Source: Pseudomonas saudimassiliensis
GTDB taxonomy: Bacteria; Pseudomonadota; Gammaproteobacteria; Pseudomonadales; Pseudomonadaceae
Length of the DNA: 64,000 bases
Direction: 5' to 3'
NCBI RefSeq assembly: GCF_000939975.1
Contig: NZ_LK391969.1
Coordinates: 1,313,412-1,377,411, forward strand
Under the pieces are notes generated by a model. That model saw only the letters and a list, made by a program, of their open reading frames with translations, was not told where the DNA came from and ran no database searches. Positions 1 through 64,000 of the stretch are shown piece after piece (positions within the stretch are counted from its first letter, which is position 1; each line of letters starts with the position of its first letter). The position numbers and the translations under genes were made by a program.

Positions 1-1090
1 TGGCGACCGGGGCGGGCAAGTCGTCGTCCCTGGGTGTCGTGGCGTTCGGCAGCGGAGCGCTGGGAGCCGCCGGGGACGTGGCCGGCCAGGCCGGCTCGGC
101 GTCCGGATCCTGGCCGATACGCTCCAGCGTATTGGTCGCCTCATCACCGGGCATCTGCAGGACCAGCTCATCCTCACCGGTGACGTCCACCGTAGCAGGC
201 TGGCCAGGTAGATTGATCACCGCGCGGGTGGGCTCGGGCTCATCGCCCCCCATCATCCAGGCGAGGGCGACGCCGGCGCCGACCAGCACCAGCGCGACGA
301 TGGAGCGCAGGGGCAGTGCCGGACCCTTGCGTCCACGGGCGGCCACCGGCCGTACCGGCTCGATGGCGTCGATCATCACCTGCTTGGCCACCTCGTTGAT
401 GGCGCCCGGCCAGCCACCACTTTCCCGGTGAATCTCGCTGATCTGCTCATCATCCAGCAGCTCGATACCCTGCCCGGCCGCTTCCAGTCGCTGCCCCAGA
501 TAGTCACGGGTCTCCTCCAGATTGAACGGGGCCAGATCTATCAGCTGCAGCCAGACCCGATCCGCCGGCATATCAACCTGGTCGAGCAGACCAGCAATGC
601 TTTCATCGGCGAATAGAAATACCCGCGGCGCAGCCCGCCCGCCCGACTGGCTCAGATCCGCCAGCAGCTGCACGGACTCGCTGCTCAGGCAATGCGCATC
701 ATCCACCACCAGATACAGCTGCATGCCCGTGGCGTGCAACTGCTCGGCGCGCTCACGCAGCCCGCGAATATCCGTGACATTCAGCGCCTGACAGAGAAAG
801 CGCGTCAGCGCCGGCGCCTCGCTGATTTCGCGTCCCGAGGTGACGACGCACTGCACATTGTCCTTGTTGCAGCTGGCCACCAGCGCCTGGCGCAACAGCG
901 TCTTGCCCGCCCCCGCAGGCCCCACCACGACCTGCACCTGCTCGGAGAAATGCGCCATATGGTGCAGCTGCGCCAGCACCGGCTTGCGCTTGGGGGTGAA
1001 GAAGCGAAAACCCGGGGTACGTCCCGCGAAGGGATCGTGGTCCAGCTGATAGTGACTCAGAAAATCGTCGGTTGCGCTCAAGTCGCTCAT
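1..1090 (-). CDS. damX: DamX-like ATPase/SPOR cell-division protein (3' end outside window)
   Basis: The frame is open from an ATG at 1090 to the left edge, about 363 codons, so the C-terminus is missing. The N-terminal half is an AAA-type ATPase domain with a Walker A motif GPAGAGKT at about residues 57-64 and an acidic Walker B-like LVVDDAH. A single membrane segment (IVALVLVGAGVALAWMM) follows at about residue 255, and then a Pro/Ala-rich periplasmic stretch. DamX proteins of this type carry a septum-targeting SPOR domain at the C-terminus, which would lie beyond the edge. The gene begins 23 bp after the aroB stop, the usual order aroK-aroB-damX in gamma-proteobacteria. Identity is from domain order plus context; the SPOR domain itself is not seen. 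Confidence 0.88.
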   Translation of the reverse strand, partial: MSDLSATDDFLSHYQLDHDPFAGRTPGFRFFTPKRKPVLAQLHHMAHFSEQVQVVVGPAGAGKTLLRQALVASCNKDNVQCVVTSGREISEAPALTRFLCQALNVTDIRGLRERAEQLHATGMQLYLVVDDAHCLSSESVQLLADLSQSGGRAAPRVFLFADESIAGLLDQVDMPADRVWLQLIDLAPFNLEETRDYLGQRLEAAGQGIELLDDEQISEIHRESGGWPGAINEVAKQVMIDAIEPVRPVAARGRKGPALPLRSIVALVLVGAGVALAWMMGGDEPEPTRAVINLPGQPATVDVTGEDELVLQMPGDEATNTLERIGQDPDAEPAWPATSPAAPSAPLPNATTPRDDDLPAPVA

Positions 1091-1113
1091 ATTCACTTCC
1101 GGTTGGTCATTCA

Positions 1114-2190
1114 TCAGCCAGCCGCCGCCAACACGGAGCGCAGCGTCTGGTTATCAAAGTCGGCGGTCACCACCGCCTCGCCCAGACGCTTGAGCAGCAC
1201 CAGGCGCAGCTGGCCGTCCAGCACCTTCTTGTCCACTGCCATCAACCGCGTGAAGTCCGCGGCAGCCATGTTCGGCGGTGGGGCGGTCGGCAAGCCGGCG
1301 GCGCCGATCAACGCGGTGCCGCGCTGCTGCTGCGCAGCGCTGATCCAGCCCAGGGCAGCGGACAGCTGCAATGCCATGACCATGCCGGCCCCTACCGCTT
1401 CCCCATGCAGCCAGGTGCCGTAGCCCTGGTGGGCTTCAATCGCATGGCCGAAGGTATGGCCAAAGTTGAGAATGGCCCGCACCCCGCCTTCTCGCTCATC
1501 GGCAGCAACGACCTCAGCCTTGATCGCGCAGGAGCGGGCGATGGCTGCGGTCACCAACGACGGCTCCAGGGCGAGCAGGCCCGCCATGTTCTGCTCGAGC
1601 CAGTCGAGGAAGGCCTCATCGCGGATCAGGCCGTACTTGATGATCTCTGCCAGCCCCGCGCTGACCTCACGGTCCGGCAGCGTGCGCAGACTGTCGGTAT
1701 CAATGAGCACTGCCTTGGGCTGGTAGAAAGCGCCAATCATGTTCTTGCCGGCGGGATGGTTGATCCCGGTCTTGCCGCCCACCGAGGAATCCACCTGGGA
1801 CAGCAAGGTGGTGGGAATCTGGATGAAGTCCACGCCACGCTGATAACAGGCCGCGGCAAAGCCGGTCATGTCGCCGATCACCCCGCCACCGAGGGCAATC
1901 AGGGTGGTGCGCCGGTCATGGCGGGCGCCGAGCAGGGCGTCAAAGATCTGCTGCAGGGTAGCCCAGTTCTTGAATGCCTCGCCGGTCGGCAATACCACCG
2001 GCAGGACCTTATAGTCGGCCAAGGTGCGGATCAGGCGATCGAGATACAGGGGCGCGACGGTGTCGTCGGTAACGATACAGACCTGGCGGCCGGCGATATG
2101 GGGAGCCAGCAGCTCCACACGATCCAATAGCCCGCTGCCAATATGAATGGGGTAACTGCGATCATCGAGATTAACGGTCAGTTGCTGCAT
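1114..2190 (-). CDS. aroB: 3-dehydroquinate synthase
   Basis: Cyclises DAHP to 3-dehydroquinate, the second step of the shikimate pathway; cytosolic, NAD- and metal-dependent. I start it at the ATG at 2190 ([15 protein letters not shown]), which has AGGGAGAG just upstream; a longer frame to 2247 has no comparable ribosome site. The 358-residue product has the usual length. Family signatures are visible: the nucleotide-binding [30 protein letters not shown], and the metal-ligand region around GHTFGHAIE. It lies between aroK and damX on the same strand and is probably co-transcribed with them and the pil genes upstream. Confidence 0.97.
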
Positions 2191-2279
2191 GAAACTCTCC
2201 CTGGTAACCCGCCAAGGATACATCAGTCCCGATACCGGCGCATGCAACGCACGATGCCAAATAAAACGGCCCGCCGGCG

Positions 2280-2795
2280 TTAATCCAGATCGCGTTCCAG
2301 CTGGTGCATGATGGTATTGACCACGACCTTGGGCCCGCGCTGGTCGGTATCGATGGTGAGGTGGGCAATTTCCCGGTACAGGGGATCGCGACGAGCCATG
2401 AGCTCGCGCAATACCTTTTCCGGATCGGGCGTCTGCAACAGGGGGCGCTGGCGGTCCTTGCTGGTGCGCTGCAGTTGCTGGTCCACGCTGGTGCGCAGGT
2501 AGACCACCAGACCGTTATCGGCCAGTGCCCGGCGATTGGCTTCGCGCATGACCACTCCGCCGCCGGTGGCGAGAACGATACCCCGTTCCTGCACCAGTTC
2601 GGCAATCATGGATTCTTCACGCTGACGAAAGCCCTCTTCCCCCTCCACATCGAAGATCCAGGGAATATCGGCTCCGGTCTTGGCTTCGATTTCCCGGTCC
2701 GAGTCCTTGAAGGGATATCTGAGCTCCTTGGCAAGCAGGCGCCCGATGGTGCTTTTTCCTGCACCCATCGGGCCTACTAGAAAGACATTACGCAA
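2280..2795 (-). CDS. aroK: Shikimate kinase I
   Basis: Phosphorylates shikimate at O3 using ATP in aromatic amino acid synthesis. The 171-residue protein starts [19 protein letters not shown], so the P-loop GPMGAGKS lies at residues 8-15. The shikimate-binding DSDREIE and the GGGVV motif ([10 protein letters not shown]) follow, and the LID arginine region is seen in KDRQRPLL. It begins 5 bp after the pilQ stop, so translation is probably coupled to the pilus operon. The pilMNOPQ-aroK-aroB order is typical of Pseudomonas and relatives. Confidence 0.97.
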
Positions 2796-2800
2796 CGCGG

Positions 2801-5050
2801 TTACCTGGCAAGGCTGATGGCTCCGTTATTGATGATGCGCGGAGTCAGGAACACCAGCAGCTCGGTCTTGCTTTCGTAACTGAGGTCACGTCGGAAGGCT
2901 CGGCCGACCACTGGAAGGTCCCCGAGGAAGGGTACCTTCTCCTGGCTCTTCTGCGATTCACTGGAGAATACACCACCAATGACAATGGTTTCACCATCGG
3001 CCACCAGAATCTTGGCATTGACCTCATTCTTGCGAATGGTCGGCACACCGTTGACCTGGTTGGTGAAGTCGGGCTCATCCTTGGTCACGATGACTTCCAT
3101 GATCACCTGGTTGTCCGGGGTGATCTGCGGGGTCACCTCAAGCGACAGCACCGCTTCGGCAAAGGCCGTGGTGGTGGCGCCGCTGGAGCTGGCTTCCTGG
3201 TAGGGAATCTCCGACCCTCTGAGGATCTTGGCGGTTTCCTTGTCGGAGGTAACCACCTTGGGCTGCGAAATAATCTCGCCGTTACCGGTGCTCTCCATCG
3301 CCGACAGTTGCAGGTCAAGGATGGCGTTGTCGGTGATGAAACCGATGCCGATACCGGAGGTGGCGCCCGCTACGCCCATGTCGACGAAGGGAATATTCAA
3401 CGGAATTTCCGGAATCCCCATGAAGCCAGCGGTGACGTCCTGCACGGTTTCAGTGCGTACTTCCTGCTCCCCGGTGACCGGATTGGTGTAAACGTACTCA
3501 CGCTCGCGCGGATTGGGGTTGTCGACAATATTCATCCGTGACTGAGGGTTCTGACCATAAGCATTGAACCGGCTGCCCAGGTTGACGTTACCCCCCCAGC
3601 GCACGCCCAGCGCCTTGTCGAAACCGACGTTGGCTTCGACGATGCGCGCCTCGATCATGACCTGACGTACCGGGATGTCCAGTTGGGTGACGATGCGGCG
3701 CAGTTCATCCAGCTTGTCCTGGGTTTCCAGGGCAATGATGCTATTGGTGCGATCATCCACTGTGATCGATCCACGCTGCTCACCCTCGCCCGCGGTGACC
3801 GAGGCGAACAGGGTGGCGATGTCGGAGGCCTTGGCATAGTTCACCTGGATCAGCTCACGGCGCAGCGGCGCCAGCTCGGCGATCTGCTTCTGGGATTCCA
3901 GCTCCTGGCGTTCGCGGGCGGCGATCTCTTCAGCGGGTGCGACCAGCAGCACGTTACCGATCTGACGCTTGTCCAGACCCTTGGTTTTCAACACCAGGTC
4001 CAGCGCCTGGTCCCAGGGCACATTTTGCAACCGCAGGGTGATACTGCCCTGCACCGTGTCACTGGCCACCAGGTTGAGGTCGGTGAAGTCAGCGATCAGC
4101 TGCAGGACCGAACGCACTTCGATGTCCTGGAAGTTGAGTGACAGTTTCTCGCCGGAATAGGAGAAGGTGTCGGCGCGGCGCTGTTCAACCTCGGTACGGC
4201 TCAACGGCTTGAAGCTGACGATCAGCCGGCTGTCGGCCTGGTATACCAGGTGCTCGAAGAAGCCGCTGGGCTCGATGGCGATGGTGGTGTCATTGCCGGA
4301 GCTGCTGGCGCTGACGAAATTAACCGGGGTGGCGAAGTCCTTGACGTCCAGGCGTACCCGCAGCTCGTCCGGCAGGCTGGTGTTGGGGAAGTTCAGCCGC
4401 ACGCGGCCGCCCTGCTCCTGCACATCCACGCGGATCGACGGATCGGACAGGTCGACGATGACATTGCCTTCACCCTGCTCGCCGCGCTGGAAGTCCAGGC
4501 TGCGAATGGCCGGACCGCTGGATACGGCTGCCGGGTTGCCCACAGCGGGCTGGTCACTGCTGCGCCAGTTGTTGGCGGAGACCTGGGCGGGGGCACTCGC
4601 GGTTGCCGGGGCGGCCGCCGCATAACCCGGCGCCTGATCGGCGCCGACCAGGATAAACAGATTGTTGCCTTCAATCCGGGTGGTATAGGGCGCCAGGTCG
4701 GTCAGATTGATGATCAGGCGGGTGCGGTCGTTGGCCTCCACCACGGTCAGGCTGCGCGCGTTGCCCAGCCCGAGTTCGCGCGAGCGCTCACCCAGCTTGT
4801 TCTTGACGCCGGGCAGATCAATGGCGATCCGCGCCGGCTGGTCAATGGTGTAGCCCTTGGGGGCAGCAGCAACCGGCTCGTCGAAGGACAGTTTGAGTTC
4901 TACCCGCTCGCCAGGCAGTGAAGCCACATCGAGACGTTCAAGGTCGGCCGCCAGAACCAGCGGGCTGAGCAGCGCAAGCACGGCTGCGAATGAAAACTTC
5001 CTGGTTAGAGGCATTTGATTGCGTTCCACGCGTGACTGTTTACAGTTCAT
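2801..5050 (-). CDS. pilQ: Type IV pilus secretin PilQ
   Basis: Forms the multimeric outer-membrane channel through which the type IV pilus is extruded. The 749-residue product has a signal peptide (hydrophobic stretch [14 protein letters not shown]), two N-terminal AMIN domains that bind peptidoglycan (about residues 40-140 and 185-285), a secretin STN/N0 domain starting near [15 protein letters not shown], an N1 domain, and a C-terminal secretin beta-barrel with [16 protein letters not shown] and the closing [15 protein letters not shown]. Two starts are possible: ATG 5050 has AGGGAGAG about 8 bases upstream; ATG 5014 (MPLTRKF) gives a more ordinary signal peptide but a weak ribosome site. 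It is the last pil gene of a five-gene cluster. Confidence 0.97.
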
Positions 5051-5071
5051 GTTATCTCTCCCTGGTTGACC

Positions 5072-5602
5072 TTATCCGCGCTCAGGCAAGCTGAGTGTGC
5101 GCGGCCGCTCCAACCAACCACCTTCCCCGTCCGGGACTATCTCAACCACATCGACACGCCCTTCTTCGATGCTGGTCACCCGACCGTGGTTACGGCCCAG
5201 ATAATCACCGACCTTGACCCTGTGGACGCTTCCTGCGCCACGAATAAGTGCCTGCATGCCCTGGCTGTTGCTCAGCACGCCGACCATCTCGAACCCTTCG
5301 ATATTGAAGCCCTCGAGGAACTGCCTGACCCGGTTCTCGTCCGGCTTGATATCCTGCGAACCCTTTTGCCGCTGCGTCAGGTCGATACGCACCGGCGGCT
5401 GGAAGGGGCTGCGCAGGGAGGATGCACTGTAGGTGAAGGCCTCATAGGGCTTGAACCGCGGCAGCGGCTCGATCTTGCCGGCCGGACGCGCCCGGGTTTC
5501 CTCCATGAAGGCCTGCAGATCGCTGAAGTCATTGCCACCGCAGCCGCCCAGGAGCAGCGCACCGACCATGACCAGACCCGAGACGGGCTTGAACATGCTC
5601 AT
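5072..5602 (-). CDS. pilP: Type IV pilus inner-membrane alignment lipoprotein PilP
   Basis: PilP is the lipoprotein that links the PilN/PilO inner-membrane complex to the PilQ secretin. The 176-residue product has a short hydrophobic leader ending in the lipobox LLLGGC, so Cys 21 would be lipidated. A Pro-rich linker with PFQPP follows, and then the beta-sandwich domain containing the GDYLGRNHGRV motif. Its ATG overlaps the pilO stop by four bases (ATGA), which indicates coupled translation, and pilQ follows after about 21 bp. Confidence 0.95.
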   Translation of the reverse strand: MSMFKPVSGLVMVGALLLGGCGGNDFSDLQAFMEETRARPAGKIEPLPRFKPYEAFTYSASSLRSPFQPPVRIDLTQRQKGSQDIKPDENRVRQFLEGFNIEGFEMVGVLSNSQGMQALIRGAGSVHRVKVGDYLGRNHGRVTSIEEGRVDVVEIVPDGEGGWLERPRTLSLPERG

Positions 5603-6222
5603 GGCTGCTCCTCCGCATCGTGATAGCGATAGGTTCTGGCCAGGATGTTCATCTTCAGCAGGTCGGGATTGCCGGCGCTGACCGGCGCGATATCGAAGTC
5701 ATGCAGCGTCACGATCCGCGGCAAGCCAGCCACGCTGCTGACGAAGGTAGCGATGTCGTGGTAGTTGCCCTGCACCACGATACGAATCGGCAGCTCGATA
5801 TAGAACTGCTGGGCCACCTCGGGCTGCAGGGTGATGGATTCGAACTCGAGACCGCTGTTCAGCCCCATCTGGGTAATGTCTTCCAGCAGGCCGGGCACCT
5901 CGGTGTCGCTGGGCAGTTGCTTGAGCAGGGTGCCGAAACGCTCCTCGATTTCGACCAGTTGCTCCTTATAGGCTTCCAGGTTGGCCGCCTTGAAGGACTT
6001 ATCGGCAAACTCCTTGCGCAGCGCCACTTCATCACGCTCGGTACGCTCCAGGTTTGCCTGCAGATCCTTCAAGTGGAAGTGATAACCGAGAAACAACAGT
6101 ACGGCGAATAGCAACACACCGACGATAACCTTCAACGCCCCGGGCCATGAGCCCATGTTGTTGAAGTCGAGGTCGTTGATATCGACCTTCTTCAGACTTT
6201 CCATGGATTGAGCAAAACTCAT
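5599..6222 (-). CDS. pilO: Type IV pilus assembly protein PilO
   Basis: A bitopic inner-membrane protein that pairs with PilN to build the alignment subcomplex between the motor platform and the secretin. The 207-residue sequence has a short cytoplasmic N-terminus, one membrane segment at about residues 30-48 (VIVGVLLFAVLLFLGY), a coiled-coil stretch rich in E/K/L, and a C-terminal ferredoxin-like domain. It overlaps pilN by four bases upstream and pilP by four bases downstream, so the three genes form a tightly coupled set. Confidence 0.95.
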   Translation of the reverse strand: MSFAQSMESLKKVDINDLDFNNMGSWPGALKVIVGVLLFAVLLFLGYHFHLKDLQANLERTERDEVALRKEFADKSFKAANLEAYKEQLVEIEERFGTLLKQLPSDTEVPGLLEDITQMGLNSGLEFESITLQPEVAQQFYIELPIRIVVQGNYHDIATFVSSVAGLPRIVTLHDFDIAPVSAGNPDLLKMNILARTYRYHDAEEQP

Positions 6223-6796
6223 TGCTGCTGTTCTCCCTCAGCGGCTGGCGCACCCGGCTCGGTCTGACGAACCGACATCTCGAATACGTTGGCCTGATCC
6301 AAAGCTCCCTGGGTGACGGCCTTCACGGCAGTCAGGTTCGGCGTGGTCAGCCAATCCGAGGCATCCATCTGACGCATGAGGTTGGATACCCGGCTGTTCG
6401 ACTCCGCTCCACCCTTGATACTGATCACCGGCCCCTTCATATCCACCGAAGTGAAGTACACGCCCTCCGGCAGGGTCCGCGCCAGTTCGTCGAACACGCG
6501 CACAATGATCGGACGGTTACCCTGCAGGTCCTGGATGATCTTCATCCGGTCCAGCAACTGGGTACGCCGCGCCTGCAGCTGTTCGATTTCCTTGATCCGC
6601 CCATCCAGCAGGCTGATTTCCTTGCGCAGGAAGTCATTGCGGGCATTCTGCTGGTCGATCTTGCCGTTGAGGTTGCGGTCGCCGAGAAAGATCAGCAGAC
6701 CGGCAAACAGCACAATGAGGACCAAAATGCTGATGAACTGTTTCTTGCGCTCTTCCCTGAGCTGCTCGCGCCAGGGCAACAGGTTAATGCGAGCCA

Positions 6797-6797
<1 letters not shown>
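6219..6797 (-). CDS. pilN: Type IV pilus assembly protein PilN
   Basis: The N-terminus MARINLLPWREQLREER carries the conserved INLLPWR motif by which PilN docks to cytoplasmic PilM. One membrane segment follows at about residues 22-40 (FISILVLIVLFAGLLIF), then a coiled coil and a periplasmic ferredoxin-like domain; 192 residues in all. The start overlaps the pilM stop (TAATG) and its end overlaps pilO. In the known assembly PilM-PilN-PilO-PilP connects the cytoplasmic motor to PilQ. Confidence 0.96.
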
Positions 6798-8046
<1,249 letters not shown>

Positions 8047-10446
8047 ATGCGTTTTCTAATTATTCTATTCTGGTTGCTGGTCGCCATTGCCAGTGCTCCG
8101 CTACTGGCCATCAGTGGCGTCGCCCTGTATCTCAGTCCGACCTTACCAGACGTAGATACACTGCGTGATGTCAAATTGCAAACTCCTTTGCGGATTTATA
8201 GCGCAGACCGCAAACTGATCGCCGAATTCGGGGAAATGCGCCGCCTGCCGATCACGTTTGACCAGGTCCCGCAGGGGTTCATCGATGCCATTCTGGCCGC
8301 CGAGGATGATAACTTTCTCAACCATCATGGGGTAGATCCCATGAGCCTGTTGCGCGCCACTTCCGAACTGCTCAGCACCGGTCAGATCCAGACCGGCGGC
8401 AGTACCATTACCATGCAGGTGGCAAAGAATTACTTCCTCAGCAGTGAGCGGGTCTTCTCACGCAAGCTCAACGAAATTCTGCTGGCATTGCAGATTGAAC
8501 GCAACCTCAGCAAGCGGGAAATTTTCGAGCTCTATGTGAACAAGATCTACCTGGGCAATCGCGCCTACGGGATCGAGGCCGCGGCCCATGTCTACTATGG
8601 CAAGCCGATTGCCGAGTTGCCGCTGGCGGAGCTGGCGATGATCGCCGGGCTGCCCAAGGCGCCCTCTGCCTACAACCCGGTCGCCAACCCCGAGCGCGCC
8701 CGCATTCGCCGCGACTGGATCCTGCAGCGCATGTTGCAGCTGGGCAGTATCGACCAGGCCGCCTATGACGAGGCCATCGCCGCCCCGATCACCGCGCGCA
8801 ACCATGGCGCCAATCCCGAACTCGAGGCGCCCTACGTAGCCGAAATGGCGCGCCTGGAGATGCTCGAGCGCTTCGGTACCAACGCCTATATCGATGGCTA
8901 CCACGTATATACCGCGGTCGACAGCAAACTGCAGACGCTGGCCAACCAGTCCCTGCGCGCCGGGCTGATGACCTATGACCAGCGCCACGGCTATCGCGGC
9001 CCGGAAGCGCGCCACCCGGAGGCCACACCGGAGCAATGGCAGCAGGTGCTGCGGTCCCAGCGCAGCATGGGCGGCCTGCGGCCCGCCATTGTCAGCGAGG
9101 TGGGCCCGGAGTCGGTCAGCGTGATACTGCGCAACGGCGAGCGCGGCACCATCAGCTGGGAAGCCATGCGCTGGGCGCGCCCCTACCTGAGCGCCAACAG
9201 CATGGGACCGAACCCGCGCAAGCCCGCTGACGTGTTGCAGCGCGGCGACCTGATCCGGGTACAACCGCTGGATCAGGAGGACCAGTACAAGCTGGCGCAA
9301 ATCCCCCAGGCGCAGAGCGCCCTGGTGGTGCTGTCCCCGGAGACCGGCGCCATCCAGGCATTGACCGGCGGCTTCTCCTTTGTCCAGAGCAACTACAACC
9401 GGGTAACCCAGGCGCGCCGCCAGCCCGGCTCCTCGTTCAAGCCGTTCCTCTACAGCGCGGCGCTGGATCATGGCTACACCCCGGCCAGCCTGGTCAACGA
9501 TGCGCCCCTGGTCTTCAGCGATGGTACCCAGGGCGATGACTGGCGCCCACGCAACTCCAGTGGCGACTTCCTCGGCCCGATCCGCCTGCGCGAAGCCTTC
9601 TATCGTTCGCGCAACCTGGTATCCATCCGCCTGATGCGGGACATCGGCATCGACGAGTCGCTGACCTATATGGAACGTTTCGGCTTCAATCGGGATGAGC
9701 TGCCGCGTAACCTCTCCGCCTCGCTCGGCACCCCGGAGCTGACGCCTCTGCAGATTGCCACGGGCTACGCGGTGATCGCCAACGGCGGCCACGCGGTCAG
9801 GCCCTGGCTGATCGAACGCATCGAGAACAGCGAACATCAGGTAATCGATTTTGCCCGCCCGGCGGTGGTGCCTGCCGTGCAGGAGCAAGAACAGCGGCGC
9901 ATCGACGCCTATGTCGGCCTGACGCCCGGCCAGACGCCACCGCTGGCCCAGGTCGCCGAGCAGGTGATCGACCCGCGCACCACCTACCAGCTGACCAGCA
10001 TGCTCAAGGACGTGATCAACCGTGGCACTGGGGCCCGCGCCCGCTCCCTGGAGCGCAGCGATCTGGGCGGCAAGACCGGTACCACCAACGACCAGAAGGA
10101 TGGCTGGTTCGCCGGTTTCAATGGCGATCATGTCGCCGCCGTATGGGTCGGCTTCGACCAGCCCGCGACCCTCGGCCGCCGGGAGTATGGCGGCACCACC
10201 GCCCTGCCGATCTGGATGGATTTCATGGCCGGAGCCCTCGAAGGCAAGCCCGAGCATGATCTGGAACAACCCGAAGGGCTGATGGTGACCCGTATCGATC
10301 CGCTGACCGGACGCAGTGCCCGGCCCGGCACCCCGGGGGCATACCTGGAGATATTCAAGGAAGAGGACATCCCGCCCCCGGCCAGCGAACTGGATGCCGG
10401 CGGCTATAGCAGTGATGGCGGCATCACCCCGCTGGAGCTGTTCTGA
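8047..10446 (+). CDS. ponA: Penicillin-binding protein 1A (bifunctional transglycosylase/transpeptidase)
   Basis: Class A PBP that polymerises and cross-links peptidoglycan, anchored in the inner membrane. The 799-residue product has an N-terminal membrane anchor (residues 2-28), a glycosyltransferase 51 domain with the catalytic EDDNF and GGSTITMQVAKN motifs, an OB-like insert, and a transpeptidase domain with the SSFK active-site serine (PGSSFKPFLYS), the SRN triad (SRNLVS) and the KTGTT motif near residue 675. Length and ending (TPLELF) fit Pseudomonas PBP1A. It reads away from pilM, the usual arrangement. The ribosome site is weak (see the preceding region). Confidence 0.97.
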   Translation: MRFLIILFWLLVAIASAPLLAISGVALYLSPTLPDVDTLRDVKLQTPLRIYSADRKLIAEFGEMRRLPITFDQVPQGFIDAILAAEDDNFLNHHGVDPMSLLRATSELLSTGQIQTGGSTITMQVAKNYFLSSERVFSRKLNEILLALQIERNLSKREIFELYVNKIYLGNRAYGIEAAAHVYYGKPIAELPLAELAMIAGLPKAPSAYNPVANPERARIRRDWILQRMLQLGSIDQAAYDEAIAAPITARNHGANPELEAPYVAEMARLEMLERFGTNAYIDGYHVYTAVDSKLQTLANQSLRAGLMTYDQRHGYRGPEARHPEATPEQWQQVLRSQRSMGGLRPAIVSEVGPESVSVILRNGERGTISWEAMRWARPYLSANSMGPNPRKPADVLQRGDLIRVQPLDQEDQYKLAQIPQAQSALVVLSPETGAIQALTGGFSFVQSNYNRVTQARRQPGSSFKPFLYSAALDHGYTPASLVNDAPLVFSDGTQGDDWRPRNSSGDFLGPIRLREAFYRSRNLVSIRLMRDIGIDESLTYMERFGFNRDELPRNLSASLGTPELTPLQIATGYAVIANGGHAVRPWLIERIENSEHQVIDFARPAVVPAVQEQEQRRIDAYVGLTPGQTPPLAQVAEQVIDPRTTYQLTSMLKDVINRGTGARARSLERSDLGGKTGTTNDQKDGWFAGFNGDHVAAVWVGFDQPATLGRREYGGTTALPIWMDFMAGALEGKPEHDLEQPEGLMVTRIDPLTGRSARPGTPGAYLEIFKEEDIPPPASELDAGGYSSDGGITPLELF

Positions 10447-10575
10447 CCGCAGCGCTGCGGCCTCCGCTATAAACATCGGTACTGTCCCGCCATTCGCCAC
10501 GGCAAGCTTGCTGCTTTTGCCGCCGAACCGCTCTACTCTGACCTGCCACCAACAAGAACAAGGCAGGTGTCGATC

Positions 10576-12267
10576 ATGCACGAGCGTGACTATCTGGAGC
10601 AGCTCCGCGCCCTGCAGCGCCAGGCCTGGCCCGCCGGCCACCCAACCGATCCCCAGTACCCGCTCGGCCAGCGACCGCTGACCGAGTATCTGCGTCATTG
10701 GGCTACCACGACGCCGGATAAGCCGGCCGTGCGCTTCTACGGTCACGACCTGAGCTACGCCGAGCTGAACGAGCTCAGCGATCGCTTTGCAGCGCTGCTG
10801 TTGGACCAGGGCGTGCAAGCCGGGGACCGCATTGCCGTGTTCCTGCCCAACTGCCCGCAGCTGCACATCGTCTTCTACGGCATCCTCAAGGCCGGTGCGG
10901 TTCATGCGCCGGTCAGCCCCATGGCCACCGCGACCGAGCTGGCCTACCAGCTCAAGGATTGCGGCGCCAGCGTCATGGTCTGTTTCGACCAGTTGTTGCC
11001 GGTGGTCCGGGCTGCCTCTGACCAGACCGCCCTGCGCGTGCTGATCAGTACCAGCCTGGCGGAGGTCTGCCCGGCCGAGCCGCCCTTCGCCGTACCGGAG
11101 CTGCTGCAAGCACCCAAGCTGGATGTCTCGGACAGCATCGACCTGCTGCCGGCCCTGGCCGCCACCGAACCCCGCCCGGACCTGCCCCCACCAGCGCTCG
11201 ACGCCATGGCGGCGCTGAACTACACCGGCGGCACCACCGGCCTGCCCAAGGGCTGCATCCACACCCATGGCGACATGCTCTACACCTGCGCGAGTTTCAT
11301 GCCCGCCGCGCTGGGCCTGGATAGCGAGCGGGTCAGCCTCAACTTCATGCCCGAATTCTGGATTGCCGGGGAGAACGCCGGCCTGCTGTTCCCGGTGTTC
11401 GGCGGCACCACCCTGGTGCTGCTAGCGCGCTGGGACGCGCTGGCGTTCATGGGCGCCGTGCAGCACTACCGGGTCAATCACACCGGGTTGCTGGTGGACA
11501 GCGCTGCGGAGATTTTAGATCACGCCCAGCGCGACAGCTTCGACCTCAGCTCGCTGCAGGTCACCAGTTGTGTGTCCTTCATCAAGAAGCTGACCCCGGA
11601 ATACCGCCGCCGCTGGCGTGAGCTGACCGGCTGCACCCTGTTCGAGACCAGCTTCGGCATGACCGAAACCCATACCTGCGACACCTTTACCGCCGGTCTG
11701 CAGAACGACGACTTCGATCTGAAATCCGCGCCCACCTTCGTCGGGCTGCCGGTACCGGGCACCGAGTTCAAGGTCTGCGACTTCGACACCGGCGCGCTGC
11801 TGCCGCTAGGTAGTGAAGGCGAGCTCTGCGTGCGCTCGCCGTCGCTGCTCAAGGGCTACTGGAACCGTCCGCAAGCCAGCGCCGAGGCCCTGCGCGACGG
11901 CTGGCTGCACACCGGCGACAACGGCGTGATCACCGAGCAGGGCTTTATTCGCTACCTCGGACGGCGCAAGGAGATGCTCAAGGTCAACGGCATGAGCGTA
12001 TTCCCCGCCGAACTGGAAGCCATGCTCGGCCAGCATCCAGACCTGCTCGCCTCGGCGGTCGTCGGCCGGCCCGATGCGCAGCGTGGCGAAGTCCCGGTCG
12101 CCTTCGTGATTGCCAAACCGGGCAGCGGGCTGGACGCCGAGCAGTTGACCGCGTGGTGCCGGCAGGCCATGTCCGGGTACAAGGTGCCGGAGGTGCGGCT
12201 GGTCGAATCCCTGCCGATGACCGCTACTGGCAAGGTAAAGAAGAACGAACTCAAGGACTGGATCTGA
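10576..12267 (+). CDS. Acyl-CoA synthetase, class I adenylate-forming (AMP-binding)
   Basis: Activates a carboxylic acid with ATP and CoA through an acyl-adenylate; the substrate cannot be told from sequence. The 563-residue protein has the P-loop-like YTGGTTGLPKGCIHTH, the FGMTETHTCDTF motif (A5), the HTGDNGVI motif, the hinge LGRRKEMLKVNG and the catalytic lysine near the end (TATGKVKKNEL). The ATG at 10576 is preferred over a GTG at 10567 because AAGGCAGGTG lies upstream of it. Its stop overlaps the next start (TGATG), so it is translationally coupled to a biotin-dependent carboxylase. That suggests a two-step route: acid to acyl-CoA, then carboxylation. This pairing is inference. Confidence 0.9.
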   Translation: MHERDYLEQLRALQRQAWPAGHPTDPQYPLGQRPLTEYLRHWATTTPDKPAVRFYGHDLSYAELNELSDRFAALLLDQGVQAGDRIAVFLPNCPQLHIVFYGILKAGAVHAPVSPMATATELAYQLKDCGASVMVCFDQLLPVVRAASDQTALRVLISTSLAEVCPAEPPFAVPELLQAPKLDVSDSIDLLPALAATEPRPDLPPPALDAMAALNYTGGTTGLPKGCIHTHGDMLYTCASFMPAALGLDSERVSLNFMPEFWIAGENAGLLFPVFGGTTLVLLARWDALAFMGAVQHYRVNHTGLLVDSAAEILDHAQRDSFDLSSLQVTSCVSFIKKLTPEYRRRWRELTGCTLFETSFGMTETHTCDTFTAGLQNDDFDLKSAPTFVGLPVPGTEFKVCDFDTGALLPLGSEGELCVRSPSLLKGYWNRPQASAEALRDGWLHTGDNGVITEQGFIRYLGRRKEMLKVNGMSVFPAELEAMLGQHPDLLASAVVGRPDAQRGEVPVAFVIAKPGSGLDAEQLTAWCRQAMSGYKVPEVRLVESLPMTATGKVKKNELKDWI

Positions 12268-14198
12268 TGCCCTTCAAACGTCTGCTGATTGCCAACCGTG
12301 GCGAAATTGCCATCCGCCTGGCCCGGGCCGCCGCCGAGCTGGATATCCCCAGCCTGGCGGTCTATTCCGAGGATGATGCCGAGTCCCTGCACCGGCACCG
12401 GGCCGATGCCGCCGCGCCCCTGCAGGGCCGTGGCGCGGCGGCTTATCTGGACATTTCCCAATTGCTCGCCCTGGCCCGGGAACATGGCTGCGATGCCATC
12501 CACCCCGGCTACGGCTTTCTCAGCGAGAGCGCCGAACTCGCCCGGGCCTGCGAGGCCGCCGGTATCACCTTCATTGGCCCGACTGCCAGTGTGTTGGAGC
12601 TGTTCGGCGACAAGGCCCGGGCGCGGCAACTGGCCCAGCGTGAGGGCGTCCCCGTGGTCCAGGGCACCGACCAGGCAACCGGACCGGAACAGGCCAGGGC
12701 CTTCATGGCCGAGCTGCCCGCCGGCACGCCGGTGATGCTCAAGGCGCTGGCCGGCGGCGGTGGCCGGGGCATGCGGGTGGTGCACGACGCGGCTGAGCTG
12801 GAGCAGGCTTTCGCTCGCTGCAGCTCGGAAGCCACAGCGGCCTTCGGCAATGGCGATCTGTATATCGAGCGGCTGATTCCCCGCGCCCGGCATATCGAGG
12901 TGCAGATCATCGGCGACGGCCAGCAGGTCAGTCACCTGTGGGAGCGCGAATGCACCCTGCAGCGCCGCCATCAGAAGGTGCTGGAGGTCGCGCCCGCACC
13001 GGGCCTGGATCCCGACCTGCGCCGTCAACTGCTGGACGCTGCCTGCACCCTGACTGCCGCCGTTGGCTATCGAGGCTTGTGCACTGTCGAATTCCTGCTG
13101 GACGAGGAGCGCGGCGACTTCGTATTCATGGAGGCCAACCCCCGCATCCAGGTCGAGCATACGGTCACCGAGGCGGTCACCGGGCTGGATCTGGCGCAGC
13201 TGCAGATCCGCGTGGCCGCTGGCGCCAGCCTCGCCGAGCTGGGCGTGGCGCAATCCAGCGTCCCGTCTCCGCGGGGCTTCGCCGTGCAACTACGGATCAA
13301 CCTGGAAGCCATGCAGCCCGACGGCAGCGCGCGCCCCAGCGGCGGCACCCTGGGCGCCTACGAGGCGCCGAGCGGCCATGGCGTGCGAGTCGATGGCTAC
13401 GGCTACAGCGGCTACACCACCAACCCCGGCTTCGACTCGTTGCTGGCCAAGCTGATCGTGCATGCCGATGCGGATTATCCCGCCGTACTGCGCCGGGCCT
13501 ACCGGGCGCTATGTGAATTTCGCCTGGAAGGCGTCACCAGCAACCTGCCCTTCCTGCAGAACCTGCTGCAGCATCCCGAGGTACAGGCCAATCGGGTTAC
13601 CACTGGTTTTATCGAGGCCAATGCCGCCGGCCTGCTGGGCACCAATAGCCAGCCCCACCCGCACCTGTATGCGCGCGGCCATGCCAGCCGGCAGCAACAG
13701 GCCCACAGCGAGCAGAGCGCCCCCGCTGGTAGCCAACCGGTGAATACGCCGGTGCAGGGCGTGCTGGTCAGCCTGGATGTGCAGCCGGGCGACAGCGTAG
13801 CGGCAGGGCAGCAGATTGCCGTCATGGAAGCCATGAAGATGGAGTTCGTGGTCAAGGCCGACTGCAGCGGGATCGTCCGCGCGTTAGCGGCCGCTGCGGG
13901 GGATAACCTGTTCGAAGGCAGCCCACTGCTGTTTATCGAGGCCACCGGTGAGGGCGACCTTGAACAGCTCACCGAAGAGCAGGTCGACCTGGCGCATATC
14001 CGCGCCGACCTGCAGGAAGTGCTCGACCGCCAGGCGCAGCTTACCGACGCCCAGCGCCCCGACGCCGCCGCCGCAGGACCGGCCAGCGCACCGCCCGGGA
14101 GAATCTCGCCGAGCTGCTGGATGAGGGCAGCTTCATGGAATATGGCGGCTTCGCCCTGGCCGCCCAGCGCACCCGCCGCAGCCACGAGGAGCTGTTGA
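12267..14198 (+). CDS. Biotin carboxylase + BCCP part of an acyl-CoA carboxylase (frame broken at 3' end)
   Basis: Begins MPFKRLLIANRGEIAIR, a classical biotin carboxylase start. It shows the ATP-grasp glycine-rich loop (LAGGGGRGMRVV), the catalytic EANPRIQVEH and RIQVEHTVTE region, and the biotin carboxylase C-terminal domain. A biotinyl domain follows with the lysine motif MEAMKME near residue 527. Homology should run on into a carboxyltransferase, but after about 14072 this frame turns into non-homologous sequence ending at 14198, while the expected motif TGQRTARENLAELL is in the other forward frame. A one-base loss in the GCC-rich run at 14061-14075 would explain it. The intact fusion would be about 1,092 residues, the size I recall for single-chain carboxylases in pseudomonads. 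Confidence 0.88.
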   Translation: MPFKRLLIANRGEIAIRLARAAAELDIPSLAVYSEDDAESLHRHRADAAAPLQGRGAAAYLDISQLLALAREHGCDAIHPGYGFLSESAELARACEAAGITFIGPTASVLELFGDKARARQLAQREGVPVVQGTDQATGPEQARAFMAELPAGTPVMLKALAGGGGRGMRVVHDAAELEQAFARCSSEATAAFGNGDLYIERLIPRARHIEVQIIGDGQQVSHLWERECTLQRRHQKVLEVAPAPGLDPDLRRQLLDAACTLTAAVGYRGLCTVEFLLDEERGDFVFMEANPRIQVEHTVTEAVTGLDLAQLQIRVAAGASLAELGVAQSSVPSPRGFAVQLRINLEAMQPDGSARPSGGTLGAYEAPSGHGVRVDGYGYSGYTTNPGFDSLLAKLIVHADADYPAVLRRAYRALCEFRLEGVTSNLPFLQNLLQHPEVQANRVTTGFIEANAAGLLGTNSQPHPHLYARGHASRQQQAHSEQSAPAGSQPVNTPVQGVLVSLDVQPGDSVAAGQQIAVMEAMKMEFVVKADCSGIVRALAAAAGDNLFEGSPLLFIEATGEGDLEQLTEEQVDLAHIRADLQEVLDRQAQLTDAQRPDAAAAGPASAPPGRISPSCWMRAASWNMAASPWPPSAPAAATRSC

Positions 14199-15544
14199 AG
14201 ATGAGCCCGGCCGATGGCCTGATCGCCGGCATCGGCACGGTCAATGCCGAGCTATTCGGTGCCGAGGCCGCCCGCTGCATGGCCATGAGTTACGACTACA
14301 CGGTATTTGCCGGCACCCAGGGGGTGATGAATCACAAGAAGACCGACCGCATGCTGGAGCTGGCCGAGCAATGGCGACTGCCGCTGGTGTTCTTCACCGA
14401 AGGCGGCGGTGGCCGGCCCGGGGATGTGGACAAGGTCGGCGTCGCGGGGCTGGACTGTACCACCTTCATGCGCATGGCCCGCCTCAGCGGGCAGGTGCCC
14501 TTGGTCGGCGTGGTGTCCGGGCGCTGCTTTGCCGGCAACGCCGCCCTGCTCGGCTGCTGTGATGTGATCATCGCCACGGAAAATGCCACCATTGGCATGG
14601 CCGGGCCGGCGATGATCGAAGGCGGCGGGCTGGGCAGCTACACACCCGAGGAGGTTGGTCCGACCCACATGCAGGCGCCCAACGGAGTGATTGATGTGCT
14701 GGTCGAAGACGAAGCCGAAGCCACCCGTATAGCCAAACAGTACCTCTCCTATTTCCAGGGCGACCTGCCAGGCGGCGAGTGTGCCGACCAGCGCCGGCTG
14801 CGCCACCTGATCCCGGAAAACCGCCTGCGGGTTTACGACATCCGCGAGGTAATCGAGACGCTGGCTGATACCGACTCGGTGCTGGAGCTGCGCCGGCAGT
14901 TTGCCCCGGGCATGATCACCGCGCTGATCCGCATCGGCGGCAAGCCCTTCGGGCTGATTGCCAACAACCCCATGCACCTGGGCGGCGCCATCGATGCCGC
15001 TGGCGGTGACAAGGCCGCGCGCTTCATGCAGCTATGCCAGGCCCATGGCCTGCCCATGGTGTCGCTTTGCGATACCCCCGGCTTCATGGTCGGGCCGGAA
15101 TCGGAACAGCAGGCCACCGTGCGCCACGTCTCGCGCATGTTTGTCACCGCCGCCAGCCTGAGTATTCCATTTTTTACCGTGGTGCTGCGCAAGGGCTACG
15201 GCCTCGGCGCCCAGGCCATGGCCGCCGGCAGCTTCCACGCGCCGCTGTTCACCATCGGCTGGCCCAGCAGCGAGTTCGGTGCCATGGGACTGGAGGGCGC
15301 AGTCCGGCTCGGGTTTGCCAAGGAGCTGGCGGCGCTGGAAGATCCCGCCGAGCAGCAGGCCCTGTTCGACCGGCTGGTGGGTGAGCTGTATGCGCGGGGC
15401 AAGGGCCTGAGCATGGCCAGCTTCCTGGAAATCGACGCGGTCATCGATCCGCTGGAAACCCGGAACTGGCTGCTGCGCGGGCTCAACTCCGCCCCGCCGG
15501 AGTCCCTGCAGGCCGGTCAGCGGCCGTTTGTGGATACCTGGTAA
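14135..15544 (+). CDS. Carboxyltransferase part of the same acyl-CoA carboxylase
   Basis: Crotonase-fold carboxyltransferase, both halves present: N-terminal half with FTEGGGGRPGDVDK and MAGPAMIEGGGLG, C-terminal half with the LCDTPGFMVGPESE acyl-CoA/biotin pocket motif and GYGLGAQAMAAGSF. The first usable start in this frame is the ATG at 14135 inside the conserved EGSFMEYGG. However, the conserved TGQRTARENLAELLDEG is encoded in the same frame immediately upstream (from about 14075), so this is not a natural N-terminus. The coding signal therefore crosses from the biotin carboxylase frame into this one. The acyl-CoA substrate is unknown. If the shift is real, biotin carboxylase and carboxyltransferase would be separate polypeptides, or the second would not be made. 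Confidence 0.88.
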   Translation: MEYGGFALAAQRTRRSHEELLKMSPADGLIAGIGTVNAELFGAEAARCMAMSYDYTVFAGTQGVMNHKKTDRMLELAEQWRLPLVFFTEGGGGRPGDVDKVGVAGLDCTTFMRMARLSGQVPLVGVVSGRCFAGNAALLGCCDVIIATENATIGMAGPAMIEGGGLGSYTPEEVGPTHMQAPNGVIDVLVEDEAEATRIAKQYLSYFQGDLPGGECADQRRLRHLIPENRLRVYDIREVIETLADTDSVLELRRQFAPGMITALIRIGGKPFGLIANNPMHLGGAIDAAGGDKAARFMQLCQAHGLPMVSLCDTPGFMVGPESEQQATVRHVSRMFVTAASLSIPFFTVVLRKGYGLGAQAMAAGSFHAPLFTIGWPSSEFGAMGLEGAVRLGFAKELAALEDPAEQQALFDRLVGELYARGKGLSMASFLEIDAVIDPLETRNWLLRGLNSAPPESLQAGQRPFVDTW

Positions 15545-15584
15545 CGCGCGCGAGCGGTTAGCGGCGGGCCTGCGGCCGCCCGGG

Positions 15585-17216
15585 TCAATCGCTAATTCGC
15601 AGGCGTTGCAGGCGCTCGGCATGGATAGCCTGGTGACTGGCAATTACCAGCAAGCCATGGCGCTGGCGCCGCACCAGCGCCGCCATGACCTGTTCCCGGG
15701 TAACCGCATCCAGGCCGGCAAAGGGTTCGTCGAGCAGCAGGATCGGACGCTCGGCCAGCAGGAGCCTGGCCAGTGCAATCCGCCGCGCCTGCCCGCCGGA
15801 TACGGCCGAACCCACCTCGCCAGGCAGTAGTTGCAACTGCTGCGGGTGCGCCCGGACCCAGTCCGCCAGCGCTACCTCCTGCAACACCTGCCACAATTGC
15901 TCATCGCTGGCCTGCAGGTTGCCCAGACGCAGATTGGCCGCCAGCGGCAGGTTGAAGATGTCGATATCCTGGGGCAGATAACCGATGGTTTTGTGCAGAT
16001 CCCAGTGCGCCAGGGGCTGGCCATTGAGATGACATTCGCCACTGAAGGGTAGCGGCTCACCCGCCAGCAGCTGCAGGAGCGTGGATTTGCCGCCCCCGGA
16101 GGCTCCCTGCAGGTGCAGCACTGCGCCTTGCTCCAACTGCAGGTTGATCCGCTCCGGCCCATTCAGCGCACCGGGCCAGCGAACGGTGAGCTCCTGCATC
16201 TGCAGTCGCCAGGGGCCTGCAGGCTGAGGCCGCGGCGGTGGCGGCGGTGGCGGGTCGCCGGCCAGGACATTGAGCCGATCCCGCGCCGCCTGGCTCAGGC
16301 CCAGCGCGACAAAACTCCCGGCAAGCGGCAACAGCGCTTCACTCAGGCCCAGCAAGGTCAGCACCACTGCCAGCAACATGGGCACCGATAGCCCCGTTTC
16401 AGTCAGTAACGGCCAGCCGTGCCATAGTACTGCCATCAGGCTGCCGGCCAATGCCCACTGCTGCAACAGCGCAATGCGGCTGCCCAATCGCAGCTGCCGG
16501 TCCTGCTGGGCAAGCTGGGCGCGGTCCTGCCGGGCAAATGCGGCACTGCGCTCGCCCCAGCGCTGCCAGATCAACAAGGGCGTCAGCAATGCCAGGCTGT
16601 CGAGCAAGTATTCCCGTCGCAGCTCTGCCCGCTCCACTTCCTCCCGCGCCAACCGCCCGCCCCGCCAATAACCGAGCCAGGGCGATAGCCAGGCCAGCAG
16701 CAGGCCGGGCAGTGCCGCCAGCAACAGGGTCTGGTCGAGCAATGCCAACCAGACCAGCAGCATGACCAGCAGCAGGCTGGCCCAGGCCCAGGGCAACACC
16801 ACGCGCAGCGGAAACTGATCCAGCAGATCGATATCCGCCACCAGCCGATGCATGGCGCCCGGCGTGCGCAACGGCAGACGCCGCGCCTGAGAGACTTGCC
16901 GGAACAGGCGGCTGCGTAGATCGAGCAGCAGGCCCAGCGCGGCATGGTGCGATGTCAGCCGCTCGGTATAGCGCCCGACGGTGCGGGTCAGCGCCAGCAG
17001 GCGGATAACGGCAGCCGGACGAAAAATGTCAAAGGCTGCACCAGCAAGCGTCAGGCCAGCCAGGGCCGCAGCGCTGATAAACCAGCCGGAAACCGCCAAC
17101 AGCGCAACGGCTGAAAACAGCGTGATGAAACCCAGCACACCCGCGCCCCACCAACCGCCCAGACGGCTGTTGAGCAAACTGCGCAGGCGAACCACTGGCC
17201 GGCGCGGTTCAGTCAT
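15585..17216 (-). CDS. cydC: Thiol exporter ABC transporter CydC
   Basis: Second subunit of the heterodimeric CydDC exporter that sends glutathione/cysteine to the periplasm and is needed for cytochrome bd assembly. The 543-residue half-transporter has an N-terminal transmembrane domain (six segments, e.g. VLGFITLFSAVALLAVSGW) and an ATPase domain with Walker A GASGGGKSTLL, signature VSGGQARRIALA and Walker B ILLLDEPFAGLD. Its start overlaps the cydD end by 8 bp. It is the last gene of cydABDC and converges on the carboxylase gene with a 40-bp gap. Confidence 0.94.
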   Translation of the reverse strand: MTEPRRPVVRLRSLLNSRLGGWWGAGVLGFITLFSAVALLAVSGWFISAAALAGLTLAGAAFDIFRPAAVIRLLALTRTVGRYTERLTSHHAALGLLLDLRSRLFRQVSQARRLPLRTPGAMHRLVADIDLLDQFPLRVVLPWAWASLLLVMLLVWLALLDQTLLLAALPGLLLAWLSPWLGYWRGGRLAREEVERAELRREYLLDSLALLTPLLIWQRWGERSAAFARQDRAQLAQQDRQLRLGSRIALLQQWALAGSLMAVLWHGWPLLTETGLSVPMLLAVVLTLLGLSEALLPLAGSFVALGLSQAARDRLNVLAGDPPPPPPPRPQPAGPWRLQMQELTVRWPGALNGPERINLQLEQGAVLHLQGASGGGKSTLLQLLAGEPLPFSGECHLNGQPLAHWDLHKTIGYLPQDIDIFNLPLAANLRLGNLQASDEQLWQVLQEVALADWVRAHPQQLQLLPGEVGSAVSGGQARRIALARLLLAERPILLLDEPFAGLDAVTREQVMAALVRRQRHGLLVIASHQAIHAERLQRLRISD

Positions 17217-18909
17217 GCCCGCCCCCTCGCAGCGTCACTTGCCGGTCCAGCCAGTCAAGCCCAACCGCATCATGGCTGACCAGCACTACCGTACGACCGC
17301 GGCTGAGCCGCTCCAGCAACTCGCCGATCCGTTCAGCGGTGTCGGGGTCCAGATGCGCCAAGGGCTCATCGAGAAGCCAGACCCGGGTGTCACGCAATAG
17401 CAAGCGAGCCAGGGCCAGACGGCTGAGTTGGCCGCCGGACAGCCCCAGCCCCCGCTCCCCCAACGGCGTTGCCAATTGCAGGGGCAACTGCTGCAGCAAC
17501 GGCCACAGGCCGACTTCACGCAATACCGCAACCAGTTGCTGGTCGCTGGCATCCGGCGCGGCCAGGCGCAAATTCTCCGCGAGCGTACCTGGTACAAGCT
17601 CTGGTTGCTGAGCAAGAAATCCCACATGCCGATGCCAGTCGCCACGTCGCACCGAGGCCAACGGCAGCCCATTGATCAATACCTCGCCAGTGTGGGGCAG
17701 AAAGCCCAGCAGGACATATAACAGGGTCGATTTGCCACTGCCGCTGGGCCCTCGCAACCAGACCCGCTCGCCAGCGCGCAGAGCCAGGTCCAGCGGGCCC
17801 AGGCGCGCCGGTGCCCCGGGCAGATCGACCTGCACCTGGCAGCAGGTTATGGCCGGCGCCCCAGGCAGCTGCAACGGTTCTGTGCCGGGATGCTGCCACA
17901 GCTCCAGCTGCAGCAATGGCTTCAGTTCTGCGAGCGCACCCTCGGCCTCGGCCCGGGCGTGATAATCGCTACCCAGTTGCCGCAGCGGCCCGTAGAACTC
18001 CGGGGCATGCAGCAGAATGAACAGGGCACTCTGATAGGAAACAGGCACTTCGCCCTGGGCCCAAGGCAGCATACCCAGCAGGCCCAGGCCGAGATAAAGG
18101 GCAACCATGGCAATGGCTATCGAGGCAAACAGTTCCAACACCGCGCCGGAAAGAAAAGCCATGCGCAGCACACGCATGGTGCGGCTGCGGTAATCCTCGG
18201 CGGCTTGCTCTACCGCCAGCTGCGCACTATCCAGCGTCTGCAGATGTTGCAAGGTTGCCATGCCGCGCAATAAGTCCAGGAAGCGTCCACTCATCTGCTC
18301 CAGCGCCATGAATTGACGCTGGTTGGCACTTGCCGCGGCGTGCCCCAGCAGCACCATGAACAGCGGCACCAACGGCGCGGTGGCCAGCAGCAAGGCTGCG
18401 GCGAACAGACTGTGCCACGCGGTGGCCAGCAGCAGCATCAGCGGGACGATGATGACCAGCCGGCGCTGCACGTGGTAACGGCTCACATAGCCATCCAGCG
18501 CATCCACCTGCTCCAGCACGCGGCTACCCAGCTCGGCATCAGCTCCCAGCATACGCCGCGCCGGCCCCAGCATTGCCAGCCGTTGCAGCAACTGCTCGCG
18601 CAGTGTCTGGCGGACCCGCATGCTGGCTCGCTGGGCCAGGCGTTCGCGGCAATATTGCAGGGCCGGCCGAATCAGGAGACACAATGGCAGGCCCACCAGC
18701 CAGATCCCCCAATCGGCTGGAGCGAAGCTCGTCGGGCTGCCCTCCTGCCAGGCGACCAACCAATAGCCAAACAGGCCCGCCAGGAACCAGCTGCGCAAAA
18801 TCAGCAGCCCAGCGGCCAGCACCTCGAGGACAAGGGCCCCGTTCAGCAGTCGCTTCTGGGGCACCAGCAGCCAGGGCAACCCGGCATCGGCGTCTTTACG
18901 GGCCGTCAT
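17209..18909 (-). CDS. cydD: Thiol exporter ABC transporter CydD
   Basis: Partner of CydC. The 566-residue protein has six predicted membrane segments and an ATPase domain with Walker A GPSGSGKSTLL, signature LSGGQLSRLALA and Walker B VWLLDEPLAHLD. It starts 13 bp after cydB and overlaps cydC, so the four genes are very likely one transcript. The exporter supplies reductant and haem conditions needed for the bd oxidase encoded upstream (established for CydDC in E. coli). Confidence 0.94.
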   Translation of the reverse strand: MTARKDADAGLPWLLVPQKRLLNGALVLEVLAAGLLILRSWFLAGLFGYWLVAWQEGSPTSFAPADWGIWLVGLPLCLLIRPALQYCRERLAQRASMRVRQTLREQLLQRLAMLGPARRMLGADAELGSRVLEQVDALDGYVSRYHVQRRLVIIVPLMLLLATAWHSLFAAALLLATAPLVPLFMVLLGHAAASANQRQFMALEQMSGRFLDLLRGMATLQHLQTLDSAQLAVEQAAEDYRSRTMRVLRMAFLSGAVLELFASIAIAMVALYLGLGLLGMLPWAQGEVPVSYQSALFILLHAPEFYGPLRQLGSDYHARAEAEGALAELKPLLQLELWQHPGTEPLQLPGAPAITCCQVQVDLPGAPARLGPLDLALRAGERVWLRGPSGSGKSTLLYVLLGFLPHTGEVLINGLPLASVRRGDWHRHVGFLAQQPELVPGTLAENLRLAAPDASDQQLVAVLREVGLWPLLQQLPLQLATPLGERGLGLSGGQLSRLALARLLLRDTRVWLLDEPLAHLDPDTAERIGELLERLSRGRTVVLVSHDAVGLDWLDRQVTLRGGGHD

Positions 18910-18922
18910 CTCGCCAACACGA

Positions 18923-19924
18923 TCAATGATAACCCTCGCCCACCCGCACCTTGCCGCGGAAGACCCAGTAGGTCCAGGCGGTATAGGCCAGGATCACCGG
19001 AATCACGAACAGCATGCCGATCAGCAGAAACAGCTGCGAGCCCGGCGCGGCAGCCGCATCCCACAGGGTGTGATCAGGCGGCACCACATAGGGCCACTTG
19101 GTGAACAGCAGGCCGAGATAGGTGAAGATGAACATGCCCATGGTGGCGACAAAGGGCATGGATTGCTGGTGGCGGCGCAGCCCGCGTATCACCAGGAAGG
19201 CGAACAGCAGCGCCAGTGCCGGGAACACCCAGATCAACCGGATGACACTGAACCAGCGCTCGAAGGCCGAGGGGTCCACTGTCGGCGTCCAGAGGCTGAC
19301 GATGGCAAATACCCCCAGCACCGCGGCCAGCAGCCATGGCGCCAGGCGATACACCCACTGCTGGATATGGCCGACGGTCTTCATGATCAGCCAGGTGCTG
19401 CCCAGCAGCGCGTAGCCCGCTACCAGGCCCAGCCCGGTCAACACAGTGAACGGCGTCAGCCAATCCAGCGCGCCGCCCACGTAGCGTCCATCCACGGTAT
19501 TGAAGCCTTCGATGTAAGCACCCACCACCGCCCCCTGGGCAAAGGTCGCCACCATGGAGCCGCCGGCGAAGGCCCAGTTCCACAGGTTGCGCGAGGAACT
19601 GGACTTGAAACGGAACTCGAAGGCGACACCGCGGAAGATCAACCCTGCCAGCATCAGGAACACACCGATATACAGCGCCGGCATCAATACCGAATAGACC
19701 AGCGGAAAGGCTGCCAGCAACCCGGCGCCGCCCAGGATCAACCAGGTTTCGTTGCCGTCCCATACCGGCGCCACCGAGTTCATCATCACGTCCCGCGCAT
19801 CCTCGTCGGGCGCGAAGGGAAAGAGGATGCCCACGCCCAGGTCGAAGCCGTCCATCAGCACGTACATCATGATGGCGAAGGCGATGATCACCGCCCAGAT
19901 GATGGTCAGATCAATGCCATGCAT
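18923..19924 (-). CDS. cydB: Cytochrome bd-type quinol oxidase subunit II
   Basis: Membrane subunit of the terminal quinol oxidase. The start at 19924 (MHGIDLTIIWAVIIAFAIMM) has a GGGGGA ribosome site; a longer frame to 19954 overlaps cydA without one. The 333-residue product has about eight or nine hydrophobic segments and the early motif MDGFDLGVGILFPF and WDGNETWLI that typify CydB/CioB. It begins one base past the cydA stop. There is no room for a cydX-type small subunit between cydB and cydD (13 bp). Confidence 0.95.
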   Translation of the reverse strand: MHGIDLTIIWAVIIAFAIMMYVLMDGFDLGVGILFPFAPDEDARDVMMNSVAPVWDGNETWLILGGAGLLAAFPLVYSVLMPALYIGVFLMLAGLIFRGVAFEFRFKSSSSRNLWNWAFAGGSMVATFAQGAVVGAYIEGFNTVDGRYVGGALDWLTPFTVLTGLGLVAGYALLGSTWLIMKTVGHIQQWVYRLAPWLLAAVLGVFAIVSLWTPTVDPSAFERWFSVIRLIWVFPALALLFAFLVIRGLRRHQQSMPFVATMGMFIFTYLGLLFTKWPYVVPPDHTLWDAAAAPGSQLFLLIGMLFVIPVILAYTAWTYWVFRGKVRVGEGYH

Positions 19925-19925
19925 T

Positions 19926-21326
19926 TCAGTGTCCCCCTTCTTCGATGCTGACATGGGCCGCCGACAGCGGCCGTTTCGGACGGTCGATATCGTGCGTCTC
20001 GTCGTCGTGGTCGATACTCTCCAGCCCGGCGCGCAGCACCATCATCAGGTAGTACAATCCCGCGCTGAAGATCATTCCATAGACGACGATGTAGCCCAGC
20101 AGGGTGAAGAGCACCATGCCGCCGGTCAGCGACGGGGTCACCCCCTCCGTGTGGCTCATCTGACCGTACACCACCCAGGGGAAGCGCCCTACTTCGGTCA
20201 CTACCCAGCCGCACAGCACTGCGGCGAAGGGTGCGAAGGTCATCAGCCGCATGGCATTGAGAAACAGCGGCTGGCGCCAGTAGCGCCCACCGGCGCGCAG
20301 GAACAGGCCGGCCAGCGCGCAGCCAATCATCAACAGGCCGATGCCGACCATGATGCGGAACGCCCAGAACACTATCCATACCGGCGGCCGCTCCTCTGGG
20401 GCCACTTCCTTGAGGCCCGGCACTTCGCCGTTCAAGTCGTGGGTCAGGATCAGGCTACCCAGCTTGGGTATGCCTATCTCGAAGTGGTTGGTCTCCGCTT
20501 CCTGGTCCGGAATGGCAAACAGCAGCAGCGGCATGCCGTTCATGGTTTCCCAGTTGCCCTCGATCGCCGCCACCTTGGTCGGTTGATGTTCCAGGGTATT
20601 GAGGCCGTGGTAATCGCCCACCACCGCCTGGGTCGGCGCCAGGATCAGGATCAGCCATAGACACATCGACAGCGCCCGGCGGTTGGTTTCCACTTCCCGC
20701 CCGGTCAACAGATACCAGGAGCTGACCCCAGCCACCACGAAGGAGCCGGTCAGGAAAGACGCCAGCACCATATGGGCGAAACGGTAGGGGAACGAGGGGT
20801 TGAAGATGGCTTCGCGCCAGCTGCCTACAGTGAACACGCCATCCACGAATTCGGTGCCGACCGGCGTATGCATCCAGCTATTGGCGGCGAGAATCCAGAA
20901 TGTTGAGATCAGCGTGCCCAGCGCCACCATGCAGGCCGCAAAAAGATGCACGCCCGGCGGTACGCGGTTGCGCCCGAACAGCAGCACACCCAGGAACGCT
21001 GCCTCGAGGAAGAACGCCGTGACCACTTCGTAACTGAGCATCGGCCCGATGAAATTGGCCGCGGCGTAGGAGAAGTTGCTCCAGTTGGTGCCGAACTGGA
21101 ACGACATCACGATGCCGGACACCACCCCCATGGCAAAGGCCACCGCAAATACCTGGATCCAGAAGCGCGACAACCGCGTCCACAGCGGGTTGCCGGTCTT
21201 GAATGCCAGGGCTTCGAGAAAGGCAATGAAGGTCGCCAGGCCGATGGTAAACACGGGAAAAATGGCATGGAAGCAGACGACGAACGCAAATTGCAGGCGA
21301 GATAGCAGCAGCGGATCGAGTTCCAT
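19926..21326 (-). CDS. cydA: Cytochrome bd-type quinol oxidase subunit I (CIO-like, short Q-loop)
   Basis: Haem-bearing subunit that oxidises quinol and reduces oxygen to water. The 466-residue length and short loop after the GDYHGLNTLEHQPTK motif fit the cyanide-insensitive (short Q-loop) branch. Conserved residues include the haem ligand region LQFAFVVCFHAIFP and GTNW. The C-terminal signature, usually written GRQPW, reads GRFPW here (DNA checked near 20160-20200). Upstream (21327-21570) I see no clear ANR/FNR box; an imperfect dyad TTCCCTGTGACAGGAA lies at 21452-21467. The gene heads cydABDC and is divergent from the Tsx-like gene. Confidence 0.94.
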   Translation of the reverse strand: MELDPLLLSRLQFAFVVCFHAIFPVFTIGLATFIAFLEALAFKTGNPLWTRLSRFWIQVFAVAFAMGVVSGIVMSFQFGTNWSNFSYAAANFIGPMLSYEVVTAFFLEAAFLGVLLFGRNRVPPGVHLFAACMVALGTLISTFWILAANSWMHTPVGTEFVDGVFTVGSWREAIFNPSFPYRFAHMVLASFLTGSFVVAGVSSWYLLTGREVETNRRALSMCLWLILILAPTQAVVGDYHGLNTLEHQPTKVAAIEGNWETMNGMPLLLFAIPDQEAETNHFEIGIPKLGSLILTHDLNGEVPGLKEVAPEERPPVWIVFWAFRIMVGIGLLMIGCALAGLFLRAGGRYWRQPLFLNAMRLMTFAPFAAVLCGWVVTEVGRFPWVVYGQMSHTEGVTPSLTGGMVLFTLLGYIVVYGMIFSAGLYYLMMVLRAGLESIDHDDETHDIDRPKRPLSAAHVSIEEGGH

Positions 21327-21570
21327 CTGTGCAACTCCTTGAACGGAAGAAAGAATAACGGCAGGTACCGAGGGTCCAGGCGGTACCCGAATAATGCGCG
21401 ACCACTACAGGGACATGAACAGAAGCCCGGGGGTGCAGCTCACGACGCGTATTCCCTGTGACAGGAAATTGCCCCAGGCGTTCCAGTGACGCCCTCGACG
21501 CGCAGCCGTTTTGCTTTTCCGGCAAAGGCTTTAATATGCGCGCTCCTTAACCCAGCAGTCGGACAACAAC

Positions 21571-22344
21571 ATGCGCACAACCCTTACCGGCATAGCCGCC
21601 ACCGCCCTCCTGGCCACCAGCGGCGTGGCTACCGCCTCCCCCCTGCAATGGCAGAACAACAGCCTGACCTATCTCTATGGCAACGACTTCGAAGTCGATC
21701 CCAAGACCCAGCAGGCGGTGACCTTCGAGCACGTCAGCGGCTGGAGCTTCGGCGACCTGTTCCTGTTCGTGGACAGCATCCACTACAACGGTGCCCAGGA
21801 TGCCAATGGCAACAACAGCACCTGGTATGGGGAAGTGGCGCCGCGGCTGTCCTTCGGCAAGCTGAGTGGGCAGCAGATCCAGTTCGGCCCGATCACCGAC
21901 GTGCTGCTGGCCGCTACCTACGAGCGCGGCCGTGGCGACATCAAGAACTACCTACTGGGGCCGGGCTTCGACCTGGCTGTGCCCGGCTTCGACTACTTCC
22001 AGCTCAATACCTACTATCGCCATTCCGACAGCCCGGACGGCGTGCGTGGCTCCTGGCAAATCACCCCGGTATGGGCCGTGACCCTGCCGGTTGGCAAGTC
22101 GGACATCCTGATTGATGGCTATATCGACTGGATCGTCGATAACGATGGGGACGGCAAGCACGCCAACCTGCACTTCAACCCGCAGGTCAAATATGACCTG
22201 GGCAAGGCGCTGGGCTGGAAGGCCAAGCAGCTGTACACCGGCATTGAGTACAGCTACTGGAAGGACAAATACGGTATCGAGAACACCGCGGACTTCGATA
22301 CCAACCAGAACGTCACCAACCTGCTGGTCAAGGTGCACTTCTGA
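21571..22344 (+). CDS. Tsx/OmpK-family outer-membrane nucleoside-type channel
   Basis: A 257-residue protein with a cleavable signal peptide (MRTTLTGIAATALLATSGVA, cut after TASA-like residues) and alternating amphipathic strands typical of a 12-strand beta-barrel. Family landmarks are the early LQWQNNSLTYLYG, the GRGDIKNYLLGPGFDLAVPGFDY stretch (given here only as landmark positions about 115-137) and the terminal phenylalanine of LLVKVHF needed for barrel insertion. Tsx-like channels import nucleosides; substrate is not proven. A TAATAT element upstream near 21531 may be its -10. It stands alone, divergent from cydA. Confidence 0.8.
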   Translation: MRTTLTGIAATALLATSGVATASPLQWQNNSLTYLYGNDFEVDPKTQQAVTFEHVSGWSFGDLFLFVDSIHYNGAQDANGNNSTWYGEVAPRLSFGKLSGQQIQFGPITDVLLAATYERGRGDIKNYLLGPGFDLAVPGFDYFQLNTYYRHSDSPDGVRGSWQITPVWAVTLPVGKSDILIDGYIDWIVDNDGDGKHANLHFNPQVKYDLGKALGWKAKQLYTGIEYSYWKDKYGIENTADFDTNQNVTNLLVKVHF

Positions 22345-22396
22345 TCCAGGGATGACGTCCTGTCGCACGTACCGGGCGCTCGCCCGGTGCGTCGCG

Positions 22397-22576
22397 TCAG
22401 CTCAGCGACACCGCCTCCAGAATGCGGGCGCCCACGGTTACCAGCAGCACGGCTGAGCCAAACAGCATCAATGCCACTCCCCACCCCTTGTCACGGAAGC
22501 TGAACCCCGTGCCCAGCAATATGAAGCCGAACACCAGCAAGCTCAGCATGAGGTGGAACTGATCAGTCTCGGTCAT
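22397..22576 (-). CDS. Small two-helix membrane protein (59 aa)
   Basis: Reading the minus strand from the ATG at 22576 gives MTETDQFHLMLSLLVFGF... and ends SLS at 22397. Two hydrophobic helices (LMLSLLVFGFILLGTGF and VALMLFGSAVLLVTVGA) are separated by a short charged turn FRDKGWG. An AGGGA ribosome site lies seven bases upstream. I do not recognise a family. It may be transcribed alone between the Tsx-like gene and the DUF945 gene. Confidence 0.6.
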   Translation of the reverse strand: MTETDQFHLMLSLLVFGFILLGTGFSFRDKGWGVALMLFGSAVLLVTVGARILEAVSLS

Positions 22577-22676
22577 TATTCATCCCTAGATGGCCGCCCG
22601 CGAACTGCCTGTCGCGGGCCTACCGGCTATGGTACTTGCCCACCATGACAGTGCCAAGGCGGGCAAGTGCCGCACG

Positions 22677-24113
22677 TTACTCCAGCAGCGCAGAACTGGC
22701 CTCGGGAGACATCATCGCCAGCAGGCCGAGGAAGTCCTCCAGCGGGATGCTCTGGCCATTGAGGTCGATCATGCCGTCAGCGTAGCGCAGGCTGGAGAGG
22801 ATATTGTCGCCCTCGATCCGGCCCAGCTGCATCATCTCCGCCATACCGCCGGCCATCTCGGCCGCCATCTGCGCTTCCTGCTCCACCGCCGCCGCATCCG
22901 CGCCCGGCTCAAATAACGCTCGATAGCGCACCATGTCGCTCAGCATGGGCTTGGACAGGGTCAGATTGGCATCCAGGCCGCCGACCAGCTGCTGCGCCAG
23001 CAAGCCCGGCTCCAGGTCGAAGGATACCGGCTGGTTGAAATCGACGCCCAGGTTGAAGCGGCTTTCGCCATTGGCGGTGCGAATCGACAGGTTGTCCAGC
23101 GCCAGCCGCGGTTTGCCCTGGAGCAATTGCTCCAGGGCCGCGACCACCTGCTCCTGCAAGGCCGAGGTGTCATCCGGCTCGATGCCCATGCTGAAAGTGT
23201 TGTACACGCCGCCGAGCGTCGCTGTCGCCGCCGGATCCAATCGGCTCAAGCTCCAGTCCATGCGCAGCGAGCCCAGGGGCTTGCCGGCATAGCTGATCGC
23301 CCCCATCTGGACGTTGAGCACACCCTTCACGCCATCAGCGCCGAGGGTAGTGCTGTCGGTCTGCACGATGTCCTGCAGCACCAACGTCGGCCCCTGCGGC
23401 CCTTCCATGGCAATACTGTCCAGGGTCATCTGGCCATCGCCGAGGTAGAGGCCATACTCGCCCTCCCGGCGGCGGTCCAATTCGAACTCGACCCCGACCA
23501 GGTTCGCCTGCTCGTCGCCTTCGATCGTCAGGGAATCAACCCGTCCGTTCATCACCACCCGGCTGCCAAGGGTATCGGTTGCGAACTGCGCATCCAGCCC
23601 CGAGAAGCTCAGATGGATGTCATCCTCGACATGGGTCATCGGCGCGACGCGGACGTTGCCGGTGATATCGTTGCGGTAGCCGATGCTGCTGTTGACCATC
23701 ACCGGAGCCCGCTCACGACTGGCGGCAAACAGCCCACTCAGCGCCTCGCTCGGCTCCAGCTCCGCATGGCTGACCGCCATCACCGGCATCCAGCGCAGCG
23801 ATACCAGGCGCGACAGGGGCAGCGGGCCATGTTCGATCCGGTCTCTGATGAACAGCTCACTCGGTGCCGCGTCGTCGCCGGAGGCTGGCAGCGCCAGCCG
23901 GTACCGCGCCTCGCTGGCCAGCACGCCGCGCTTGAACTCGACTATTTCGAGCGCCATCTCGCTGCCCGGAAACTGCGCGGCCAGCTGCTGGTTGGCCTTG
24001 CCCACGGAGTCGCGCAATACCGACTCCAGCTGCGTACCCGTATACCAGCTGCCGGCGCCAGCCGCGGCCACCAATAGTGCGAGCGTGCCCGCTGCGATCC
24101 CTGCCTTGTTCAT
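22677..24113 (-). CDS. DUF945 (YdgA-like) periplasmic/envelope protein
   Basis: The start at 24113 (MNKAGIAAGTLALLVAAAG) gives a signal anchor and has AAGGAC upstream; the longer frame to 24416 adds an implausible Gln/Asp-rich tail. The 478-residue product resembles DUF945 proteins: an N-terminal helix, the GSWYTGTQLESVLRDSVGKANQQL entry region (about residues 20-43), then a long beta-rich body. YdgA homologues belong to AsmA-like or envelope assembly proteins of uncertain role. Divergent from the EamA transporter. Confidence 0.75.
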   Translation of the reverse strand: MNKAGIAAGTLALLVAAAGAGSWYTGTQLESVLRDSVGKANQQLAAQFPGSEMALEIVEFKRGVLASEARYRLALPASGDDAAPSELFIRDRIEHGPLPLSRLVSLRWMPVMAVSHAELEPSEALSGLFAASRERAPVMVNSSIGYRNDITGNVRVAPMTHVEDDIHLSFSGLDAQFATDTLGSRVVMNGRVDSLTIEGDEQANLVGVEFELDRRREGEYGLYLGDGQMTLDSIAMEGPQGPTLVLQDIVQTDSTTLGADGVKGVLNVQMGAISYAGKPLGSLRMDWSLSRLDPAATATLGGVYNTFSMGIEPDDTSALQEQVVAALEQLLQGKPRLALDNLSIRTANGESRFNLGVDFNQPVSFDLEPGLLAQQLVGGLDANLTLSKPMLSDMVRYRALFEPGADAAAVEQEAQMAAEMAGGMAEMMQLGRIEGDNILSSLRYADGMIDLNGQSIPLEDFLGLLAMMSPEASSALLE

Positions 24114-24263
24114 GGTGTTGTCCTTATGATGAATAGGATTGATTCGCCCTGCGGCGAACCGATAAATCTGCCACAGCGCCGGTCGGATTGCACTCCTTTC
24201 GCGAAGACGACTATCATCCCTGGCCCCTGTCCCGGGGGCGTTATCGCCATTCGAAGGATACCC

Positions 24264-25154
24264 ATGCTCTATCTCGTCGCCGTCACCCTGCTCTGGGCCG
24301 TTTCGTTCAGCCTGATCGGCGAATACCTGGCCGGGCAGGTCGACAGCTATTTCTCCGTGCTGACCCGCATCGTGCTGGCTGGCGCCCTGTTCCTGCCGCT
24401 GCTGCGCCCGCGCCAACTGCCCCGCGGCGTGGCGCCTGGCCTGTTGGCGGTCGGCGCGTTGCAGTTCGGCCTGACCTACATCTGCCTCTACCTATCCTTC
24501 GAATTGCTGACGGTGCCCGAGGTGCTGTTGTTCACCATCTTCACCCCGCTCTACGTCGCGCTGGTGGACAACGCCCTGCGCCGGCGATTCAGCATCGGGC
24601 CGGTGGTCGCCACGGTCATCGCCGTACTGGGTGCGGCCATCATCCGTTATGACGGTATCAGTGATGCGTACGTGAAGGGCTTCCTGCTGCTGCAACTGGC
24701 CAACCTTGCTTTCGCTGCCGGTCAGGTTGGCTACGCCCACCTGGTACGGCATTTCCAGGTGGATAGGCGCCAGCAGTGGCACGGCTTCGGCTTCTTTTTC
24801 ATCGGAGCGCTGCTGGTGGCGCTGCCGGCCTGGCTGGTATTGGGGGATGCCCAGCGCCTACCCCAGACGCTGCTGCACTGGAGTGTGCTCGGTTGGCTGG
24901 GACTGGTCGCCTCGGGGCTGGGGTTTTTCTTCTGGAATCGCGGAGCGACCCAGGTGGACGCCGGGACCCTGGGCATCATGAACAACGCCCTGATTCCAGC
25001 GGGGTTGGTGGTGAACCTGTTGATCTGGAATCAGCAGGCCGATCTGCTCCGCCTGCTGTTGGGCGGCGCGGTGATCGGCCTGTCACTCTGGTTGAATCTA
25101 CGCTGGGACAGCTGGCTGGGGCGGATCAGAAGATCAGCATCAACAGACCGATGA
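24264..25154 (+). CDS. EamA/DMT-superfamily transporter
   Basis: A 296-residue membrane protein with about ten hydrophobic segments in two EamA repeats, starting MLYLVAVTLLWAVSFSLIGE. The ATG at 24264 has AAGGA at the right distance; the frame extends to 24126 but without a ribosome site. Members export amino acids, amines or metabolites; the substrate cannot be named. The 3' end overlaps a tiny minus-strand gene. Confidence 0.85.
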   Translation: MLYLVAVTLLWAVSFSLIGEYLAGQVDSYFSVLTRIVLAGALFLPLLRPRQLPRGVAPGLLAVGALQFGLTYICLYLSFELLTVPEVLLFTIFTPLYVALVDNALRRRFSIGPVVATVIAVLGAAIIRYDGISDAYVKGFLLLQLANLAFAAGQVGYAHLVRHFQVDRRQQWHGFGFFFIGALLVALPAWLVLGDAQRLPQTLLHWSVLGWLGLVASGLGFFFWNRGATQVDAGTLGIMNNALIPAGLVVNLLIWNQQADLLRLLLGGAVIGLSLWLNLRWDSWLGRIRRSASTDR

Positions 25155-25212
25155 TGACGAGCAGGCCGACCAGAAAGATGATACCCACGGTGCTGGCGAG
25201 AAACTTGAGCAT
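25126..25212 (-). CDS. Very small single-helix membrane protein (28 aa)
   Basis: Minus-strand ATG at 25212 gives MLKFLASTVGIIFLVGLL and ends MLIF at 25126. Nearly the whole peptide is one hydrophobic helix with a positive start. A GGAG ribosome site lies six bases upstream of the ATG. It overlaps the last 29 bases of the EamA gene on the opposite strand. Similar tiny membrane peptides are common in Pseudomonas genomes, but I cannot name a function. Confidence 0.5.
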   Translation of the reverse strand: MLKFLASTVGIIFLVGLLVIIGLLMLIF

Positions 25213-25280
25213 AATGACTCCATTTTCAGGGGGTGTAAGGTTTCGACCCGCCCATCGGCCCGACAGTTCACGCCACGACG

Positions 25281-27071
25281 TCAATCACCGGATTTGGGCA
25301 GCATGCGGCTGAACACCTGCTTGGCCGTCTGCTTGATGATGCCGCGCTGGTCCGGATCACCCTGCATTAGCGTCTGGGTATAGGCCTTGGCCTGGGCCAA
25401 GGTCATATGTGGCGGCAGCGGTGGCACATCCGGATCGGTCTTGAACTCGATCACCACCGGCCGGTCAGCTGCGAGCGCTTCTTCCCAGGCGGCAGCCACG
25501 GCGTCCTCGCGATCCACATAGATGCCCTTGAGGCCAATGGATTCCGCGAACCGGTGGTAGGGCACATCGGGGATATTCTGCGAGGCCTCGAACTTCGGAT
25601 CGCCCTGCATGGCCCGCTGCTCCCAGGTCACCTGGTTGAGGTCTTCGTTGTTGAACACGGCGCAGATCCAGTGATGGTTGTCCCACTCCCGCCAATACTT
25701 GGCCACCGTGATCAACTCGGCCATGTTGTTCATCTGCATCGCCCCATCACCCACCAGGGCCACCACCGGCCGGTCCGGATTGGCAAACTTGGCTGCAATG
25801 GCGTAGGGTACCGCCGCGCCCATGGACGCCAGCCCGCCCGACAGCGAACACAGCATGTCGCGGCGGATCTTCAAATCCCGGGCGAACCAGTTGGCGCAGG
25901 AGCCCGAGTCGCAGGTGACTACCGCCCGGTCCGGCAGGCGCGGCGACAGTTCATAGACCACCCGCTGCGGGTTGATCGGGTTCGCCGCCACCATGGCCCG
26001 GGCTTCCAGGGTCTTCTCCCAGTCGGCCCGCCAGGCTTCCACCTGGCGGCGCCAGCTGCGATCGGTCTTTTCCGTGAGCAGGGGCAGCAGCAGGCGCAGG
26101 GTTTCCGCTGCGTCGCCCTGCAGGCAGACCTCCATCGGGTAGCGCAGGCTCAGCATGTCGGCCTTGATATCGATCTGCACGCCCCGCGCCTGGCCTTCCT
26201 TGGGCAGGAATTCGGCGTAGGGGAAGCCCGAGCCGATCATCAGCAGGGTGTCGCACTCGGTCATCAGCTTGTAGCTGGGCTCGGTGCCCAGCAGGCCAAT
26301 GGAGCCGGTGACCCAGGGCAACTCATCGGGCAGCACCGCCTTGCCCAGCAGCGCCTTGGCCACCCCGGCGCCCAGCCGCTCCGCCACCTGGATAACCTCA
26401 TCGGTCGCGCCCAAGGCCCCGGCGCCCACCAGGATGGCGACCTTGCGCCCGGCATTGAGCGCCTCGGCGGCCAGCTCCAGATCCTCCCGGTAGGGCACGA
26501 CCTTCGGCCGACTGTAGCCGATCCCCGAGTGCGCCATGCCGTGGGCATGGGCCGGCTCGACGTATTCCTGGTCCTGCAGATCATTGGGCAGGATGATGGT
26601 CGCTACCCGGCGTTCGCCATAGGCGGTGCGGATGCCGCGGTCCACCAGATGGCGAACCTGGGCGGGCGTGGCGGCCTGCTGCACGAAGGCGCCGGATACG
26701 TCCTTGAACATGGCCGCCAGGTCAACCTCCTGCTGGTAATGGCTGCCCAGGCTGGTCAGTGCCTGCTGGCCGACGATCGCCAGCACCGGCATGTGATCCA
26801 GGCGGGCATCATACAGGCCGGTGATCAGGTGGCTGGCACCCGGCCCCGAGGTCGCCAGGCAAACCCCCAGGCCGCCACTGAACTTGGCATCGGCCGAGGC
26901 CATGAAGGCGGCCATTTCCTCATGGCGCGCCTGGATGAAGCGGATCTTGCCATTGGCCCGATTCAAGGCTCCCATCACCCCGTTGATGCCGTCACCGGGG
27001 TAACCATAGATGCGCCGGATGCCCCATTCGTACAGACGCTCGACGAAATAATCACTGACTGTGGTTGCCAT
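25281..27071 (-). CDS. ThDP-dependent pyruvate oxidase/dehydrogenase (quinone)-like enzyme
   Basis: A 596-residue enzyme with the three domains of the acetolactate synthase/PoxB family: N-terminal PYR domain (YGYPGDGINGVMGAL, catalytic Glu in ARHEEMAAF), central FAD-type domain (AILVGAGALGATDEV), and C-terminal PP domain with the ThDP/Mg motif GDGAMQMNNMAELITVAKYW. It probably decarboxylates pyruvate to acetate at the membrane, feeding electrons to quinone, or a related 2-oxo acid. The C-terminus lacks an obvious PoxB amphipathic lipid-binding helix, so the exact substrate and electron acceptor are open. It stands alone. Confidence 0.85.
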   Translation of the reverse strand: MATTVSDYFVERLYEWGIRRIYGYPGDGINGVMGALNRANGKIRFIQARHEEMAAFMASADAKFSGGLGVCLATSGPGASHLITGLYDARLDHMPVLAIVGQQALTSLGSHYQQEVDLAAMFKDVSGAFVQQAATPAQVRHLVDRGIRTAYGERRVATIILPNDLQDQEYVEPAHAHGMAHSGIGYSRPKVVPYREDLELAAEALNAGRKVAILVGAGALGATDEVIQVAERLGAGVAKALLGKAVLPDELPWVTGSIGLLGTEPSYKLMTECDTLLMIGSGFPYAEFLPKEGQARGVQIDIKADMLSLRYPMEVCLQGDAAETLRLLLPLLTEKTDRSWRRQVEAWRADWEKTLEARAMVAANPINPQRVVYELSPRLPDRAVVTCDSGSCANWFARDLKIRRDMLCSLSGGLASMGAAVPYAIAAKFANPDRPVVALVGDGAMQMNNMAELITVAKYWREWDNHHWICAVFNNEDLNQVTWEQRAMQGDPKFEASQNIPDVPYHRFAESIGLKGIYVDREDAVAAAWEEALAADRPVVIEFKTDPDVPPLPPHMTLAQAKAYTQTLMQGDPDQRGIIKQTAKQVFSRMLPKSGD

Positions 27072-27271
27072 GGGATCACCCTCCTCGGCTCAACGTTATC
27101 GACCCGAACACGGCTGGGGTGACGGGCGCTGCTGAGATTGTGACCGGGGGTCATCGGCCGGGTTCAGGTGGATTTTTCCTGATCGACCGGCATTTACCCC
27201 ATTGATGAGATTGCGTCCGCCGCTGCAAAACCGGATGCTCTGGCCATAGCCCATGACGGATACACCATGCC

Positions 27272-28123
27272 ATGACCGACCAAGACAAGACCTTGCCCCT
27301 GAGCTTCAGCTTCTCGCCCCGCTATACCGATCTGGATACCTGGCGGCACGTGAACAACTCGCGGATTTACCAGTTGCACCTGGAAGCCCGGGTGCGTGCC
27401 CATGTCAGCCGCTTCGGTGAGGACGCCTGGTTCTCCGACGATGTGCGCCTGCGGCCGCTGCGGACCATCACCGACTATCGCCAGGTCAGCTGGTACGGCA
27501 GTGACATCAATGCCTGGATCAGCGTGACAGATTGCCACGAGGACAGTTTCCGGCTGCACAGCGAGCTGTACCAGAACGGCGTGCTGGTGGGGACGCAGGA
27601 AACGCTGATGGGCGCCTTTGAAAAGGGCCACCGGGTGGCGCTACCCGATGACATCCGGACGGTGATGGCCGGCGTCAGCAACGGCAGCGCCAGCCCGCTG
27701 GCGCCGGCCGAGTACCGCGACCACCTGCAGCATGCCCACAACTTCGCCATTCGCGAACAGCTCATACCGCGCTATGCGGACGTGGATGCGGACAGCCAGC
27801 GCAGCGAAGCCGCTTTGGCGCTGTACATGGAGCAGGCCCGCTCGACCGGCATCCGGCAACTGGATTTCGATGGTTTGGGGGTGTTGGTAGCCTCGGTGGA
27901 TGTCAGCTTCGAGCACTATCAGGCGGGCTGGTCGCCCGTGGCGCTGGCCGCCGGGATCAGCCGTATCGGCAACAGCTCCTTCCTGTTCACCACCTGCGCC
28001 CTGCACAAGGACGCGGTGCAGGTCAGCGCCTGCAGCGTGATGGTGGTGATTGATCCGGCCACCAGCCGGCCAGTGCCGATTACGCCAGCGCTGCGGGAGC
28101 AGCTGGAAGCCTGGTTAATTTGA
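27272..28123 (+). CDS. Tandem hotdog acyl-CoA thioesterase
   Basis: The 283-residue protein carries two 4-hydroxybenzoyl-CoA-thioesterase-like domains in tandem: each starts with the YTDLDTWRHVNNSR / YADVDADSQRSEAAL type of segment (about residues 13 and 168) that holds the catalytic Asp in the first copy. The second copy has a degenerate catalytic motif, so one half may be structural. It would hydrolyse acyl-CoA to free acid and CoA. It is a lone gene followed by repeats. Confidence 0.75.
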   Translation: MTDQDKTLPLSFSFSPRYTDLDTWRHVNNSRIYQLHLEARVRAHVSRFGEDAWFSDDVRLRPLRTITDYRQVSWYGSDINAWISVTDCHEDSFRLHSELYQNGVLVGTQETLMGAFEKGHRVALPDDIRTVMAGVSNGSASPLAPAEYRDHLQHAHNFAIREQLIPRYADVDADSQRSEAALALYMEQARSTGIRQLDFDGLGVLVASVDVSFEHYQAGWSPVALAAGISRIGNSSFLFTTCALHKDAVQVSACSVMVVIDPATSRPVPITPALREQLEAWLI

Positions 28124-28180
28124 GGTAACAAGGCGGGCTTCCTGCAGCAGCCTGCTCAACGCGGACCACGCCCTGGTTGG

Positions 28181-28412
28181 TCAGCCCCCTGGGATTGTCG
28201 AGCACCAGCTCGACAGCGTTTTCCGCCGGACAACACTGATGCCACCGCCAGCAAGGTACGAGCTGGTGCTCGAACCTCCCAAGAGGCTGGACCGGCGACG
28301 CTGATCAACCTCCCTGGGATTGTCGAGCACCAGCTCGACAGCATTTCCGCGGACGGCACCGAGGCCATCGTCAGCAAGGTACGAGCTGGTGCTCGAACCT
28401 CCCAGGAGGCTG
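28181..28412. repeat. Tandem pair of REPIN-like repeats
   Basis: Two direct copies of about 109 bp lie at 28181-28290 and 28304-28412. Each contains the core TCGAGCACCAGCTCG and, about 60 bp further, its reverse complement CGAGCTGGTGCTCGA, so each copy can fold into one long hairpin. The flanks (CCCTGGGATTG and CCTCCCA-GAGGCTG) are also repeated. This is the layout of Pseudomonas REP doublets (REPINs), usually spread by a RAYT transposase elsewhere in the genome. They fill the gap between the thioesterase gene and benD and could act as a transcript-end structure. Confidence 0.8.
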
Positions 28413-28428
28413 TCGCCGGGACCGCTGA

Positions 28429-29208
28429 TCAGCCCTGATCGCCCCCGGCCACTGGCAGGATGGTGCCAGTGATATAGCTGGCCGCATCCGAGGCCAGGAA
28501 TAGGATGGGTTCAGCCTGCTCATCCAGGGTGCCGTAGCGATGCATGAAGCTGCTGTTGTTGGTCTGCTCGATCAGCGTCTGGTACCAGCCCTGCTCCCGC
28601 TCGCCCTGCGCCTCGGTATTGCGCGGCGTCAGCCGCGGTGGCGCTTCGGTGCCGCCGGGGGCGGTGGCGTTGACGCGAATGCCCTGCTCGGCATACTCGA
28701 ACGCCAGGTTCACCGTCAGCCCGTTCACCCCGGCCTTGGCGGCGCCGTAGGGCACGCGCATCAGGCCGCGGGTGGCGACGGACGAGACGTTGACGATGGC
28801 ACCCTTCTGCTGGGCAACCATGTAGGGCAATACCGCGCGGCAGCACCACAGGGTCGGAAACAGCGAGCGCTGGATCTCCTTCTGGATCTGCTCGGGCTGG
28901 TAGTGCTCGAAGGGCTGGGCCCAGATGGTGCCACCAACGTTGTTGATCAGCACATCGATACGGCCATATTCCTGGTGGGCCCGGGCCATGACACTTTCGG
29001 CCCCGGCCCAGGTTTCCAGGTCGGCCTGCAGCGCCAGCACCTCGATGCCCTGGTCGCGCAGTTCACCGGCCACGCCCTGCACATAATCGGCGATATCCAC
29101 CAGCACCAGCCGGGCACCCTCGGCGCCGGCCAGCTCGGCTACCCGCCGGCCGATGCCCTGGGCGGCGCCGGTAATGACCAGCACCTTGCCTGCGAAGCGG
29201 GCGCTCAT
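28429..29208 (-). CDS. benD: 1,6-dihydroxycyclohexa-2,4-diene-1-carboxylate dehydrogenase
   Basis: Oxidises and decarboxylates the benzoate cis-diol to catechol with NAD+. The 259-residue short-chain dehydrogenase has the Rossmann motif TGAAQGIGR, NNVG, catalytic Ser and YGAAK (VPYGAAKAGV). Its start overlaps benC by four bases. It ends the catBCA-benABCD series and is followed by the REPIN pair. Confidence 0.94.
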   Translation of the reverse strand: MSARFAGKVLVITGAAQGIGRRVAELAGAEGARLVLVDIADYVQGVAGELRDQGIEVLALQADLETWAGAESVMARAHQEYGRIDVLINNVGGTIWAQPFEHYQPEQIQKEIQRSLFPTLWCCRAVLPYMVAQQKGAIVNVSSVATRGLMRVPYGAAKAGVNGLTVNLAFEYAEQGIRVNATAPGGTEAPPRLTPRNTEAQGEREQGWYQTLIEQTNNSSFMHRYGTLDEQAEPILFLASDAASYITGTILPVAGGDQG

Positions 29209-30227
29209 GCGACCTCCTGCACCGTCACGCTCGGTGTGAAGCGTTCGTAATGGAAGGAGTTCGGCTCGATGCCCTGCTCGCGGAAGTAGCCCAGCACGGC
29301 ATCAACCATGGCCGGCGGCCCGCACAGATAGACATCCACATCGCCGCCGTTGAGCGGCGCTGCATCCATGTGGTTGGTGACATAGCCCTTCTGCGGGTGT
29401 GCGCTCTCGGAGCTGGACACCACGGTAGTAAAGGTGAAGGCATCGATCGCACTGGCAAAGGCTTGCAGCGCCGGTACGCAGACCAGGTCCTCGTCGTTGG
29501 ACACGCCATAGACCAGGTGCACCGGTTGCTCACTGCCGCTGACCTTGAGCTGCTCCAGCATCGACAGGATCGGCGCCAGACCGGTACCGCCGGCCAGCAT
29601 CACCACCGGCCGCTCGACTGCGCGCAGGTAGAAGATGCCCATGGGCCCGGCCAGCTTGATCTGGTCGCCAGTCTTGGCGCTGCCCACCAGCCAGGTGCTC
29701 ATCAGGCCGCCCGGCACGTTGCGAATCAGGAAGCTCAGCTCCCGGCTGCCGGGGGCGGAACTGAAGGAATAGGCACGGGTCTCGCTGCTACCGGGCACCT
29801 GGATATTCACGTACTGGCCGGGCAGAAAGACGATATCGGTATCAGCGGTGACCTTCAGCTCGATGGTAGTGGGTGAAATCAGGTTCACCTCGGCCACGGT
29901 ACCGGTGGTCTCCATGATGCCGGTCTTGCACATGTTGGAGGCCACCGGGACGTTCACCACGCAATCGCTGGACGGCACCATTTGGCAGGTCAGCACCAGG
30001 CCCTGGGCCGCCTCGTCCTCGGTCAGCGCTTCGTCGATGTATTCCTCGCCCAGATCGTACACGCCCTGCTGGCAGCTGCCCTTGCAGGTGCCGCAGACGC
30101 CGTCGGAGCAGTCCATCGGCAGGTTGATCTTGTTGCGGTAGGCCGCATCCAGCACGGTCTCGCCGCTGTTGCAGTTGATGAAGCGGGTGACGCCGTCTTC
30201 GAAATTGAGTGCGATGCTGTAGCTCAT
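29205..30227 (-). CDS. benC: Benzoate 1,2-dioxygenase electron transfer component
   Basis: NADH-dependent reductase of the two-component benzoate dioxygenase. The 340-residue protein has a plant-type [2Fe-2S] ferredoxin domain at the N-terminus (CSDGVCGTCKGSC, with a later Cys in LTCQM), then an FAD-binding domain (RAYSFSSAPG) and an NAD-binding domain (MLAGGTGLAPILSML, ending CGPPAMVDAV). It is separated from benB by 18 bp and overlaps benD. Confidence 0.96.
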   Translation of the reverse strand: MSYSIALNFEDGVTRFINCNSGETVLDAAYRNKINLPMDCSDGVCGTCKGSCQQGVYDLGEEYIDEALTEDEAAQGLVLTCQMVPSSDCVVNVPVASNMCKTGIMETTGTVAEVNLISPTTIELKVTADTDIVFLPGQYVNIQVPGSSETRAYSFSSAPGSRELSFLIRNVPGGLMSTWLVGSAKTGDQIKLAGPMGIFYLRAVERPVVMLAGGTGLAPILSMLEQLKVSGSEQPVHLVYGVSNDEDLVCVPALQAFASAIDAFTFTTVVSSSESAHPQKGYVTNHMDAAPLNGGDVDVYLCGPPAMVDAVLGYFREQGIEPNSFHYERFTPSVTVQEVA

Positions 30228-30245
30228 GTCGGTTCTCCCGCTCGA

Positions 30246-30737
30246 TCACAGGTGATAGATGTCGATCACCTGGTTGATGTAGTCGTTGTTCAGAATGGCC
30301 TTCTTGTTGGTGATCACCGGCTGTTCACCGGTGATATCCAGCGTGTAGAAGGCGGTGCCGAAGAACATCTGGGTGGTGTGGTAGCGATGGCTGTTGGTCT
30401 GCCAGTTGAAGCGCAGCTTCACCTGACTCTCGTCCCGCTCCAGGATCTCCAGATTGGTGCGCAGGTGGGTGGTGCGCGGCTCGGGCATGGAAGTGGCACC
30501 GGAGCGCTCGGTCTTGATCCGGTAGACGCGATCCTCCAAGCCCTTGCGGTTGGCGTAGTAGATCAGCGACAGCTCGGTCTGCGGATCCTCGGTAAGGGTG
30601 TCCTCGTCATCCCAGCAGGGCATCCAGTACACCGCTTCCTCGTGGTAGCAGGTCAGCCACTCGTCCCACTGACGGTCGTCCAGCAACCGCGCTTCGCGAT
30701 TGATGAACGCCTGGATCTGTTCGAAGGTCATGCTCAT
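30246..30737 (-). CDS. benB: Benzoate 1,2-dioxygenase small (beta) subunit
   Basis: Structural beta subunit of the ring-hydroxylating oxygenase; 163 residues with the SnoaL-like cone fold, recognisable by [18 protein letters not shown] and the ending [10 protein letters not shown]. Its ATG overlaps the benA stop (ATGA), as expected for subunits made in equal amounts. Confidence 0.95.
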
Positions 30738-32110
30738 GCCAGCGACTCCTGTGCAGTGAGGGCGACGAAGCGGGCGCGCTCGGTCTCGACCGCACGCAGC
30801 ATTTCCGCGACCCAGTGTTCGTGGTGGGTGACATACAGGCCTTCGTCTTCAGGCTTGAGGCCACTGAGTGTCGGCTTCAGATCGATACGCTGGGCGCCCT
30901 CATCGGCCCCTTCGATCCAATGCGCGGCGCCGCGGCTCATGTCGTTCCACTTCAAGCCTTCGGCGTTATAGCCCTGCTGGCAGGCGCGGAATTCTTCCAG
31001 GTCGTCCGGCGTACCCATGCCGCTGACGTTGAAGAAGTCTTCGTACTGGCGGATGCGCTTGGTGCGCTCCTCCGCCGGCTCGTTCTTCGGTGCCCAGCAG
31101 TAGATGGTGATCTCGGTCTTGTCCACGGAGATCGGGCGCAACACGCGGATCTGGGTGGAGAACTGGTCCATCAGGTACAGGTTGGGATAGACGCACAGGT
31201 TCTTGGTGGTGTTGACGATGGCATCGGCCCGCGCCTCGCCGACCTTCTCCTGCAGCCGCGCAAGGTGCTTGTATACCGGCCGCACCTGGGGGTTGGTCAG
31301 GCGGGTCCAGAGCATCATGTGGCCGTTCTCGAAGGCATAGAAACCGCCGTCGCTGGACCAGCTCTTGGCGTCCACGGCCTCGGTGCCGCCCTTTTCGTAA
31401 TCGCGCTGGCCCATGGTCGACAGGTAGTTCCAGTGCACCGTGCCCACGTGGTAGCCATCGGCGCCGTTTTCCGCGGTCAGCTTCCAGTTGCCTTCATAGG
31501 TGTAGGTCGAGGTGCCACGCAATACTTCCAGGCCGTCTTCGGCCTGATCGACGATGTTGTCGATGATCTTGGTGGTCTCGCCCAGGTATTCCTGCAGCGG
31601 CAGCACGTCTGCATTCAAGCTGCCGAACAGGAAGCCGCGGTAGTTCTCGAACCGCGCCAGGCGCTTGAGATCGTGGGAGCCATCGGTATTGAAGCTCTCC
31701 GGGTAGCCGCCCTTCTTCTGGTCACGGGCCTTGAGCAGCTTGCCATCGTTCTTGAAGGTCCAGCCGTGGAACGGGCAGGTGAACGAGCTCTTGTTGCCGC
31801 GCTTCTTGCGGCACAGGGTAGCGCCGCGGTGCGAACAGGTATTGAGCAGCCCCTGCAGCTCGCCTTCCTTGGTGCGGGTGATGACCACCGGCTGGCGACC
31901 CAGGGTCAGGGTGAAATAGTCACCGGGGTTTTCCACCTGGCTTTCATGGCCGAGAAAGACCCAGTTGCCCTCGAAGATGTATTTCATCTCCAGGTCGAAC
32001 AATTGCTGATCGGTAAAGATGCTGCGATCGCAACGGTAGTTACCGCTGGCCGGATCTGCTTCCACCGCGCCGCGAATTTTCTTCTCGAGTTGGTCGAGTT
32101 GCCGAGTCAT
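30734..32110 (-). CDS. benA: Benzoate 1,2-dioxygenase large (alpha) subunit
   Basis: Catalytic subunit that adds both atoms of O2 to benzoate. The Rieske cluster motif is clear (CSHRGATLC then CPFHGW), and the mononuclear iron ligands lie in [12 protein letters not shown] with the later Asp. I start it at the ATG at 32110 ([11 protein letters not shown]) because AAGGAG is 8 bases upstream; the in-frame ATG at 32116 is only 2 bases from it. It follows catA after about 105 bp, so ben may be read from the cat promoter, its own promoter, or both. Confidence 0.96.
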
Positions 32111-32163
32111 GTGCATAACTCCTTCTTGTTAGGTGATCACCGACGCGGGTACAGCCACCCGCA

Positions 32164-32183
32164 CCAGCCCGGTATCGGGCTGG
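32164..32183. other. Stem-loop between catA and benA
   Basis: A perfect 8-bp stem (CCAGCCCG / CGGGCTGG) with a GTAT loop sits midway between the catA stop and benA start. No T-run follows on the minus strand, so it is not a standard terminator. It could stabilise the catBCA transcript end or lower read-through into ben. Function is inference. Confidence 0.45.
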
Positions 32184-32215
32184 CGGGGTCCTGCGTACTG
32201 GTGAAGCGGGGTGGT

Positions 32216-33160
32216 TCAGGCGACGACTGCGTCTTCCAGGGCGCGCTTGCGCTCATGGCGGGCTTGCAGCTCGGCCTTGTCGGTAGAAACCAGCTGGAAG
32301 TCGAAGACCACCTCCGTGATCGGACCGGTCACACCGTGCTGCTCGCCGATGGCGGAGTGTTCGACCGGGCGGGCTTCGACCACCAGCTCATCGCGGGTCG
32401 CGAAGGCGAAATCGTCGTAGGTGAACTGGTCACCGGCCAGGTTGATCTGGGTGGTCAGGTGCTTGTGACCCGGCGCGGAGATGAAGAAATGGATATGCGC
32501 CGGACGCTGGCCATGGCGACCCAGCAGGTTCAGCAGCGCCTGGGTCGAACCCTCGGGCGGGCAGCCGTAGCCGGACGGAATGATCGAGCGGGCGACATAG
32601 CGACCGTTTTCATCGGTCTTGATCCGACGACGCAGGTTGAAATCGCTCTGCGACTTGTCGAAGTAGGAATAGTTGCCCTTGGAGTCGGCATGCCAGACAT
32701 CGACGATGGCATTGGCCAGGGGCTTGCCGTCTTCGTCGGTGACCTGGCCGGTCAGCAGCATGGCCTCGCCGGTCTCGTCGGTACCGTCGTCCATCCGCGC
32801 AAAGCCCTCGGCCAGCGGCGCGCCAGCAACGTACAGCGGGCCTTCGATGGTGCGCGGCGTGCCGCCAGCCAGACCGGCGGCCTCGTCCTGGGCGTCCATG
32901 CGGATATCGAGATACTTGTCCATGCCCAGCCCCGGGGCCAGCAGGGAAGCTTCCCCGTTCTTGCCCAGTTCGCCGACGTAATAGACCGCGGACCAGAATT
33001 CTTCGGGGGTGACGTCGAAGTCTTCAATCAGCTGGAAGACATCGCTCATGAACCGGTGAACGATCTTCTTGACCCGCTCATTGCCCGCTTCCACATGGAA
33101 GCCAGCTACTTTTTCCAGCAATTCACGAACATCGGCAGTGTGGGTAGTTTTGACTGACAT
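32216..33160 (-). CDS. catA: Catechol 1,2-dioxygenase
   Basis: Intradiol ring cleavage of catechol to cis,cis-muconate with non-haem Fe(III). The 314-residue protein has the N-terminal helical linker domain and the catalytic domain with the four iron ligands: Tyr in GNYSYFD, Tyr in SGYGCPP, and both His in RPAHIHFF. It follows catC in the same direction, the classical catBCA order, and is preceded by an ordinary ribosome site. Confidence 0.97.
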   Translation of the reverse strand: MSVKTTHTADVRELLEKVAGFHVEAGNERVKKIVHRFMSDVFQLIEDFDVTPEEFWSAVYYVGELGKNGEASLLAPGLGMDKYLDIRMDAQDEAAGLAGGTPRTIEGPLYVAGAPLAEGFARMDDGTDETGEAMLLTGQVTDEDGKPLANAIVDVWHADSKGNYSYFDKSQSDFNLRRRIKTDENGRYVARSIIPSGYGCPPEGSTQALLNLLGRHGQRPAHIHFFISAPGHKHLTTQINLAGDQFTYDDFAFATRDELVVEARPVEHSAIGEQHGVTGPITEVVFDFQLVSTDKAELQARHERKRALEDAVVA

Positions 33161-33269
33161 GGTTGTGCTTCCTCATCTATTTTTCTTATCGCCCAATCAT
33201 CGTGCAAAAGGCGGCAATGTTATCGACGGCGCTGCCTTGCCTGGGTGGCGCCTGGTGTACAGCGGTCTA

Positions 33270-33560
33270 TCAGCGGTCGTCCTCGTGGATCGAGGAGGGG
33301 TGACGGCACAGCGGCGCCACGGTGATATCCATGTAGGGGAACAGCGGCAGGTTGCTGATCAGCTCCTGCAGCTCCGCGTTGTCCTGCACGTCGAAGATAC
33401 TGACGTTGGCGTAGCTGCCAGCTACCCGCCACAGGTGGCGCCATTTGCCCTGGCGCTGCAGCTCGTGGGAATACGCCTTCTCCCGCGCCTTGATCTCATT
33501 GGCCACATCTGCCGGCAGATCGTGGGGAATGTTGACCTTCATTTCGACTTTGAACAGCAT
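33270..33560 (-). CDS. catC: Muconolactone delta-isomerase
   Basis: Converts muconolactone to 3-oxoadipate enol-lactone; a small decameric ferredoxin-like enzyme. The real start is the ATG at 33560 (MLFKVEMKVNIPHDLP), with GAGGAA upstream; the longer frame to 33683 runs into catB and is not real. The 96-residue length is normal, and the motif KWRHLWRVAG plus the ending around PLFPYMDI fit the family. Confidence 0.96.
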   Translation of the reverse strand: MLFKVEMKVNIPHDLPADVANEIKAREKAYSHELQRQGKWRHLWRVAGSYANVSIFDVQDNAELQELISNLPLFPYMDITVAPLCRHPSSIHEDDR

Positions 33561-33573
33561 GTTCGCTTCCTCG

Positions 33574-34692
33574 TTACTTGCGGCGGTATTCAGCCAGCTT
33601 GGCTTCATCGATCTCGACGCCCAGGCCGGGACCGCGGGGCAGATCCACACCGTTGTCATGGAAGTGCAACGGTTGAACCACAATGTCGTCTTTCATCAGC
33701 AGCGGACCGAACATCTCGCTGCCCCAGTGCAGGGTTTCCAGGGTGGACCAGGCATGCAGCGAGGCCGCAGTGCCGATGGTGCCTTCCAGCAGGGTGCCGC
33801 CGTACAGGCCGATGCCCGCTGCCTTGGCGACCGCGGCCTGCTCCAGCGCGCGCAGCGGACCACCGGCCTTGGCAATCTTCATCGCCACTGCACCGCTGAA
33901 CCCTTCGGCGGCCAGCTTGTACATGTCGGTGGCGTCGGCCACGGCCTCGTCAGCCAGGATCGGGATATGGAATTTGGCCGACAGCCGGGCCAGGGCGGCG
34001 TAATCCTTCATGGGGATGGGCTGCTCGACCAGATCGATACCGGCTGCCTGCAGCTCGGCCATCCCCCTGGCGGCGGTAGCCTCGTCCCATGCCTGGTTCA
34101 CATCCACCCGCACACTGGCCTGTTCGCCGACGGCGGCCTTGATGGCGGCCACGTGGCGCACATCGTCCATCACCGGGCGCGAGCCGATCTTCAGCTTGAA
34201 GTCACAGTGGCGCTTGGCGGCCATCAGGGTTTTCGCTTCGTCGATGTCCTTGGCGGTATCCCCGCTGGCCAGGGTCCAGAGCACCGGGATGTGCTGGTGC
34301 ACGGCGCCGCCGAGCAGGTCGGACAAGGGACGGTTCATGCGCTTGCCGTAGAGATCCAGCAACGCCGTCTCGATGGCTGACTTGGCCAGATTGTTGCCGC
34401 GGCTCGACCGATCCAGCATTACCCTGAGGGTATTGATGTTGTCGGCCGGCTGGTTCAACAACTGTGGCTTGAAATAGGTGTCGATGGTAAGTTTGACGCT
34501 CTCGGGACTCTCCGGGCCGTAAGCCAGGCCGCCGATGGTAGTCGCTTCGCCCAGCCCCTCGAGACCCTCGGAATCCTTGAGACGCACGATTACCATGGTC
34601 TGCACGCCCATAGTGGTCATCGACAGCTTGTGCGGCCGGATGGTCGGGATATCGACCAGGATGGCTTCTATGGACTGAATGGTGGCTGACAT
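33574..34692 (-). CDS. catB: Muconate cycloisomerase
   Basis: Enolase-superfamily enzyme that closes cis,cis-muconate to muconolactone with Mn2+. The 372-residue protein shows the catalytic KLKIG lysines, metal ligands in RVDVNQAWD, EQP and ADEAV, and the second base lysine in MKIAKAGG. It heads the operon, 13 bp ahead of catC, and is divergent from the LysR gene that controls it. Confidence 0.97.
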   Translation of the reverse strand: MSATIQSIEAILVDIPTIRPHKLSMTTMGVQTMVIVRLKDSEGLEGLGEATTIGGLAYGPESPESVKLTIDTYFKPQLLNQPADNINTLRVMLDRSSRGNNLAKSAIETALLDLYGKRMNRPLSDLLGGAVHQHIPVLWTLASGDTAKDIDEAKTLMAAKRHCDFKLKIGSRPVMDDVRHVAAIKAAVGEQASVRVDVNQAWDEATAARGMAELQAAGIDLVEQPIPMKDYAALARLSAKFHIPILADEAVADATDMYKLAAEGFSGAVAMKIAKAGGPLRALEQAAVAKAAGIGLYGGTLLEGTIGTAASLHAWSTLETLHWGSEMFGPLLMKDDIVVQPLHFHDNGVDLPRGPGLGVEIDEAKLAEYRRK

Positions 34693-34780
34693 GTGTTCTC
34701 CGAATGGGCGACAAAAGGACCGTGAGTCGAACAGTACGAAGTTTCAGCCGTGCCAACCAATATTGAATAAGTAGCTAGCG

Positions 34781-34795
34781 ATACCCTGGAGGTAT
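34781..34795. promoter_or_regulatory. BenM/CatM-type LysR operator
   Basis: The sequence ATACCCTGGAGGTAT is ATAC-N7-GTAT, the site-1 consensus known for Acinetobacter BenM and CatM, and also a T-N11-A LysR box. It overlaps the GGAGG ribosome site and lies 2 bp before the catR ATG, so binding would block catR expression while placing the activator upstream of the catB promoter. On the minus strand a TTGGTT...TACTGT pair (18-bp spacing, around 34730-34760) could be the catB promoter. Confidence 0.65.
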
Positions 34796-34797
34796 GG

Positions 34798-35700
34798 ATG
34801 GAGCTCAGACACCTGCGTTATTTCGTCGCAGTCGCGGAACAACGCAATTTCACCCGTGCGGCAGAAAAACTCTTCATCGCCCAGCCGCCCCTGACCCGGG
34901 CCATCAAGCAGCTGGAAGAAGAGATCGGTGTGGAGCTGTTCATTCGCAAGGCCCGGGGCCTGGAGCTGACCTCCGGGGGCAGCTACTTTCTCGCCCACGC
35001 CCAGCAGATCCTCGACAAGGTCGAGGCCACCATCGCCGATACCCGGCGCATCGCCTCCCATCGCAAGACCATTTTTTCCATCGGCTTCGTGCCCTCGGTG
35101 TTCTACGGCCAGCTACCCTTGATGGTGCGCCGGCTGCGGCAGAACAAGAACCTGGAAATCGTGCTGCATGAGCTCAAGACTCGGGAGCAGGTCGAGGCGC
35201 TGAAGTCGGGCAAGATCGATATCGGCTTTGGCCGCATACGCATCGAAGACCCGGAAGTGGACCAGGAAAAGCTGTTCGACGAGCCGCTGATCGCCGCCCT
35301 GCCCGTTGCCCACCCGCTGACCGCCGCGCCCCCCACCATGAAAGAGCTGGCGGATATGAACATGATCGTCTTCCCCTCCGGAGCGGGGCCCAACTTCTCC
35401 GACCTGGTGCATGGGCTGTTCCGGCGCCGCGGCCTCAAGGTCAATGTGATCCAGCAGGTCAACGATCTGCAGACGGCGCTATCGCTGGTGGCCTCCGACA
35501 TGGGCTTTACCCTGGTGCCGGAGCAGGTTCGGCGGCTGCAACGGGAGGACGTGGAGTACGTGCCACTGGCCGATAGCGGCATCACCGTGCCGGTGCTGGC
35601 CTCCCGCCGCCACGGCGAAAACCCGAACGCCATCATGCGCCTGACCAACACTATTCTGGCGGAGCTGGTGGAAAACCGGATTGCCGGTCGCTACCCATGA
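34798..35700 (+). CDS. catR: LysR-type regulator of catechol/benzoate degradation (CatR/BenM/CatM type)
   Basis: The 300-residue protein has the LysR winged-helix start MELRHLRYFVAVAEQRNFTRAAEKL and a periplasmic-binding-like effector domain with FVPSVFYGQLP, GKIDIGFGRI and the DMGFTLVPE region; these resemble CatM/BenM, which respond to muconate (and, for BenM, benzoate). Being the only regulator here, it may drive both cat and ben; no AraC-type benR is present. Whether it senses benzoate as well as muconate cannot be read from sequence. Confidence 0.88.
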   Translation: MELRHLRYFVAVAEQRNFTRAAEKLFIAQPPLTRAIKQLEEEIGVELFIRKARGLELTSGGSYFLAHAQQILDKVEATIADTRRIASHRKTIFSIGFVPSVFYGQLPLMVRRLRQNKNLEIVLHELKTREQVEALKSGKIDIGFGRIRIEDPEVDQEKLFDEPLIAALPVAHPLTAAPPTMKELADMNMIVFPSGAGPNFSDLVHGLFRRRGLKVNVIQQVNDLQTALSLVASDMGFTLVPEQVRRLQREDVEYVPLADSGITVPVLASRRHGENPNAIMRLTNTILAELVENRIAGRYP

Positions 35701-35795
35701 ACCGCGCCAGATATAGCTACGACTTTCGACGGACAACGGCCCTGGCTACTTGACGGAGCAAATCGCCTGACCGCAAGATGTTCGCATTAAAAACT

Positions 35796-35816
35796 TATGT
35801 TCGTACTGCGAACATA
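35796..35816. promoter_or_regulatory. PcaR-like operator upstream of pcaD
   Basis: A perfect palindrome TATGTTCG-TACTG-CGAACATA (8-bp arms, 5-bp spacer) lies 30 bp before pcaD. An additional half-site ATGTTCGCAT at 35778-35787 is about 20 bp upstream, i.e. two helical turns. The same palindrome appears in front of pcaI and pcaR, so it is most likely the binding site of the PcaR encoded in this window. Confidence 0.8.
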
Positions 35817-35845
35817 TTTAACATTCACCGGACAGGACATTTCCC

Positions 35846-36631
35846 ATGACATTCTGCATTCATCAAGGTCGCACCATCAGTTACCGCCTGCTCGGCAAGT
35901 CCAGCAATCCCCTGTTGATGCTCGCCCACCCACTGGGCATGACCCAAGGTATCTGGGATGACATGCTTCCCGAGCTGCTCGGCCGCTTTCGCGTCCTGAC
36001 CTGGGACCTGCCCGGCCATGGCGCCAGCAGCGCCTGGCCAGATGACAACGACGCTATCGATGCAGAGGACCTGGCCCAGGAAGCACTGATGCTGGCAGGG
36101 TTGGCTGGCGCCAAGCAGTTCCACTTCGCCGGCACCTCCATTGGCGGCGTCATTGGTCAGCAGCTGCTGAGCCAGCACGCTGACAAGCTGCTCTCCGCCA
36201 CCCTGACCAACACCGGCCCGGTGATCGGCACCCCCGCAGCCTGGCGCCAGCGTGCCGATATGGTCATGGAAAAGGGCCTGCAAACCATGGCCCCGGACCT
36301 GGTCCCCCGCTGGTTCGGCCCCCAAGCGTGCGCCGCCCAACCGGCGCTGGTCCCCGGCTGGTGCGTCCAACTGGGCCGCAGCGACAACCGCAGCTACGCC
36401 CTGCTGTGCCTGATGCTCGGCCGCAGCGACTTCAGCGAAGCCTTCAGCAATGTGCAGGTGCCGCTGCAGATCATCGCCGGCAGCGACGACATCTCCACCC
36501 CGCCAGCGTCATTGCAAGCATTGGCCACAGCCTTGGACGCGGCTGAGCCAGTGGTGTTGGAAGGCGTGGGGCATGTGCCGGCGGTGGAAAGTCCGGAGAA
36601 GCTGGGAGAGCTATTTAAAAAGTGGGTATGA
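35846..36631 (+). CDS. pcaD: 3-oxoadipate enol-lactonase
   Basis: Alpha/beta hydrolase that opens 3-oxoadipate enol-lactone to 3-oxoadipate, the point where the catechol and protocatechuate branches meet. The 261-residue product has the nucleophile elbow GTSIGG, the oxyanion region LAHPLGMT, an acid in GSDDIST and the catalytic His in GVGHVPAVE. It is monocistronic behind a PcaR-like operator, away from the pcaIJF operon. Confidence 0.93.
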   Translation: MTFCIHQGRTISYRLLGKSSNPLLMLAHPLGMTQGIWDDMLPELLGRFRVLTWDLPGHGASSAWPDDNDAIDAEDLAQEALMLAGLAGAKQFHFAGTSIGGVIGQQLLSQHADKLLSATLTNTGPVIGTPAAWRQRADMVMEKGLQTMAPDLVPRWFGPQACAAQPALVPGWCVQLGRSDNRSYALLCLMLGRSDFSEAFSNVQVPLQIIAGSDDISTPPASLQALATALDAAEPVVLEGVGHVPAVESPEKLGELFKKWV

Positions 36632-36651
36632 ACACAGGCGATTGAAGATTA

Positions 36652-36680
36652 CAGGCACAGGTTGCAATGATCTGTGCCTG
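36652..36680. other. Hairpin between pcaD and hipB
   Basis: A 9-bp perfect stem CAGGCACAG / CTGTGCCTG with an 11-base loop lies in the 73-bp gap where pcaD and hipAB converge. There is no strong T-run on either side, so it may be a weak bidirectional transcript end. Confidence 0.45.
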
Positions 36681-36704
36681 GTCCATGCGTTCCCTTGCAC
36701 CGTA

Positions 36705-36977
36705 TTAGCGCTGCCCGCGCCGCAGCGGCACCACACCCATCTGCATACCGAAGCCACGCAGTACACTGTTAATCGTCTCCAGCGTCGGGTTGCCGCTATC
36801 CTGTTCCAGCTGCCGCAGGGTGCGCAGGGAGATCTTGCACATGCGGGCAAAGTCGGCTTGCGTTAGTCCAGTAATGCGGGTGCGTAGCTGGCGGACGGTT
36901 TCGCCGAGACTGATGCTGCCTTCATCAAGCTGACGCCAGATATCATCGAACACCTCTGCACGGCTCTGCTCTTTCAT
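36705..36977 (-). CDS. hipB: HipB-like XRE-family antitoxin
   Basis: A 90-residue protein starting MKEQSRAEVFDDIW with a helix-turn-helix of the Cro/C1 type (GLTQADFARMCKISLRTLRQLEQDSGNP, about residues 37-64). Its ATG overlaps the hipA stop by four bases (ATGA), so it is made from the same transcript, downstream of the toxin. HipB proteins repress their own operon and neutralise HipA. Order toxin-then-antitoxin is the reverse of E. coli hipBA. Confidence 0.85.
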   Translation of the reverse strand: MKEQSRAEVFDDIWRQLDEGSISLGETVRQLRTRITGLTQADFARMCKISLRTLRQLEQDSGNPTLETINSVLRGFGMQMGVVPLRRGQR

Positions 36978-38296
36978 ATCAGCCCCCATTTCTGCAAGGT
37001 TGCCGGCAAGCGTCTGAGTGGTATCAGCGGCGCGTTCCAGGTTTCCTCGGGTAACTGCAGGGTGCTGAGCAGGTCGGGCAAGGCCAGCAGCGCTGCGGCA
37101 TCTGCCCGCAAGCCCTCGAATAACTCATCAGCATCAGCCCAGTGCGCAAGCTGTTGACAGGCCCTGCGCCAATCCACTTGATTGAGCTGCTCGATGCCAT
37201 CCGGCCACCGCGTCGTTCTCACCACGCCAGCCGGGTCCATCACCATGGGTGCGATGTCATACATGGGCGCCAGGCAGATATGGTCTTTCCCCCGCAATAC
37301 AGATAGGTTGCGCCCGTGATTGTCAGTATTACCGAGTAGCTGATTGATCAAATCACGTCGCAGGTACTCGCGGAGCATGTCGGGTATTTCCTGCTGCTGC
37401 CCCGTCGCTGTCCAGACCTCTGCTAACCGCTCGGCCACGGCAACATGGCTCATTCGGCTGCCTGGCCGAGTTACACCACATAGTGAGTAAATGGATTCAA
37501 CGGCAATACGTTTGACGACTCCATCCGCAACTTGTCTGTCAAAACGGGGCATCCACAGGCTGGGGAGTTTCCCCTCTTCATAGGCCAGCCCTTCGCTTGC
37601 GATGGTACTGAAGCCCAATGCCCCCAGCGCTCGGTAGTAGCAGTATTCGCTAAACAGGATATTGCGATCCGTCGCCTGCGCCGGGTGCCTTGGAAACTTG
37701 ACGAACCAGTGCCGTCGAACCTGATCGTCGGGCAACGAAGCATCTGGATACAGGGCGCCGTTAACATCTTCTGCGAGCAACAGCTTCGGCGCTTCACCGC
37801 CAGCTCCCGAAGCCCCCCCAACGGCAGCGCCATGCTCATAGGCATGATCAAGAAAGCGGACATCGCGCCGAATGACATCAGACCGGGAGAAGCCGATCAG
37901 TGGGCTGGACGGCAATCCCTCAACGCCTTCCAGGATGCGCAGATGACCGATAGGGGCGGTCGTACATTGCTGTAACAGGAAGAAATCTTCTCCTGTGCCG
38001 AGAGGCACGGACATGCGAGCGAGGATATGCCGCCGGGCTGCGCCAGCAGGGATGATGTCGTGTAGAAAGGCGGGAGCGATACCGCGGTAGATATCCCATG
38101 ACAGGGGATACCCTGCACTGACAGAGGGTTGGAGGACAGAATCCAGCGCATGCAGATGCTCAACGAGATAACGGCTGACATACTCCGCTGAACAAACACT
38201 CGCCAGTCCCTGCTCCGGCTGATCGAAACGGATCACCATCGCATCCTGCCAGCGACCATCGAGATGGGTTTGTAGGGTGACCTTGTTCAAGTCCAT
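36974..38296 (-). CDS. hipA: HipA-family serine/threonine kinase toxin
   Basis: The 440-residue protein has an N-terminal couple_hipA domain (about residues 5-110) and a C-terminal HipA kinase domain. Kinase landmarks are the Gly-rich phospho-loop GASGAGGEAPKLLL, the catalytic loop QLLGNTDNHGRNLS (Asp and Asn) and the metal-binding Asp in APMYDIAPM. All catalytic residues look intact, so the toxin is probably active. In E. coli HipA phosphorylates glutamyl-tRNA synthetase; the target here is unknown. It starts downstream of a TATAAT element and several AGGCATTA boxes. The pair interrupts the pca genes and may be a late insertion. Confidence 0.88.
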   Translation of the reverse strand: MDLNKVTLQTHLDGRWQDAMVIRFDQPEQGLASVCSAEYVSRYLVEHLHALDSVLQPSVSAGYPLSWDIYRGIAPAFLHDIIPAGAARRHILARMSVPLGTGEDFFLLQQCTTAPIGHLRILEGVEGLPSSPLIGFSRSDVIRRDVRFLDHAYEHGAAVGGASGAGGEAPKLLLAEDVNGALYPDASLPDDQVRRHWFVKFPRHPAQATDRNILFSEYCYYRALGALGFSTIASEGLAYEEGKLPSLWMPRFDRQVADGVVKRIAVESIYSLCGVTRPGSRMSHVAVAERLAEVWTATGQQQEIPDMLREYLRRDLINQLLGNTDNHGRNLSVLRGKDHICLAPMYDIAPMVMDPAGVVRTTRWPDGIEQLNQVDWRRACQQLAHWADADELFEGLRADAAALLALPDLLSTLQLPEETWNAPLIPLRRLPATLQKWGLI

Positions 38297-38321
38297 GATC
38301 GCCTGTCTTTGGAATCCAGAG

Positions 38322-38420
38322 AGGCATTATAGTACCTAAAACCGAGCGCCGGACAATAGAAACGGCATTTTAATGCCTTTAATCGAGTGCTACGGACCCG
38401 TTAAAGGCATTAAAATGCCG
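38322..38420. promoter_or_regulatory. hipA promoter with 20-bp inverted repeat (HipB operators)
   Basis: On the minus strand TATAAT (38326-38331) stands 30 bp before the hipA ATG. The box AGGCATTA overlaps it (38323-38330). Further upstream lies a perfect 20-bp inverted repeat, arms 38363-38382 and 38401-38420 with an 18-bp loop, each arm ending in the same AATGCCT/AGGCATT core. Three copies of one box around a promoter are what an autorepressing HipB would need. The gene-free stretch is 163 bp; the right arm lies 40 bp from the pcaF stop. Confidence 0.7.
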
Positions 38421-38459
38421 ACAGCAGAGCGCCTTGTGGACGCCCTGCTATCGACTGGA

Positions 38460-39662
38460 TCACACCCGCTCGATCAGCATGGCAATCCCCTGCCCCACCC
38501 CGACACACATGGTGCAGACAGCATAGCGGCCGCCCGTGCGCTGCAATTGCAGTGCAGCAGTCATCAGCAGGCGGGCGCCGGACATGCCCAGCGGGTGGCC
38601 CAGGGCGATGGCGCCGCCGTTGGGGTTGACCCGGGAGTCGTCGTCAGCGACGCCCAGTTCGCGCATCACCGCCAAGCCCTGGGCGGCAAAAGCCTCGTTC
38701 AGCTCGAAGACGTCGATGTCATTGACGCTGAGGCCATGCTTGTCCAGCAGTTTGCGGGTAGCCGGGACCGGGCCGATGCCCATGATGCGCGGTTCGACGC
38801 CGGCCGTGGCCATGCCGAGGATCTTCGCCACCGGCTTGAGGCCGTGGGCGTTTACTGCGGCTTCACTGGCGACCAGCATGGCGGCGGCACCATCATTGAC
38901 GCCCGAGGCGTTGCCCGCAGTAACCGTGCCGTTCTCCCGGAACGGGGCCGGCAGGGCCGCCAGTTTGTCCAGGGTAGAGGCGCGGGGGTGCTCGTCGGTG
39001 TCGAACACCAGCGGCTCCTGCTTGCGGCGCGGAATACTCACCGGCACGATCTCTTCGGCGAAGATGCCGTCGGCCTGGGCCTTGGCGGTCTTTTCCTGGG
39101 AACGCAGGGCGAACAGGTCCTGGTCTTCGCGGGAGATATTGAACTGCGCGGCGACGTTTTCCGCGGTCTCCGGCATGGAGTCGATGCCGTGCTGCTTTTT
39201 CATCAGCGGGTTGACGAAGCGCCAGCCAATGGTGGTGTCCTCGATCTTCTGACCGCGGGCAAAGGCGCTGTCGGCCTTGCCCATGACGTAGGGCGCGCGG
39301 GACATGGACTCGACACCGCCGGCCAGCACCAGATCCATCTCGCCGGCGCGGATCGCGCGGAACGCGGTACCAACCGCATCCATCCCCGAGCCGCACAGGC
39401 GGTTGAGCGTGGTGCCCGGGACGCTGGTGGGCAGCCCGGCCAGCAGCGCGGACATGCGCGCGACGTTGCGGTTGTCTTCACCGGCCTGGTTGGCGCAGCC
39501 CATGATGACTTCGTCGATGGCCGCCGGGTCCAGCTCGGGCGCCTGTTCCAGCACCGCCTTGAAGATATGCGCCGCCAGGTCGTCGGGCCGAACGCTGGCC
39601 AGGGTGCCGCCGAAGCGGCCGATGGCCGAACGGCGGGGATGACAGATATAGACGTTGCTCAT
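38460..39662 (-). CDS. pcaF: 3-oxoadipyl-CoA thiolase
   Basis: Cleaves 3-oxoadipyl-CoA to succinyl-CoA and acetyl-CoA, the final step of the beta-ketoadipate pathway. The 400-residue thiolase has the acyl-accepting Cys in LNRLCGSGMDAV, the GGVESMSRAPYVMG motif, NGGAIALGHPLG with the catalytic His, and the second Cys in CTMCVGVGQG. It follows pcaJ after 13 bp in the operon pcaIJF. Confidence 0.96.
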   Translation of the reverse strand: MSNVYICHPRRSAIGRFGGTLASVRPDDLAAHIFKAVLEQAPELDPAAIDEVIMGCANQAGEDNRNVARMSALLAGLPTSVPGTTLNRLCGSGMDAVGTAFRAIRAGEMDLVLAGGVESMSRAPYVMGKADSAFARGQKIEDTTIGWRFVNPLMKKQHGIDSMPETAENVAAQFNISREDQDLFALRSQEKTAKAQADGIFAEEIVPVSIPRRKQEPLVFDTDEHPRASTLDKLAALPAPFRENGTVTAGNASGVNDGAAAMLVASEAAVNAHGLKPVAKILGMATAGVEPRIMGIGPVPATRKLLDKHGLSVNDIDVFELNEAFAAQGLAVMRELGVADDDSRVNPNGGAIALGHPLGMSGARLLMTAALQLQRTGGRYAVCTMCVGVGQGIAMLIERV

Positions 39663-39675
39663 GGTAATCCTCGAA

Positions 39676-40446
39676 TTATTGACCGGCGTGGTGGGCCGCA
39701 GTGCGGGCTTTCAGCTCGCGCAGCACCGTCAGCTCCTCGGTGGTGGGCGGCGGCGTGGTGTCCAGGCTGTCGGCAAAGCGGATTTCCCAGCCGGTAGCCT
39801 CGATCACCTGCTCGCGGGTGACGCCGGGATGCAGGGACGTGACCACCAGCTCCTTGCTGTCCGGATCGGGCTTGAGAATGCACAGATCGGTGATCACCAG
39901 GGTCGGGCCGCGGCCAATATTCGGTACGCCGTCCCGCACCTTGCCGTCGCGACCGAAGCCCACGGTGGTGATGAAGTCCACGTCCTTCACAAAGGTGCGC
40001 TTGGAATGCTTGACGGTAATGAAGACTTCCTTGGCATTGGTGGCGATTTCCGGAGCGCCGCCACCACCAGGCAGCCGCACCTGGGGATCGCGGTAGTCGC
40101 CGATCAGGGTGGTGTTCAGGTTGGCGTAGCGGTCGATCTGGGCAGTGCCGAGAAAGCCGACGCTGACGTGGCCACCCTGCAGCCAGTAGCGGAACATTTC
40201 CGGTACCGAGACCGTGGTCAGTGCCGAGGAGCACAGCTCGCCATCACCAATCGACAGGGGCAGCACGTCGGGCTTGGTCTGCAGGGTGCCGGATTCGTAG
40301 ATCAGGGTGATATCCGGGGCATGGGTCAGCCGGGCCAGGTTCGCGGCCTCGCTGGGCAGGCCGATGCCGACGAAGCAGGTCATGTCATTGTTCAGCGCAC
40401 GGGCTGCCGTGACGCTCATCATTTCCGAAGAGTTGAAGTCGCTCAT
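39676..40446 (-). CDS. pcaJ: 3-oxoadipate CoA-transferase subunit B
   Basis: Transfers CoA from succinyl-CoA to 3-oxoadipate together with PcaI. The ATG at 40446 (MSDFNSSEMMSVTAARAL) has GGAGCGG upstream; a longer frame overlaps pcaI. The 256-residue class I CoA-transferase beta chain has IGLPSEAANLA and the active-site stretch LIYESGT with the catalytic Glu. It begins one base after the pcaI stop. Confidence 0.95.
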   Translation of the reverse strand: MSDFNSSEMMSVTAARALNNDMTCFVGIGLPSEAANLARLTHAPDITLIYESGTLQTKPDVLPLSIGDGELCSSALTTVSVPEMFRYWLQGGHVSVGFLGTAQIDRYANLNTTLIGDYRDPQVRLPGGGGAPEIATNAKEVFITVKHSKRTFVKDVDFITTVGFGRDGKVRDGVPNIGRGPTLVITDLCILKPDPDSKELVVTSLHPGVTREQVIEATGWEIRFADSLDTTPPPTTEELTVLRELKARTAAHHAGQ

Positions 40447-40447
40447 C

Positions 40448-41263
40448 TCAAGCCGCTCCATTGTTGAATACGTTGTCTTGCAGCCAGGCCTGGAACTGAT
40501 CGCGGTCACGGCCGATGGCATCCCAATCCTTGTAGAAGGCGTTGTCACGCTCGTAGTAACCCAGCGCATAGGAAGGCGCTGCGCCCTTTTCCGCTACCGC
40601 GATGGCGGTGATCGCCCAGGACGGCAACACACAGGCATTTACCGTTGCGCCCAGGTCATCGACGATCTCCTCGACCGTGACGATGCTGCGCTTGGCGGCC
40701 AGCACCGCTTCCTTCTGGACGCCGACAATACCTTCCACCAGCACGTTGCCCTTGCGGTCGGCGCGCTGCGCATGGATCACCGTCACATCCGGGCGGATCG
40801 ACGGCACGGCCGCCAGGCGCTCGCCAGTGAAGGGGCATTCGATGAACTTGATCTGGTCGTTGACCTTGGGCAGGTCGCTGCCGATATAACCGCGCAATAC
40901 CGCCAGGGGCAGACCCGCGGCACCGGCTTCATAGGCGTTGGCCATCGCCGCGTGGCTGTGCTCGACCAGTTCGAGGCTGCGCGGCCAGCCCTTCTGTACG
41001 GCGTCCCGCATGCGATGCAGGGAGCCGACACCGGGGTTGCCACCCCAGGAGAAGATGAGCTTCTTGGCACAACCGGCGCCAATCATCTGGTCGTAGACCA
41101 GGTCCGGGGTCATGCGGATCAGTGTCAGATCACGTTTGCCCTGGCGAATGATTTCGTGACCCGCGGCGAAGGGAATCAGGTGGGTGAAGCCTTCCATCGC
41201 GACGGTATCACCGTCGTGGATGTGCTTGGTCACCGCGTCCTGGAGAGAAAGGAATTCAGCCAT
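40448..41263 (-). CDS. pcaI: 3-oxoadipate CoA-transferase subunit A
   Basis: Alpha chain of the class I CoA-transferase, 271 residues. The ATG at 41263 (MAEFLSLQDAVTKHI) has GGAG seven bases upstream; a GTG one codon earlier is less likely. Family landmarks are GDTVAMEGFTHLIPFAAGHE and the SWGGNPGVGS region. It heads pcaIJF and lies behind a double PcaR-like operator. Confidence 0.95.
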   Translation of the reverse strand: MAEFLSLQDAVTKHIHDGDTVAMEGFTHLIPFAAGHEIIRQGKRDLTLIRMTPDLVYDQMIGAGCAKKLIFSWGGNPGVGSLHRMRDAVQKGWPRSLELVEHSHAAMANAYEAGAAGLPLAVLRGYIGSDLPKVNDQIKFIECPFTGERLAAVPSIRPDVTVIHAQRADRKGNVLVEGIVGVQKEAVLAAKRSIVTVEEIVDDLGATVNACVLPSWAITAIAVAEKGAAPSYALGYYERDNAFYKDWDAIGRDRDQFQAWLQDNVFNNGAA

Positions 41264-41292
41264 CACATGTCTCCACTGAGATTGTTACGCAA

Positions 41293-41329
41293 GTTCGCAT
41301 GACGAACATATGTTTTATATGCGAACATA
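41293..41329. promoter_or_regulatory. Double PcaR-like operator upstream of pcaI
   Basis: Two sites of the same design sit about 20 bp apart: GTTCG-CATGA-CGAAC at 41293-41307 and TATGTTTT-ATATG-CGAACATA at 41309-41329. The second matches the pcaD palindrome in 14 of 16 arm positions. The sites lie 30-66 bp before pcaI. Confidence 0.78.
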
Positions 41330-41391
41330 ATGACCCAGTTGTTTTCGGGCCGTCAATACCGTCTTTGGTCTTAACGGCAATATCGCCCTAA

Positions 41392-41408
41392 TGTTCGCCA
41401 TGCGAACA
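41392..41408. promoter_or_regulatory. PcaR-like operator upstream of pcaR
   Basis: TGTTCG-CCATG-CGAACA, a perfect 6-bp dyad with a 5-bp spacer, lies 40 bp before the likely pcaR start. It fits autoregulation, as known for IclR-type PcaR/PobR proteins. Confidence 0.75.
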
Positions 41409-41447
41409 ATGCTAAGATCGCCTCGCTATCATTAAGGAGAAATTGTT

Positions 41448-42236
41448 CTGGACACCAAACTTCAACCCGGCGACCGGGATTACGTCGCCGCTTTGGCCTC
41501 GGGGCTGCAGATTCTTGGCGCCTTCGACGCCGAGCATCCGCGCATGACGCTGACGGAAATGGCCAATCGCACCGCCATGGACCGGGCCAAGGCCCGCCGC
41601 TTCCTGCTGACGCTGGAAGCCCTGGGCTACGTGCGCCGCAGCGGCCGAGATTTCGAGTTGACTCCCCGGGTGCTGGAGCTGGGCCATGCCTTCCAGGCGT
41701 CCAACCCGTACCGCGCGGTCATCCAGCACTACCTGCAGGACATTACCGCGGAGATTGGCGAGTCGTCCTCGCTCAGCGTCCTCGATGGCGCGGACGTGGT
41801 GTACGTGGTGCGCTCGGCGGCGCCCCATCGGTTGATGGCGATCACCCTGTCGGTGGGTACGCGGCTGCCGGCGGCCTATACCTCGATGGGGCGGGTATTG
41901 CTGGCGCAACTGCCGGAGGCGGAACTGGAACAATTGCTCGGCGGTATCGAGCTCCGGGCGCACACGCCCTATTCGCTGACCGATATGGCCGCATTGCGCG
42001 CCGATATAGCGCAGGTCAGAATCCAGGGCTACTCACTGGTGGACCAGGAGCTGGACCTGGGCCTGCGCTCGGTCGCCACACCCGTATTTGCCGGCAACGG
42101 TGATCTGCTCGGGGCCATCAATATCAGCACCAATGCCGCGCGGGTGCCCCTGGAAGTGCTGCTGGACGACTACCTGCCCCGGCTCAGGCAACTGGCGGAC
42201 ACCGTGCAACGAACGGTCCGTTCCGCCGCTGGCTGA
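41448..42236 (+). CDS. pcaR: IclR-family regulator PcaR
   Basis: Activator of pca genes responding to 3-oxoadipate in Pseudomonas. The sequence has an IclR winged helix ([25 protein letters not shown] region, about residues 33-58) and an effector domain with the [16 protein letters not shown] and [19 protein letters not shown] motifs. No ATG fits the N-terminus: after an in-frame TAA at 41433 the frame has CTG at 41448, preceded by AAGGAG at a perfect 8-base spacing, and the next accepted start is TTG at 41493, which has no ribosome site. I choose CTG, giving 262 residues. Divergent from pcaIJF. Confidence 0.85.
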
Positions 42237-42281
42237 TTCAGTCACGCACTAGACTTTGGTCGCACGGCGGCTGCGCTTGGG

Positions 42282-42391
42282 TTGGTGAGCCCCGGCGCTG
42301 TCGTTATACTGCGCCGCCAGGGTGTCACCGCAATACAGCGGAAGGACAGGTTTTTTGCATAGGTCGGGCCGCCTATGCGAGGAAACTGACC
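42282..42391 (+). promoter_or_regulatory. nhaA promoter and structured leader, candidate Li+/Na+ riboswitch (nhaA-I type)
   Basis: TTGGTG (42282-42287) and TATACT (42305-42310) with a 17-bp spacer would start a leader near 42316. The leader can fold as TGTC-A-CCGC / GCGG-AAG-GACA (42323-42348) and a perfect 7-bp hairpin GCATAGG / CCTATGC (42357-42378), directly followed by the ribosome site GAGGA (42379-42383). The nhaA-I RNA motif, later described as a Li+ riboswitch, is found upstream of nhaA genes. I cannot check its full consensus by eye, so the class is inference; the structure is seen. Confidence 0.5.
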
Positions 42392-43804
42392 ATGCATCGC
42401 CCTGTTTTGCGGCAGGATCTGCCGCGCGCGCAACTCCTTGCCGAACGCGCTCTGGCCACCTTCGAGCGCTTCACCCATGTGCAGGCTGCCAGCGGCGTCG
42501 TGCTGCTGATCGCCGCGGCCATCGCCCTGCTCTGGGCCAACTCGTCCTTTGCACCGCATTACCATGCGCTCTGGCATACACCGATTTCCTTTGGCGTTGG
42601 CCATATCAGCTTCTCCCAGTCGCTGCACTTCTGGATCAACGATGCCTTGATGACGGTGTTCTTCCTGGTGGTCGGCATGGAAGTCCGGCGAGAGATCCAT
42701 GAGGGCTCGCTGCGCGACCTGCGCCAGGCCTCGCTGCCAATTGCCGCCGCAGCGGGCGGCGTGATCCTGCCCGCGCTTGTGTACCTGAGCCTGAATAATG
42801 ATGCCATCCGGCAGCACGGCTGGGCCGTGCCGACTGCCACCGATATCGCTTTCGCGGTTGGCCTGCTGGCGCTGCTGGGCCGTTCCATTCCGGCCAACGT
42901 GCGGGTATTTCTCCTGGCGCTGGCGATCATCGATGATATCGTCGCCGTGCTCATCATCGCCCTGTTCTACTCCGGCGGGCTGGATTACAGCGGCTTTGCG
43001 ATAGCTGGGCTGGGCCTATTGATGGTGATCGGGTTGCAGCGGCTGGGTATCGGCACCGCCTACGCCTACATCCTTCCCGGTGCGGTGCTCTGGGTCGGGC
43101 TATTGAAAACCGGCGCCCATCCGACGCTGGCGGGTGTGGTGCTGGGACTGATGACGCCGGTAATCCCGGTACGCATGCGCGAACGCCCGCTGGACAAGCT
43201 GGCGCGGATCGTGGGCGAGCTCACCAGCCGCGGATCATCCGCCAGCGCTGACCTGGAGCATATGAACCTGCACTTGCGCGAGCTGCGCCTGGCCCAGCGA
43301 GAATTGCTGCCGCCGGTGGTGCGCCTGCAGTCGGCACTGCATCCCTGGGTGGCGTTTGGCATCATGCCGCTATTTGCCTTGGCCAATGCCGGCGTCAGCC
43401 TGGACGGTGTCGACCTGGCCTTGGGCGGCGCGCACTGGGTGACGACGGGCATCATGTTTGCCCTGGTCATCGGCAAACCGATAGGCATTGTCGGCGGCAG
43501 CTGGTTGCTGGTGCGCCTGGGCTGGTGCGCCTTGCCACCCGGTGTATCCTGGGGTGGCATCTGGCTGATCGGTCTGTTTGCCGGGGTCGGCTTCACCATG
43601 TCCATGTTCATCGCCATGCTCGCCTTTACCGACGATAACCTGCTCGGCGCTGCCAAACTGGGCGTATTGCTGGGCTCGGTAGCCGCAGCCGCGCTGGGGA
43701 TGGTCTGGGGTGTCATCTACGCCCGTCGCCTGCGCAACGCCGGGGATAATGTCCCTGCGGCCGGCGCCCCGGCGGCCGCCGCGCTGTCGGCTCACTCCAG
43801 CTGA
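42392..43804 (+). CDS. nhaA: Na+/H+ antiporter NhaA
   Basis: Inner-membrane antiporter that expels Na+ or Li+ for protons. The 470-residue protein has about twelve hydrophobic segments and the key residues: [11 protein letters not shown], the paired aspartates of ALAIIDDI (ion site), and the ALANAGVS stretch of the crossed helices. It is longer than E. coli NhaA (388) because of N- and C-terminal tails and a charged loop near residues 265-310. Single gene after a structured leader. Confidence 0.95.
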
Positions 43805-44051
43805 GCATCGGATAACCCAGCGCCGGCACTGTGGCGCTGGGTCTGCCTGACGCCCAGTTCGGCCATACCAGGGCTACCGGAAGTGATGCGCGGTGCCCTG
43901 GGCATGACCTTTCACTGCCTGCCCGGTTAGAATACCCCCCGTTCACCTGCTGTCTGCGCGCCCGGCACGTCCGTATGCCCCGCTGACAGCTCCCCCGAAT
44001 TACCCGCATCGAGCCCCCGGTTCCTCACGCGCGCACAATCGAGAAACAACA

Positions 44052-45539
44052 ATGCTTCACTCCCTGAAACAGGAATGGTTTTCCAACATCCGCGGCGACG
44101 TCCTCTCCGGCCTGGTAGTGGCCCTGGCGCTGATTCCCGAAGCTATCGCCTTCTCCATCATCGCCGGGGTCGATCCCAAGGTCGGGCTCTACGCCTCCTT
44201 CTGTATCGCCGTGGTGATTGCCTTTGCCGGCGGGAGGCCGGGCATGATCTCCGCCGCGACCGGGGCCATGGCCCTGCTGATGGTAACCCTGGTCCGGGAG
44301 CACGGCCTGGAATACCTGCTGGCCGCCACCCTGTTGTGCGGGGCGCTGCAGATTCTGGCGGGGTATCTCAAGCTCGGCTCGCTGATGCGCTTCGTATCGC
44401 GCTCGGTGGTAACCGGCTTCGTCAACGCCCTGGCGATCCTGATCTTCATGGCCCAGCTGCCGGAGCTGATCAACGTCACCTGGCATGTCTACGCCATGTG
44501 CGCGGCGGGCCTGGGCGTCATCTACCTGTTCCCCTACGTGCCGCGCATCGGCAAGTTGATTCCCTCGCCACTGGTGTGCATTCTCACGCTGACCGCGGTG
44601 TCGCTGTACCTGGGGCTGGAGATCCGCACCGTGGGTGACATGGGCGAGCTGCCCGACACCCTGCCGGTGTTCCTCTGGCCGGACGTGCCGCTGACCTTCG
44701 AGACGCTGGCGATCATTTTCCCCTATTCCGCGGCGCTGGCGGTCGTCGGCCTGCTGGAGTCCATGATGACCGCCACCATCGTCGATGACCTGACCGACAC
44801 GCCCAGCGACAAGAACCGCGAATGCAAGGGCCAGGGCCTGGCCAACATCGGCGCCGGGCTGATGGGCGGCATGGCCGGCTGCGCGATGATCGGCCAGTCG
44901 GTGATCAACGTGAAATCCGGCGGTCGCACCCGCCTATCCTGCCTGATTGCCGGCGTGGTGTTGCTGCTGATGGTGGTATTCCTCAGCGACTGGGTCAGCC
45001 AGATTCCCATGGCCGCGCTGGTGGCCGTGATGATCATGGTATCCATTGGCACCTTCAGCTGGGCCTCGGTGCGGGACCTGAAGCGCCACCCGCTGTCGAC
45101 CAACATCGTCATGCTGGTCACCGTCGCCGTGGTGGTATGGACCCATAACCTGGCTTTCGGCGTACTGGCCGGCGTGCTCCTGGCCTCGCTGTTCTTTGCC
45201 AACAAGGTCGGGCATTATCTGGCCATTACCTCCGACCTGGATGAGGCCGGCCGGCAGCGCACCTACCGGGTGACGGGGCAGGTGTTCTTCAGTTCTTCGG
45301 ACAAGTTCATTGCCGCCTTCGATTTCAGGGAAGTGCTTGATAAAGTCGTCATCGACCTGAGCCAGGCCCACTTCTGGGATATCACCGCGGTATCCTCGCT
45401 GGACAAGGTGGTGATCAAGTTCCGCCGTGAGGGCACCGATGTTGAGGTACTCGGGCTCAACGAGGCCAGCGCTACCATCGTCGACCGGTTCGGGGTGCAC
45501 GACAGGCCGGATGCTGTCGACAAGCTGATCAGTCACTGA
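44052..45539 (+). CDS. SulP-family anion transporter with STAS domain
   Basis: The 495-residue protein starts [20 protein letters not shown] and has about 10-12 hydrophobic segments with SulP motifs ([25 protein letters not shown] region, ATGAMALLM) and a C-terminal STAS domain containing [12 protein letters not shown]. Relatives include BicA-type Na+-dependent bicarbonate carriers and sulfate permeases; the substrate cannot be fixed. The next gene, a universal stress protein, is 15 bp downstream, a pairing seen widely for these SulP proteins, which suggests control of the carrier by UspA. Confidence 0.88.
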
Positions 45540-45554
45540 CAGGAGGACCGCCCC

Positions 45555-46406
45555 ATGACCAATATCATCGCCTGCATCGACGGCTCCGCCTCGGCGTCTT
45601 CGGTGTGCGATTACGCCGCCTGGGCCAGCCAGCAGCTGCAGGCGCCGCTGGTATTGCTCCATGTGCTCGACCGCGCGCTGTACCCGCAATCCGGCGACCT
45701 GAGCGGCAACATCGGCCTGGACAGCCGCGAGCAGTTGCTGGAAGAGCTGGCCCAGCTGGATGAAAAGCGCGCCCGCCTGGCCCGCGAGCAGGGCGAGCTG
45801 GTGCTTCAGGCCGCCTGCCAGCGAGTACAGGACGCCGGCTATGCCCGGCCGCAGATGCTGCAGCGCCACGGCAGTCTGGTCGACACCTTGATGGAGCACG
45901 AAGCGGAGATACGCCTGCTGGTGATCGGCAAGCGCGGCGAAGACAGCACCCGCCCCGGCCAGGTGATCGGCAGCCAGCTGGAAAGCGCCATCCGCAGCAT
46001 GCGCCGCCCGGTGCTGGTGACTCCCGCCACATTTTGCATCCCGCGCAGCGTACTGCTCGCCTTTGATGGCAGCGCCACGGCCGACAAGGGCATCGACATG
46101 CTCTGCGCCAGTCCACTGCTGCGCGGCCTACCGGTCCACCTGGTGATGGTCGCTGCCGACAACGACAAGCACCAGCAGCAGCTGTCCGCTGCGGCCGAAC
46201 GCCTGCGCACAGCCGGTTATGTCACCCAAACCGCGCTATTGTCCGGTGAAGTGGTAGACAGCCTGCTGGCCTACCAGCAGACGCATCAACTGGACCTGCT
46301 GGCCATGGGCGCCTATGGACATTCACGCATCCGCGAGTTCTTCATCGGCAGCACCACGACCACCATGCTGCGCCTCTGCACCACGCCCCTGCTCATGTTG
46401 CGCTGA
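45555..46406 (+). CDS. Tandem universal stress protein
   Basis: The 283-residue protein holds two USP domains (about 1-145 and 155-283). The second has the ATP-binding motif GAYGHSRIREFFIGSTT; the first has a weaker IGKRGEDSTRPGQVIGSQL version. AGGAGG lies just before the ATG. It is the partner of the SulP transporter in a two-gene operon and may respond to ATP or energy state; the link is inference from gene order. Confidence 0.88.
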   Translation: MTNIIACIDGSASASSVCDYAAWASQQLQAPLVLLHVLDRALYPQSGDLSGNIGLDSREQLLEELAQLDEKRARLAREQGELVLQAACQRVQDAGYARPQMLQRHGSLVDTLMEHEAEIRLLVIGKRGEDSTRPGQVIGSQLESAIRSMRRPVLVTPATFCIPRSVLLAFDGSATADKGIDMLCASPLLRGLPVHLVMVAADNDKHQQQLSAAAERLRTAGYVTQTALLSGEVVDSLLAYQQTHQLDLLAMGAYGHSRIREFFIGSTTTTMLRLCTTPLLMLR

Positions 46407-46437
46407 ATGCGCGGCAGACTGGTCGGGCTGCCCGCAG

Positions 46438-46830
46438 CTACCGGATGACCTCCATCCGCACGTTCAGTAGTCCGGCGGAAGTATCGCCGATGCTGGCGAA
46501 GGCAGAACGGGACAGATCGATAACCCGGCCACGCACAAAGGGGCCCCGGTCATTGATACGCACCACCACGCTCCTGCCGTTGCGCACATTGGTCACCCTG
46601 ACCTGCGAGCCGAACGGTAGCGTCCGGTGTGCGGCGGTATTCCGACCGATCTTGTAAAGCTCGCCGCTGGCGGTCTTCCGGTTCTGGAAACGGTCGGCAT
46701 AGAACGACGCCTTGCCTGTCTCTGTATGCCCTACCCAGTTACCGCCGTGGCCGGGGCGATAGAGGTTGCTGCAGCCGGCCATCGCGGCCAGGACCACGAG
46801 CAGGACCAGCGTCCTGATAGTTGCTTGCAT
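46438..46830 (-). CDS. RlpA-like lipoprotein (double-psi beta-barrel, no SPOR)
   Basis: A 130-residue protein with a lipoprotein signal ([10 protein letters not shown]) and a double-psi beta-barrel domain: [30 protein letters not shown] and the catalytic-site Asp in [18 protein letters not shown]. RlpA is a septal lytic transglycosylase that digests naked glycan; this short version lacks the SPOR domain, so septal targeting is not expected. It runs against the UspA gene. Confidence 0.88.
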
Positions 46831-46957
46831 TGAATACCTTCCAAAGTCATTGCCTCACCAGCTGACCTCCATTACCGAGGTCGAGCTGCCGTGGTCAACT
46901 GACACCGGATGCTGCGTTAAGTTTTCGTCCGCAGCATCCGGTTACTGGAAGCGATGT

Positions 46958-47407
46958 TCAGTAGCTACGGTAAGGCAGGAATTTACCCGATAGCACCACC
47001 TGCACCCGATCGCCCTTCGGATCCGCCTGCCGCTGGATATCCATGGAGAAATCGATCGCGCTCATGATGCCATCGCCGAACTCCTCATGGATGAGCTCCT
47101 TGATGGTCGTACCGTACACACTGACGATCTCGTACCAACGATAGATCAGCGGGTCCGTGGGTACCGCGCTGGGCAGCGATCCCTTGTAGGGCACGATCTG
47201 CAGCCAGGCGACGGCCACATCCGGTAATTCAAACAGCTGCCCCAGGGCCTCGGCCTGCGTCTTGTCGAAGGTCATCTGGCCCAGGCAGCCCGCCGTCACG
47301 AACTCCTTGGACAGGCCCACCGCCTCCGCTGCCTGTTGCCACCGCAGGCCCTTGCGGACCTTGGCAGCGATGATCATACGGGTTACTTCTTCTCGGCTGG
47401 AAATCAT
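46958..47407 (-). CDS. cynS: Cyanate hydratase (cyanase)
   Basis: Decomposes cyanate with bicarbonate to ammonia and CO2; decamer. The ATG at 47407 (MISSREEVTRMI) has GAGGAAG upstream; the frame to 47428 lacks support. The 149-residue product has the N-terminal helical domain and the catalytic residues: Arg and Glu in YRWYEIVSVYG and Ser in SAIDFSM. It follows the formamidase-like gene by about 78 bp on the same strand, so both could be used to release nitrogen. No cynR or cynT is nearby. Confidence 0.95.
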   Translation of the reverse strand: MISSREEVTRMIIAAKVRKGLRWQQAAEAVGLSKEFVTAGCLGQMTFDKTQAEALGQLFELPDVAVAWLQIVPYKGSLPSAVPTDPLIYRWYEIVSVYGTTIKELIHEEFGDGIMSAIDFSMDIQRQADPKGDRVQVVLSGKFLPYRSY

Positions 47408-47485
47408 GGGGTGCTTCCTCATTGTCACGGATCAGCGAACACACTGCTGATCCGCTCGGCGTCAAAAGAATGGATAGCTAGCGAC

Positions 47486-48718
47486 TTACTCGTTGAACTC
47501 GGCGAAGTCCGATTTTCGGATCATCGAATTGATGCCCTTGGTCTTGTCCACTACCTGGGATACCTCGAAGTCGGTGGCCGCGCTGAGATAGGCGTAGGCG
47601 ACGGTGTCATCAATCCCGTACTGCTCGGTCAGAAAGCGGATGGCTTCCCGCGTGGACTTCTTCATGGCTTCGTCCAGATCCTCATCCAGGCCCAGGGTGA
47701 TCCAGAAATCATCGTTTTCACCCATCGGCTGGGAAAGCTGCTTGCCGGGAATCTCACTGGCGCCGCTCTTGAGTAGCGTCAGGCGGAAGGTCGCTCGGGC
47801 CGAACCTTCCAGCGCGGTCAGGGCAACCTCGCCATCGCCCTGTACGAAGTGGCTGTCGCCGGTGTAGAACAGCGCGCCGGGAACCGCAACGGGGTAATAG
47901 GCGGTCGCACCAGCGCCCAGGTCGTTCACATCCACATTGCCGCCATAATGCGCGGGCGGTACGGAATGGACCGGCTGATCGGTATCGGCCGCCACGCCCA
48001 TGATGCCCATGAAGGGTTGCAACGGAAATTTGATCTTCCGCCCGTCGCCGCCGTCCAGCACCCCGACATAGCCATCGCCCGCCTGTTCGATCGGCGTGAA
48101 TATCGACAGGTTGCCGTACCGCTCGGGATGCGCGGTACTGGCATCCGCCTGCGCGGGGGTTTTTGGATACTCGCCGAACAACGCGCCCTTGCCATGCCGG
48201 TTGGAAATCACCCCATAGGGCACACGCGGCTCGACCGCCAGGATCTCCACCTTGAGCACGTCGCCCGGCTCGGCACCTTCGATGGCCACGGGACCCGTGA
48301 CCACATGCGGGCCGTCCTTGGCGAAGTCGTGGGCCCGCTCGGACGAGGTCAGCGCAACCGCTTCCTGCAGCACATGGTCGGGCTTCACACCATGCGAGCC
48401 GAAGTAGGCAGCAGGGTCCCGCCCCTGATCCTCCAGCAGCCCCTCGTGGGACACGGTGTCGAAGGTAACCACGCTGCCCGACGGCACGCTCAGGACCGGC
48501 TTGGCGGTACGGTTTGGCAGGTAGCCCCAGGTCATATTATCCAGGGACGATGGCACGTAGAAATTCCCCGCATATTCTCCTTGCTCCAACCGAGTGGCTG
48601 TCGGGGCAAGCTGCTCGAGAATAACGAAGGATTCCCGGGTGTCGGCGTGAACGGCGGCGGCCAGCGGGAGCAACACAACGGGCAGGCAGCGGGGGAAAGC
48701 GTGGCGGCGAAAAGGCAT
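47486..48718 (-). CDS. Exported acetamidase/formamidase family protein
   Basis: The 410-residue product has a signal peptide (PRCLPVVLLPLAAAVHA, cleaved before DTRES) and the FmdA/AmdA fold, recognisable by SGSVVTFDTVSHEG, GPVAIEGAEPGDVLKVEI, VPYGVISNRHGKGALFGEY and YTGDSHFVQGDGEVALTALE. Cytosolic members hydrolyse formamide or acetamide to ammonia; an exported form with cyanase downstream suggests scavenging of nitrogen from simple amides or nitriles. Substrate is unknown. Confidence 0.8.
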   Translation of the reverse strand: MPFRRHAFPRCLPVVLLPLAAAVHADTRESFVILEQLAPTATRLEQGEYAGNFYVPSSLDNMTWGYLPNRTAKPVLSVPSGSVVTFDTVSHEGLLEDQGRDPAAYFGSHGVKPDHVLQEAVALTSSERAHDFAKDGPHVVTGPVAIEGAEPGDVLKVEILAVEPRVPYGVISNRHGKGALFGEYPKTPAQADASTAHPERYGNLSIFTPIEQAGDGYVGVLDGGDGRKIKFPLQPFMGIMGVAADTDQPVHSVPPAHYGGNVDVNDLGAGATAYYPVAVPGALFYTGDSHFVQGDGEVALTALEGSARATFRLTLLKSGASEIPGKQLSQPMGENDDFWITLGLDEDLDEAMKKSTREAIRFLTEQYGIDDTVAYAYLSAATDFEVSQVVDKTKGINSMIRKSDFAEFNE

Positions 48719-49078
48719 GGCAAGTCCTCGGTGAATGGATCACTCGGACCGGAGCAATAACCGTGCCGCCTCGCTAGAGCCCTCGCCGGGGCCTGGAGCG
48801 GGCACTGCGTGCACAAATAGGAAGCACAGCCTGGAAGTTATGCGTCCTTAATAAGCACCCGGGCGGCTGCGTGCCCACGCCACCAACCCCAGCCGATTGA
48901 TAGACCGGATAAGCCCCATGCCAACAAGCTATTTCCCTATAACCGGGCGCTGCTCCACTCTATTGCCACATCGAACGTCAGGCCGGCCCCGCGCCTTGCA
49001 CCGCTGGCCATCCCTCGAAACAGACCGCTTTGGTATGACACTGAAGCCGGCTTTCACCCATGAATTTAAGGTAAACCC
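48719..49078. other. 360-bp stretch without recognised gene
   Basis: I find no convincing coding frame. A 61-codon frame on the plus strand (48897-49082) has an arginine-rich, uncharacteristic product and no ribosome site. The region must contain the start of the formamidase-like transcript (minus) and the promoter of the small secreted protein (plus), but no clear hexamers stand out. Confidence 0.5.
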
Positions 49079-49225
49079 ATGAAGACTTTAGCAACCGTAG
49101 TGGTATCCCTCCTGGCTCTGAACCTGACCGCAGCCGCCTTCGCGGAGAACGGCAGCATGCGTTACCGGGAGATGGTGGAAAACCTGCGCGAGCAGGCCGA
49201 AGAGCAGGTGAATGATCAAGAATGA
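49079..49225 (+). CDS. Small secreted protein (48 aa)
   Basis: ATG at 49079 follows AAGGTAAACCC. The peptide MKTLATVVVSLLALNLTAAAFA is a good signal peptide, leaving a mature part of 26 charged residues (ENGSMRYREMVENLREQAEE...) that would be one amphipathic helix. It resembles in design the second small protein at 59925 and PtrA-like proteins of Pseudomonas (signal peptide plus short charged helix), but I cannot prove kinship. The terminator downstream belongs to the tRNA fragment or to this gene. Confidence 0.6.
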   Translation: MKTLATVVVSLLALNLTAAAFAENGSMRYREMVENLREQAEEQVNDQE

Positions 49226-49261
49226 CGATGGACCTGGTGATCGCTAGCCAGGTGCAGAACG

Positions 49262-49292
49262 AAAAAAGGCTCGCAAATCTGCGAGCCTTTTT
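49262..49292. terminator. Bidirectional terminator beside tRNA-Thr remnant
   Basis: An 11-bp stem (AAAGGCTCGCA / TGCGAGCCTTT, 49265-49275 and 49280-49290) with an AATC loop and A-run on the left and T-run on the right. It can end the small plus-strand gene and, on the minus strand, the original tRNA-Thr transcript whose 3' fragment starts 6 bp to the right. Confidence 0.85.
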
Positions 49293-49297
49293 GATGA

Positions 49298-49346
49298 TGG
49301 TGCCGGCACCAAGAGTCGAACTCGGGACCTACTGATTACAAGTCAG
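49298..49346 (-). tRNA. 3' fragment of tRNA-Thr(TGT), attachment site of the integrative element
   Basis: On the minus strand the sequence from 49346 to 49298 gives the anticodon arm CTGACTTGTAATCAG (anticodon TGT), variable loop, T arm CCGAGTTCGACTCTTGG, acceptor 3' strand TGCCGGC and ACCA. The D arm and 5' acceptor strand are absent: after CAG at 49346 the sequence changes to GGCCTGATCC. A truncated 3' end next to the native terminator is what remains on the distal side after an element integrates into a tRNA 3' end. The full tRNA should be at the other element end. Confidence 0.88.
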
Positions 49347-49418
49347 GGCCTGATCCTAAACGGGTTCGTGGCTACTGCCACTAATCCACAATGTTGCTGA
49401 TAAAGATCATAATCGACC

Positions 49419-50084
49419 TTGGACGAATGTCAAGAATCGGCAGGCCGGAGCGTTCCGAACAGTCAGCGACATGTGCGACTGGCGTCTCGTGAAGGTCAAA
49501 AACCGCGGGAGCGGACTGATTCAGCTGCCCAGAAGCCTGACACCTATCCTGCCTTGGACGAGTTGAGCCGCACCGTTCTGATCATGGCGTACAGTTTCGG
49601 CGAGGTACGCAATGTTGATTTACAGGCGCAGCGTGATGAACACCCAAGGGTGATTGGCGAGCACTTGAGCCAACTGACAAGCGCGGGCTGGCTGATCAAG
49701 CAAGGGCACGGGAAGGGTACTCGATACAGATGGCCGGATACGCCGCAAGACCTGCTGACCGACGCCGATACACATTTACCGCCGACTACCCCGGTAACTG
49801 GTGGGGAAGTCACCGGGGTAGTCACCGGGGAAGTCACCGGGGAAGTCACCGGGGAAGTCAAAAAGTTGTTACAGGTGCTTCAAGGAGAGATGAGCAGATC
49901 AGAACTTCAAGACTCCTTGGGGCTCAAGCATGAAGATCATTTCCGCAATGCCTACCTGCGCCCCGGTCTGGATGCAGGGCTGATAGCAATGACCATCCCC
50001 GACAAGCCGCGCAGCCGTTTACAGAAATACCGTCTAACGGTAGAGGGGCGTGCTGTACTGAACACTACAAAGAAGAGAGACTGA
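49419..50084 (+). pseudogene. C-terminal remnant of an AlbA_2/RecG-like DNA-binding regulator
   Basis: The frame begins at a TTG without ribosome site nine bases after an in-frame TAA. Its part from about residue 48, TVLIMAYSFGEVRNVDL then HLSQLTSAGWLIKQGHGKGTRYRWP, resembles the winged-helix C-terminal region of AlbA_2 (divergent AAA-4) ATP-binding regulators, which normally have about 350-400 residues before it. The N-terminal domain is missing, so this is likely a truncated gene. It contains the TGEV repeat (see 49803). It lies right inside the left element boundary. Translation of the fragment is possible but not supported. Confidence 0.55.
49803..49860 (+). repeat. 12-bp tandem repeat (about 4.8 copies)
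   Basis: The unit GGGGAAGTCACC is repeated at 49803, 49815, 49827, 49839 and (partly) 49851; the second copy differs by one base (GGGGTAGTCACC). In frame it codes for TGEV/TGVV tetrapeptides that link the two winged-helix parts of the fragment protein. Such linkers (GEVTGEV) are seen in this regulator family. Confidence 0.9.
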
Positions 50085-50177
50085 TGAGCAGCTTCTGCTA
50101 GATTCAAGATGAGCCCAAAAGTGCGTGAGGGATTGAGCGATTCCATTCGCTCGTGAGGTGGGGGGTAAGACTCCGGG

Positions 50178-51125
50178 TTACGCCCCGGATCGCTGCATCA
50201 AATAGCTTCTCAGCTTATCAACCGGCACATCCACATAGATCATCGTGGACCGGATATCCGAATGCCCCATCAACAGCTGGGTCAGGTGAATATCCGCGTT
50301 ATCACCGGCCATCAGTTCGGTAGCGAAGCTGTGGCGGAATCGGTGCGGAGAGATTGTCATGCCCAGCTTGCGAGATAACCGGGTGAAAAACATGCCCACC
50401 TGCCAGGTGTTCATTGTTTCGAGCCGGTGCCTCTTGCTGTGAAGGTTCACATTGAACAGCTGGTCAGACGGTTTGGCACCTCTGCGCACCGCTTGGTCCA
50501 ACAGATGGTCCAGCAACGGAATCAACTCCCTGTGCAGCGGTAGCAGGCTTTCTTTCGAGTTCTTTGCCCCTTCCGCCGAACATATAAAGCGGGCGTTCCG
50601 CAGGTCGATGTCATGCAGCTTGATGCATAGCAGTTGCCTCTGTCTTATGCCGGTGTGGTAAAGCATCTCCACCACCACCAGCCAGAACCAGGCTGGATGG
50701 ATATAAGCGCCCCGAGGCTCACCCTTCTCCTCAAGATCCATGCAATACCTGAGCAGCTGTCGTATTTTCGATATAGCCCCGTCCGGTAGCGTTTTGGTCT
50801 TCAGTATGGGGGGCTTCAGATTGACCCGAAGAAAAGGGTTCTCTGTAACGTACCCCCGCTCAATTCCAAAGTTGTAGAGGGCCTTCAAGTGTCGACTATA
50901 TGTATTCCAGCTTACTTCTGAGATGCCCTCGGGCCTCCCCGGGCGCTTTACAACCGCTGCCCGCCAAGCCAATACCTGCTGCTTGGTAACCTCTGCCGGA
51001 TAATCAGTTTTTATGTGTCTCTTCATCACACGAACGCACATGGCATAGCCTGACTGTGTTTTCAGAGAAGACCAGCGTTCCGTGAACAGCTCAGTCATTA
51101 GCTCATCAAACGTTAAACCGTGCAC
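50178..51125 (-). CDS. Tyrosine-type site-specific integrase
   Basis: Core-binding domain (about residues 10-100: LMTELFTERWSSLKTQSGYA) and catalytic domain with Arg in YHTGIRQRQL, HRFRHSFATEL (His-x-x-Arg), GHSDIRS and the nucleophile Tyr in TMIYVDV. I start it at the GTG at 51125 (VHGLTFDEL), which is 1 bp past the traI stop and has AAGGAA seven bases upstream; the longer frame to 51338 just rereads traI in another phase. This 315-residue length fits. It should recombine the tRNA-Thr att site 830 bp away. Being coupled to the relaxase is unusual. Confidence 0.85.
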   Translation of the reverse strand: MHGLTFDELMTELFTERWSSLKTQSGYAMCVRVMKRHIKTDYPAEVTKQQVLAWRAAVVKRPGRPEGISEVSWNTYSRHLKALYNFGIERGYVTENPFLRVNLKPPILKTKTLPDGAISKIRQLLRYCMDLEEKGEPRGAYIHPAWFWLVVVEMLYHTGIRQRQLLCIKLHDIDLRNARFICSAEGAKNSKESLLPLHRELIPLLDHLLDQAVRRGAKPSDQLFNVNLHSKRHRLETMNTWQVGMFFTRLSRKLGMTISPHRFRHSFATELMAGDNADIHLTQLLMGHSDIRSTMIYVDVPVDKLRSYLMQRSGA

Positions 51126-51126
51126 A

Positions 51127-52842
51127 TCAATTTCCTTCTCGAAGTTCGAGATAAATATTGTTTGCAGGAGGAACGCCCAGGATGTCAGGTTTACTGAGCA
51201 GCACTCCCTTGAGGGTGCTGGTCTTACCGCTGGGGCCAGCGACGGATACAGAAACGATATTTCGCTTTTCTGGACCTGGACAACGGACATGTAACTTCTT
51301 TTTTTGGAACCGGATTTGAACCTGTTCCCATGCCCCATCGTGTCCGTAACGGTCTACACAGTATTTCTTGAAGATATTCGGGCTCACCAGGAACCATGAA
51401 CCGGCCACAACATGGACAACGGCCTTGGCGTGGTTAACCCCGAGTTTCTTGGAGTGAATGCCTTCCCTTACCCAAGAGATAAATTCATCCCCTTGGTCGT
51501 GAGCTACTTCGCCGATCTTCTCAGTTTCACCATGTAGCCGCTGGTGCGTTGCTTGTGGAACCAGCGGCAACGACGCATCAGCGGCGGGAATTACATTCCC
51601 ACCAAGCTCATCGGAAATCAACCGATTCCTCGTATCGCCGATACTTGCCCCTGTCTCCAGCGCTGGATCGCTTGAATCCATGCTCTGCTCAACGTCTGGG
51701 GACGTCACGACAGCTTTAGCTTCCGGGCGCTCGTCTCCCGCTGCCCAGATGAGCGACGGAGTTGCTTTGAGCAAATGCAGTTTGGAGGTACTCCATTCAC
51801 CGACTTTCACAGTGCAGCCAGACCACACTGCCAATCCTTCAGGGTTTGGCAATACCAGGCCATGCGCGAGCATTTCATCGTATAAACGACTTTCATCTGC
51901 CGGGACGCCGGGTATCCCCTGTTCATATAGGTACGTCTTAAGCGAACGCGGCACCGTTGGTGTGACAAACCAAACAGCATCTTCGGACAAGAAAACGGCG
52001 GAACCTTTAGTCCCATTCAAGGGCAAGTGCTCACTTTTCACGAGATGACGTAGGGCATCGATCAACTTCCTTTGTAGAGATTGTTTGGGTGCTGCATCAA
52101 GCCGACGCAGATCGCCGCCCATCGCCTTGCTGACACTGCTTTTATCTGCTTGATGGACGATCTCGCCGACAATGCCAGCCCGCTCCATATGGCCAGAGAT
52201 CGAATACATCACCTGTCCAAACAAAACGGCATCGCTATACAACCAATCCAGCACCGCACCGCCTAGAATGTCACGGGCAAAAAGAGCGCCGGTTGCTGCA
52301 TGTAGGTGGTAATCACGACCTGACTTGTAGCGCACGCGATAAGTCCCTGGAATGGGACCATTCCACAAACACCACAACGAGCCATCCTGCAACAGGATAT
52401 CGACATCCACAGCCGCTTTTGACACGTCATGCAGTAGTGCAGCGTACAGAATACCCATGCTCCACAGCTCGCCTACCGAGACCTGATCCTCTGGCCTGGC
52501 TCCCGCAGGCAATAAATGCTTCCGGCGGATCCGCAGGGCATAACACATGATCTCCAGCCCGTGATCCAGCATTCCACCCGGGTAAGAATGATGATGAGCT
52601 TCAGACGCAGGTAAAAGCTGAACAAGTGCAGCGTAACGTTCTATCGGTGCCATGACGTAGGTGTTGAATGTTGCTCTCGGTGTTGCGCTCATCTCATACA
52701 ACAGCTGCAACAAGCCCTGGCGGTATGGGGTGCCCAATAGATCATTAGCTGTTTGCAGGCGCGACCATTGAGGATCTGTCAGCTCCTCAATGTCTTCGTC
52801 CAGCCCGAATCCAAGACGCCTCAGGATAGCCTGCATTGTCAT
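51127..52842 (-). CDS. traI: MobH-family relaxase TraI
   Basis: The 571-residue protein has the TraI_2/MobH N-terminal domain with the histidine cluster AHHHSYPGGMLDHGLE and the HD motif ALLHDVSKAA, and a C-terminal DUF1528/TraI_2_C-like domain (FISWVREGIHSKKLGVNHAKAVVHVV...). MobH relaxases nick DNA at oriT to start conjugal transfer of ICEs of the ICEclc/SXT kinds. ATG 52842 is chosen because GGAG is six bases upstream; a GTG/TTG-initiated extension to 52860 is less likely. It lies directly before the integrase. Confidence 0.88.
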   Translation of the reverse strand: MTMQAILRRLGFGLDEDIEELTDPQWSRLQTANDLLGTPYRQGLLQLLYEMSATPRATFNTYVMAPIERYAALVQLLPASEAHHHSYPGGMLDHGLEIMCYALRIRRKHLLPAGARPEDQVSVGELWSMGILYAALLHDVSKAAVDVDILLQDGSLWCLWNGPIPGTYRVRYKSGRDYHLHAATGALFARDILGGAVLDWLYSDAVLFGQVMYSISGHMERAGIVGEIVHQADKSSVSKAMGGDLRRLDAAPKQSLQRKLIDALRHLVKSEHLPLNGTKGSAVFLSEDAVWFVTPTVPRSLKTYLYEQGIPGVPADESRLYDEMLAHGLVLPNPEGLAVWSGCTVKVGEWSTSKLHLLKATPSLIWAAGDERPEAKAVVTSPDVEQSMDSSDPALETGASIGDTRNRLISDELGGNVIPAADASLPLVPQATHQRLHGETEKIGEVAHDQGDEFISWVREGIHSKKLGVNHAKAVVHVVAGSWFLVSPNIFKKYCVDRYGHDGAWEQVQIRFQKKKLHVRCPGPEKRNIVSVSVAGPSGKTSTLKGVLLSKPDILGVPPANNIYLELREGN

Positions 52843-53209
52843 GATCACTCCGTAATCCACCTATGTTCAGGGTTACTACAGCGCAATCTTCTGGCCAGGC
52901 ACAGGAGAAATGAAATATCCATTTCTGGTATTTCTTTAGCAGCTTGACAGGTACTCAAAGTAATCCAATTATTGTGTGCAACCGTTGTCCACGCCCGGTG
53001 ATCGTGGAAACCTCAACGCTGAGAAGCGCTACCCCTTTGAACGACTGCGCATTCTGAAAAGTCGATGGCGCTCTGTAGCGCTGAATGCTATTCAAACCAA
53101 CCCAGACGGGCCTTTCCCGTCTGGGCAGGGTCTCGTCATATTCCCATCCGCTTGGCAAGCGCAAGCCGCCTCGACGCTTGTGTGTCCCGCGTTACTCAGG
53201 AGTATTCAC
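52843..53209. other. 367-bp intergenic region with strong hairpin (possible oriT)
   Basis: No gene seen. It carries a perfect 10-bp stem CCCAGACGGG / CCCGTCTGGG with a CCTTT loop at 53101-53125 and is placed between the relaxase and a plus-strand small gene. An oriT is often next to the relaxase gene and contains inverted repeats; this makes it a candidate, by inference only. No T-run follows the stem, so it is not a simple terminator. Confidence 0.4.
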
Positions 53210-53425
53210 ATGACCCCGTTATTGTTTGGTATCTCCGGCTTAATCAACGCAGCAAAAAAGCAATTCAATAACCCCTTGGCTGAAAACAGAGACTGGTCAG
53301 ACTACGAGTCGCCGGCTTTTGCGCGCCGGAGCGGCGTCAGCCTGGAGCAATGGTACAAAGCGCAGTTCAACGATAACCCTCCGCAGCGCTACCGGCTGCG
53401 AGGATCCCTGGATCAATTGATATAG
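53210..53425 (+). CDS. Small ICE protein (71 aa), unknown function
   Basis: ATG 53210 follows CAGGAG at a good distance. The product MTPLLFGISGLINAAKKQF then has an acidic and aromatic middle (NRDWSDYESPAFARR) and ends LRGSLDQLI. There is no membrane segment or known motif. It is the only plus-strand gene in this part of the element and is followed by a hairpin. Not recognised. Confidence 0.55.
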   Translation: MTPLLFGISGLINAAKKQFNNPLAENRDWSDYESPAFARRSGVSLEQWYKAQFNDNPPQRYRLRGSLDQLI

Positions 53426-53428
53426 CTT

Positions 53429-53460
53429 AAAAAAACTGGCCACCTGCGGGTGGCCATTTC
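53429..53460. terminator. Terminator between convergent ICE genes
   Basis: An 8-bp stem TGGCCACC / GGTGGCCA (53437-53444 and 53449-53456) with a TGCG loop. On the minus strand it is followed by a run of seven T, on the plus strand by TTTCT, so it ends the minus-strand ICE genes strongly and the plus-strand small gene more weakly. Confidence 0.75.
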
Positions 53461-53515
53461 TAATTCCACTTCGAATAATAGATCAAGCTTCTGTCTTCCT
53501 CGCATGCGCTGATCG

Positions 53516-54187
53516 CTAATAATCGGAAGGCAACAACAAGGTCGTTACGCTGCGGTCTCCTTCCGTGATGACCCATAGCTTGGACGCCCCCTCTACCGGA
53601 ATCCCATAACTGGAGAACAACTGACCGTGCTCATCTAACGCCATCAGGTTTGTTGCTTTGTCCTCGTCACAAAGATCTCCCCAATCCCCAGCCACGTGCC
53701 GCCGCAGGTACTGGTACGGATTAACCAGACCTCGACACACAAGCTCATATACAGCGCGCGTTATGACGACTTTCCCAGTAGGGAATAAAGCCGTGTCACG
53801 CTCTTGCACTGAATGCGCAGGGGCACGCTGGCGATGGATCTCGCGTAGCTTAGCGCGCCACTCAAGATTATTACCGTCTGGAGTAATATCGAGAAAATGA
53901 AGCGGGCATCCATAATAGAACGGACCCATTTTCTCCGGAATTGATTTGTGACCCCACAGACCATCCGCACACGCGAGCAGCTCGCAGACTATGTAGGTGT
54001 AGACGTCGCCGACTGCGTTGTCGTTCACCACCCCGGCAATCTTCAGCTTCAGTCTCACCACCATCCACAGCTCGTTGCCCACCAGAGCATGCTGCAGCAC
54101 CTTACGGTTACGAATATAGTTTCTGTCAGGAGCCAGCAGCTCCTGAATCAAATCCATTCTATTGCGATATGAAAATAACCATCCCAT
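53516..54187 (-). CDS. ICE/plasmid-associated hypothetical protein (DUF6927-like)
   Basis: The 223-residue product starts MGWLFSYRNRMDLIQELL with GAGGA upstream; a 5-residue longer start has less support. The beginning matches the DUF6927 type I remember from plasmid and ICE proteins, and the C-terminal half (ITRAVYELVCRGLVNPYQYLRRHVAGDWG..., ending in LLLPSDY) has a second compact domain found next to radC in ICEs. Function is unknown. Confidence 0.6.
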   Translation of the reverse strand: MGWLFSYRNRMDLIQELLAPDRNYIRNRKVLQHALVGNELWMVVRLKLKIAGVVNDNAVGDVYTYIVCELLACADGLWGHKSIPEKMGPFYYGCPLHFLDITPDGNNLEWRAKLREIHRQRAPAHSVQERDTALFPTGKVVITRAVYELVCRGLVNPYQYLRRHVAGDWGDLCDEDKATNLMALDEHGQLFSSYGIPVEGASKLWVITEGDRSVTTLLLPSDY

Positions 54188-54345
54188 GAAATGAATCCTC
54201 ATGAAGTGGCCGGAGTCCCTTACCGGGAACCCCGGCAGGGTTTAGATCTAGATGCCCTACGACGCCATGGCGCTGTAATCACACCTATGCTTAAAGCGGA
54301 TCAAATGAAGATCCGTTGATTGTGGATCCATGTAACAACCCTTGG

Positions 54346-54834
54346 TCATATCAGTCCTTGCTCGGCAAACGACGCTGTTTCAGTACCGGCAACGATGATG
54401 TGATCCAGAACGCGGATATCTACAGATCCCATGGCCTGAACCAAACGATGAGTCAGCCGTTTATCGGCTTCACTGGGAGAAGGCGAGCCACTGGGGTGGT
54501 TGTGAGAAAAGATCACTGCGGCGGCGTTAACGCGCAACGCTTCCTTGACCACCTCCCGTGGATACACGACAGCCTGATCAATCGTGCCTCTGAATAGTTC
54601 GATACAAGCAATCAAGCGATGCTGATTATCGAGAAATAGGGCCACGAATACTTCATGCTCATAGTTGACCATCTGGACCCAAAGGTAGTCTTTGACGGCT
54701 CCGGGGGTGGTGAAGGCTGTTCCGCGGTGGAACTTTTGCTGCATCGCGTCCCGAGCAGCCTCGAATAACTGATCCATGGTTGCCGGGGCGTAATGTCCCT
54801 GCGGATTTTCCACCAACAATTGATTTGAAAGCAT
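54346..54834 (-). CDS. RadC/JAB-domain protein of ICE type
   Basis: The 162-residue protein has the JAMM metal motif SHNHPSGSPSPSEAD with the upstream Glu in the IELFRGTIDQ segment. It lacks the N-terminal helix-hairpin-helix of chromosomal RadC (about 225 residues), which is the form carried by many plasmids and ICEs. Role is uncertain, perhaps anti-defence or peptide/DNA processing. Confidence 0.88.
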   Translation of the reverse strand: MLSNQLLVENPQGHYAPATMDQLFEAARDAMQQKFHRGTAFTTPGAVKDYLWVQMVNYEHEVFVALFLDNQHRLIACIELFRGTIDQAVVYPREVVKEALRVNAAAVIFSHNHPSGSPSPSEADKRLTHRLVQAMGSVDIRVLDHIIVAGTETASFAEQGLI

Positions 54835-54955
54835 GTCGATTCTCCAAACAGAAATGAGGGGAGAATCACCACGCCCGTCGGGAGTGAGATTGCTCCCCGA
54901 TGGGTATGAGTAACTTAATCGTACGAATGCCGCTGGTTCAGGCTGTGCTTCGTAT

Positions 54956-55393
54956 TCAGGCTACGTCTTGTTCAGGCTCCGCGGTGTCCATCACGGGCTT
55001 GGCTTGGTAAACCATTTTGCCGTTTATCTTGATCCAGCCGATGTAAAGCAAGCGCCCTTTCAATGAAACACCGGTCTGGCCCTGTCTGGGGCCATTTTGG
55101 TAGGTAAACATATCCGGCCAAATATCACCGATCCGAAAACCAACCAGAACCTTCATTTCTGCGTCCACTGCCTGCTGGCAACGACGGATCTGCTTCTCAG
55201 CCTCCTCACCGACTACATTGCAGTCGATATAGGTGTACTCAACAGCATCTGCTGCCCCCTTCAAAGCAGCGACAGTCACAGCCATGAAAGGCTTTCCCTT
55301 ACGCGGAGTCACTTCCCGCAGGCGGTTGAGATAGCCGATACCAGTGGTATGAAGATCAAAGTACTTAGTTTCTGAGGTTTGAGTAGCGCTCAT
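54956..55393 (-). CDS. DUF3577 (STY4534-type) ICE replication protein
   Basis: The 145-residue protein begins MSATQTSETKYFDLHTTG and has GIGYLNRLREVTPRKGK, VEYTYIDCNVVGEEAEKQI and VGFRIGDIWPDMFTY, all landmarks I recall from STY4534-family ICE proteins in ICEclc/SPI-7-like elements. It has an OB-like, SSB-like layout and is usually near ssb and topoisomerase genes; those are absent here, so the core looks incomplete or rearranged. Two ICE genes follow it downstream (radC, DUF6927-like). Confidence 0.85.
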   Translation of the reverse strand: MSATQTSETKYFDLHTTGIGYLNRLREVTPRKGKPFMAVTVAALKGAADAVEYTYIDCNVVGEEAEKQIRRCQQAVDAEMKVLVGFRIGDIWPDMFTYQNGPRQGQTGVSLKGRLLYIGWIKINGKMVYQAKPVMDTAEPEQDVA

Positions 55394-55986
55394 GGCGATT
55401 CTCCGATTTCTAAACGTACTGGAAAGCGGAGACGGCTTTTCCCGGCAGGGAGAGCATCCCCGCAGGTGGGTACAGCGGTTTTAGGTCAGGCGATGAAGCT
55501 GATTAGCAGGGGCATTCAGCACGGATGTTGGCGGCTTTTCAGAATGCGCAGCCGCTCAAAGGGTGACGCTTCGCAGCGCTAAGGGTTCCACGATTACCGG
55601 GCGTGGACGACGCGGTACGTGATGATGATTGTCGACCTTTAAAGGTTTGTCAAGATTGCCCCCGTAGTGTCATTTGCTTAATGAGGGCGTGGTAAATCCG
55701 TGTCCGGAATCAATTGATCACTACAGACGGATGACAATGCGCAGCATGTGCCTAGCAATTTTAACGTTGTCAATGCATAGTCTGGACTGTGCGCTGACAC
55801 CGGATTTAACCCAGCGGTGAGACTGGTTGCGCAGCGGGTTTCTGGTTGCTTTTCGCTTTGGTGTGCCGTTGGGCGAAGCCTGCAATGCTTCTAAGGAGCC
55901 TTGCCGATAAGAGGAAGTATGATGTTCCGAATCAACTGGGTGGCGGATCTACCGCAAGTGTTTGTCATCTTCAAGAGCTCACCGAA
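55394..55986. other. 593-bp stretch without recognised gene
   Basis: Covers the junction from ICE core to thiol/metal cargo. Frames present on the plus strand lack family features. Seen: a perfect 12-bp palindrome ACCTTTAAAGGT at 55635-55646, and an AT-richer part from 55640 that should carry the promoter of the dsbB operon, though no clear -35/-10 pair is chosen. No inverted repeat typical of an insertion sequence was noticed. Confidence 0.5.
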
Positions 55987-56421
55987 ATGAATGCCCAACC
56001 TTCGAGGGCGACCTGGAGCCTGCTGCTGCTAACTTGGCTGGTTGCACTGGTATCGACCCTGTCCGCGCTATTCATTGGCGAGGTGATGGGGCAAGCACCT
56101 TGCGTGCTGTGCTGGTTCCAGCGTGCATTCATGTTTCCGCTGGCAGTGATTCTGGCCATAGCTTGCTACCGCTCGGATTTCACAATTTGGCGTTATGCCC
56201 TACCGCTGACCACTATCGGTGCGGCGCTGGCATTTTTTCATACGCTACTCTATGCAGGGCTCACTCCACAGCCGATCCAGCCTTGCACAGCCACCGGCCC
56301 ATCCTGCTCGGGCGCCGGGATGACACTCTTCGGCGTAGTGCCACTGCCCGCACTCGCTCTTTTCTCCTTTATCCTGATAGCCATTCTGCTCATTCTCATC
56401 CGTCGGATAACAACTTTATGA
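55987..56421 (+). CDS. DsbB/BdbC-like disulfide bond formation protein
   Basis: Membrane thiol oxidase that reoxidises a DsbA partner and passes electrons to quinone. The ATG at 55987 (MNAQPSRATWSLLLL) gives 144 residues and four membrane helices, the short BdbC size. The first Cys pair is in APCVLCWFQR and the second in QPCTATGPSCSG. The longer frame to 55846 does not look coding. Its stop overlaps the next gene start (ATGA). Confidence 0.88.
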   Translation: MNAQPSRATWSLLLLTWLVALVSTLSALFIGEVMGQAPCVLCWFQRAFMFPLAVILAIACYRSDFTIWRYALPLTTIGAALAFFHTLLYAGLTPQPIQPCTATGPSCSGAGMTLFGVVPLPALALFSFILIAILLILIRRITTL

Positions 56422-57101
56422 ATCGCCGTTCCGTGGTCCTGATCATCAGTGCCGTGATCCTGGCCGTCTTTGCTGCCGCCGTATTCTTCTATTCCTCACA
56501 GTTACAATCACCTCAACAGTCCGTGGCTCCCGGTTCGACAGCTCAAAAGACCGCGACACAACCCAAACAGAGCGGCGGCCAACTGGTCCGCCCCCACTCG
56601 CCGGTCTTCGGTCCGGTGCAGGCACCAGTAACCATCGTGGAGTTCTTCGATCCTTCCTGCGAGGCATGTCGCGCCTTCCATCCTTATGTGAAGCAGATTC
56701 TCGCTGAGAATCCGGAAGATGTACGTTTGGTATTGCGCTATGTGCTGTTCCATCCGGGCTCGGAAGAAGTAGCGCGGATGCTTGAGGCGGCGCGCAAGCA
56801 AAACCTCCATGAACAGGTGCTGGAGGCTGTGTTGGAGGCCCAGCCCGGTTGGCACGACGATCCCAAGGTGGCGCAGGCATGGGCTGCTGCCGAGCGCGTC
56901 GGCCTGAACCTCGAGCAGGCCCGCCAGGATATGCACGCACCTGGCGTCAACGCCGTGCTGGAAACGGATATGCAGGACGTCATGGCTGTTGGGATTCGTG
57001 GCACCCCGACCTTTTTTGTCAATGGTCGTGCGCTCAGCGAGTTCGGCCCCGAGCCGCTGCGCCGGTTGGTGAGCAGCGAAACAGCCAAGGCACGGGAATG
57101 A
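56418..57101 (+). CDS. DsbA-family thioredoxin-fold protein (BdbD-like)
   Basis: The 227-residue exported protein has an N-terminal signal anchor (VVLIISAVILAVFAAAVFF), a Gln/Ser/Pro linker and a DsbA-type domain with active site FFDPSCEACRAF (CxxC = CEAC) and cis-proline loop RGTPTFFVNG. It is the natural partner of the DsbB-like protein in front and might mature Cys-containing periplasmic metal-resistance or transfer proteins. ATGA overlap indicates coupled translation. Confidence 0.9.
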   Translation: MNRRSVVLIISAVILAVFAAAVFFYSSQLQSPQQSVAPGSTAQKTATQPKQSGGQLVRPHSPVFGPVQAPVTIVEFFDPSCEACRAFHPYVKQILAENPEDVRLVLRYVLFHPGSEEVARMLEAARKQNLHEQVLEAVLEAQPGWHDDPKVAQAWAAAERVGLNLEQARQDMHAPGVNAVLETDMQDVMAVGIRGTPTFFVNGRALSEFGPEPLRRLVSSETAKARE

Positions 57102-57105
57102 CACT

Positions 57106-57567
57106 ATGAGCGCGCTGGAGAACCGCGTACCACCGCTGCTGGTGGTGGGCCTGATTGCTCTGCTGATGAGTTTGGCGGCCTCCAAGTTACCAGACATTGA
57201 GCTGGCATGGACCGCGCGCCTGACTTTCGCTTTGTCGGTACTGTTCCTGGGGCTCGGCGTGTGTCTCTTCGGTGTGCTATCGTTTCGCCGCGCGTGCACT
57301 ACGGTTAATCCATTGCAGCCACAGCAGGCTTCAGAATTGGTAGAGGCTGGCATCTACCGGTATAGCCGCAACCCCATGTACTTGGGTTTCGCCATCATAC
57401 TGACGGCTTGGGCGTTGATTCTGGTCTCGCCTCTCGCCCTGCTGGGCGTCGTTGTCTTTGTGTTGTACATGAATCGTTTCCAGATCGCACCAGAAGAGCG
57501 GGCCCTGGAAGCGCTGTTCGGCGAATCATTTGTTCGCTACCGTGTACGAGTGCGCCGCTGGATCTGA
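57106..57567 (+). CDS. Isoprenylcysteine carboxyl methyltransferase (ICMT)-like membrane protein
   Basis: A 153-residue protein with four to five hydrophobic segments and the PEMT/ICMT signature YRYSRNPMYLGF plus a C-terminal EERALEALFGESFVRYRVRVRRW, where SAM binds in the family. The substrate in bacteria is generally unknown. It lies 5 bp after the DsbA-like gene, so dsbB-dsbA-icmt is one operon. Confidence 0.85.
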   Translation: MSALENRVPPLLVVGLIALLMSLAASKLPDIELAWTARLTFALSVLFLGLGVCLFGVLSFRRACTTVNPLQPQQASELVEAGIYRYSRNPMYLGFAIILTAWALILVSPLALLGVVVFVLYMNRFQIAPEERALEALFGESFVRYRVRVRRWI

Positions 57568-57904
57568 GCGTTGGCGCCGGTAGCGACTTGCGGGGACTTG
57601 CTCATCGCGTCAGCCTGCCGAAAGTCCCCCTGCGATCCAGGCGACAGAACACTGTGCCGCGGGCAATCCCGTGGCACTGATCCAGTCGAGATAAGCCTGC
57701 ACCCGGAAGAGGCATTTCAAGGCCGGTATCTGGACCACCTTTGTAGTCGTTATCGTTGCAGACCGCCAGAGGCTAAGAGCTGCCTTCATGCCAGGCAGCT
57801 AGCACTCAAAGTACGGTATTTTCCAATCCCAGTGCGTAGGAGCCGTGGAAAGGGGAAACTGCCAAAACCTTACTCCAGCCGGCTAGAAGAATTTATTGAT
57901 AGCC

Positions 57905-58160
57905 TCAATGTGGGGCGGCTGCGACGGTAGAGGTTTTCGAGGCAAGTATCTTTGCGGCAATCGGCGATGTAATCATCTGAATGACGGCAAAGAACGCGGC
58001 TGGTACAGCAATTTCCGAGGGTAAGCCAGACGCTGTCACAAACGCTGCAGCGATACTGAATTCCTTTTTGCTCACTGTGAACAGATACGCAATCAGCTCT
58101 TGCCGGTCGGCCACAAAGAATTTTGCGATAGAACGGTTAGCACCGATTTTCTGGGGAATC
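57905..58160 (-). pseudogene. C-terminal fragment of a bile acid:sodium symporter (BASS) family transporter
   Basis: Minus-strand frame just after an in-frame TAG (about 58163) reads NRSIAKFFVADRQELIAY, FTVSKKEFSIAAAFVTASG and ending KILASKTSTVAAAPH. These match the last two helices of BASS transporters, normally 300+ residues, so about three quarters of the gene is gone. The 337 bp from 57568 to 57904 hold no recognised gene; a 120-codon plus-strand frame there (57571-57930) looks random. Confidence 0.7.
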
Positions 58161-58235
58161 TGCTAAATTCTAGATCATTCACTGCCCCGAAAGCTTTAGT
58201 TATGCATAGACTCGATCAAGGAGGTCGCGAGTATT

Positions 58236-59132
58236 TTAACCTTTGAGCGCCAGAATGCGCCGAGCGCCATTGATCACGATCAGGACCACAATTGTACCGA
58301 TAACCAAATCTGGATAACTGGATCCTGTCCAGGCAACCAAAGCGCCGGCAATGATAACCCCCATATTGATCACTACATCATTAGCTGAAAATATCCAGCT
58401 TGCCTTCATGTGTGCCCCCCCCTCGCGGTGCTTGGATATCAACAACAGGCAACCTATATTAGCGATCAAAGCGACGAAGGCTGTTGCCATCATCATTCCC
58501 GATTCTGGCTCGCTACCAAACACAAAACGTCGTCCCACTTCCACAAGTACGCCTATAGCTAGAATTAGCTGCAGCCAACCTGCTAGATGCGCGGCGCGTA
58601 CCTGCATTTTTACACCATGACCTACGGCATAAAGAGCAAGGCCATAGACGGCTGCATCGGCAAACATATCCAAGGAATCAGCGATCAATCCGGTAGACTG
58701 GGCGATCAAGCCAGCAGCCATCTCCACAACGAACATAAACGCATTGATGCCGAGCAATATGCGTAGGGTGCCGGATTCCTGCGAAGCAGAGGCCGCTGAA
58801 ACTTCAGCTGCATTTATCGTATCTTGGTCGGCAATGACGGTTTCCTGAAGAGACGCACCCAACCCCAAGGTCACTAGCTTCGCCGTAATAGGTTCAGCCT
58901 CGCCGCAATGCACGACCTTAAGCCGGCGGTTTGGTAAATCGAAGGACAACGCCTGAATTTCCTCGAAGCCGTTCAGTGCCAGGCGGATCATTCGTTCTTC
59001 TGATGGGCAGTCCATCTTCGGCACGGCATAAACACTGATCCATTTTCCCAATGCTTCGGAGGAGTCTAGCTTTTCGTTACCCGCTGAGGGCGTTGCATCG
59101 CAGCCACAGGGGCCGACACAGGATTTGCTCAT
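58236..59132 (-). CDS. Cation exporter with N-terminal metal-binding-like domain (CDF-type)
   Basis: The 298-residue protein starts MSKSCVGPCGCDATPS (Cys-rich), then has a ferredoxin-like domain with PKMDCPSEERMIRLALNG (about residues 30-110) and a membrane part with six helices and CDF-type metal sites (ADSLDMFADA and SANDVVINMGVI). Such two-part exporters are found next to cadR and move Cd/Zn/Co out. It has its own MerR-type promoter and is divergent from cadR. Confidence 0.85.
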   Translation of the reverse strand: MSKSCVGPCGCDATPSAGNEKLDSSEALGKWISVYAVPKMDCPSEERMIRLALNGFEEIQALSFDLPNRRLKVVHCGEAEPITAKLVTLGLGASLQETVIADQDTINAAEVSAASASQESGTLRILLGINAFMFVVEMAAGLIAQSTGLIADSLDMFADAAVYGLALYAVGHGVKMQVRAAHLAGWLQLILAIGVLVEVGRRFVFGSEPESGMMMATAFVALIANIGCLLLISKHREGGAHMKASWIFSANDVVINMGVIIAGALVAWTGSSYPDLVIGTIVVLIVINGARRILALKG

Positions 59133-59165
59133 GATAAGGTTTCTCTCCAACGGTAAGGTGATACT

Positions 59166-59196
59166 ATTTAAAACTATATAGTAGCTATAAGGTCAA
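59166..59196 (-). promoter_or_regulatory. CadR-controlled promoter with 19-bp spacer
   Basis: On the minus strand: -35 TTGACC (59191-59196), a 19-bp spacer (59172-59190) containing the dyad-like CTATATAGTAGCTATA, and -10 TTAAAT (59166-59171). A 19-bp spacer with a dyad is the hallmark of MerR-family promoters, which the metal-bound activator twists into use. It drives the cation exporter at 58236-59132. Confidence 0.85.
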
Positions 59197-59228
59197 CCGG
59201 ACAGAGGATTAGCTAAGGGAGGAGCCTC

Positions 59229-59636
59229 ATGCGCATTGGTCAATTGGCACGGTTAGTAGGGATCGATACGCAGACGATCCGCTTCTATGAACAGCAGGGC
59301 TTGTTACCGCCTCCTGATCGGCAAAAAAACGGTTATCGTGTCTATACCGAAGAACATGGTAAGCGGCTGGCCTTTATCCGTCGCTGCAGAATCCTTGATC
59401 TCTCACTTGCCGAGACTTCAGAGCTACAGAGTTATCAGGATGATCCTCATCAACCTTGTTCAGCCGTCAACGCCTTGCTCGATGAGCACATCTCTCATGT
59501 GCGATCACAGATAGCAGCTCTGCAAGCGGTTGAGAAGCAGCTCGTTTCACTGAGAGCGGGTTGTAATGATGACCGAGAAGTCGAGCGATGTGGTGTTCTT
59601 GCTGGAATTCGAGAGGGAAGCATGTACCAACAGTAG
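59229..59636 (+). CDS. cadR: MerR-family Cd(II)/Pb(II)-responsive regulator
   Basis: The 135-residue protein has the MerR DNA-binding domain MRIGQLARLVGIDTQTIRFY, a dimerisation helix, and the CadR/PbrR metal ligands: Cys in HQPCSAVNALL, and two Cys in the loop AGCNDDREVERCGVL. GGGAGGAG precedes the ATG. Cys pattern favours Cd/Pb (CadR) over Zn (ZntR). It is divergent from its likely target exporter. Confidence 0.93.
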   Translation: MRIGQLARLVGIDTQTIRFYEQQGLLPPPDRQKNGYRVYTEEHGKRLAFIRRCRILDLSLAETSELQSYQDDPHQPCSAVNALLDEHISHVRSQIAALQAVEKQLVSLRAGCNDDREVERCGVLAGIREGSMYQQ

Positions 59637-59824
59637 GTAAAGCCCTAAACCCCGAAACTGAGGCCTGAATTCCAGGACAAAGTCTCATCTGCTCATGGCC
59701 AAGCGCCGGCATAGCCCCAAGGCTTTGTTGCAGCGTAAATTTACGGCGCTGAAATAAATCAAAATATCACCGAAACTGCGGTGCTGTATGGGCTTGGTCA
59801 GCGCACGCCATGGCTAGCTGCAAG

Positions 59825-59840
59825 ATTACAGAATTGTAAT
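59825..59840. promoter_or_regulatory. CopR/CzcR-type box
   Basis: ATTACAGAATTGTAAT, an inverted repeat ATTACA / TGTAAT. This closely matches the box bound by copper/zinc response regulators of Pseudomonas (TTACAGAAATGTAA type) and lies 85 bp before the PtrA-like gene. The regulator is not in the window. Confidence 0.65.
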
Positions 59841-59924
59841 ATTCTGCTCATCCTTGCGTTATCGGAAGCCGTTTAAACTAAAGAAGAAATTTCATCATCA
59901 ACACTCGACTAAGTGAGGCTTCCG

Positions 59925-60155
59925 ATGACCATTATTATACGTCTATTAGCTGTAGGGATGCTGATGGGCTTTTTGAGTCCAGTTTACGCAGTTAACGAGC
60001 AAGCAAATGGTGGTCTTGATCGTATGAGAGCGTTCCATGAGGACTTTAAGTCCAATCAAGAGCGCTTGCGAGCTGAACGGGCGTCAGCGGCCCAAGTAAC
60101 CGAAAGCGATCAAGAGAAAGAAAAAGTTTCTGATGGATCCAGGGATAATGGTTAA
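59925..60155 (+). CDS. Small secreted PtrA-like protein
   Basis: ATG at 59925 (MTIIIRLLAVGMLMGFLSPVYA) with GAGG upstream; the GTG at 59913 is less likely. After the signal peptide (cut after VYA) comes a 55-residue charged helix (GGLDRMRAFHEDF, ERLRAERASA, ending SRDNG). The layout and the Cop-box before it fit the copper-inducible PtrA family of Pseudomonas. Sequence kinship is only suggestive. Confidence 0.6.
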   Translation: MTIIIRLLAVGMLMGFLSPVYAVNEQANGGLDRMRAFHEDFKSNQERLRAERASAAQVTESDQEKEKVSDGSRDNG

Positions 60156-60241
60156 CGCTTGCTGTTATTTTCTGACATAAGCGAGGGTGAAATGCCAGGA
60201 AATGCCTGGCATTTCAATTTGTTCTAGTTCTTGCAGCTGCC

Positions 60242-60562
60242 CTAATTTTCACCTGGGCATCTTGATAGCATGGAATACCTTATGGTTTCCAACTCCCCTT
60301 TTGAATTTTCAAATGTCGACATTCTTTTGAAAACACCGCAACTCTTTGGGTCTCTTGAAACTCGAATCGTGTTTGCGATATCAAGCTTCATTCCGTATTC
60401 ATAATCTTTTACTGTAGGGACTTTTTGTCCTGTTTTTTCGGCATAAGACTCTACAAAGCGCTCATGTTCTTCCAGGAGAATTCGGTTATCAGTGTAGAAT
60501 GACGTGGCTTGCGCCGTTAGTGTAAAAACAAAAAGTAAAGCCGCTATTGAAGCTTTAATCAT
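60242..60562 (-). CDS. Hypothetical exported protein (106 aa)
   Basis: ATG 60562 (MIKASIAALLFVFTLTAQA) starts a clear signal peptide, with a G-rich GGGGGCGAGG upstream; the in-frame start at 60589 adds unlikely residues. The mature part is hydrophilic, with two Cys (SCGVFKR and SRCPGEN) that could pair. I do not recognise the family. It lies between two metal-related genes in an AT-rich part of the element. Confidence 0.6.
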   Translation of the reverse strand: MIKASIAALLFVFTLTAQATSFYTDNRILLEEHERFVESYAEKTGQKVPTVKDYEYGMKLDIANTIRVSRDPKSCGVFKRMSTFENSKGELETIRYSMLSRCPGEN

Positions 60563-60939
60563 GCCTCGCCCCCATAAGTGTATTTCCAATAGAATACCGA
60601 TTTAAGCTGTCCTGAAGATGACTGAGAAATTACAAAACTGACAGGCAGTTTTGGCGCCGCTTTGGCTTAACAAAAAGCACCGTACAGAGATTGCAAAATT
60701 TGTCAGGTGGCATAACAATTAATAGCTTACCTACATGGCGAGGCGTCTCGCGGGATCGTCCAGTTATCGGTATGTTGACGTCAGTGACGGCACGAATTCG
60801 CACAGCATTGGTCGTATTGTGATCAGTGGAGTGACGGCAAATTGTTACCTGGTCAAACGGCGTTGACGCTATTGCCCTTGGGTCGTTCGGATCTATCCTT
60901 TGGCCTTACGTTGGTTTTTTCTAGGAGCGGTTAAGAAAA
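60563..60939. other. 377-bp region without gene before czcD
   Basis: No coding frame of note. Seen: ATTACAAAACTGACAG near 60630 and TTGCAAAATTTGTCAGG near 60690, both resembling half of the CopR/CzcR box above, so the czcD promoter may be metal-regulated through a two-component system. The match is loose. Confidence 0.35.
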
Positions 60940-61854
60940 ATGAGCCATAACCATAACCCCGAAACCTTAGGCGATAAGCGTCTGGTTGCTGCTATTGGTG
61001 TCAACATCGTACTGACATTCGCACAAGTCGTAGGCGGAGTGCTCTCTGGTAGCCTATCACTCATAGCTGACGCGCTACATAATTTGAGTGATGCCGCATC
61101 GCTGGTAATAGCGCTCATCGCACGTAAGATCGGCCGCAGACCACCAGATGCGTTTAAAACCTTTGGCTATCGACGTAGTGAAACCATAGCGGCTTTGATC
61201 AACTTGGTCACACTGATTATCATCGGTCTCTACCTTATTTACGAGGCTATAGGTCGATTTTTTTCTCCCCAACCGATTGAGGGGTGGACAGTGGTCGTGG
61301 TGGCGGGAATAGCCTTGATTGTAGATGTCGTCACAGCCAGCCTAACCTACACGATGTCTAAGAACAGCATGAATATAAAGGCGGCGTTCTTGCATAATGT
61401 TTCGGATGCATTAGCCTCCGTTGGTGTTGTTATAGCTGGGACATTGATCCTTCTGTATGGCTGGTACTGGGCGGATACTGTACTGACATTAATCATTGCT
61501 GGATACGTGTTGTGGCAGGGGTTTAGTATGCTACCCAAAACCATTCATCTACTAATGGAGGGGGTGCCGGAAGGAGTGTCCATTCCTGATATCATCTATG
61601 TCATGGAGGATATGAGCGGCGTTGAGAGCGTCCATCATGTACATGTTTGGGAAATCGCCGAACATACTATTGCCTTGGAAGCCCATGTTGTCATAAGGAC
61701 GGTTGATTTGCCCGACATCGAGCGGCTGAAGGCTGAATTAAAACGTGTGCTTCATGAGCAATTCAAAGTTGACCACTCGACACTTGAAATGGAGCTGGAC
61801 AGCAATGTATGTATAGATACTAGGGAGACCGACAGTCATCGCAACCAAAGCTAG
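60940..61854 (+). CDS. czcD: CDF cation efflux protein CzcD
   Basis: Zn/Co/Cd-proton antiporter of the inner membrane. The 304-residue product begins MSHNHNPETLGDKRL (His-rich start), has six membrane helices, the site-A motifs ADALHNLSDA and HNVSDALAS, and a C-terminal cytosolic domain with VHHVHVWEIAEHTIALEAHV. The start follows AGGAGCGG. It is the first plus-strand gene of the czc group. Confidence 0.92.
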   Translation: MSHNHNPETLGDKRLVAAIGVNIVLTFAQVVGGVLSGSLSLIADALHNLSDAASLVIALIARKIGRRPPDAFKTFGYRRSETIAALINLVTLIIIGLYLIYEAIGRFFSPQPIEGWTVVVVAGIALIVDVVTASLTYTMSKNSMNIKAAFLHNVSDALASVGVVIAGTLILLYGWYWADTVLTLIIAGYVLWQGFSMLPKTIHLLMEGVPEGVSIPDIIYVMEDMSGVESVHHVHVWEIAEHTIALEAHVVIRTVDLPDIERLKAELKRVLHEQFKVDHSTLEMELDSNVCIDTRETDSHRNQS

Positions 61855-61968
61855 GCTGCAACCCAGATAAGGTAGGGGTGGATTACACTGACTAAGTTTT
61901 TTGCGGTTACAGATTTTCACTAGCCAGGTATATTGCGCGATGTTTGCATCTCTGATAGCCTCCCGATC

Positions 61969-62322
61969 ATGAACAGATTTTCCCATCTACATAGGCTAAT
62001 GATCGTCGCGTTGCTTCTGGGAGCATTCGCGATCATACCTCTTGTTGATGCTGCTGCTTGTATGATAGAGGTTGGGACGGTTGATGTCCCCATCGCTGCC
62101 GATGGGGGTAAACAGCCTGATCATCAGGCACAAGAAAAAGGAAGTTCTTTTGCTTTCGTGGATGGCCATTGCGATCATGGCCATTGCCATCATACAACAT
62201 CACATGTCTCCGCACGTGCCTCAGGCACAGCGCCGGTCGACCGCGTAAGATATGACTTGATGGGTTTCAATAAAGCTCCCTCTCATACCCCCGACGGATT
62301 AATACGCCCCCCCAAAGCTTGA
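61969..62322 (+). CDS. His-rich exported CzcI-like protein
   Basis: A 117-residue protein with a signal peptide (MIVALLLGAFAIIPLVDA) and a histidine/cysteine-rich centre DGHCDHGHCHHTTSH that would bind Zn, Co or Cu in the periplasm. Position just before czcC and this composition fit CzcI-type proteins, which tune czc expression or buffer metal. ATG 61969 is used; the frame from 61933 lacks a signal. No strong ribosome site is seen. Confidence 0.6.
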   Translation: MNRFSHLHRLMIVALLLGAFAIIPLVDAAACMIEVGTVDVPIAADGGKQPDHQAQEKGSSFAFVDGHCDHGHCHHTTSHVSARASGTAPVDRVRYDLMGFNKAPSHTPDGLIRPPKA

Positions 62323-62380
62323 CGAGCTTCTATACCTGCTTCCGCAGGTGCTTTGTCAACTATCGCTTTGGGAGTTTTGC

Positions 62381-63631
62381 ATGCCTATGCTACCTAACCG
62401 ATCGCTACGCGCGATCGGGTGTACCATGGTGGCCGCCTCATTAATATCGACACCATCGATACTGGCTGCCCCGGCACCATCTTATGAAGTTCTGATCGAC
62501 CAACTCGGTCTGTCACCTGCCACGCTCGAAGCCGAAGCTCTGTACGACGCTGCAGAAGCTCAGGCGCGGCAGGCACGAGCCTTACCCAACCCCTCTATAA
62601 CGCTGGAGGCAGAAAATGCCTATGGCAGCGGTCCTTACTCCGGTTACGGTAGCGCGGATTCCACGATATCTATCAGCCAGCCGCTGGAACTCTGGGGACA
62701 ACGCGGAGCGCGTATCCGTGCGGCGCAGGCCGAAGCGGAAGCAGCTGGGCTACGTCGAGACCAGACACGCTGGATGACAGCTGGCCGCCTGGCCATCGCC
62801 TATGCTGAGGCAGAAGCTGCCGCCTTGCGCCACAAGCTGGCGGGTGAGGCATTATCTTTGACACAGGACGAATTGCGAGCGGCGCAAGCGCTCGTGGATC
62901 AAGGCCGGGAACCCACGTTGCGCGCTCTTCAAGCAAACAGCGAGGTGGCCGCTGCACAGGCGATATTGGACGAGGCCCGGGCAAACCGTGACGCCGCCTT
63001 GGCTCAACTTACCGCACTGGCGTCATTGGACGAACCAGCCAGCTCGATCAGTTACAGCCTGCTCGACCGCGTACCCGAAGAGCCTGATGCATTTTCAACT
63101 GTGCCAATGGCAGTGAGGGTCGCGGAAGCTGAGCTGGACGCTGCTGAGGGCCTTGTCACCGTAGAGCAGCGCCGTGCTCGTCCGGACGTCACAGCATCGC
63201 TTGGCATGCAACGATTCGGTGAGACCAGTGATAAGGCTTTCATGTTTGGGGTCAGTCTATCAATTCCAATATTTGACCGTAACAAGGGTGCTATTAGCGC
63301 AGCACAAGCTCAGCAGCGGGCCGCCGAGGCGAGACTCGCCTATAGCAGGTCGGAAGTCCTGGCGGCCCACCGGGCGGCCCAAGCCAGCCTCGGCGCCTCC
63401 AATAGTAGAACGCACGCTGCTGATAGTGGCGTGGCGGCGGCTACGGAAGCCTATCGCCTGGCACGTATCGGTTACGACGCGGGACGTATCTCGCAGTTGG
63501 AATTGCGCAGCATCCGTACAGCATTAATTGACGCCCGTTACGCAGCTGTAGATGCCCGCCTCGCGCGCGTCCGCGCAGAAATTGACCTGGCGCGCCTGGA
63601 AGGGCGCGTACCTTTTGGGGAAGCACCATGA
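62381..63631 (+). CDS. czcC: Outer-membrane efflux protein CzcC (TolC family)
   Basis: Outer-membrane channel of the CzcCBA RND metal exporter. ATG 62381 (MPMLPNRSLRAIG) has GGGAG seven bases upstream and gives a signal peptide. The 416-residue protein has the alternating long helices of TolC (NPSITLEAENAYGSGP, DSTISISQPLELWGQRGARI, and FMFGVSLSIPIFDRNKG in the second repeat). Its stop overlaps the czcB start (ATGA). Confidence 0.93.
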   Translation: MPMLPNRSLRAIGCTMVAASLISTPSILAAPAPSYEVLIDQLGLSPATLEAEALYDAAEAQARQARALPNPSITLEAENAYGSGPYSGYGSADSTISISQPLELWGQRGARIRAAQAEAEAAGLRRDQTRWMTAGRLAIAYAEAEAAALRHKLAGEALSLTQDELRAAQALVDQGREPTLRALQANSEVAAAQAILDEARANRDAALAQLTALASLDEPASSISYSLLDRVPEEPDAFSTVPMAVRVAEAELDAAEGLVTVEQRRARPDVTASLGMQRFGETSDKAFMFGVSLSIPIFDRNKGAISAAQAQQRAAEARLAYSRSEVLAAHRAAQASLGASNSRTHAADSGVAAATEAYRLARIGYDAGRISQLELRSIRTALIDARYAAVDARLARVRAEIDLARLEGRVPFGEAP

Positions 63632-64000
63632 TTAATGTAAGAAATCGCCGTTTCTCTATCATCGCCTTGTTTGTAGCGGTACTCGTGGGATTTGGCTTGG
63701 CCAACCTCGTGGACTGGCCAGCTCAGGCTCTCGTTCACAGCACTGCTGAAGATGCGAATCATGATCACGAGGATAACGGCCCCGCTCACGATGATAATGA
63801 CGATCATGGCAGCGAGAGTGGCGCCGAACATGAAGACGAGGGTGTCGTTAGCCTGACCTCTCGACAGATAGAGGCCTCCAATATATCCATTGTCATGGTG
63901 GGCCGTGGCGGTGGCCACGAAACCAGGCTGACCGGACGAGTCATCTCAGCTATAGATGCCAAGGCAGCCATCGCCGCACCGGTAAGCGGTCGTGTCGTGC
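63628..64000 (+). CDS. czcB: RND periplasmic adaptor CzcB (3' end outside window)
   Basis: The ATG at 63628 begins MINVRNRRFSIIALFVA with a membrane anchor, then a His/Asp-rich stretch (HDHEDNGPAHDDNDDHG) that can bind metal, and the start of the adaptor barrel (TRLTGRVISAIDAKAAIAAPV). Open at the right edge after 124 codons. It overlaps czcC by four bases and should be followed by czcA. Confidence 0.92.
   Translation, partial: MINVRNRRFSIIALFVAVLVGFGLANLVDWPAQALVHSTAEDANHDHEDNGPAHDDNDDHGSESGAEHEDEGVVSLTSRQIEASNISIVMVGRGGGHETRLTGRVISAIDAKAAIAAPVSGRVV

Follow-up and report, generated by a model that had tools for sequence, protein, structure and literature searches.

A seven-nucleotide difference divides a predicted single-chain long-chain acyl-CoA carboxylase gene between two reading frames

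Described carboxylases and the interrupted locus

In the two-subunit acyl-CoA carboxylases PCC, MCC and GCC, biotin carboxylase with BCCP (BC-BCCP) and carboxyltransferase (CT) are separate chains divided at the alpha/beta boundary, and the beta subunits carry the CT N-terminus. Other carboxylases hold all three domains on one chain. One of these, a long-chain acyl-CoA carboxylase (LCC), is available as PDB 4rcn, the accompanying paper reportedly being that of Tran et al. from 2015. Two solved chains labelled 'Carboxylase', 5h80 (494 aa) for BC and 5fif (566 aa) for CT, are presumably pieces of the single-chain carboxylase of Deinococcus radiodurans, and we take them to be constructs cut from an intact gene. 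Passages of PMC6491548 place single-chain LCCs in mycobacteria and Pseudomonas and describe activity on C2 to C16 acyl-CoAs, and one of them gives the domain order with CT at the N-terminus. Our literature search found no paper joining Halopseudomonas, pseudogene and frameshift, and a search on the Deinococcus single-chain carboxylase found no paper matching the full query.

We analyzed a stretch of 64,000 nt (the window; contig C1 1313412-1377411) from a genome of 3.34 Mb. In window positions, the features that matter here are the following.

10567..12267, plus strand: acyl-CoA synthetase (ligase), 566 aa from GTG 10567, ORF intact
12267..14198, plus strand: BC-BCCP ORF as assembled, ATG 12267, stop TGA 14196-14198, 643 aa
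13827..13841, plus strand: EAMKM motif in the BCCP domain (Biotin_lipoyl match), intact and upstream of the break, biotinyl-lysine codon 13836-13838
13964..15544, plus strand: CT open frame, 526 aa with no stops up to the one at 15542-15544, Carboxyl_trans PF01039
14064..14072, plus strand: GCC/CCG triplet run that holds the 7-nt deletion, as compared with 36/36 same-genus relatives, exact placement ambiguous
14067..14195, plus strand: out-of-frame tail of the BC-BCCP ORF, about 43 residues, homology going on in the other frame
14123..14137, plus strand: candidate CT start, ATG 14135-14137 with GAGG at 14123-14126, the only ATG, GTG or TTG before the conserved core

The BC-BCCP ORF, whose start is overlapped by the ligase stop, matches the Pfam domains Biotin_carb_N, CPSase_L_D2, Biotin_carb_C and Biotin_lipoyl, and EAMKM is presumably the biotinylation motif of the BCCP domain. 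The first-pass annotation had this frame losing homology near 14072, and we saw the loss at about 14064-14072. It had also described the conserved CT entry TGQRTARENL as being read one frame back; indeed, the CT frame, which follows an upstream TGA at 13961, is homologous from about 14073, reads TGQRTARENL from 14078 and runs on without interruption as far as the stop at 15542-15544. The BC, BCCP and CT domains thus lie on one strand and in that order across both frames, and a single well-defined break cuts the tri-domain gene. That a real tri-domain gene is interrupted here is more than chance. The upstream ligase had been called intact, which agrees with its 566 aa ORF and with its match to NF004822 (PRK06178) at 929 bits against a cut-off of 782. 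Judged by SD energies, the ligase ATG at 10576 has a better ribosome-binding site than GTG 10567.

The closest sequence matches to the two halves were 5h80 and 5fif, and 4rcn_A was the second-best structure match for each. Both halves align to this one chain, BC-BCCP residues 5-603 to residues 4-601 and CT residues 2-467 to residues 606-1071, an alignment that contradicts the CT-first order given in the passage of PMC6491548. By its sequence the window gene is of the single-chain LCC type, BC-BCCP-CT. It shares with 4rcn the domain order and the placement of both halves on one chain; unlike 4rcn, the window chain is split by the 7-nt deletion at the BCCP-CT linker, whereas its relatives are intact. 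In contrast to the 5fif and 5h80 constructs, here the genomic sequence itself is cut, which would take away conserved residues. The gene would resemble PCC, MCC and GCC if CT were made, but its sequence match to them is weaker than to the single-chain types. It also resembles recent frameshifted pseudogenes made by short repeat deletion in having one lesion, the rest intact and constrained, in one genome, and we saw no distinctive difference from these.

A seven-nucleotide difference at the junction

A genus-wide DNA search found the locus in 37 of 37 genomes, and the 36 relatives used below are all of these but the window's own. The stretch at 14003-14137 is 135 nt long in the window, as against 142 nt in 36/36 same-genus relatives, every one of which reads BC-BCCP-CT in one frame across the junction, so that the difference is unique to the window among the genomes compared. 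Each of the five relatives with which the surrounding region was compared gave two tblastn pieces in two frames at the window's break. A single gap fitted best within 14064-14072, each of the 36 relatives allowing 2 to 9 placements of equal quality, the pattern that a short-repeat deletion would leave. A plasmid search gave no match.

Since seven is one modulo 3, the difference had looked like one base. The first-pass annotation had accordingly proposed a one-base shift, possibly a simple sequencing error in the GCC run, but we reject a one-base deletion there and find no support for a one-base error, because the relatives differ by 7 nt. As the deletion also removes two codons beyond the frame shift, the 1,092 residues calculated for the restored protein fall, by arithmetic, two residues short of the spacing in relatives.

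We then considered a wider set of 116 loci, consisting of the 36 same-genus loci and of 80 named loci, the best 80 of at least 523 confirmed; some genomes occur twice, in both sets. In four loci (L008, L034, L085 and L111) a contig end removes most of the BC half, and L111 lacks a BC match. The spacing from RP to the TAREN-type motif was 10 residues in 116/116 loci and that from the biotin motif to RP was 76 residues in all 113 measurable loci, both counts including the best 80 of at least 523. This invariance in the loci examined makes the window the odd one out. The first-pass annotation had named as a refuting observation homologues present as two genes, with a real start near 14135. A split at the junction was found in none of the 116 loci (36 same-genus loci and the best 80 of at least 523), and we reject a natural two-gene arrangement on these counts.

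Among the 71 named loci with at least 1.8 kb upstream, drawn from the best 80 of at least 523 (L032-L111), 25 have a PRK06178-type acyl-CoA synthetase within 400 bases upstream of the carboxylase, so that the synthetase-carboxylase pairing is not universal; in L060 the distance is 460 bases. Immediately downstream of the carboxylase and convergent with it, minus-strand genes at 15585-19954 resemble CydC, CydD and cytochrome bd subunit II by their translations. Further on, minus-strand genes at 30734-34692 read as BenA-, CatA- and CatB-like, of benzoate/catechol breakdown; each aligned in one piece in the five relatives compared, and a LysR-like gene lies beside them on the plus strand at 34798.

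Constraint and age of the break

We wondered whether either half had begun to decay. The constraint alignment comprised the window and 35 relatives, with the truncated L008 left out. At otherwise invariant columns the CT half had no window-only change (0/329, the column total being derived from the counts of the other rows) and the BC-BCCP half had two (2/228, both L to V), while the same counts reached 9 in CT and 3 in BC-BCCP among the relatives. By such changes the window ranked 15th of 36 in CT and 4th of 36 in BC-BCCP, where it was tied with others at 2. Pairwise dN/dS between the window and its five nearest relatives was 0.052-0.074 for CT and 0.155-0.237 for BC-BCCP, as compared with 0.046-0.096 and 0.110-0.261 among these relatives themselves. 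The upstream ligase served as a control with five relatives: comparisons with the window gave 0.092-0.163, those between relatives 0.118-0.156. Neither column counts nor dN/dS revealed relaxed constraint in either half, a sign that only an older lesion would be expected to show. As both halves look fully constrained, the break may be very recent, it may be an artefact, or the two halves may still function separately; the constraint result fits each of these. The 0 and 2 window-only changes, together with dN/dS values within the relatives' range, point to a young event.

The CT halves of L124 (G031) and L123 (G020) had 9 and 7 changes at invariant columns, the next highest count being 3. Their CT frame is open, and the changes may reflect relaxed constraint, divergence or poor draft sequence.

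Taken together, the gene is probably a single-chain LCC gene with a very recent 7-bp deletion in the GCC/CCG repeat of the BCCP-CT linker. A pseudogene made by slippage was among the possibilities raised at first; a recent slippage-type deletion indeed fits best, at a size of seven bases and not one. Slipped-strand mispairing in the short GCC/CCG repeat, a kind of site where small deletions of this type arise easily, would be its likely cause, and the deletion would then be present in the living strain.

Competing explanations

An assembly or consensus error, with the gene intact in the strain and seven bases dropped from the G+C-rich triplet run, is possible but rather unlikely. It would agree with the lack of decay in either half and with a site in a low-complexity GCC/CCG run. 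The usual kind of sequencing error is a single-base indel, however, and seven bases would be an unusual size. Moreover, the assembly looks good, with 3 contigs, a main contig of 3,338,867 bases, completeness of 100 and contamination of 0.14. A two-step history, in which two codons were lost and a one-base error was added, may also lead to seven nucleotides, but the junction spacing is invariant in the loci examined (including the best 80 of at least 523).

We surveyed 244 kb of the window's chromosome with reading frames taken from five relatives. These covered it unevenly: at least one relative matched 168,850 bases, two or more matched 111,230 and all five matched 30,032. The survey is thus a sample, and because its filter weighs each identity against the highest one in any frame, a genuine split confined to a distant relative may have been lost. 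A first pass with one relative (G005; 118 genes, 147.7 kb) gave six multi-frame cases, the carboxylase included. The filtered survey retained the carboxylase split in five relatives, its two antisense shadows and one more place in one relative, so that within the 244 kb no frame split other than the carboxylase break recurred in a second relative. That it is the sole genuine frame split found there may be held in favor of a local error, but the absence of any other in the survey (111 kb by at least two relatives, 30 kb by five) also means that the assembly is not generally frameshift-ridden, a possibility ruled out within the limits of the survey.

Several apparent splits dissolved on inspection. 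Those at window coordinates of about -119 kb and -97 kb read as 5' extensions of a stop-to-stop frame into a neighboring gene; those at about -90 kb, about -57 kb and 38.5-40.6 kb read as antisense frames across two genes, and the one at about -17 kb was a paralogue, as judged by two full-length matches. Apparent splits at 33.2-33.6 kb were antisense frames as well: each of the three larger minus-strand genes aligns as a single piece in 5/5 relatives, and a small ORF at 33270-33683 did not appear through the alignment filter. The place near -97 kb, more exactly about -96846 (C1 about 1216565, L148), had been flagged by a frame change after 34 residues in one relative, G005, and looks like a 5' extension and not like a genuine split.

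Could the two halves work apart? Because two-subunit relatives have BC-BCCP and CT on separate chains, we kept a two-piece reading, in which BC-BCCP ends at 14198 and translational coupling re-initiates CT at ATG 14135 to give a newly split, functional carboxylase; we regard it as improbable. PCC, MCC and GCC are such two-subunit relatives (PMC4673880), and the break falls near their alpha/beta boundary. Both halves are constrained, separate CT (5fif) and BC (5h80) carboxylase chains have been solved, and ATG 14135 precedes the upstream ORF's stop by 61 bases. The GAGG eight bases upstream of this ATG pairs with the anti-SD at -6.1 kcal/mol, which is comparable to several presumed starts in the window, and 9.55% of 2,000 random window 20-mers bind as strongly. 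CTG codons stand just before the ATG, at 14114 and 14117. Against this reading, GAGG and ATG are conserved coding sequence: codon 14135 encodes Met in 29 of the 36 relatives, Ile in 6 and Lys in 1. A start at 14135 would also omit the conserved TGQRTARENLAELLDEGSF. When 26 sequences were aligned, the window among them, 10 of the 19 residues of this segment never varied and another 3 hardly did. The segment is present in the chains of 4rcn and 5fif, and it holds a helix predicted at model residues 6-13 in an AlphaFold model of the CT half (mean pLDDT 63, weak evidence). Unlike the beta subunits of PCC, MCC and GCC, a CT made from the internal ATG would omit the CT N-terminus, and a natural split occurs in 0/116 loci (including the best 80 of at least 523). 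That the deletion amounts to the fission of a fusion enzyme, having made a working two-piece LCC with CT from ATG 14135 that is now under selection, is more improbable still.

Programmed -1 ribosomal frameshifting, also raised by the first-pass annotation, or transcriptional slippage that joins both frames is hardly credible: the frames do overlap by about 230 bases (13964-14196) and the shift needed is -1, but this overlap holds no slippery heptamer of the form X XXY YYZ and no homopolymer longer than CCCC, re-pairing from GCC to CGC would by reasoning mismatch, and the gene lies in one frame in 36/36 relatives, so that there is no conserved frameshift signal. With the window's frame arrangement common to 0/36 same-genus relatives, we reject programmed frameshifting on sequence and on conservation.

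Meaning for the strain and the family

Under the preferred reading of a very recent 7-bp deletion, the ribosome would make the BC-BCCP half followed by about 43 foreign residues and end at 14198. The CT half would be absent, or ATG 14135 would give traces of a CT half that lacks the conserved first helix. Judging from these frames, the strain is most likely without LCC enzyme activity. Counting the window gene, PF01039 matches the genome at four places and PF02785 at five. By length and position, the three other PF01039 places appear to be a two-subunit carboxylase (C1:2413725-2417404) and the AccA/AccD pair, and the remainder further biotin carboxylases. With these assignments no second LCC or stand-in enzyme is apparent in the genome.

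By itself the break means little: it would be one more bacterial gene broken by a short repeat deletion, an ordinary lesion. It illustrates how what the eye takes for a '-1 frameshift' may be a deletion of seven bases, a size that speaks against both recoding and a simple sequencing error of one base. Were the two halves active, the locus would offer a natural test of a single-chain biotin carboxylase reverting to separate subunits.
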